Positions 1 through 26,182 of a DNA stretch of 26,182 nt are shown here, one piece after another. The stretch's first letter is position 1. Each line of letters starts with the position of its first letter. The notes below the pieces were generated by a model. That model did no database searches. It worked only from the letters and a program-made list of their open reading frames with translations, and was not told where the DNA came from. The translations under genes and the position numbers were made by a program. The DNA is from a virus, in IMG/VR virus record IMGVR_UViG_3300025137_003545, positions 1 through 26,182 of that record; one strand, written 5' to 3'.

Positions 1-606
1 AACTTCTGCAGCCTGTCCTTCTCTGCCTGGATCATACCAAGTGTTTACCCAAACAATGTCAATATCTACATCTGGGTTTACACTCTTAGCACCTAAGTAG
101 TAAGTGTTAATTTCACGAATAACTTCTGGAATTGGAAATGCACCAACATAACAAATTTTGTTAGTCTTGGTCATCATACCAGCAATAACACCTTGTACAT
201 GTCTTGCTTGATACAAACGTAAACCATAAGTGGCTAAGTTAGGACCTTGCATGTAACCAGTAGCATGTTCAAACTTTACATCTGGAAAGTCTTTTGATAC
301 TTTAACCATTTGATTCATAAATCCAAAAGAAGTTGCGAAGATAATATCTACGCCATCTTGTGCCATTGAACGCATAACTCTTTCTGCGTCAGGACCTTCT
401 GGAACGTTTTCAATGTAAATAGTTTCAACTTTATCGCCAAATGCTTTTTCAACATCTAGTCTTCCGATATCGTGTCTGTAAGTCCATCCGTGGTCACCAA
501 TTGGACCAACGTAGATAAAACCTACCTTTACTTTATCTCCAGCATGAGCTGATACACTGAAGAATAAAACTGACAGGGCTACTGTCAGTAGTTTTAATAG
601 TTTCAT
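1..606 (-). CDS. BMP-family (PnrA/Med-like) ABC transporter substrate-binding protein, 3' end cut by window
   Basis: The first 202 residues are visible; the frame is open to the window edge. The N-terminus is a clear Sec signal peptide: KLLK, a hydrophobic core, then AHA before GDK, so the mature protein should be periplasmic. The mature start VKVGFIYVGPIGDHGWTY, the segment GVDIIFATSFGFM and the segment RHVQGVIAGMMTK are typical of the basic membrane protein family, whose characterised members bind purine nucleosides or related ligands for ABC import. The ligand here is inferred from the family only. An AAAGG ribosome site lies about 9 bases before ATG 606. It follows folE on the same strand with a 68-base gap and similar base composition, so I see no phage/host junction. 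A phage-borne binding protein recalls cyanophage PstS. Permease and ATPase genes are not in the window and would have to come from the host. Confidence 0.88.
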   Translation of the reverse strand, partial: MKLLKLLTVALSVLFFSVSAHAGDKVKVGFIYVGPIGDHGWTYRHDIGRLDVEKAFGDKVETIYIENVPEGPDAERVMRSMAQDGVDIIFATSFGFMNQMVKVSKDFPDVKFEHATGYMQGPNLATYGLRLYQARHVQGVIAGMMTKTNKICYVGAFPIPEVIREINTYYLGAKSVNPDVDIDIVWVNTWYDPGREGQAAEV

Positions 607-626
607 TAATTTACCTTTCTAATAGA

Positions 627-654
627 GGGTGTTCTTTAACTATATGCTTCACCC
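627..654 (-). other. Weak inverted repeat in the folE-BMP gap
   Basis: GGGTG at 627-631 pairs with CACCC at 650-654 across an 18-base loop, next to an unusually GC-rich run at 650-663. There is no following T-run, so a factor-independent terminator is not supported. It could be a weak leader hairpin before the BMP gene. Confidence 0.2.
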
Positions 655-663
655 GGGGCGCCG

Positions 664-672
664 TAATTTATA
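664..672 (-). promoter_or_regulatory. Possible T4-late-like element upstream of the BMP gene
   Basis: On the minus strand this reads TATAAATTA, close to the T4 late promoter core TATAAATA, and starts 2 bases after the folE stop codon, about 58 bases before the BMP start. No sigma70-type pair is visible in this gap, so the BMP gene is either read through from folE or uses this element. In AT-rich DNA such a match can arise by chance. Confidence 0.25.
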
Positions 673-674
673 GA

Positions 675-1364
675 CTAACTACCGTTTGCAAAAGTTTGTT
701 GCATCTTAATGTTATCCATAAATTCTTTTGTTGTTGCTCCATTGTCTTTAAAAGCACCACGTAAGACTGTAGTTTGTGTTAAACTACTCTTTGCCATAAT
801 ACCTCTGTTCTCGCAACAACCATGAGTTGCCTGAATATAAACACCAACGTGTTCACTTCCAGTTTCTTTTTGTATTGCGTTTGCAATCATAACATTAAGT
901 TCTTCTTGCAATGTTCCACGCCTCGCACACCACTGTGCGATTCTTGTATACTTGCTTAATCCTAATAACTTAGGGCCAGCAATAATGCCAATATATGCTA
1001 CACCTTTAACTGTTTGGTGATGGTGCGAACACAGACTAGTAAGCTCACTTCTTACAACCAACATACCTTCATAGCCACCTTCAATGTAATTTGGAAAGGC
1101 ACTAGGGTTAGGCATCTGTTCATAACGACCACTCATAATCTCGTTAATGTACATCTTTGCCATACGCCTTGCAGTATCAATACTGTTAGGATCTGTCTTT
1201 GTATCTATAAGTAAACTTTGTAATACGTTTTCAAAGGCAGGTACTGCCTCATCAATTAATTGTTGCTTTTCACCTTCTTCAATGTAATCAGCAATGTTGT
1301 CGTTAGCCCAATGTCTAACGTTGTTATCAACTAGTCGTTGTTTAATTTTATCTTGTATTGTCAT
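675..1364 (-). CDS. folE: GTP cyclohydrolase I
   Basis: This enzyme converts GTP to 7,8-dihydroneopterin triphosphate, the first step of both folate and 7-deazaguanine (queuosine/preQ0) synthesis. The protein has 229 residues, the usual length. Zinc and catalytic residues are in place: C112-S-H-H115 in SLCSHHHQTVKG, and H181-G-C183 in ATHGCCENRG. The core LLGLSKYTRIAQWCARR (about 133-149) matches the family signature. HHHQTV in place of the more common HHFVP is a variant; I did not work out which branch it marks. A GGAG ribosome site lies 9 bases before ATG 1364. The gene has its own promoter at 1406-1434 and a leader hairpin. With a DpdA-like and a QueD-fold gene nearby, a role in DNA modification is an alternative to folate supply. 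Confidence 0.93.
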   Translation of the reverse strand: MTIQDKIKQRLVDNNVRHWANDNIADYIEEGEKQQLIDEAVPAFENVLQSLLIDTKTDPNSIDTARRMAKMYINEIMSGRYEQMPNPSAFPNYIEGGYEGMLVVRSELTSLCSHHHQTVKGVAYIGIIAGPKLLGLSKYTRIAQWCARRGTLQEELNVMIANAIQKETGSEHVGVYIQATHGCCENRGIMAKSSLTQTTVLRGAFKDNGATTKEFMDNIKMQQTFANGS

Positions 1365-1380
1365 TTATTTTCTCCGATTT

Positions 1381-1398
1381 ATAGTCGTGGATGACTAT
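1381..1398 (-). promoter_or_regulatory. Perfect 6-bp stem-loop in the folE leader
   Basis: ATAGTC at 1381-1386 and GACTAT at 1393-1398 form an exact inverted repeat around a 6-base loop. It lies between the -10 box of the folE promoter and the ribosome site, so it would form in the leader RNA. It could stabilise the transcript or serve as an operator. It lacks the C-rich loop and tail of a preQ1-I riboswitch. Confidence 0.4.
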
Positions 1399-1405
1399 TA
1401 GTTTT

Positions 1406-1434
1406 ATTATATTACTATTTAGATCTAATTGCAA
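1406..1434 (-). promoter_or_regulatory. sigma70-type promoter for folE
   Basis: On the minus strand the -35 box is TTGCAA (1429-1434) and the -10 box is TATAAT (1406-1411), separated by exactly 17 bases. The -35 box starts one base after the stop codon of the upstream gene. It points to transcription of folE by the host RNA polymerase, probably early. Confidence 0.7.
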
Positions 1435-1435
1435 C

Positions 1436-1654
1436 CTAAATAGTTTCTTTTGAAAAGTATTTGTCAAGCATCTCTAAACGATCGTCTGCTTCTGCTAACT
1501 TGTTTAGTTCTGCAATAACTGCCTCAGTAACATCTGAATGTTCACCAATACCTGCAGGCATAGTTTTGTATACTTCAATGTTTGCTAAGTGCACCGCTAC
1601 TTCGCCTTCGGCTTGTTTGCGAGTTGCTTCAATGATTAAGTCTCCGGTTTTCAT
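1436..1654 (-). CDS. Conserved phage protein of unknown function (72 aa)
   Basis: A small acidic protein, probably all helical, with the central pattern MPAGIGEHSDVTEAV followed by a charged helix ending in LEMLDKYFS. I recall similar short proteins in marine T4-like phages but know no function for them. AAGGA lies about 7 bases before ATG 1654, and the start overlaps the end of the HIT gene by 4 bases, which suggests coupled translation. It is the last gene before the folE promoter. Confidence 0.75.
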   Translation of the reverse strand: MKTGDLIIEATRKQAEGEVAVHLANIEVYKTMPAGIGEHSDVTEAVIAELNKLAEADDRLEMLDKYFSKETI

Positions 1655-2007
1655 TTTGATTCCTTCTTATAGTTTCCTTTTTCCGGGATAACGTGTCTAA
1701 CGCCACCACTTGGGTCTTCCATATCACCTTCGCGGCGTGGAATTAAATGAACATGTGGATACTCAACAGTTTGCCCTGCTGACACTCCAACATTTTGTCC
1801 AATGTTGTAAGCATCACAGAAACCATCGTTGACCCAACCGTAGCCCCATGCATATGCAGCCTTGTAACACTTTTCAAGTTGTGTCCAAGTCTCTTCTTTA
1901 GGTACAAATAATAAATGTCCATTAGTAACAGGAAACTTATCTCTGTATACAACAAAGTCTCTTGTGTCCATTACTACGTCCGTCCAAGGTACATTGCTAA
2001 TACTCAT
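1651..2007 (-). CDS. HIT-family (histidine triad-like) protein
   Basis: 118 residues. The C-terminal half carries GQTVEYPHVHLIPRREGD and GGVRHVIPEKGNY, the typical end of a bacterial HIT nucleotide hydrolase/transferase. The usual HxHxH triad reads Y-P-H-V-H here: the middle and last histidines are kept, the first is tyrosine. The middle histidine is normally the nucleophile, so activity on nucleotidyl or dinucleotide substrates is still possible. The N-terminal half has the expected FVVYRDKFPVTNGHLLFVPK strands. It overlaps galE by 4 bases at its start and the next small gene by 4 bases at its end. The substrate is unknown. Confidence 0.85.
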   Translation of the reverse strand: MSISNVPWTDVVMDTRDFVVYRDKFPVTNGHLLFVPKEETWTQLEKCYKAAYAWGYGWVNDGFCDAYNIGQNVGVSAGQTVEYPHVHLIPRREGDMEDPSGGVRHVIPEKGNYKKESK

Positions 2008-2984
2008 AATGTTTTAAATCCTTTTGAGTACCAATTGAATGCATGTTTAACAATGTCATCTAATTGATACTGTGGTTTCCAATTTAGTTCATTTTGTACT
2101 TTTGTTATATCAGCATAAACACAATCAGGGTCACCAGGCCTACGTTCACTAATAGTATAGTTTACCTTGCCGTTAGTAACTGCATGTTGTGATGCAGATA
2201 TAATCTCCATTACACTACTTCCAGTTCCACTACCTAAGTTGTAAGCAAACGCACCTTCGTTGTTTATCAAGTGTAAAACACCTAGTACATGAGCTTGAGC
2301 AATATCACTGACGTGTGTATAATCACGAACACAAGTTCCATCTGGTGTATCGTAATCATTTCCATAAACACTAAACTCTGAGCCTAGTGTAACATTTTCC
2401 ATAATTCTTGCAATTAAATGTGTTGCATCTTTTACTTGTCCTAAATCACCATCAGGATCTGCACCACAGGCATTAAAGTATCTAAAACTAATACTGTTTA
2501 ATCCATAAGCAGTTGCATAGTCTTGTAACATCATTTCACCAATAAACTTTGTTTTACCATAACTTGTTAGTGGACGTTTTTCAGCATCTTCACTTACAGG
2601 AGGTAAGTGTCCATTGCCGTATATACTTGAGCTACTGCTAAACACAATGTTTTTAATATCCAACTCTACCAACTTGTCCAAAAGGATTTTCATGTTAGTT
2701 ACATTGTTATCATAGTATTCTGTTGGATTGGTTACACTTGGACCTACTAAACTATTAGCGGCACAATGTATAACTGCGATAGGTTTTAGTTCAGCAAGTT
2801 TATCAAAGAACTCTTTACTGTTAAAGCTCTTGTCAACTACTTCATCAATCCATTGATGTGTATGTGTGTTGTTAGCATGATTCCTGTCAACACCGATAAC
2901 ACAATAGCCTGCGTTCTTAAGTTGTTTACAGATGTGGCTACCTACATAACCACCTGCACCTGTTACTGCTACCCAGTACTTCAT
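2004..2984 (-). CDS. galE: UDP-glucose 4-epimerase-like NAD-dependent epimerase
   Basis: 326 residues, close to the normal GalE length. An extended SDR enzyme: the NAD-binding glycine motif is TGAGGYVGSH near the N-terminus, the catalytic serine lies in VFSSSSSIYGNG, and the Tyr/Lys pair is in SYGKTKFIGEMM. The RYFNACGADPDG and RRPGDPD segments are typical of GalE itself, so UDP-glucose/UDP-galactose interconversion is the best guess, although other UDP-sugar epimerases cannot be excluded. It begins directly after the glycosyltransferase stop codon, so the two probably share a transcript and a sugar pathway, acting on either host surface glycan or phage DNA or protein. Confidence 0.92.
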   Translation of the reverse strand: MKYWVAVTGAGGYVGSHICKQLKNAGYCVIGVDRNHANNTHTHQWIDEVVDKSFNSKEFFDKLAELKPIAVIHCAANSLVGPSVTNPTEYYDNNVTNMKILLDKLVELDIKNIVFSSSSSIYGNGHLPPVSEDAEKRPLTSYGKTKFIGEMMLQDYATAYGLNSISFRYFNACGADPDGDLGQVKDATHLIARIMENVTLGSEFSVYGNDYDTPDGTCVRDYTHVSDIAQAHVLGVLHLINNEGAFAYNLGSGTGSSVMEIISASQHAVTNGKVNYTISERRPGDPDCVYADITKVQNELNWKPQYQLDDIVKHAFNWYSKGFKTL

Positions 2985-4163
2985 TTAATACTTTGCCTCC
3001 GCAACATGATCTCTGTAGCGATTGCCACTTCTTAACCATTCTTCTTCACCGTCGCCTTGCATGATATCAATCATTCTGTCAATGGTTCCATTTGTCCAAT
3101 CACTAATGTTACCCATATTCTCACTTGGTGCTTCAAGTCCTTGCAGTATTTTAGTTACTGCATCTTCAAGGCTCCACGGAGTATATAAACGTGTGTAATC
3201 ATTTGCAAACGTTTCAGGAAAACTTCTGTAAGCAGGATATACTACGTTACAACCTAATGTATCTGCTTCACTTACTGTATTACTAACCCAATCTTGTAAA
3301 GCACAGTTAAACATTACTTTACTATCGTTTACAATATTATAGTAATCATTTTTCTGTAAGTCTTTTTCAATAGTTAGTAAACCAACCTTTTCTAAATGTA
3401 ATGCTCTGTCTAAATATTTTTGATTGTTACTTCTAAGTGGACCACCACTTAGTACTGCAAACTCCACATCAGGTCTAATATGTTTTACGTTTTCAATAAC
3501 GTCCATAAAGAAGTCCGGTTGCTTCTCTTGATCAAACCTTGCCGCAAATACAACTCTGTCTTTACGTTCTGTCCAAGGCTTAATGTTATTGTTAACACGA
3601 CTTAGTACTTCTTCTTTGCCAAAACTTAGTCCGCTAATATTATATATCGGTGCTGACCAGTTAGCAATTTTCATGTGTGCAACCATTTCTTCATTAGTTG
3701 CTAAAATATGTACATTAGGAATCTCATTACACATTTGTTCGTATAACGACATCCACTTGCTCATACCCCATACGTGAACAAAGTCATCAGGGTCAACTGC
3801 TTGTGCTAAACAACGTAAGTAAATTGTCGGACGTTGTTCTTCAGGTATTTGACACATGATGTAAGGAAGCGACTCAATACCAGGTTGAAACATATCTTCA
3901 AAGAAGACTGCATCATTGCCAGTACATTCGCCGTTCCTCATCATTTGTACTAGATTCATAAGTTGACTCATACCAAAGTATGATCTACCATGTGCATCTA
4001 ACACTTGTCCTACACTAATGGCCTTAGTATCATCTATAGTTGTTCCAGGAACTACTACATACTCAATACCACGTTTCTCAAATGCCGCAGTACTCCAATC
4101 TTGTAATTGTAAAGTATAACGACCTTCATAAGGCTCTAAGCCCATATAGAATAGTTTATTCAT
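2985..4163 (-). CDS. Glycosyltransferase, GT-B fold (GT4-like)
   Basis: 392 residues. The C-terminal half has the GT4-type pattern RVVFAARFDQEKQPDFFMDV, then EFAVLSGG, and an acceptor/donor region SNTVSEADTLGCNVVYPAYRSFPE, where the E of SEAD is likely the nucleotide-sugar-binding glutamate. The N-terminal half (FYMGLEPYEGRYTLQLQDW, AHGRSYFGMSQLMNLV, FFEDMFQPGIESLPYI) is a pattern I recall from marine T4-like phages. The start overlaps the stop codon of the preceding small gene by one base. Together with GalE it may glycosylate modified DNA bases, virion proteins or a host polysaccharide; the sequence does not decide which. Confidence 0.85.
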   Translation of the reverse strand: MNKLFYMGLEPYEGRYTLQLQDWSTAAFEKRGIEYVVVPGTTIDDTKAISVGQVLDAHGRSYFGMSQLMNLVQMMRNGECTGNDAVFFEDMFQPGIESLPYIMCQIPEEQRPTIYLRCLAQAVDPDDFVHVWGMSKWMSLYEQMCNEIPNVHILATNEEMVAHMKIANWSAPIYNISGLSFGKEEVLSRVNNNIKPWTERKDRVVFAARFDQEKQPDFFMDVIENVKHIRPDVEFAVLSGGPLRSNNQKYLDRALHLEKVGLLTIEKDLQKNDYYNIVNDSKVMFNCALQDWVSNTVSEADTLGCNVVYPAYRSFPETFANDYTRLYTPWSLEDAVTKILQGLEAPSENMGNISDWTNGTIDRMIDIMQGDGEEEWLRSGNRYRDHVAEAKY

Positions 4164-4405
4164 TAGTTACGTCTTTCCTTTCGGTTCTTTAAGTGGAACT
4201 GATCTCTTAATGCTTGACGCATTGCACGACCATCTCTGATCCACTGGTTGTAGGGTGTACGTCTATTGCGGTTACTGTTTTGCATGTGGCCCCAAGGGCT
4301 CTTAGATCGATATAAATCTTTCTCGTCAAATATGTATCCGTTGTTAACGCAGAATTGCCGGTAGCCATCCAAGTCTTCGAAAACTTGGCGTACTGCTGGT
4401 TCCAT
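4163..4405 (-). CDS. Unknown small basic protein (80 aa)
   Basis: Not recognised. It has an aromatic N-terminal half (FEDLDGYRQFCVNNGYIFDEKDLY) and a strongly basic, Asn/Arg-rich C-terminal half ending KNRKERRN, which suggests nucleic acid binding. Start ATG 4405 is preceded by an AAGGA-like site overlapping the end of the QueD-fold gene region. A longer open frame at 4207-4440 in another frame is less likely because this one fits the neighbouring start/stop overlap. Confidence 0.7.
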   Translation of the reverse strand: MEPAVRQVFEDLDGYRQFCVNNGYIFDEKDLYRSKSPWGHMQNSNRNRRTPYNQWIRDGRAMRQALRDQFHLKNRKERRN

Positions 4406-4429
4406 TTTGTTTTAATCCTTCTAATCATT

Positions 4430-4891
4430 TCAATAATCATATTTTATGAATGAACCATTTTCCCCGTCCTCACTTACCTCGATATGCACAGAACGTTCGG
4501 GGTACCGCTCTGCTATCGCCTCAAACAAATCATCTGACATCATCTCACATGACTTGTAGTCAAGTTGTAAAGTTTTTTCACTGTATAACTTTTCCAACCA
4601 ACGTTTGAACTGAATGAATTCAATATCCCTATCATCATGGAATACTTGAATCCAAACTTTAAATTTAAAGATGTGTCTATGAATGTAGCCTAGGAAACTA
4701 ACATCATATTCATCACCTGTTGCTAATTTTGGATCATCAAGAGCAGCAGGATATTTGTGCAATCCTTCCTTACTGAACGTAACCCATACCATAGCATTTT
4801 TACTATCTCTTTGTTTTGCACGTCTATCGTTAAGTGCTTCTTCTCTTAAACGTCTAGTCATATAATCCATGTGCCCCTCACGTTGTTCCAT
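4430..4891 (-). CDS. QueD/6-pyruvoyl-tetrahydropterin synthase-fold protein, catalytic Cys not conserved
   Basis: 153 residues. I align it by eye to the T-fold enzymes QueD/PTPS. GLHKYPAA (H45) matches the first zinc histidine. FLGYIHRHIFKFKV (H71, H73) matches the CxxxHGH strand with both zinc histidines kept. DIEFIQFKRWLEK matches the MVxDFxxLK segment, SCEMMSDDL matches the PTxExLA helix, and VSEDGENG (E141) matches the terminal VKET. The position of the catalytic cysteine, 4 before H71, is leucine. QueD makes 6-carboxytetrahydropterin from the FolE product. Here the zinc site persists but the chemistry may differ. I recall similar proteins in cyanomyoviruses. It follows the YdcH-like gene with a one-base overlap. 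Confidence 0.6.
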   Translation of the reverse strand: MEQREGHMDYMTRRLREEALNDRRAKQRDSKNAMVWVTFSKEGLHKYPAALDDPKLATGDEYDVSFLGYIHRHIFKFKVWIQVFHDDRDIEFIQFKRWLEKLYSEKTLQLDYKSCEMMSDDLFEAIAERYPERSVHIEVSEDGENGSFIKYDY

Positions 4892-5079
4892 TAAGTTTTT
4901 TCACTTTCAAGTTGTGCTTTAATATAATTAATTTGATCTTTAACTGCCAACTTTTCTTTTTTAAGCTCACGAAGTTCGCCTAAAGGCCTAGTTAGTTTCT
5001 TTTCAACGTCTGTGCATTGTCTATCTAGCACCTTGTGTTTCTCTTGTAATGCTTCAAGTTTTCTTAAAGTTATTGACAT
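4891..5079 (-). CDS. YdcH/DUF465-like coiled-coil protein (62 aa)
   Basis: Almost entirely coiled coil, with the family pattern L..L..KH..LD followed by L..LKKEKLAVKDQI. YdcH-like proteins are small cytoplasmic helical hairpins of unknown function in bacteria. It sits between the conserved unknown at 5083-5595 and the QueD-fold gene; its last base is the first base of the next gene. Confidence 0.7.
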   Translation of the reverse strand: MSITLRKLEALQEKHKVLDRQCTDVEKKLTRPLGELRELKKEKLAVKDQINYIKAQLESEKT

Positions 5080-5082
5080 ATG

Positions 5083-5595
5083 TTACTCCTTGTATTCGAT
5101 TGCTTCATCGTTTGTATAATCTACCCAAGGAGTATATTTCCATCTAGGAATATCCTGCATATTTAAACACCATACTCCACCATTCTCGCCTTGAAACTCT
5201 TTGTCAGCAATCTTGATAGTAAGGTTAGGATTTATTGTATCAACTTTAGGTAGGTGTACACTAATCATTGGGATAAACTTTTTATTCTGCCAAATCTTAG
5301 TGCTAAGTGCTTTTAGCATTGCATCGTGATGTTTTGCATCATAATCAACTGTTACCCATAAACCTGCATCTAATAATTTAGATATTGTTTTATTATAATA
5401 CAACAGTTCTTTAGGATTGTCAACATCTATATCACAATGATTTGCACCCATATAAACATGCTCTACTGCATGTTTAAGTATTTCTTTTACTTTAGTTTTA
5501 CCGTTTACAAATAGTGTAGTCATTCCATACACAGGTGTATGCTCTACTTCCTTGCCTGTAAACAGTTCAATATTATCATAGTCTAGTTCAGGCAC
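5083..5595 (-). CDS. Conserved marine phage protein of unknown function (170 aa)
   Basis: Starts with ELFTGKEVEHTPVYGMTTLFV, then HVYMGANHCD, GLWVTVDYDAKHHD, FIPMISVHLP and a C-terminal GGVWCLNMQDIP. The alternating strand-helix pattern suggests an alpha/beta, perhaps barrel-like, fold. I recall the pattern from T4-like cyanophages near a QueD-fold gene. The three-cysteine radical-SAM motif is absent, so this is not a functional QueE. The start overlaps the end of the methyltransferase by 13 bases. The linkage to the QueD-fold gene makes a role in the same pathway worth testing, but no function can be assigned. Confidence 0.75.
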   Translation of the reverse strand: MPELDYDNIELFTGKEVEHTPVYGMTTLFVNGKTKVKEILKHAVEHVYMGANHCDIDVDNPKELLYYNKTISKLLDAGLWVTVDYDAKHHDAMLKALSTKIWQNKKFIPMISVHLPKVDTINPNLTIKIADKEFQGENGGVWCLNMQDIPRWKYTPWVDYTNDEAIEYKE

Positions 5596-6314
5596 TTCTT
5601 AATGTCCTCAAAGTTATTAGTAACTAAGTTAACTGGATTTTGTAAATCGTACTTTAAATAAATGTACTCTTCGACTATAGACTTATAGTTGTCTTTTAAT
5701 ATGTTTGAACTAGGATCTAAGTTTGTAACAAAACCTAAACCTGTTGGAAATGTAGGAATAGTTTTAATTGTAAGATCAGGCCTGTACTTGTTAACAATGT
5801 GCATAAACTTCCAAGTATCACCTGCCCAGTAATATGTATTCCATTCTCTTGTTGCAGTTTCAGGAACAACTGGATAGATATCATGAAACAACACTACTGA
5901 ATTCTTGTTACTGTGCTTTTCAATATTGATAAAGTCTTTTAGCACTTGATCAAATTGATGTAAGCCATCTACAAATGCTAGTTCAATTTTACCATCAAGT
6001 AGTTGTTCTACACTTTCTTCTTTAAAGAAAGTATCACTGCCTACACTGAATATTGTTGTGTTATCAGACAGTTCATGTTCTATGTTTGGATAAGGATCAA
6101 CACCAACTACTTTACTACTAGAAGCATACTGTAAACTTGTACCAGTGTTAACACCAATCTCCAAATAGTTCTTTGGTTGCAAAGTCTTATGAAACCATTC
6201 TAACCAAGTTGTATATTGATTACCGGGCAACAGTTGTGTCTGCGTCTTAGCATGTCTTGCCGCTTCAGTCATATTCTTTCCAACTTGTTGTGCTTCTTTT
6301 GTTGCTACGTCCAT
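5583..6314 (-). CDS. Class I SAM-dependent methyltransferase-like protein
   Basis: 243 residues. The SAM-binding motif I is YLEIGVNTGTSLQYA (about 53-67), followed by KVVGVDPYP as the acidic motif II and ELAFVDGLHQFDQVLKDF as the motif IV region with an HDIYP loop. This is the Methyltransf_24 type, often found beside sugar or polysaccharide genes. A glycosyltransferase and epimerase lie downstream in the same operon, so methylation of a sugar is one possibility and DNA or a small molecule another. The gene has its own near-perfect promoter at 6338-6366 and an AAGGA ribosome site about 7 bases before ATG 6314. Confidence 0.8.
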   Translation of the reverse strand: MDVATKEAQQVGKNMTEAARHAKTQTQLLPGNQYTTWLEWFHKTLQPKNYLEIGVNTGTSLQYASSSKVVGVDPYPNIEHELSDNTTIFSVGSDTFFKEESVEQLLDGKIELAFVDGLHQFDQVLKDFINIEKHSNKNSVVLFHDIYPVVPETATREWNTYYWAGDTWKFMHIVNKYRPDLTIKTIPTFPTGLGFVTNLDPSSNILKDNYKSIVEEYIYLKYDLQNPVNLVTNNFEDIKKCLN

Positions 6315-6337
6315 TGTTTATCCTTTAAATTTGTTTT

Positions 6338-6366
6338 ATTATACAACACAATTTGTATGTTGTCAA
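6338..6366 (-). promoter_or_regulatory. Consensus sigma70 promoter for the methyltransferase operon
   Basis: On the minus strand it reads TTGACA (6361-6366), 17 bases, TATAAT (6338-6343): both hexamers match consensus exactly. The -35 box contains the TGA stop codon of the DpdA-like gene (6363-6365), so the promoter costs almost no intergenic space. It should drive the operon 6314 to 1436. Confidence 0.8.
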
Positions 6367-7823
6367 TCAAATAATACATTAAATTGACTTTTACTGTTAA
6401 CAATCTTTTTACCTGTAGTACCTCTACTACCACCTTTAATGCTATCCCAAAACTTACTGTAGTGATTAATAACATCCATACTTTTATTAAAGTCTTTAGG
6501 TGCAAATACTTTGTCAACAACGTCACGAAACATTATTCTATTAAACGTTTCATCTACTAACATACCTGGAACTTGTCCTTCGTCGTATAGTCTGTTGGAG
6601 TCTTGTACTGCTCTAATATGTTGCCAAACATTATGACCCATAAGCAATGCATAACTAAAACTATCCCAACTTGTTTTACCTTCTTTACCAATTTTGTTTA
6701 GTTCTCCAGGTGCATAGTAACAAATGTCTCCAATGCTACATCTTGAACTAATTGGTGAGTCTTCAAACATATCATGTATACCATCACGTAATACTACGTC
6801 ACGGAAACTATCTGTGTTCTTAGAATACTTTTTGTTATCAGCAGTGGCTTCCATCATGTAACTCCACTTACCTCTATCATCAGTTCTTAACCTTGTGTAC
6901 ACTTGTCCGTTAGCAGTTGCTAAGAAAGGTGATGCACAATCAAAACTAATAGTAAAGTCTGGATTATGATGACGTCTAACTGCTCGTTGTATATCAGTTA
7001 GTAACAATGCCCATTCTAGTTTACTTGTACCTAAAAAGTGCATCCAGTCATGCTGTCCTTGCTCTAACAAGCCTTCATCTATAAGTGTAACCAAACGTTT
7101 TAATACCAAGTGTAAGTCACACATATTTTGTCCACCCATACCCCAACCATCAAATGGTCTGTCATATTTGTCTGAACAAAACTTCTTCATAGTGTTGTAC
7201 CAATCATCTGCTTCAGTATGATTACTACCTTGTAATACGTTAAGTATTTTTAAGTCTTTACCTCTGGCTTCCATAAAGAATTCATTGTTAAACAATGTTG
7301 CATCAACGGCATCCTTATAACTTTTAATTCCACAGGCTTCACTTGCTTTTGGATCCAAGTAAGTCCATGTTGGAATATCTAAAGTCATGCCATAGTTTGC
7401 AATACCCGATTGCCATTTAATAACGGCTTCACGTTTCTTTTGTGCCGCTTTATCTTTTGTGTCTGCCCATGCACCAGGCCATACACCTTTTGCAATTTGG
7501 AATCCACCAGAGTCAGCAACCATAAGTGTATCAGCACTTCTACTACGGACCATGTCTTCTCTTGGAACATGTTTAGTTAAATCCATATCGGCATGACCAG
7601 CACTATAAAGACTCCACTTGTATGGAAACAATGCTTCTTGTTTATTAAGCCAATTCATTGCTTCCATATTCGGAATGTTCTTAGGTAGTCTGTCACCTAC
7701 CACACTTTTTACTTTATCAGGAAAACGTTCGTTACCGATATAAGTTGCATAGAAGCCACTAAGGGCTGGCAAAAATATCGCATAGTCCTTTTGCTTCAGT
7801 GTTAGGTTGTCTTGCTCTATCAT
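6363..7823 (-). CDS. DpdA/TGT-family 7-deazaguanine transglycosylase (putative DNA-modifying)
   Basis: 486 residues with the whole tRNA-guanine transglycosylase framework: VADSGGFQIAKG (D104, substrate-binding Asp), LNVLQGSN (about 195-201), FDGWGMGG (224-231), HFLGTSKLEWALLL, and TISFDCASPF (D295, the expected nucleophile). A C-x5-C pair at 362-368 and GHN at 396-398 correspond to the C-terminal zinc-site region. The tRNA-recognising C-terminal features of bacterial Tgt are not evident. Phage members of this family (DpdA) put preQ0-type bases into DNA and so resist restriction. The gene follows the sliding clamp by 5 bases, placing it in the replication region. FolE and the QueD-fold gene could supply precursor; QueE and QueC are not in the window. 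A role on tRNA is the alternative. Confidence 0.85.
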   Translation of the reverse strand: MIEQDNLTLKQKDYAIFLPALSGFYATYIGNERFPDKVKSVVGDRLPKNIPNMEAMNWLNKQEALFPYKWSLYSAGHADMDLTKHVPREDMVRSRSADTLMVADSGGFQIAKGVWPGAWADTKDKAAQKKREAVIKWQSGIANYGMTLDIPTWTYLDPKASEACGIKSYKDAVDATLFNNEFFMEARGKDLKILNVLQGSNHTEADDWYNTMKKFCSDKYDRPFDGWGMGGQNMCDLHLVLKRLVTLIDEGLLEQGQHDWMHFLGTSKLEWALLLTDIQRAVRRHHNPDFTISFDCASPFLATANGQVYTRLRTDDRGKWSYMMEATADNKKYSKNTDSFRDVVLRDGIHDMFEDSPISSRCSIGDICYYAPGELNKIGKEGKTSWDSFSYALLMGHNVWQHIRAVQDSNRLYDEGQVPGMLVDETFNRIMFRDVVDKVFAPKDFNKSMDVINHYSKFWDSIKGGSRGTTGKKIVNSKSQFNVLFD

Positions 7824-7828
7824 AGACT

Positions 7829-8560
7829 CTACTTTTGTTGTGCAGGAAGAATGTAATCGTATACTGCTAGTCCACTATCAACAGTAATCATACTTGCACC
7901 TTCATCACTAAAGTGCATCTTGCTATCACCAGCAAGACTTAAAATACTAATTACTTGATTAATTGGCCAGTGCCATCCGTGCTTTAAACTTCCAGTAATA
8001 TCATGTTGGAAAGTAAAGTCTCCAGCATGTGTACTATGATCACCAAAGAAAAACTTTAAGTGTCCATCATCAGTTTTAGCAATGAATGTAGTTTCTTCAC
8101 TGTGTACTTGTGACTGCATCTTTAAACGTTGAATTGCTGCCACACTTGGCTCAATCTCTACGTTCCAGTTAACACCTTTAAACTTTACAGTTTTAAGTTT
8201 ATCGTTAATAACTTCACTTGTCATAAAGCGATAGTCATTTTTAAAGTCACCTCTTGTATTTTCAAAGTGTAAGCCAACTGGTACAGTTTCGCCATTACGA
8301 TCCTGTGTGTTAATTTCAATCTTTGCTTCTTCCTTGTATTCAGCAAGGTTAAGTAAGATATTAAGTTTACTAAGATTAGGCATACCAAATGTGCCAATAA
8401 ACTCGGCAATAGGTTGCTTAAACTTACCCTTAACAATAACACTTCTATCTTCAGCCAATCCTTCAATAGTAGTTTCACTGTCTGTACCGGTTACCTTAAC
8501 TAAGTCAATAAAGCCTAGGCTATGTGTATGTTGTACAATGTCTTGTAGAAAGTCTTTCAT
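7829..8560 (-). CDS. 45: Sliding clamp, T4 gp45-like
   Basis: 243 residues, near the T4 gp45 length of 228. It has the two-domain clamp pattern: an N-terminal half with GLAEDRSVIVKGKF and FGMPNLSKLNILLNL, and a C-terminal half with WNVEIEPSVAAIQRLKMQS and a YDYILPAQQ end. gp45 trimers tether the polymerase to DNA and, in T4, also activate late transcription. It follows the polymerase gene directly, with its own promoter at 8587-8615 and an AGGAG ribosome site before ATG 8560. The loader genes 44 and 62 are not next to it, unlike in T4. Confidence 0.92.
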   Translation of the reverse strand: MKDFLQDIVQHTHSLGFIDLVKVTGTDSETTIEGLAEDRSVIVKGKFKQPIAEFIGTFGMPNLSKLNILLNLAEYKEEAKIEINTQDRNGETVPVGLHFENTRGDFKNDYRFMTSEVINDKLKTVKFKGVNWNVEIEPSVAAIQRLKMQSQVHSEETTFIAKTDDGHLKFFFGDHSTHAGDFTFQHDITGSLKHGWHWPINQVISILSLAGDSKMHFSDEGASMITVDSGLAVYDYILPAQQK

Positions 8561-8586
8561 TAATTTACTCCTAATGTGTATATTTG

Positions 8587-8615
8587 ATTATATTTAGATT
8601 TTATGTAAAAGTCAA
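8587..8615 (-). promoter_or_regulatory. sigma70-type promoter for the sliding clamp gene
   Basis: On the minus strand it reads TTGACT (8610-8615), 17 bases, TATAAT (8587-8592). The spacer also contains TCTAAATA, similar to the CTAAATA late element reported for cyanomyoviruses, so early and late initiation could overlap here. It lies in the 72-base gap after the polymerase gene. Confidence 0.75.
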
Positions 8616-8632
8616 CCACTATTTCTGTCTTT

Positions 8633-11293
8633 TTATTCAAAACTAAACAAATCATTGAAAGTAGTCTGGTTGTTAGTATCAAGTGTCAAATCCCACTCTA
8701 ATACGTCTAGTAAGTTCTCCAACTTGCCATCGATCACAGTATTTTCCATAGCATGATCATCAAATGGTAAATCTTTAAACCATTGTGGTAAGTGAGCTTC
8801 GTCAGTTGGATAAGCAACACTTGTGTAACCTAACGGATTAGGTTTTAGTTTACAAACAATAACTTTTTGTCCATCTACAATTTCTGCACTGTAACGGTCA
8901 CTGTTCATCTTTCGCAAACGATTCCAATTTATACTTGCTCTAACGTGTCCAGGCATATTTGCTTTACCTTGACGCTCTTCTAGGGCAGTAAACTTTGTCA
9001 TATTGTTTGCACGTTTTGGTGATCCTTTTTCCCAAGCAGGCCTTACACTAAAGCCTTCCTTGAACTCTTTAACTTTATCAAGTACTGTTTCTCTTTGATC
9101 ACCAGTCAGTACTCCAGTTAAAATGTTACTAAGAAAGTCTTGTACTATCTTTGGCGTATCACTACGTTTCAAGTCTAAGCCCATAACTTTCATCTTACCC
9201 GGGCTTCCGCCTGTGTCTGATCTATAACCTTCTGTATCATATACTAATAGTGCATAACGTTTCTTTGTAATAAACAAGCCTTTAGTTGCAACAACTTCTC
9301 TACCACCTTTAATAATTTTACCTGCTTCACGTGGAACATTAAATGCTTCTTTCATAAAGTCAGGGAAACTATCATTTAAGTTATCTGAAATTTGATCATA
9401 CAATTTAATTGCAATCTCTTTATTCCATTCAACTTCACCTTTTTCAACTTGTTCCTTAATAACGGGCCAAGCACTAAAGTAAGCAGAGTCTGTGTCACCA
9501 TATACAATAGCATCTCCAACATGATCATACTCGCCTGTTATTGCTTCATTAACAAATGCATCCATGTGCTTTGCAATAGCTCTACCACATAGTGTAGTTG
9601 ATTGTCCAATACGTTTATCAAAGAACCTACAACCTGGATTAAGAATAGCACCATACAAACTGTTCAAGTTAATCTTCTTAACTAACTGTCGCTTGTCATA
9701 GAATGCTTTTTCTTTATCGTCTTTAGCATTTTTCATTTGTGCTTGTATCTGTTGTCTTTCAGCATACCAACGTTCTAGTAGTCCTGGAACAATACCTTTT
9801 ACATCACTGTTAAATATTGTACCGTTAGCACTTAGTATCCAAGGGTTACCACTTAGGAAAACCATCTTGTGTATCTCTGCACCTGTTAGTATATTTTCAG
9901 TACCATCTTCCCATTCAACTACAATTTCAGTTGCTTTGTCTTGAGCCATAACCATTTGATATTCTTTACTACCAAACTCGCCTTCCCATGCTTCTGCAAA
10001 TGACTTCTTATCTGCCATACGTTCTTTTAGTACAGATTCAGTGTAGTCTTGTCTTAGTTGTCCTACAATAGTTTCATTACCCATATTCAATGCTCTAATG
10101 GCACTTGGATACAAACTGTTAATATCAATAGCACCAATCCAATCATGCATACCTTTTTTAGGATATGCAACATAGGCACCTGCCGCTTGTGTGTTACCCA
10201 GTTCATCTCTGCTTTTACGACTTGGAACAACTAAGCCACGTTCATGTGCTTCGTTAATAATTGCTTGTTCTGTAACTGCCACTGCACCCATTGTTGTTTG
10301 TAGTAACACAGTATTAGCATGTCCAAGTTCGTTTGCAAGATCAAGAAACTTTAACTTCTTATCTAGTTTGTCAAGTAGTGCAACATCTTGTCTACTATAG
10401 TCTAAAAACTTTTCAAAGTCATTGTTGTACAGTTGATCAAGTGTTCCTTCATATTGTACTTTACGTTCATCTAATTCATATTCACCAATAGCATCTAAAC
10501 TATATGAATGCATTTCGTGATATGTATACTTTCTATAAAGTTGCATGTAATCCATATGCACTCTACCAATAGTATCAAACGTAACGTTCTCTGCACCGAA
10601 ACGTTCAAATGTACGTTTCTTTGGATACTGATTCCATAAACAAAAACGTCTTGTATCATCTTTGCTTAGTACACGTTTTACTCTGTTAACCATGTAAGGT
10701 ATATCATAACCTTCACTGTTCCAACCACTTAATATATCTGCATCATCAATAATGTCTAAGAATGCATCAAGCATTTCTGCTTCAGTGTTACATAGTATTG
10801 TATTTTCAAATTTGTTTACAATAGCAGTTGCATCTTCTTGTGTCATACCTTTTGGCTTGATACAAAGTGTAATCATTTGCTCCATCCACTGTAAGTATAC
10901 ACTAATAGCAGTAATTGGATTAAATGGATCTTCAGGTGGTGAAAATCCTCTTTCCTTGTCAAAGTCTGTCTCAATATCAAAAAATGCAGTATTAAGTGTA
11001 GGTGCATTTTGTCCGAGATAGTTTTCTTCTAAACAACGAAATACAGGATTGATATCACTCTCGTAATGTCTAACAGTATTGTTTAATTTTAATTCTTTGC
11101 GGAAGTCTCGCATTGTACGACATTGTATCCTGCTAACAGGGTTGCCATAAATGCTTCTGTGTTTGCCTTTCAAGTCATCATAATAAAATACATACTTGGC
11201 GGCAAAGTCTTTGTATTCACGTTCACCTTTTGTGTTTCGTTCTACAACGTAAATACGATCTTTGTCTCTGTCGAATAGTGCATCAACGTACAT
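8633..11293 (-). CDS. 43: DNA polymerase, family B, T4 gp43-like
   Basis: 886 residues (T4 gp43 has 898). The 3'-5' exonuclease motifs are intact: FFDIETDFD (D106, E108), GWNSEGYDIPY (N192, D197) and YSRQDVALLDKL (Y299, D303). The polymerase motifs are also intact: DINSLYPSAIR (A, from D390), KINLNSLYGAI (B, about 540-550) and YGDTDSAYF (C, 598-606). The C-terminus TTFNDLFSFE looks like the clamp-binding tail. A single uninterrupted frame shows no intein or intron, and the gene is not split. It has a strong AAGGAG ribosome site before ATG 11293, a 74-base leader and its own promoter at 11368-11396. It replicates the phage genome with the clamp encoded next. Confidence 0.98.
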   Translation of the reverse strand: MYVDALFDRDKDRIYVVERNTKGEREYKDFAAKYVFYYDDLKGKHRSIYGNPVSRIQCRTMRDFRKELKLNNTVRHYESDINPVFRCLEENYLGQNAPTLNTAFFDIETDFDKERGFSPPEDPFNPITAISVYLQWMEQMITLCIKPKGMTQEDATAIVNKFENTILCNTEAEMLDAFLDIIDDADILSGWNSEGYDIPYMVNRVKRVLSKDDTRRFCLWNQYPKKRTFERFGAENVTFDTIGRVHMDYMQLYRKYTYHEMHSYSLDAIGEYELDERKVQYEGTLDQLYNNDFEKFLDYSRQDVALLDKLDKKLKFLDLANELGHANTVLLQTTMGAVAVTEQAIINEAHERGLVVPSRKSRDELGNTQAAGAYVAYPKKGMHDWIGAIDINSLYPSAIRALNMGNETIVGQLRQDYTESVLKERMADKKSFAEAWEGEFGSKEYQMVMAQDKATEIVVEWEDGTENILTGAEIHKMVFLSGNPWILSANGTIFNSDVKGIVPGLLERWYAERQQIQAQMKNAKDDKEKAFYDKRQLVKKINLNSLYGAILNPGCRFFDKRIGQSTTLCGRAIAKHMDAFVNEAITGEYDHVGDAIVYGDTDSAYFSAWPVIKEQVEKGEVEWNKEIAIKLYDQISDNLNDSFPDFMKEAFNVPREAGKIIKGGREVVATKGLFITKKRYALLVYDTEGYRSDTGGSPGKMKVMGLDLKRSDTPKIVQDFLSNILTGVLTGDQRETVLDKVKEFKEGFSVRPAWEKGSPKRANNMTKFTALEERQGKANMPGHVRASINWNRLRKMNSDRYSAEIVDGQKVIVCKLKPNPLGYTSVAYPTDEAHLPQWFKDLPFDDHAMENTVIDGKLENLLDVLEWDLTLDTNNQTTFNDLFSFE

Positions 11294-11367
11294 TTGTTCT
11301 CCTTGTTGTTATGGCCAACTGTGCCGTGTGTCATGCCGTTAAGGTGGCGAACCTGTATTATCTTTTT
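11294..11367 (-). promoter_or_regulatory. Long leader of the polymerase gene
   Basis: This untranslated leader is richer in G and C than its surroundings. On the minus strand it holds ACGGCA twice (about 12 bases apart), a short GCC/GGC stem around ACCTTAAC, and GTTGGCC just before the ribosome site. T4 and RB69 gp43 repress their own translation by binding a leader hairpin. A similar control is possible here, but I cannot draw a strong matching hairpin. Confidence 0.3.
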
Positions 11368-11396
11368 ATAATAACACATGTATTTGTAAAAGTAAA
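11368..11396 (-). promoter_or_regulatory. sigma70-type promoter for the DNA polymerase gene
   Basis: On the minus strand it reads TTTACT (11391-11396), 17 bases, TATTAT (11368-11373), with TGT immediately before the -10 box giving an extended -10. The -35 box starts 4 bases after the stop codon of the upstream small gene. Confidence 0.6.
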
Positions 11397-11400
11397 GAGT

Positions 11401-11610
11401 TTATTTTGAAACTTCTTCCCAATGTGCTAACTGTAGTCTTTCTTTAAGAGCATCACTTTCACTTTGCAGTTCTACAATTCTATGAAACTGATAAGACTTT
11501 AAACTTTGTGCTTTTATCCATTCCATGTGTTGTTCTGCTTGTGCAAGAGTATCGAACTGTTTTATTATAACAGGATCTTCTATCTTTGGCTCATACTCGA
11601 TGCCGTACAT
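11401..11610 (-). CDS. Unknown small protein (69 aa)
   Basis: Not recognised. The N-terminal half has a strand-helix pattern (IIKQFDTLAQAEQHMEWIKAQ) and the C-terminal half is a charged coiled coil (IVELQSESDALKERLQLA). ATG 11610 follows directly after the stop codon of the 37-residue membrane protein, with an AGG 8 bases upstream, so the two are translationally coupled. It is the last gene before the polymerase promoter. Confidence 0.65.
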   Translation of the reverse strand: MYGIEYEPKIEDPVIIKQFDTLAQAEQHMEWIKAQSLKSYQFHRIVELQSESDALKERLQLAHWEEVSK

Positions 11611-11724
11611 TTAACTAACCTGTATTGCAATATAAATGCATAAGGCTAGTATTACTAACTTGCCCCAGTCTAAGTCAAAGTCAGTACCTTCACCAAATCT
11701 TTTCTTAAATTCACTTACTTTCAT
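11611..11724 (-). CDS. 37-residue membrane protein
   Basis: A short gene fitted between two others. ATG 11724 is preceded by an excellent GGAGGAGAAGG ribosome site; it overlaps the end of the previous membrane gene by 14 bases, and its TAA is followed directly by the next ATG. The product starts with a charged segment MKVSEFKKRFGEGTDFDLDW and ends with one hydrophobic helix KLVILALCIYIAIQVS, so it should be an inner-membrane peptide with a cytoplasmic N-terminus. The function is unknown. The ribosome site and exact packing make it more convincing than most frames of this size. Confidence 0.65.
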   Translation of the reverse strand: MKVSEFKKRFGEGTDFDLDWGKLVILALCIYIAIQVS

Positions 11725-11980
11725 TACGCCTTCTCCTCCATTTATGTAATCCATATAAACTAATAGCCAACCAAAACACTTCTAAAGTTATGTTGGCAAT
11801 AATAGGCTTATAATACAAATTAACAAATAACAGTATTGCTACTCCACAGTTGTTAAAACTATACCAAAAACCTTTAGCATCAATTTTATCTGCTTGTAAT
11901 AATAAGTAGGTTACTACTAATAATAAAACACCCATATTACCAACGATATCACTCCAATGCAATGTATAATAATCTACCAT
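11711..11980 (-). CDS. Small membrane protein, CBU_0592-like (three predicted helices)
   Basis: About 89 residues from the start chosen. Three hydrophobic segments are visible: DIVGNMGVLLLVVTYLLLQ, then GFWYSFNNCGVAILLFVNLY, then IIANITLEVFWLAISLYGL, followed by a basic tail KWRRRRNESK. The pattern matches the CBU_0592 family of bacterial membrane proteins, whose function is unknown. I prefer ATG 11980, which overlaps the upstream stop by 7 bases. The longest frame would begin at 12049 and add 23 residues, overlapping the upstream gene by 76 bases. Confidence 0.7.
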   Translation of the reverse strand: MVDYYTLHWSDIVGNMGVLLLVVTYLLLQADKIDAKGFWYSFNNCGVAILLFVNLYYKPIIANITLEVFWLAISLYGLHKWRRRRNESK

Positions 11981-12258
11981 ATCCTTGACGCTACTCCAAT
12001 TCCAATAATGTTGACAACTACAAAATATATGGTAATCATCATTACCCAAGCGGCTCCACGTCTATAACTTGCATATGCCTGCGTGATACTTCCTATTAAG
12101 AAACCTGGGTAAATTAACATCATATCAGGGTTGTCTGCTTGTAGTGCCAGTATCATACTAGCATGAACTGTAAATATAAAACTTACTAGTTCAAACCAAA
12201 ATGCAACTTTGTCACTAGTATAACTCTTGACCCAAAATTGTTTTACGTTAACGATCAA
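11974..12258 (-). CDS. Small membrane protein (94 aa, about three helices)
   Basis: Three hydrophobic stretches are visible (FWFELVSFIFTVHASMILAL, MLIYPGFLIGSITQAYASY and WVMMITIYFVVVNIIGIGVA), separated by YRRGAA, a positive loop. The family is not recognised. The three-helix design resembles half-transporters such as SemiSWEET or PnuC, but no diagnostic motif supports that. The start is TTG 12258, directly after the dsbA stop codon, with only a weak ribosome site, so translation probably depends on coupling to dsbA. Confidence 0.65.
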   Translation of the reverse strand: MIVNVKQFWVKSYTSDKVAFWFELVSFIFTVHASMILALQADNPDMMLIYPGFLIGSITQAYASYRRGAAWVMMITIYFVVVNIIGIGVASRIW

Positions 12259-12519
12259 TTACTGTTTTCCAGTTGTTGTTAAGATGTTTTCTAGTACTGA
12301 GTAATCATCAGTTGCTTCAGCAAAGTTTCCTTTGTGTGCTACACGGATTGCTTTCTTAAGTACTGCTGGCTTGATTTGCATTTCTTCTGCAACGGCCTTG
12401 ATAGTATCACTGAGTCCTGCACTGAGGTCTTCTACCTCTTGCATTACTGTCATACCTTCATTAATAATTGTGATTAGTTTTGCTTTTTCTTCACTACTGA
12501 AGACTTTGTCTGCACTCAT
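12259..12519 (-). CDS. dsbA: DsbA-like double-stranded DNA-binding protein
   Basis: 86 residues, the size of T4 DsbA (89). All helical, with the pattern EGMTVMQEVEDLSAGLSDTIKAVAEEMQIKPAVLKKAIRVAHKGN that I recognise from marine T4-like phage proteins annotated as DsbA. The AVAEEMQIKPAVLKKAIR stretch reads like a helix-turn-helix. T4 DsbA binds double-stranded DNA and aids late transcription. This is unrelated to the disulfide oxidoreductase of the same name. AAGGAAC lies before ATG 12519, and a perfect consensus promoter stands at 12554-12582. Confidence 0.7.
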   Translation of the reverse strand: MSADKVFSSEEKAKLITIINEGMTVMQEVEDLSAGLSDTIKAVAEEMQIKPAVLKKAIRVAHKGNFAEATDDYSVLENILTTTGKQ

Positions 12520-12553
12520 CGATTGTTCCTTCGTTCAACTATAATATAACTGT

Positions 12554-12582
12554 ATTATATGTTACTATGAAGGGTTTGTCAA
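12554..12582 (-). promoter_or_regulatory. Consensus sigma70 promoter for dsbA and the small membrane genes
   Basis: On the minus strand it reads TTGACA (12577-12582), 17 bases, TATAAT (12554-12559): both hexamers match consensus exactly. The -35 box starts one base after the stop codon of the nuclease gene. Confidence 0.8.
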
Positions 12583-12583
12583 C

Positions 12584-13621
12584 CTAAACTTTTGCTTTTG
12601 TTAAACTTAATTGTGCAAATACTTCTGATGGTCTTGCACTACTTGGTACTAGACTTATACTAAAACCTGAAAAATGTCCTGCTTCTGCCATTTTAACAAA
12701 CTCGTCACCTGTGTTAACCATTACATATTTTAACATAGGAAAGTTAATACTAAGTAATCCATCCCATCCATAATTTGCTTTGTAACTGTCAAAGTTTGCT
12801 TTGCCATACATTCTTTCTGCTACAACAGGATCGTCTTGCATCATTGCTTGAACAAATGCAGCCGGGTCTTTGTGTACTTGACCAAACCATTTTGTAAGCA
12901 TGTCTTGTCTTTGCTTTTTCTTTTCTGGATCGTTTAATGGTAAATCTAGTGCAATGTATGCCACTGCTCTTTTTAATCCAAGACCTTTACTGCCTTGTTC
13001 AAAGTGTTGTGCTATACTTGGAAGAGCACTCCAGTATTCTTTTGCCACCATGTTAGTAGGACCACCTTCTCCAAGACGTCCACCACCTGATGTTGTTTCT
13101 GCTTTAACTTCAATACCTGTGCCGTTAACTTCAATATCACCACCATCGCTTTTTAATCTAATTTTATTAGATAGCATAGCAAGTGCATATTCGCCTGGGC
13201 CTTTTTGTTTCTTACCTGCTCCAAGCATTGCCATTGCTTGAAATATCTTTGAAGTTGTTTCGTCACCACCAAAGAAATCTCTAACACTTCCTACACCTGG
13301 TGTAGTTAACTTTGAAGTTTCAACTACGTTACCTTTAGATAACCTGTCTAAAAATCCATTTAAACTTTTGTAATCAACGCCTGCATGAAATATAATTTGT
13401 GTTAGTGTTTTTAATAACGGCTCAATACTAAAAGTATCGTCTTCTGTTGGAGGTCCAAATGCCTGTGCAACTTTACCTGATATGTCTTTATCATGTAATG
13501 TTCTATAGATTCTATCTAGTAATACTAGATCATCATCATTGTCTGCTTCAAGGCCACTAACCTTAGAAATGATGGCTTTTTTCATTCCATCATCTTCAAA
13601 TAAAAATTCTTTTGCTCTCAT
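12584..13621 (-). CDS. Putative PD-(D/E)xK nuclease with capsid-targeting-like N-terminus
   Basis: 345 residues. The middle holds GPGEYALAML (E144), then GDIEVNGTGIEVKAE with D162, E171 and K173. This spacing fits a restriction-endonuclease-type PD-(D/E)xK core. The rest is helical, with acidic segments and no other domain I recognise. The N-terminus MRAKEFLFE followed by D resembles the T4 capsid-targeting sequence (MKTYQEFIAE), with L-x-E as the cut site for a gp21-type protease. If so, the protein is packed in the head and injected. An AGGA ribosome site lies 7 bases before ATG 13621. A late-like element is at 13647-13655. The nuclease call rests on motif reading alone. Confidence 0.6.
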   Translation of the reverse strand: MRAKEFLFEDDGMKKAIISKVSGLEADNDDDLVLLDRIYRTLHDKDISGKVAQAFGPPTEDDTFSIEPLLKTLTQIIFHAGVDYKSLNGFLDRLSKGNVVETSKLTTPGVGSVRDFFGGDETTSKIFQAMAMLGAGKKQKGPGEYALAMLSNKIRLKSDGGDIEVNGTGIEVKAETTSGGGRLGEGGPTNMVAKEYWSALPSIAQHFEQGSKGLGLKRAVAYIALDLPLNDPEKKKQRQDMLTKWFGQVHKDPAAFVQAMMQDDPVVAERMYGKANFDSYKANYGWDGLLSINFPMLKYVMVNTGDEFVKMAEAGHFSGFSISLVPSSARPSEVFAQLSLTKAKV

Positions 13622-13646
13622 CAGACTTCCTTAACTTCTATACAAA

Positions 13647-13655
13647 CTATTTATC
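13647..13655 (-). promoter_or_regulatory. T4-late-like promoter element before the nuclease gene
   Basis: On the minus strand it reads GATAAATAG, one base from the T4 late core TATAAATA, ending 26 bases before ATG 13621, a suitable distance for a short leader with the AGGA site. It overlaps the rpiB stop codon. Late expression would fit a protein packed into heads. Confidence 0.35.
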
Positions 13656-14087
13656 ACTAAACTTTGAGATCCTGTCTTGATGTCTACCGCCCTCAAAGTC
13701 TGTAATTAAAAACTTTTTAAATATTTCTACTGCAAGAGTGTGATCAGTAATACGCCCACCCATACATAGTACATTGCAGTTTCCGTGTGAACGTGCAAGT
13801 TCTCCCATGTTTATATCAGTACACAATGCCGCTCTTATGTTTCTATGTTTGTTGGCACACATTGCCATACCCTGCCCTGTACCACAAAGTAACACACCAA
13901 AATCATATCCGTTGTGTTGTAAATAATGTACAACTTTGTCTGCATAGTCAGGATAATCTACACTGTTTTCATCTGTGCATCCTAAGTCTACATAAGCATG
14001 TTCTGTAGTAACAAGATATTCTTTAATACGTTGTTTTAATTCGTAACCGCCATGGTCACTTGCTATTACTATTCTCAACTGAACCAT
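13647..14087 (-). CDS. rpiB: Ribose-5-phosphate isomerase B (RpiB/LacAB family)
   Basis: 146 residues, the family length. IASDHGGYELKQ is the N-terminal signature; VDYPDYADKV holds the active-site region; LLCGTGQGMAMCANK carries the active-site cysteine and the anion-binding loop. It interconverts ribulose-5-phosphate and ribose-5-phosphate, feeding PRPP and nucleotide synthesis. A TTG at 14078 is a credible alternative start: it has AGGA 8 bases upstream, overlaps the upstream TGA as TTGA, and gives the common N-terminus MRIVIASDHGG. ATG 14087 has no ribosome site. It ends just before the nuclease gene. Confidence 0.9.
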   Translation of the reverse strand: MVQLRIVIASDHGGYELKQRIKEYLVTTEHAYVDLGCTDENSVDYPDYADKVVHYLQHNGYDFGVLLCGTGQGMAMCANKHRNIRAALCTDINMGELARSHGNCNVLCMGGRITDHTLAVEIFKKFLITDFEGGRHQDRISKFSDK

Positions 14088-14776
14088 CCTACAAAACTGT
14101 ATCTGTTTGTTGGTGCTATATAACTTATAGGACTTACAAAATGTTTGTTTGTATTAGGTTTACTCACGTCAAGTAGTACTAGTCTATTTGCTAATGGCAT
14201 TATTGTTGTAGTTACACGATTTTGCTCATTTAGTAAACATAGTTCTCCGCCATATTCTTTCTTCCAGTTTTTACTAAAGTAAAACAAATATGCTATTTTT
14301 CTTTTTGGATCATAATGCGGTGTAATCCAATTATCATATTTGTAATAACTAAATGTTGGATAGAATGTTTTTAAGTTTTCAAACCCACTAATATTTTGTA
14401 CCCAGTCACGGAATGAAGCACCCTCAAGTGTTGTATAAGCGATGCCTGTTGCAAACTCATGTGTATGTGCGTTGGGTATAGTAGTCTTTTCATCTATGCC
14501 ATGTACTCTATGAAAGTAACTAAAGTCTCCTGGCTTTGTACCGTATACAACTTTTTGTTCTAGCCTTTTGCCATTAGCAGGTTGCATAGCAGGAACAGTT
14601 TCATGCCAGTCATTAATACCGCCTCTGAAGTCATAGTTTAGTTCAGGAACTGTTTTTTGTATTTCATCTAAGTACTCGTCTTGTAGAATACCATCTATTG
14701 CTAACCAGCCATTATCATTCCATTGATCTTTATACGACTGTTGCACACTTTCATCAAATATACCTAAGTTAAACAT
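14075..14776 (-). CDS. 2OG-Fe(II) oxygenase, prolyl-4-hydroxylase-like
   Basis: 233 residues. The C-terminal half has the double-stranded beta-helix pattern: H-Y-D in NWITPHYDPKRKIAYLFYFS supplies the iron HxD pair, YGGELCLLN follows, and NKHFVSPI with the closing NRYSFVGWF supplies the distal histidine and the 2OG-binding Arg. The family hydroxylates protein prolines or other substrates using oxygen and 2-oxoglutarate. The substrate is unknown. The start overlaps the upstream small gene by 8 bases and the end overlaps rpiB. Confidence 0.8.
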   Translation of the reverse strand: MFNLGIFDESVQQSYKDQWNDNGWLAIDGILQDEYLDEIQKTVPELNYDFRGGINDWHETVPAMQPANGKRLEQKVVYGTKPGDFSYFHRVHGIDEKTTIPNAHTHEFATGIAYTTLEGASFRDWVQNISGFENLKTFYPTFSYYKYDNWITPHYDPKRKIAYLFYFSKNWKKEYGGELCLLNEQNRVTTTIMPLANRLVLLDVSKPNTNKHFVSPISYIAPTNRYSFVGWFS

Positions 14777-14954
14777 CTTTTTCCCATTCGTTGCCGTATT
14801 GCTTTAGCCATAATGCGTAACCCCCGTCCCAAATAGTTTTGCCAGTAAAGCCACACTCTAATTTATATATCTGTGTACCATCACCATCATATTCCCAAGG
14901 TCTATCTGTTGGATCTAGTGCTAGTATACCTTCTTGAAAGTCTTCCCACTTCAT
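14769..14954 (-). CDS. Unknown small acidic protein (61 aa)
   Basis: Not recognised. Rich in Trp, Asp and Gly (DPTDRPWEYDGDGTQIYKLECGF, then TIWDGGYALWLKQYGNEW). The start codon overlaps the cupin gene's stop as ATGA and the end overlaps the oxygenase start by 8 bases, so it is a tightly coupled member of the operon. Confidence 0.65.
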   Translation of the reverse strand: MKWEDFQEGILALDPTDRPWEYDGDGTQIYKLECGFTGKTIWDGGYALWLKQYGNEWEKDV

Positions 14955-15241
14955 GGTTCAATTATCTCCACAACTAAATCGTTTACACCTTTAATAAGGC
15001 GGTGATATGTTTCTTTGGGTATAAAGTGCGTATCGCCCATTACTAAGTCTTTAGGTAGTTCGTTGTCCATTTGTAACTGCCAGCCGTCACTGCTCATAAT
15101 AATGATATGCCTATCGTTATGATCTCTATGCCATACTAAGTCATCTTCCCAAATTGTTTCTGGAAAGGTTCTAAGTCTTCTATTGTCTGAAAGTTTTTGT
15201 TCTACAAATGGATGTAGATTACCACCAAGTTCCGCCACCAC
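14951..15241 (-). CDS. Small cupin-domain protein
   Basis: 96 residues in the frame. The cupin core is visible: LVWHRDHNDRHIIIM with a possible metal-binding HxDH, then WQLQMDNELPKDLVMGDTHFIPKETYHRLI with the second cupin motif (G-D, P, H) and LVVEII as the closing strand. I recall similar single-cupin proteins from T4-like marine phages. The role is unknown. The start used is GTG 15241, which overlaps the upstream gene by 23 bases; GGGG lies a few bases upstream. A later start is possible because the first 28 residues lie outside the cupin core. Confidence 0.7.
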   Translation of the reverse strand: MVAELGGNLHPFVEQKLSDNRRLRTFPETIWEDDLVWHRDHNDRHIIIMSSDGWQLQMDNELPKDLVMGDTHFIPKETYHRLIKGVNDLVVEIIEP

Positions 15242-15794
15242 TTAACCCCAAGCTCTTTGCATAGCGAGGTAAACGGCAAGCCCAGTAACCGGCTTTTGTT
15301 TTATCTTTTTTATTTTCACAATCATGTCTAGCGGCAAAACTAGCTCTTGCTTTTGGATCTTTAAGTTTAACGGCAAGATTGCCTCCACCATCTTTAGCAC
15401 CAAAACTAACTTTAACTACGTTTCCTTTTTTGTTCTTTGTATAAACATAAAACTTTTTGGATCCGCCACGTTTTGGTTTGCTTAATTCTACTTTTTTACC
15501 TTGATACTCTGCTTCTGCAATGTTATGATTTTCTTCACTAATGATCATATCTAAAGGAACACTACCAACTCCTACAACCTTTACCCATTCGCCTAACTGG
15601 GTATCGCGAAGTATTTCTTCATCAAACCAATCAAGGTCAGTTAAACTACCTTCATTGTATTGTTCTCTTGCTTGTTTAAAAAGGTCAAAGTAAGCATCAC
15701 TACCAAAGCGATAAACACTTTCATGTAGAGGAATGCTATTTTTTGTGTGGTATTGAATACCTTCGTTTATAGATAATAGTTCATTGTATTTCAT
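15219..15794 (-). CDS. Probable head-packaged protein with conserved C-terminal phage module (191 aa)
   Basis: The N-terminus MKYNELLSINE followed by G fits the T4 capsid-targeting pattern with I-N-E as a protease site. The middle (LGEWVKVVGVGSVPLDM) is not recognised. The C-terminus KARASFAARHDCENKKDKTKAGYWACRL and a closing GLSGGGTWW form a module I recall at the ends of many marine phage proteins; its Cys/His residues suggest metal or DNA binding. No ribosome site is visible before ATG 15794, only the AT-rich gap after the oxygenase gene. Confidence 0.7.
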   Translation of the reverse strand: MKYNELLSINEGIQYHTKNSIPLHESVYRFGSDAYFDLFKQAREQYNEGSLTDLDWFDEEILRDTQLGEWVKVVGVGSVPLDMIISEENHNIAEAEYQGKKVELSKPKRGGSKKFYVYTKNKKGNVVKVSFGAKDGGGNLAVKLKDPKARASFAARHDCENKKDKTKAGYWACRLPRYAKSLGLSGGGTWW

Positions 15795-15802
15795 ATTATT
15801 AT

Positions 15803-16561
15803 TTATGCATAATTTGTAAACAGGCTTAAACCTAATTTCTTATACATTCCGCTATCTAAGAAGTTACTAGCACAGTGCAATCTAACACAATCAAATACAA
15901 TAACATCTCCGGGTACCCAATCGCAACTACGTTCAACACTAAAGCCTTCGCTCCACTGTGGATAATCATCTTTAAACATAGTGCTTATATCTGGTGTACG
16001 GTTATCTTCATGTAGTCCATGTATGCCTGAGTATTCGTACAATGGCCAATTATAAAAACTTTCAATGTCTGTACTACCTTTAAAACATTTAACAGGTGCA
16101 TGAAAAAACATTTGATCAAATATATGAAATTGTGCATCATTATCGTTTATAACTGCATCTTCATGATAAAAACGTTGTAATGGAATAACAAGACACTTAG
16201 CAGGCATAATATCATGTCTGTAGTCTACGTCATTGTGTATTACATAAGGTTTATTAGTTTCAAAGAAGTTACCACCCCAGACATTTAAGTTTAATCCTAG
16301 TTGTGTTGTTACTTTGTTGAATATGTTTATAAAGGAAGGATCATGTTTAAAATTACTAGCAATAAGTGTAGTAGGGCCAGTATTCTTATGATCACGTTGT
16401 GTGTTGTTATGGTATAGTTTAAGTAGTGTATCTCTGTCTGTGCGAGATAAGAATTGTTTTAACACAATGGTATCTGAAACCTTGCTGAGTATTTCATCAA
16501 CTTGTTCTTGTGGACGTTTAACTAATTTGCCGTCTGTAGGACGACCAACATTTCTTGTCAT
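15803..16561 (-). CDS. 2OG-Fe(II) oxygenase-like protein
   Basis: 252 residues. A double-stranded beta-helix is suggested by YVIHNDVDYRHD (H-x-D iron pair), KCLVIPLQRFY and the C-terminal DWVPGDVIVFDCVRLHCASNF, where LHCAS provides the distal histidine, followed by KKLGLSLFTNY with a basic residue for 2-oxoglutarate. The arrangement is phytanoyl-CoA-dioxygenase-like. The N-terminal 60 residues (VGRPTDGKLVKRPQ, then a helical segment) are separate. The substrate is unknown. It is one of three 2OG-oxygenase or hydroxylase-like genes in the window. Confidence 0.72.
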   Translation of the reverse strand: MTRNVGRPTDGKLVKRPQEQVDEILSKVSDTIVLKQFLSRTDRDTLLKLYHNNTQRDHKNTGPTTLIASNFKHDPSFINIFNKVTTQLGLNLNVWGGNFFETNKPYVIHNDVDYRHDIMPAKCLVIPLQRFYHEDAVINDNDAQFHIFDQMFFHAPVKCFKGSTDIESFYNWPLYEYSGIHGLHEDNRTPDISTMFKDDYPQWSEGFSVERSCDWVPGDVIVFDCVRLHCASNFLDSGMYKKLGLSLFTNYA

Positions 16562-16565
16562 TTGT

Positions 16566-16772
16566 TTACTTTTTGTTAGAAAGTTCTACTGGTGAGCAGT
16601 TAGAACAACTGCAATGTTTACAGATCTCTATTGATCTAGGAGAAGCGGGTTGTTCACAGGCATAATCTTTTACTTCTTTCCACAGTGGTCCACCACAATG
16701 TGATTCGTGTCCACAAATACGGCAACTAGTTGATGTGTATCCTGTTATGTCAGTAGCAAAGGTTTTACTCAT
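16566..16772 (-). CDS. Cys-rich putative zinc-binding protein (68 aa)
   Basis: The central part has CRICGHESHCGGPLW, a single Cys in DYACEQP, and then CKHCSCSNC: seven or eight Cys/His ligands, enough for one or two zinc sites. A role in binding nucleic acid or protein is possible, but the family is not known to me. AAGGA lies 8 bases before ATG 16772, and the start overlaps the VOC gene by 8 bases. Confidence 0.7.
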   Translation of the reverse strand: MSKTFATDITGYTSTSCRICGHESHCGGPLWKEVKDYACEQPASPRSIEICKHCSCSNCSPVELSNKK

Positions 16773-17181
16773 AGTAAGTTCCTTGTATGCTTTTTATTTC
16801 TAACATGTTAAAGTTAGGATCTTCTACAAAGAATGTTTCTTGTTGTGTATCTTTGCCTTCAAATCTTATATAAGGATTATCGTAAAATCCAATATTTTCT
16901 TCTACATGCTTCTTTACTTGTATATATGTCTCCCAAGGTAAGTGTACACCAAAATGTGGAACACATACTGCACCCATATCAACATCATGTCTACTTCTTG
17001 TAGATGACTTTGTTTCTCTTGGAGGAGTTTGATGTAGTGTAAGCTCATTGCCCCAAAAGTCAATGTCTTGCCATTTACCTTCTTCGTTTGGACCTAGCTC
17101 ACAACCTAATACGTTTGTGTAAAACGGTAATGTTGTTTTTAAATTTCCGCCTTCAATCGCTAAATGAAAACAATTTGACAT
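16765..17181 (-). CDS. VOC-family (glyoxalase/dioxygenase fold) protein
   Basis: 138 residues, one pair of VOC modules. FHLAIEGGNLKTTLPFYTNVLGCELG is the typical first module with the metal-ligand histidine, HFGVHLPW opens the second, and FFVEDPNFNMLEIKSI ends it with the ligand glutamate. Members include glyoxalases, resistance proteins and ring-cleaving dioxygenases. The substrate cannot be read from sequence. It lies two bases after the gene at 17184. Confidence 0.82.
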   Translation of the reverse strand: MSNCFHLAIEGGNLKTTLPFYTNVLGCELGPNEEGKWQDIDFWGNELTLHQTPPRETKSSTRSRHDVDMGAVCVPHFGVHLPWETYIQVKKHVEENIGFYDNPYIRFEGKDTQQETFFVEDPNFNMLEIKSIQGTYYE

Positions 17182-17183
17182 AG

Positions 17184-18071
17184 TTAGCCTTTTGCGGCGT
17201 GCATAGCAGCCATATGCTGTTTATACTTTTTAGAACCTTTTGGGTGCTTACTATAACCTTCATCAGCATGTTGCTTTGACATTGCAGCCTTAACTGCGTC
17301 AACAGTCATGTTTAATTCTTTAGCAATCTCTTCTACACTTTTTCCGTCTTGTTGTAACTTGTACATATACGGAATTGCTTCGTTCATATCGTCTTCTTCT
17401 AAGTCAGCATCTTCATATGTAGGAACAATTGACATTGATCTACGCAGTACACCAGAAAATTTAGTATTAAGGTCAAACATTGTTTGTAACTGATCAGTTA
17501 AATCGCCACTGTCTTTGTTCATTTCTGCTAATTGAATAATCATATTTTCAAGCATACGACGGTGTTCGCTAATCGCTCTAAGTTGTTTTATCATACGTCT
17601 TGCATTTACTTTTTCGTAATCAGCAGTATCATCTTCAGGTAAGTTTTTGGCGTCAGTTGCTTCTAATTCATCATGTGCAAAAGTTTCTTCTGAGCCGTCT
17701 GCAAACTTAACAGTACACTTGTCGCCTTCAACTTTAATGCACTTACCCGGTGCTTGACCTGGACCTTCTTCTTTTGGAATTACTGTGTCACCTACTTCAA
17801 ATCTTTCTAAGTCGTCAGTCGCTTCTTCTACAGTTGGAGTGGTAATAGCGATTGGCACTTCAGCAGTCATTCCAAGTATATTCTCTTGAATCTCTTCTGC
17901 TTCTTTTAGTGCTTTCCGTAAGCCTTCTTTGATGCTTTTTGTTTTTTTGTTTTTTGCTGTTTCAACTTGAATTTTATGATTTTTTCTACGTTCAGCAGTA
18001 TCTCTTTTTTCAATTTCGTTTAACTTTGCAACGAGATCAGTAAAGGACATATTAGCAACATTATCAGACAT
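17184..18071 (-). CDS. Probable virion-associated protein with coiled coil, small beta domain and HTH-like end
   Basis: About 295 residues from ATG 18071. Order: a charged coiled coil (SFTDLVAKLNEIEKRD on to EAEEIQ); a small beta domain FEVGDTVIPKEEGP through KCTVKFADGSEETFAHDEL resembling a KOW/Tudor-type barrel; a helical region; an HTH-like stretch GKSVEEIAKELNMTVDAVKAAM; and the tail SKHPKGSKKYKQHMAAMHAAKG. I chose ATG 18071 because GGAG stands 11 bases upstream and the upstream gene ends at 18076; a longer frame to 18134 would overlap it. Function unknown; the partner upstream is virion-type. Confidence 0.7.
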   Translation of the reverse strand: MSDNVANMSFTDLVAKLNEIEKRDTAERRKNHKIQVETAKNKKTKSIKEGLRKALKEAEEIQENILGMTAEVPIAITTPTVEEATDDLERFEVGDTVIPKEEGPGQAPGKCIKVEGDKCTVKFADGSEETFAHDELEATDAKNLPEDDTADYEKVNARRMIKQLRAISEHRRMLENMIIQLAEMNKDSGDLTDQLQTMFDLNTKFSGVLRRSMSIVPTYEDADLEEDDMNEAIPYMYKLQQDGKSVEEIAKELNMTVDAVKAAMSKQHADEGYSKHPKGSKKYKQHMAAMHAAKG

Positions 18072-18075
18072 TAGA

Positions 18076-18405
18076 TTATTCTCCGTTTGTATTAGTGGTA
18101 GTAGTTTCTTCGACGTCAGCCTGTACTTCAACATCAGGCATTCCTGCTTGAGAGTTTGCGTCCAACATCTTGTATTCTAAATGATGTGCAACACTGGATA
18201 GGTAGTCACTTGCTTTAGTGATCTTGGCCTGTACCCAACCTTCAAGTCCTTGTTCTTCAGAGACACCAGCAAGTAGTTTATGCAACTCTATTGCATACTT
18301 TGCCGTTTTGTATAAGTCGGAACGTGCCATTTGCACTTCATGATCAACTTCCATATGTCTAGCATCCATGCTAATATCTTCTTTTATAATTTGTTTTGCT
18401 CTCAT
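18076..18405 (-). CDS. Conserved marine phage helical protein with capsid-targeting-like start (109 aa)
   Basis: The N-terminus MRAKQIIKE followed by D fits the capsid-targeting/protease pattern (I-K-E). The body HEVQMARSDLYKTAKYAIELHKLL, LEGWVQAKITKASDYLSSVAHHLEY is a helical module I recall from many marine T4-like phage proteins, of unknown function. GGAG lies 8 bases before ATG 18405, and a CTAAATA late-like element is 31 bases upstream. It is followed after 4 bases by the gene at 18071, so the pair is probably expressed late together. Confidence 0.75.
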   Translation of the reverse strand: MRAKQIIKEDISMDARHMEVDHEVQMARSDLYKTAKYAIELHKLLAGVSEEQGLEGWVQAKITKASDYLSSVAHHLEYKMLDANSQAGMPDVEVQADVEETTTTNTNGE

Positions 18406-18435
18406 GATAACTCCAAACTTATCTTCATTACAGTG

Positions 18436-18442
18436 TATTTAG
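18436..18442 (-). promoter_or_regulatory. Late-like promoter element CTAAATA
   Basis: On the minus strand it reads CTAAATA in the context GACTAAATACACTG, 31 bases before ATG 18405. CTAAATA has been proposed as the late promoter core in cyanomyoviruses. It sits between a stem-loop and a virion-type gene, the right place for a late start. Confidence 0.35.
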
Positions 18443-18443
18443 T

Positions 18444-18459
18444 CTTTTTAAATAAAAAG
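18444..18459 (-). other. AT-rich stem-loop after the first SGNH gene
   Basis: CTTTTT and AAAAAG pair perfectly around AAAT, one base beyond the stop codon of the SGNH gene at 18461 and just before the CTAAATA element. A single C-G pair and no trailing T-run make it a weak terminator at best; it may only protect the transcript end. Confidence 0.3.
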
Positions 18460-18460
18460 T

Positions 18461-19075
18461 TTATTTTAATATTTTATATAATTGCCTTGTAAATGCAAAG
18501 TGTGTTTTTTCTCCAGGATGCACGTTATCTAGTGCATAATCATTTAATTCTCTACATATATCTTCAATATACAAAGGTTCAATTACTGCTTTATTCCATT
18601 TAGGTGTGTCGGCATAGTACTTATTATTAGGTATTAAGTTAATATGTTTAATATCTATATTATTATAAAAGTCATTTAACTGATTTAATCTTAAATAAAA
18701 ATCATTAAGTGTATCAATGTTACTGTGAAATTGTGCATAATATGTTTTACTAGCATTACTATCATTCCATGGTGCTAGTTCTGTTTCTGTGCCATTATCA
18801 TTATAAACAATATGCCTATCTGGATAAGTCCATTGTATAATTACTATATCTTTAGGATTATAGTCAAAGTTAATTGCTTTAGTCCATATTTCTTTATTAC
18901 TAGCACCAGGTCTACTTGTGTTAATACAATCACGGTTAAGTTTACGAGCAACACCATTAGCAAATGATAATTCACTAGCCACAGGACCTGCTTCATTGTT
19001 TTCTTCTTTAAAACAATCTGCTAACCCGTGTCCGTATGCTAAACTGCAACCATGTGTTATTAATCTTGCCGACAT
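18461..19075 (-). CDS. SGNH-hydrolase-like protein, paralogue 3 of 3
   Basis: 204 residues. Block I is LITHGCSLAYGHG (Ser), block II is RPGASNKEIWTKAI, a core strand is DIVIIQWTYPDRHIV, and block V is ALDNVHPGEKTHFAF (D-x-x-H). It is the most diverged of the three tandem copies and the only one starting MSARLITHG rather than MRLVAFG. The family includes esterases and carbohydrate O-deacetylases, so removal of acyl groups from host surface sugar is possible. The start overlaps the middle copy by 16 bases. Confidence 0.7.
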   Translation of the reverse strand: MSARLITHGCSLAYGHGLADCFKEENNEAGPVASELSFANGVARKLNRDCINTSRPGASNKEIWTKAINFDYNPKDIVIIQWTYPDRHIVYNDNGTETELAPWNDSNASKTYYAQFHSNIDTLNDFYLRLNQLNDFYNNIDIKHINLIPNNKYYADTPKWNKAVIEPLYIEDICRELNDYALDNVHPGEKTHFAFTRQLYKILK

Positions 19076-19656
19076 ATATTTAGATACTCTTGTGCTAAAT
19101 CTTCATGAAACTGTGTATCGCCGTGTTCTCCGTCGATTGCTTTATTGCTATTTACATAAATTGAATTCATATCAAATAATATTTTAGTATTTTGCCAACT
19201 AGGAGTTGGACTTAGTGTTCTAATATCTGTACTAAAGTTGTACATGTTAGGTACTAGCATGTTAGCATGATGTATGTATGTGTTTGCTAATATTGCCTTA
19301 TCATATGTATCATGTGTTAATGCTAAAAACCTTTTAACATAGTCTTGGTCGTGCCAAGTTGCTAATTGCTCAACTACACCATCTTGTCTTATTATACAAT
19401 CTCTGTTAGGGTAAGTCCATTGTACTACTATTAAGTCGTCAGGTTCAAAATTAAAGTTAATAATACGATGCCATATTTCTCTATTACTGCTTCCCCATTT
19501 ACTTGCATTAATACATTTACGATTTAAGAAATTTGCCATTAGTTGTGGCCATGCTAATTTACTAGGAGGAAGATCTCCAGGGCCTCCTATGTCTAACCAA
19601 CAATCTTCTAAGCCTACTCCGTAAGTATGGCTACAACCAAACGCAACTAATCGCAT
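19060..19656 (-). CDS. SGNH-hydrolase-like protein, paralogue 2 of 3
   Basis: 198 residues. Block I is AFGCSHTYGVG, block II is SKWGSSNREIWHRIINF, a core strand is DDLIVVQWTYPNRDCII, and the C-terminal D-G-E-H in DGEHGDTQFH is the DxxH position, though the usual H-P-G is changed to H-G-D. The first 23 coding-strand bases nearly coincide with those of the first copy, so the duplication is fairly recent or under strong selection. The catalytic pair seems present but the altered block V makes activity less certain. It overlaps its neighbours by 10 and 16 bases. Confidence 0.7.
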   Translation of the reverse strand: MRLVAFGCSHTYGVGLEDCWLDIGGPGDLPPSKLAWPQLMANFLNRKCINASKWGSSNREIWHRIINFNFEPDDLIVVQWTYPNRDCIIRQDGVVEQLATWHDQDYVKRFLALTHDTYDKAILANTYIHHANMLVPNMYNFSTDIRTLSPTPSWQNTKILFDMNSIYVNSNKAIDGEHGDTQFHEDLAQEYLNICRQD

Positions 19657-20282
19657 GACTCAAATGCCTCTTGTATATAATGATTAACACTCAATCTATG
19701 TATTCCTTTAGGATAATAATTAGGAATAGTTTTATTTTTTACTTTTTGTATTTTATCTAACATATAATTAGCAAATTGTTTATGACACTTTGGACCTGGG
19801 TGTATATTATCTGTTCCTCTGTCACCGGTTTCATATATTGGTTGTAAGTTTCCTAATAACGGAATAGTTTGCCATCGAGGATAAGGTATAAGTGATACTT
19901 CGTCGCAGGCAAAATTATAAATGTTTTTTATCAATGTATTTGCATGTTGAATATAAGTATGACTTTCTATAATTCTATCAAAGTCATCATATGTTTCAAC
20001 CATATATCTTGCTACTGTTTTATTCTTGTGCCAGTCACCAAGTTGCTCTACGTTGTCATTAGTAATAATACAATCTCTATTTGGAAAAGTCCATAGTACA
20101 ACTACAACATCGTCCGGTTCATAGTTGTAGTTAATTATATTCCACCATAGTTCTCGGTTACTACTTCCACTTTTACCTAAGTTAATGCATTTAACATCTA
20201 ATAACTCAGATAGTTGTGTTGGCCAGTTCGTATCACATGCTTCGCCTACGGTATTGCTACAACCAAACGCAACTAATCTCAT
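19647..20282 (-). CDS. SGNH-hydrolase-like protein, paralogue 1 of 3
   Basis: 211 residues. Block I is AFGCSNTVGEA, block II is GKSGSSNRELWWNIINY, a core strand is DDVVVVLWTFPNRDCII, and block V is GTDNIHPGPKCHKQFANYM, the most canonical of the three. It also has a longer basic C-terminus after IQKVKNK. It begins with an ATGA overlap at the apt stop codon, so it is expressed with apt from the promoter at 20839-20867. Likely an esterase or deacetylase; the substrate is unknown. Confidence 0.72.
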   Translation of the reverse strand: MRLVAFGCSNTVGEACDTNWPTQLSELLDVKCINLGKSGSSNRELWWNIINYNYEPDDVVVVLWTFPNRDCIITNDNVEQLGDWHKNKTVARYMVETYDDFDRIIESHTYIQHANTLIKNIYNFACDEVSLIPYPRWQTIPLLGNLQPIYETGDRGTDNIHPGPKCHKQFANYMLDKIQKVKNKTIPNYYPKGIHRLSVNHYIQEAFESCD

Positions 20283-20815
20283 TTAGTAACATCTAATGCT
20301 GATATAATATTACTGAAGTTTACTAACTCAGGATCGTTAATGTATTTTAGATTTATAATTGTTACTGCTCCAACTACTTTTGCACCTGTTTGTTCTATTA
20401 GTCTTTGTGTTGCTAATAAACTACCACCTGTAGCAATTAAGTCGTCTGCAATCATTACTCTACTTGTATGCCCTAGTATACCTTCTTGTAATACAACTGT
20501 ATCTTCACTGTATTCTGTACCATAACTTTCTTCAAGTAAACTACCAGGGTACTTTGCACCCTTTTTACGAATCATTACAAATGGAACACCAATGCAACTA
20601 GCAATTACACTGCCTACAACAAAGCCTCTGCTTTCAATACCAGCAATGTGTGTTATTTCACCGTTTCTATTATATAAATTTTGTAGTTCTACACTTAGTT
20701 CAGCGGCAACTTGATTCCATGCCGTTTGTGCAAATAAACTATTAATGTCATAAAAGTTTACTCCTGGCTCTGGGTAATCAGGGATAGTTCGTATATAATC
20801 TTTAATATCAATCAT
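20279..20815 (-). CDS. apt: Adenine phosphoribosyltransferase
   Basis: 178 residues from the chosen start. The PRPP-binding motif is VMIADDLIATGGSL; IRTIPDYPEPGVNFYDIN near the N-terminus and IAGIESRGFVVGSVIA are typical of APRT, as is PFVMIRKKGAKYPG. It converts adenine and PRPP to AMP. ATG 20815 has GGAG 6 bases upstream; a TTG at 20827 would include that ribosome site inside the gene and is unlikely. It is the first gene after a strong promoter and precedes the SGNH triplet. With rpiB and the BMP binding protein it suggests purine salvage. Confidence 0.92.
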   Translation of the reverse strand: MIDIKDYIRTIPDYPEPGVNFYDINSLFAQTAWNQVAAELSVELQNLYNRNGEITHIAGIESRGFVVGSVIASCIGVPFVMIRKKGAKYPGSLLEESYGTEYSEDTVVLQEGILGHTSRVMIADDLIATGGSLLATQRLIEQTGAKVVGAVTIINLKYINDPELVNFSNIISALDVTK

Positions 20816-20838
20816 TTGCTTCTCCAATGGTTATATAT

Positions 20839-20867
20839 AATATATAACACTTTGGACTAGAAGTCAA
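20839..20867 (-). promoter_or_regulatory. sigma70-type promoter for apt and the SGNH genes
   Basis: On the minus strand it reads TTGACT (20862-20867), 17 bases, TATATT (20839-20844). The -35 box follows directly on the upstream TAG stop codon. The run around the -10 box (TTATATATTATATATAA) is itself an AT palindrome. Confidence 0.7.
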
Positions 20868-21269
20868 CTATTTTGTTGAATAAATGTTTTTAACTTTTTT
20901 AGGATAGCCGGGTTGCTTTGGCTTTTTCTTGCCTTTTAGATAACCCTTAGGATCTACTGCACGGCGTATTGCTTTTTCTTTTCCAAATAATGGAAAGGCA
21001 ACGTGTGCAATATCTGTACTTGCTGTTGCATCTGCACTAGCATCTTCTTTTTTAATTGGTAGTTCAGGGTCGTATGCTTTCCATTCATCATATGTCAAAT
21101 ACATATCTGTATCTGGATCATAATACTTGCCTTCGTTATTATCGTAATAAACAACTTTACCTGAACGTGTCATAATAGGACCTTCTAGTCCATCACGTGC
21201 TTGGTACTTGTCTCTGTCAATTGGCGGAAGGATTGCGTATCCTTCATGTATAATATCATTTATTTTCAT
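20868..21269 (-). CDS. Probable head-packaged protein (133 aa)
   Basis: The N-terminus MKINDIIHE followed by G is a very good match to the T4 capsid-targeting sequence with an I-H-E cut site. The middle has a Tyr/Asp-rich stretch (GKVVYYDNNEGKYYDPDTD, MYLTYDEWKAYDPE), and the tail is highly basic (GYLKGKKKPKQPGYPKKVKN), suggesting DNA contact inside the capsid. The function is unknown. Only a poor ribosome site is visible (AAGG, 13 bases before ATG). Confidence 0.72.
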   Translation of the reverse strand: MKINDIIHEGYAILPPIDRDKYQARDGLEGPIMTRSGKVVYYDNNEGKYYDPDTDMYLTYDEWKAYDPELPIKKEDASADATASTDIAHVAFPLFGKEKAIRRAVDPKGYLKGKKKPKQPGYPKKVKNIYSTK

Positions 21270-21284
21270 AACGTTGTATTTACC

Positions 21285-22034
21285 TTAGTAGTGTTGTGTC
21301 ATGCTCATTACTTTTAGCACATTTTCCCATGTTTTTGGAATATTCATTACCAAGTGTATACTATCATGTCCCCAACATGCAGTCCTGTGTACTTTTCGTG
21401 TATCTACATAATAACTTCTACCGGGTTGTATATCTCTACGTCTGTAATCGTGTTCCCATTCAAATGTACTGTGGTCTGTGTTTTCACTACAAAATGCAAC
21501 AATTCTAAAACAGTCTCTACTTAGTACAGGATGATCTCTGTGTGGTGGAAACCAGCCGCCTTTGTTTAGTTTAACTAACATAGTTCTACCTAGTACGTCA
21601 AACGTGTTTAACAACGGATGTAAACTTGGCATTGCATTGTACAATTCAGTAGGCACATTAATTTCACTTTCTAGTAACTTACGTCCTACACGTTTACGGA
21701 TTTCAGGCATACTTAAACTATCTCCGACAGTATCGCCTTCCATGCCTATTAACATCAAGCCTTCTCTATCGTTAGTAACACCTTCTGTTCTTAAGTACGG
21801 AACCCACTTGTCGTCCCATGCTTTAATTTCACGTTTAAAGTCCTGTACATTTATTAAATGACTAAGTGGAACAAAGTCTCCTAGTGCCTGTAATTGTAAC
21901 TCGCACATTACATCATTAATATCGGGCATCGGTACATCAATGCCTACACCTTTAACATAGTTAATTTGACCGTTAGGTGCAATCCAGTCAATCTTATGCC
22001 CTGAAGGGGCAAATTCTTCATCTTTGTATGCCAT
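21285..22034 (-). CDS. Aspartyl/asparaginyl beta-hydroxylase-like protein
   Basis: 249 residues. The C-terminal domain (about 150-240) has MLVKLNKGGWFPPHRDHP with an HxD pair, CFRIVAFCSE, then DIQPGRSYYVDTRKVHRTACW with the distal histidine and DSIHLVMNIP as the final strand with possible 2OG contacts. This is the Asp_Arg_Hydrox/cupin arrangement. The N-terminal 140 residues include a helical region of unknown role. It follows the small basic gene at 22044 by 9 bases, with AAGGA before ATG 22034. The substrate is unknown. Confidence 0.75.
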   Translation of the reverse strand: MAYKDEEFAPSGHKIDWIAPNGQINYVKGVGIDVPMPDINDVMCELQLQALGDFVPLSHLINVQDFKREIKAWDDKWVPYLRTEGVTNDREGLMLIGMEGDTVGDSLSMPEIRKRVGRKLLESEINVPTELYNAMPSLHPLLNTFDVLGRTMLVKLNKGGWFPPHRDHPVLSRDCFRIVAFCSENTDHSTFEWEHDYRRRDIQPGRSYYVDTRKVHRTACWGHDSIHLVMNIPKTWENVLKVMSMTQHY

Positions 22035-22043
22035 GTATGTCCT

Positions 22044-22331
22044 TTATTTTTTTGTTACGCCGAAATTGTTAGCCCAATTAACTTGTTTAATAAGTTGGTT
22101 GCCTCTATCACGTTCGGCTTTTTTGGTGGATTTTTTCATCTTGTTTGCTTTAGCTCGCAAACGTTTTAGATCTGTTTTACTTAGTTTGTCGCCAGCACCT
22201 TTACCTAAGTATTGTGCGGCTTTACGTTTTAAACTACCAGGTCGGCTGCCTGCTTTGGCTTTGCCGGTAAAGTCTTCCAAGAGTTCGTCAAGTTGATGAT
22301 GTATCCATTTGAGCTTAATAGGGTCTGCCAT
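22044..22331 (-). CDS. Small, very basic phage protein (95 aa)
   Basis: Highly Lys/Arg-rich: RPGSLKRKAAQYLGKGAGDKLSK, DLKRLRAKANKMKKSTKKAERDRGNQLIKQ and a closing WANNFGV. I recall modules of this kind (RPGSLKRK, then Lys-rich helices) from marine T4-like phages, where they may bind DNA. The N-terminus lacks the capsid-targeting pattern. AGGAGA lies 8 bases before ATG 22331. Confidence 0.7.
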   Translation of the reverse strand: MADPIKLKWIHHQLDELLEDFTGKAKAGSRPGSLKRKAAQYLGKGAGDKLSKTDLKRLRAKANKMKKSTKKAERDRGNQLIKQVNWANNFGVTKK

Positions 22332-22359
22332 TGTGTTGTCTCCTGTGAAGTTCTAGTCA

Positions 22360-22830
22360 TTAAGTAATTCCTAGATTAAAAAGTGTATTAGGTGTCTGAG
22401 CCTTTGACTTTTTCTTCTTACCATATTCATACATTGACTTGTATGTAGTCAAAGGAAATTCATTTGTTAGTTTAAGTAATTGTTTCATTGGTAAACTAAC
22501 TCTGATTATGTTTACATCTTGTCTTATGTTTGTTGAGGCCAACCATCTGTGGTGTCCATCAATAATATAATTGTCGCTACTTGCTATAATTGGCTTTTTT
22601 AGTTTACCTTTGTTAATAGCATTAATCATTCCAAAGTCACTAAACTCACCTTGTATTGCTTTTAGTGTTTTAGGGTTTATTGTTTCTTTTTTAAGAGTAG
22701 CACCTGCATCTTGTAAATATTTAAAAAACTGTGGATAGTCTTTTTCTGCTACTTGTGGCATTTTGTCACGAGTAATACCTAATGTATCTTCTGGTTTAGG
22801 CTTAACTATTTTAAATTCTTCTAATCTCAT
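22360..22830 (-). CDS. ParB/sulfiredoxin-like domain protein
   Basis: 156 residues. KLKKPIIASSDNYIIDGHHRWLAST, with DGHHRW at 91-96, is the nucleotide-binding signature of the ParB/Srx superfamily. ParB proteins are CTPases; others are nucleases or phosphotransferases. The flanking residues ISVSLPM and LKLTNEFP fit the family. The N-terminus MRLEEFKIVKP resembles the neighbouring capsid-targeting peptides for six residues but lacks the glutamate at the cut site. ATG overlaps the previous stop by 4 bases. The role may be DNA handling in or after the virion. Confidence 0.75.
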   Translation of the reverse strand: MRLEEFKIVKPKPEDTLGITRDKMPQVAEKDYPQFFKYLQDAGATLKKETINPKTLKAIQGEFSDFGMINAINKGKLKKPIIASSDNYIIDGHHRWLASTNIRQDVNIIRVSLPMKQLLKLTNEFPLTTYKSMYEYGKKKKSKAQTPNTLFNLGIT

Positions 22831-23645
22831 TTTTTTACTGTGTTGCTAACGTTCTTAGCCTTGCCTTTACGATTCTTACTTGGATCATCTCTACGTTTTT
22901 TGTTTACTGCGGCTGCTATTGCTTTTTTGCCACCTTTGGCTCTTAAACTTGCGGCTCTGCTTTTGCTCAAGCACTTGGGTTTACCTTCTCCAGGCTTACG
23001 ATCACCGCATTTACCTATGCGTTCACCTTTGGTGTTGTAACGATCCCAACCGCCGCCTCCGGCTCCGCCCTTCTTGCCTTTACCAAACCAGGCTTTAAGA
23101 TCTTCTTCAATACCTTCTGCATAGTAAGGATTTTCTGGATCTGCATCTCCAGACTCATCGGGCCACCAATCTAATTTATAGTGTTCACCATCTGCAAACA
23201 TACCCTTCATTCCGAGTATACGAGCTTCGTATTCTTCTTTAACTGGTTTTACTCTACCTGCTACTACATCCATTACAAAATTTAGTGTAGTTGCGTTTGC
23301 AGTTAAACTTCCACAACGTGCGCCTACTTCATTCTTTAAATGATCAATTAGTATACTACCACTACACTTTGCTAGTTCGTCACTTAGTTCTTCTGGTACT
23401 TCTAAGTCAACATAACAGTATACAAAGTCATAATGCGGTGCTGGTGATCCATGTAAGATATATTCATCTCTACATACCACACGTTTAAATCCATCGATGT
23501 AGTGCCAAACAGTTTGCTCGTTAGTTATTTCATCTGGAGCACCAAATGTTTTTTCCAACTGCTTACTATAATCTACAGGTTGTGGATGATCCCAATTATC
23601 ATAACCTATGTCTTGTTTTGCTTCCTTGAATTCAAAGAATCTCAT
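22827..23645 (-). CDS. Unknown multidomain virion-type protein (272 aa)
   Basis: The first 190 residues are an unrecognised alpha/beta domain (FGAPDEITNEQTVWHYIDGF, PHYDFVYCYVDLEVPEEL). A Gly-rich linker (KKGGAGGGGW) leads to a basic tail with RYNTKGERIGKCGDR, GKPKCLSKSRAASLRAK and AAAVNKKRRDDPSKNRKGK, a module I recall from many marine phage proteins. The N-terminus MRFFEFKE followed by A is a plausible but weaker capsid-targeting peptide (F-K-E). It overlaps its neighbours by 4 bases on each side. Confidence 0.7.
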   Translation of the reverse strand: MRFFEFKEAKQDIGYDNWDHPQPVDYSKQLEKTFGAPDEITNEQTVWHYIDGFKRVVCRDEYILHGSPAPHYDFVYCYVDLEVPEELSDELAKCSGSILIDHLKNEVGARCGSLTANATTLNFVMDVVAGRVKPVKEEYEARILGMKGMFADGEHYKLDWWPDESGDADPENPYYAEGIEEDLKAWFGKGKKGGAGGGGWDRYNTKGERIGKCGDRKPGEGKPKCLSKSRAASLRAKGGKKAIAAAVNKKRRDDPSKNRKGKAKNVSNTVKK

Positions 23646-23830
23646 TTGCTTTTACTTTTTCCCCAGTTGGCTGCACCAACTTTGCGACACTTAGTTAAGG
23701 CGCCACTTGCATATGCACTTGGCCATACTTTATAACGGCTTTTAACTTTATGATAACAAGCATCTTTTTCGCCTGCTTTTTCATCAAATTGCTCTTCTGT
23801 TATTTCTTGATGTACTTCGTTTATTTTCAT
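23642..23830 (-). CDS. Small phage module protein with CYHKVKSRYKVWPSAYAS motif (62 aa)
   Basis: The C-terminal half DACYHKVKSRYKVWPSAYAS, then GALTKCRKVGAANWG, is a motif I know as a recurring stand-alone or fused module in marine phage and giant-virus proteins, of unknown function. Two cysteines and many basic residues suggest nucleic acid or metal contact. The N-terminus MKINEVHQEITEE may be a capsid-targeting peptide. ATG overlaps the stop of the large upstream gene by 4 bases with GAAGG close by. Confidence 0.75.
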   Translation of the reverse strand: MKINEVHQEITEEQFDEKAGEKDACYHKVKSRYKVWPSAYASGALTKCRKVGAANWGKSKSK

Positions 23831-26182
23831 CCTTCAGATCCTTTACTTAAAGATGCCATTGCTAGTTTTTTATAACTATCATGATATTCAATACGTTGTT
23901 CTAAACCTCGCATGCCGGGATTAATTGGCTTTGTAACTTCTTTAGTATTAGTAAAATCGTTTACTTTAGGTGCAACTCTTTTACTCCAGTACCACAATGC
24001 AATTTTGGCTGCTATTAATGGTTCTGCTGCCTTCTCAGGACTGTTAACTAAGTCTATTCCAATGGCCTTTCCAGCAACTGTATAGTTGTACTTACCTGTT
24101 ATTTGAATGTACCCTCTGCCCTTATACTTTGCACCATCACCACGTTTAGTGTTGCCTAATGCTCGTGCTTTTTTTGGAGCATAACGAGGATCATACTTTC
24201 TAAAATCTAAACTACCACCGTACTCTGTAAGTGTTCTGAACTGATTACTTTCATGAGCACACTGAGCCATAAATGCCGCTAACTCATCTGACTCTAGTCC
24301 TGCCTTTTTAGCAACTACTAACAATACTCTCTCAAGTTTTTTATTTGTAATAGGTACAATTTCAGCCTTAGGCTTTGGAATTGGTGCTTTGTCTACAAAA
24401 TTAGTTGGTATCTTTTTAACTGTCTTTGGTTTTACAGTAAAGTCAGGAATTTTAATCTTCTCACCTACTTGTAATTCGGTAGTATGGTTGTATCCATTCA
24501 ACTTGTATAAAACTTTTGGATCAATTTTTAATTCTCTTGCAAGTGAGTATATAGTATCACCTGGTTGTACTTCTGTTTGTTGTACTACAACTATTTCTTT
24601 AGCAACTTCAGGCTTAGAAATATCTTTAGTAAAGAAAGAACCTGCGCCAAAGGCCGCAAGTGCTATTCCAGTACCAACAACAAGATTGCTGAAAAATCCT
24701 TCAGTCAATTCTTCGCTAATGCTTTCATCTAATTGTCCTTTCAACTTGATTCGAAGTTTCCTTACTGCAGGATCCTCCTCTTCGAGTGTATGGCCACCTT
24801 CCATGATTGCTAATTGAACTGGTGTGTACTTTGTGTATCCACTTAATTGAGGGATTGTTGGTTTAAGTATATCTTCGTGTACTCTTGCTTTTGCTTTTTC
24901 AAACATTTCTTCAAGTGTCTCTACTTGTGTTAAATGCTTTTGCTTGTGTTTACCTTTAAAAAACTTCTTAACGTTTGCATACTCGCTGCCAACAGGGCTA
25001 TCTTTTGTTGCATTTTGTTTTGTTACAATGCCAACACCTGCTGATTCAATTAATCTCGGCATAATTATTTCTGGCATTTTAATATGACTAGTGTCGCTGC
25101 CGTATGGAACGATACTGTCCCTGTATGCTTCTGCATGTGTTTGTTTTTCTTCGGCATCATTAGTTCTATAAAACTTATTTGCAATAGCCATATCACCTAC
25201 TATACTATTAGGTGGTATTTTTACTATTGCTGGTTTATAAAATGTAATTTTCTTAAAATCTTTATTTGTTAAACTGTAGAATGTGCTTTCCCAAGCATCA
25301 GGATGTAGTGCAAATACTCCAGCACGATCTGGAACCATATCTGCAAGTTCATCTGTACCGTCATGATATTTAGGTAACTTTCCTAAGTGTACTGCCATAC
25401 CTTTTTTAATTTGAGGTTGCTTTAGATAATATGATAGTCTACCACGTTGTGTGTTTACGTCAATATCTTCGTATACACTTTCTGATAACTCACTAGCATC
25501 TACTAACCAAACTTTCGCTATACCTTGTGTGCTAATAAGTCCTATTAGTCTAGTGTTACCTGCTACTAAGTCTAAACTTCCATCTGGTTGTTTTACTACT
25601 ATTGGCATTTCGACTGTGCCACTATCCATTGCTTTTTGTAGTCTTGCAACTTTGTCTGGCTCTAAGTCATCTAAACTTTCGCTTCCGTCAGCACCAGTAT
25701 TACCTATTTTCTTTACAGCATTTTTATCAACTGTAATAACTTTACCTTTACTTGCAAGTTGTTCCCAACCTGCTTGTCCTAGTTTATCAAAGTATGAGTA
25801 ACGATTTGCTTCTTCCCATTCTACATCAAATTGTGGCTTGACATAGTTTACATTGACATCTTCCATTACTTCTAAGTCTTGATCTTTTGCAAACTTAGCC
25901 GCGGCTGGTCGCATAAGAACGAAACTTATACCTCCATCTTCTTCACGTGATGTTGCAACCCAACCAATTTTACTTGCCCATTGTTTAGCAAACCTGGCAT
26001 ATAACTTATGTCTATTCTTACTATCATCTGCTTGTTTAGATGCATTGAATGTTATCTTTTGTACATCATCTTCATCTACTGATTTCCACCATTCAAGTAT
26101 ACCTGCTTGTACTGTAGCAAATATTCTAAATTCATCACCAGTACCGGTTGCTTTCATTGTAGCACCCATACCTTTTGTGTCT
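23827..26182 (-). CDS. Large multidomain LysM-GH19 lysozyme-type protein, 5' end outside window
   Basis: The frame runs past the window edge with no stop, so residues are numbered from the first ATG (26169), which is probably internal. Order: TGDEFRIFATVQ, a domain I recall from marine phages (about 1-95); a ParB-like domain with LVAGNTRLIG at 201-210; an unknown domain (about 235-345); a hydrophobic segment at 491-513; a LysM domain at 534-577 (VQPGDTIYSLARELKIDP); and a GH19 domain from about 600 with Glu 640 (AHES) and Glu 649 (LTEYGG), plus GRGYIQITGKYNY. The last two bind and cut peptidoglycan. Between domains are T4-gp21-like sites: LIE-S at 376, and LDE-S, ISE-E and LTE-G at 480-491, so it may be a processed head-packaged polyprotein. 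Confidence 0.85.
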   Translation of the reverse strand, partial: DTKGMGATMKATGTGDEFRIFATVQAGILEWWKSVDEDDVQKITFNASKQADDSKNRHKLYARFAKQWASKIGWVATSREEDGGISFVLMRPAAAKFAKDQDLEVMEDVNVNYVKPQFDVEWEEANRYSYFDKLGQAGWEQLASKGKVITVDKNAVKKIGNTGADGSESLDDLEPDKVARLQKAMDSGTVEMPIVVKQPDGSLDLVAGNTRLIGLISTQGIAKVWLVDASELSESVYEDIDVNTQRGRLSYYLKQPQIKKGMAVHLGKLPKYHDGTDELADMVPDRAGVFALHPDAWESTFYSLTNKDFKKITFYKPAIVKIPPNSIVGDMAIANKFYRTNDAEEKQTHAEAYRDSIVPYGSDTSHIKMPEIIMPRLIESAGVGIVTKQNATKDSPVGSEYANVKKFFKGKHKQKHLTQVETLEEMFEKAKARVHEDILKPTIPQLSGYTKYTPVQLAIMEGGHTLEEEDPAVRKLRIKLKGQLDESISEELTEGFFSNLVVGTGIALAAFGAGSFFTKDISKPEVAKEIVVVQQTEVQPGDTIYSLARELKIDPKVLYKLNGYNHTTELQVGEKIKIPDFTVKPKTVKKIPTNFVDKAPIPKPKAEIVPITNKKLERVLLVVAKKAGLESDELAAFMAQCAHESNQFRTLTEYGGSLDFRKYDPRYAPKKARALGNTKRGDGAKYKGRGYIQITGKYNYTVAGKAIGIDLVNSPEKAAEPLIAAKIALWYWSKRVAPKVNDFTNTKEVTKPINPGMRGLEQRIEYHDSYKKLAMASLSKGSEG

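Follow-up and report, generated by a model that had tools for sequence, protein, structure and literature searches.

In T4, the internal proteins IPI, IPII and IPIII and the Alt protein carry capsid-targeting propeptides (CTS) that are cut by gp21, a protease of the S77 type whose published cut site is L/I-x-E (PMC9026906). Each of these peptides has a short start, M-K in the internal proteins and M-E in Alt, followed by a hydrophobic pair; each ends in [LI]-x-E and stands ahead of a body unrelated to the others. That such a peptide suffices to target a foreign protein has been shown only for the one from IPIII (PMC9026906). In the giant phages phiKZ and SPN3US, a diverged relative of gp21 strips the propeptides from the ejection proteins, cutting behind a short motif whose last residue is E (PMC9026906). 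This motif resembles the tags described here, but these phages belong to a different group and no sequence comparison stands behind the likeness. It has already been proposed that tags carry varied proteins in T4-like phages generally (PMC9026906), so the mechanism is not new. What is new here is the extent of the tagging, the sharpness of the consensus and the borders of the modules that the tags precede.

Closer to the DNA studied here is the T4-superfamily jumbo phage Atu_ph07 (Attai et al. 2018, PMC6102473), which likewise has tagged starts. Eleven consecutive proteins, gp53-63 (L021, 24485-35593), begin with M[KR]-x-x-[DEQH]-L-x-E, and in ten of these the third residue is W. Their bodies differ from the modules described below: most have a YRGM motif and look like ADP-ribosyltransferases, by eye only, and one has a zeta-toxin-like/AAA kinase domain. 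The array falls within CDS 31-76, a range in which 29 proteins were detected by mass spectrometry, although the part of the publication available to us does not name them.

The proteins that a phage carries are usually learned from mass spectrometry of its particles. Few marine phages have such data, and we found none for phages close to the one examined here. A sharp tag consensus allows the carried set to be predicted largely from sequence, covering dozens of families without known function, and brings cyanophage, jumbo phage and T4 cargo under one mechanism.

Six tagged genes in a jumbo phage fragment

The stretch analyzed, hereafter the window, is a phage genome fragment of 26,182 bases, the full IMG/VR record IMGVR_UViG_3300025137_003545. 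It has 36% GC and 40 genes by our count, nearly all on the minus strand. Judged by its family B DNA polymerase, the phage is a T4-superfamily jumbo phage near Sinorhizobium phage Phosso and Agrobacterium phage Atu_ph07, whose polymerases are the nearest (50% and 46% identity, respectively, over the full length). The relatives examined were G001 (126 kb), G005 (306 kb, with the same gene cluster) and many shorter contigs.

The original prediction named six N-termini sharing a T4-like form, and all six are present in the window, each starting at an ATG on the minus strand (Table 1). Most were said to end in (L/I)-x-E, and five do, the exception being MRFFEFKE, which ends in F-K-E. The statement that the bodies are unrelated also stands, as the window bodies give no mutual match (blastp E of at least 0.38). 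One ranking has to be reversed: MKINEVHQEITE-E, taken for a weaker member, is instead among the best supported, I-T-E being the commonest junction form of the KDACY module.

Table 1. Positions of tags, tagged proteins and accompanying features within the window
Feature	Position	Strand	Remarks
Tag MRAKEFLFE	13595..13621	-	345-aa protein; predicted cut between E9 and D10
345-aa tagged protein	12584..13621	-	starts MRAKEFLFE-D
Tag MKYNELLSINE	15762..15794	-	191-aa protein; predicted cut between E11 and G12
191-aa tagged protein	15219..15794	-	A191 module, phrog_7595
Tag MRAKQIIKE	18379..18405	-	109-aa protein; next residue D
109-aa tagged protein	18076..18405	-	DHEV module
Tag MKINDIIHE	21243..21269	-	133-aa protein; next residue G
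133-aa tagged protein	20868..21269	-	OCRE-like module
Tag MRFFEFKE	23622..23645	-	272-aa protein; F at P3; next residue A
272-aa tagged two-module protein	22827..23645	-	
Internal I-E-E site of 272-aa protein	23103..23111	-	directly ahead of WFGK module (DLKAWFGK...)
Tag MKINEVHQEITE	23795..23830	-	62-aa protein; next residue E
62-aa tagged protein	23642..23830	-	KDACY module, phrog_727
C-terminal HKKGT module (E↓GYSKHPKGSKKYKQHMAAMHAAKG)	17187..17258	-	part of protein at 17184-18074
780-aa multi-module protein	23827..26169	-	LysM and GH19 (chitinase/lysozyme) domains; no visible tag
ATAAATA, T4-type late-promoter core	13648..13654	-	26 nt ahead of 345-aa ATG
ATAAATA, T4-type late-promoter core	15800..15806	-	5 nt ahead of 191-aa ATG

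We consider it very probable that the shared N-termini are T4-type capsid-targeting propeptides cut after [LIVF]-x-E, while cleavage, packaging and injection in the window phage itself are inferred. The first six or so residues of the tag (M-[KR]-x-x-[ED]-hydrophobic) would bind the prohead core and carry the protein into the prohead, where the S77 (gp21-like) protease would cut after the E and remove the tag; the body would then stay in the head with the DNA and presumably enter the host cell. The inference of injection rests on analogy with the T4 internal proteins and Alt (PMC9026906).

The tag stands out within its own protein families. Across 14 aligned members of the 345-aa family, whose identities fall as low as 26%, no residue within the first 16 is invariant except M1, R2 and E9. 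Residues 1-9 of the 345-aa protein are disordered in the predicted structure (pLDDT < 50), and residues 1-7 of the 191-aa protein also fall below 50. Further into the 345-aa family, the invariants D162..E171-x-K173 form a PD-(D/E)XK-like signature, which suggests a putative nuclease; this is unconfirmed, and the restriction-endonuclease fold gave no significant match. The bodies are otherwise poorly annotated. Pfam and PDB searches with the 345-aa protein returned no match and a fold search no significant one, PDB sequence and fold searches yielded no usable result for either the 345-aa or the 191-aa protein (rotavirus polymerase matches in the PDB searches, E 0.016, were discarded as chance), and for most of the tagged bodies a Pfam search found no domain.

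ATAAATA is about five-fold depleted in the window, with 2 copies on both strands against about 10-13 expected, and both copies lie just ahead of tagged genes. In G005 the same core stands ahead of several tagged genes as well as of tail and portal genes. This placement fits late expression of the tagged genes and is only supportive.

Enrichment and consensus of the tag

Among the checks proposed with the original prediction was a scan of all N-termini against shuffled controls. We used a strict pattern, ^M[KR].{2,3}[DEQNH][LIVFM][LIVFMTH].{0,3}E, which was drawn up post hoc from the window genes and for which the related loci serve as the out-of-sample test. The pattern matches 5 of the 40 window genes against a mean of 0.10 expected when residues 2-16 are shuffled; no shuffle out of 20,000 gave as many as five matches, and none of the 173 internal Met positions fits. 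Among 3,686 distinct N-termini of the related contigs, from about 270 other loci, 161 fit against 7.6 expected, and these matches fall on 41 unrelated body clusters. The sixth window tag, outside the strict pattern, is supported by relatives. For the tag MRFFEFKE, the relative L264 has the N-terminus MKILEITTLQE↓KASYDNW.

An equal frequency of the motif among replication proteins was to have refuted the prediction. Among homologues of the tagged window genes the strict pattern fits 37 of 127, and among those of untagged genes, which include 39 DNA polymerases and 17 clamps, it fits none of 265 (Fisher 1e-20, a value that is only nominal because the homologues are related sequences). These counts also bear on whether the N-termini merely reflect a bias of translation starts or of composition, with AT-rich, Lys/Arg-rich beginnings and no targeting role. 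The GC content given above and the frequency of MK or MR starts among phage genes would agree with such a bias, but the shuffles preserve composition, the homologues of neighboring untagged genes lack the motif altogether, tags with identical residues use different codons, and tagged proteins occur in virions. On the strength of the shuffles and the untagged neighbors we reject composition bias, for which hardly any room remains.

To describe the targeting peptide without presupposing its beginning, we assembled 54 tags, 11 of them hand additions, requiring only that hydrophobic-x-E mark the border to a conserved body and that a Met lie within 26 residues, with nothing imposed on the start. 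Their consensus reads M-[KR 85%]-x-x-[ED 74%]-[IVFL 98%]-...-[I/L/V]-x-E, with K/R at position 2, E/D at 5, a hydrophobic residue at 6 and, in this set selected for hydrophobic-x-E, I/L/V at P3 in 91%. Measured against the T4 CTS, the tags here mostly place the hydrophobic residue one position earlier, at 6 and not 7, and have a length of 8-15 residues.

The strict pattern does not capture every tag-like start. In G001 such starts lie in a single 15-kb cluster (11 by eye), and the pattern matches two, both inside it. Phosso has few strict matches, 3 against 0.9 expected, so the form of the tag varies among phages. A looser pattern (R2) was dropped, its enrichment being slight in several genomes.

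Within the window, the gene at 1436-1654 (MKTGDLIIEA) was rejected as a look-alike: its G005 homologue (MLKQIIINAAKK) lacks the motif, and the start is probably an ordinary helix. The start of the gene at 22360-22830 (MRLEEFKIVKP) has no hydrophobic-x-E. A 61-aa protein at 14769-14954 begins with MKWEDFQE-G, resembling the M[KR]W..L.E starts of Atu_ph07, and no homologue of it was found among the fetched sequences.

Head protease and virion proteins of other phages

Finding the gp21 protease of the phage had been proposed as a further check, and the 306-kb relative G005, which has the cluster in common with the window, was found to encode an S77 protease. By Pfam S77, gp21-like proteases occur in G005 (E 3e-29), Phosso, Atu_ph07, T4, S-SM1 and S-CREM2. 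The gene is absent from the 26-kb window and was not found in four related contigs, all of these being fragments. Sites of the same kind are read from the sequences of major capsid proteins, as FLTE↓A in T4, HLSE↓A in G005, LLTE↓A in S-CREM2 and LME↓ in Phosso and Atu_ph07.

Virion proteomes provide a test of the tag in other phages. We scanned the cyanophage S-CREM2 with a pattern taken from the register of T4 IPIII only, M[KR]xxxxF[LIMFV]xE, allowing every possible start in the first 40% of each frame so as to be fair to the non-virion set. The pattern fits 4 of the 52 virion proteins detected by mass spectrometry and none of the 192 others (Fisher p 0.002). The four are a SAM hydrolase, an APH-like kinase, a cytidylyltransferase and ORF13, all non-structural or of unknown function. 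ORF136 (MQTFSMFFSE), also detected in virions, fits when Q is permitted at position 2. The S-CREM2 virion paper makes no mention of a targeting tag. In S-SM1, the sole annotated match to the T4-derived pattern is T4-GC190, which is reported in the virion. The T4-derived pattern thus picks proteins present in the virions of two cyanophages. The three S-CREM2 enzymes and T4-GC190 begin with MKxxxxFLxE, comparable to the window tags, but their register is T4-like.

The proposal that the shared peptide is an address tag for packing proteins into heads is supported by the enrichment, by the protease in relatives and by these cyanophage virion proteins. The peptide could instead be a tag with another purpose, such as membrane attachment, binding of a host factor or regulated degradation, since it is short and amphipathic and there are no functional data in this clade. 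Yet its site matches those of the major capsid proteins and of the T4 internal proteins, small proteins whose genes neighbor those of portal and protease start similarly (Atu_ph07 MKLTELFNPLTE, Phosso MRYNEFSKESLDHLSE), and virion detection extends to both cyanophages. We regard a purpose outside the head as very unlikely.

Module borders and long tagged proteins

Compared with T4, there are far more bodies behind the tags here, and modules are met within long proteins too, where the same site again stands ahead of them. In other phages, the KDACY, DHEV, A191, WFGK, OCRE-like and HKKGT modules follow a short tag, lie well within long proteins, or are found in both settings. A DHEV-like sequence is embedded in a 389-aa protein of G001 and a 589-aa protein of S-RIM8, and the OCRE-like module in an 899-aa protein of G005 and a 564-aa protein of G001. 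Just ahead of the modules, [LIVMF]-x-E is present in 60 of 84 N-terminal and 63 of 114 internal contexts, against a background of 0-7% of upstream positions; the sequences are related, so these are not independent events. KDACY follows hydrophobic-x-E in 20 of its 22 N-terminal contexts and in 35 of the 52 internal ones, where the upstream sequences are unrelated, and WFGK begins after such a site in 9 of 9 and 7 of 8, respectively. All 10 HKKGT contexts have E at P1 and G at P1'. Support is weaker for the OCRE-like family, with 5 of 21 internal contexts, and DHEV has the junction E in 22 of 38 N-terminal contexts.

These borders bear on whether the tag is removed at all. It might address proteins to the prohead core and generally remain in place, its E-rich end being part of the binding helix. 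Some homologues do retain the M-[KR]-x-x-[ED]-hydrophobic start without the E, and targeting in T4 withstands some changes that block cutting (PMC9026906). However, [LIVM]-x-E is the most constant feature, falls precisely where the conserved body begins, and is kept within long proteins that have no N-terminal helix there. Retention of the tag therefore appears unlikely, and we favor a propeptide that is cut off. What counts against such a propeptide, besides the lack of a protease gene in the window and the few strict matches in Phosso, is the lack of N-terminal peptide data for any of these proteins, the homologues without the E, including a sub-clade of the 191-aa family with MIKIADILSTTPG-IDYH, and the F at P3 of MRFFEFKE.

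The internal sites raise the possibility, to which we give even odds, that the head protease of marine T4-like phages cuts long tagged proteins, made up of interchangeable modules that each follow [LIVMF]-x-E, into separate cargo inside the prohead. The window has an instance of its own in the 272-aa protein, with the border site GIEE↓DLKAWF. In S-CREM2, ORF160, which combines a KDACY module with a WFGK counterpart (the latter by eye), was detected in virions by seven peptides. The polyprotein reading rests on border conservation and on ORF160 in virions, without biochemical data. If it is true, a phage could gain cargo in two ways, by giving a single module a tag or by placing a module in a chain that already has one. 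The borders tell the expected start of each mature protein, which is useful for expressing or solving such proteins.

The 780-aa protein is a candidate for processed cargo. It begins 13 bases from the contig end, and its true start may be missing, as the frame runs to that end. Its LysM and GH19 domains are preceded by stretches common to other tagged proteins of relatives.

Two further observations concern neighboring and related genes. At 18461-20282, within the tagged cluster, lie three successive untagged proteins with GDSL/SGNH-like starts. A 143-aa tagged protein of a related contig (L164:6952-7383), for which Pfam and PHROG gave no match, has by eye a protein-kinase-like glycine loop (GSGDYGSVYLL).
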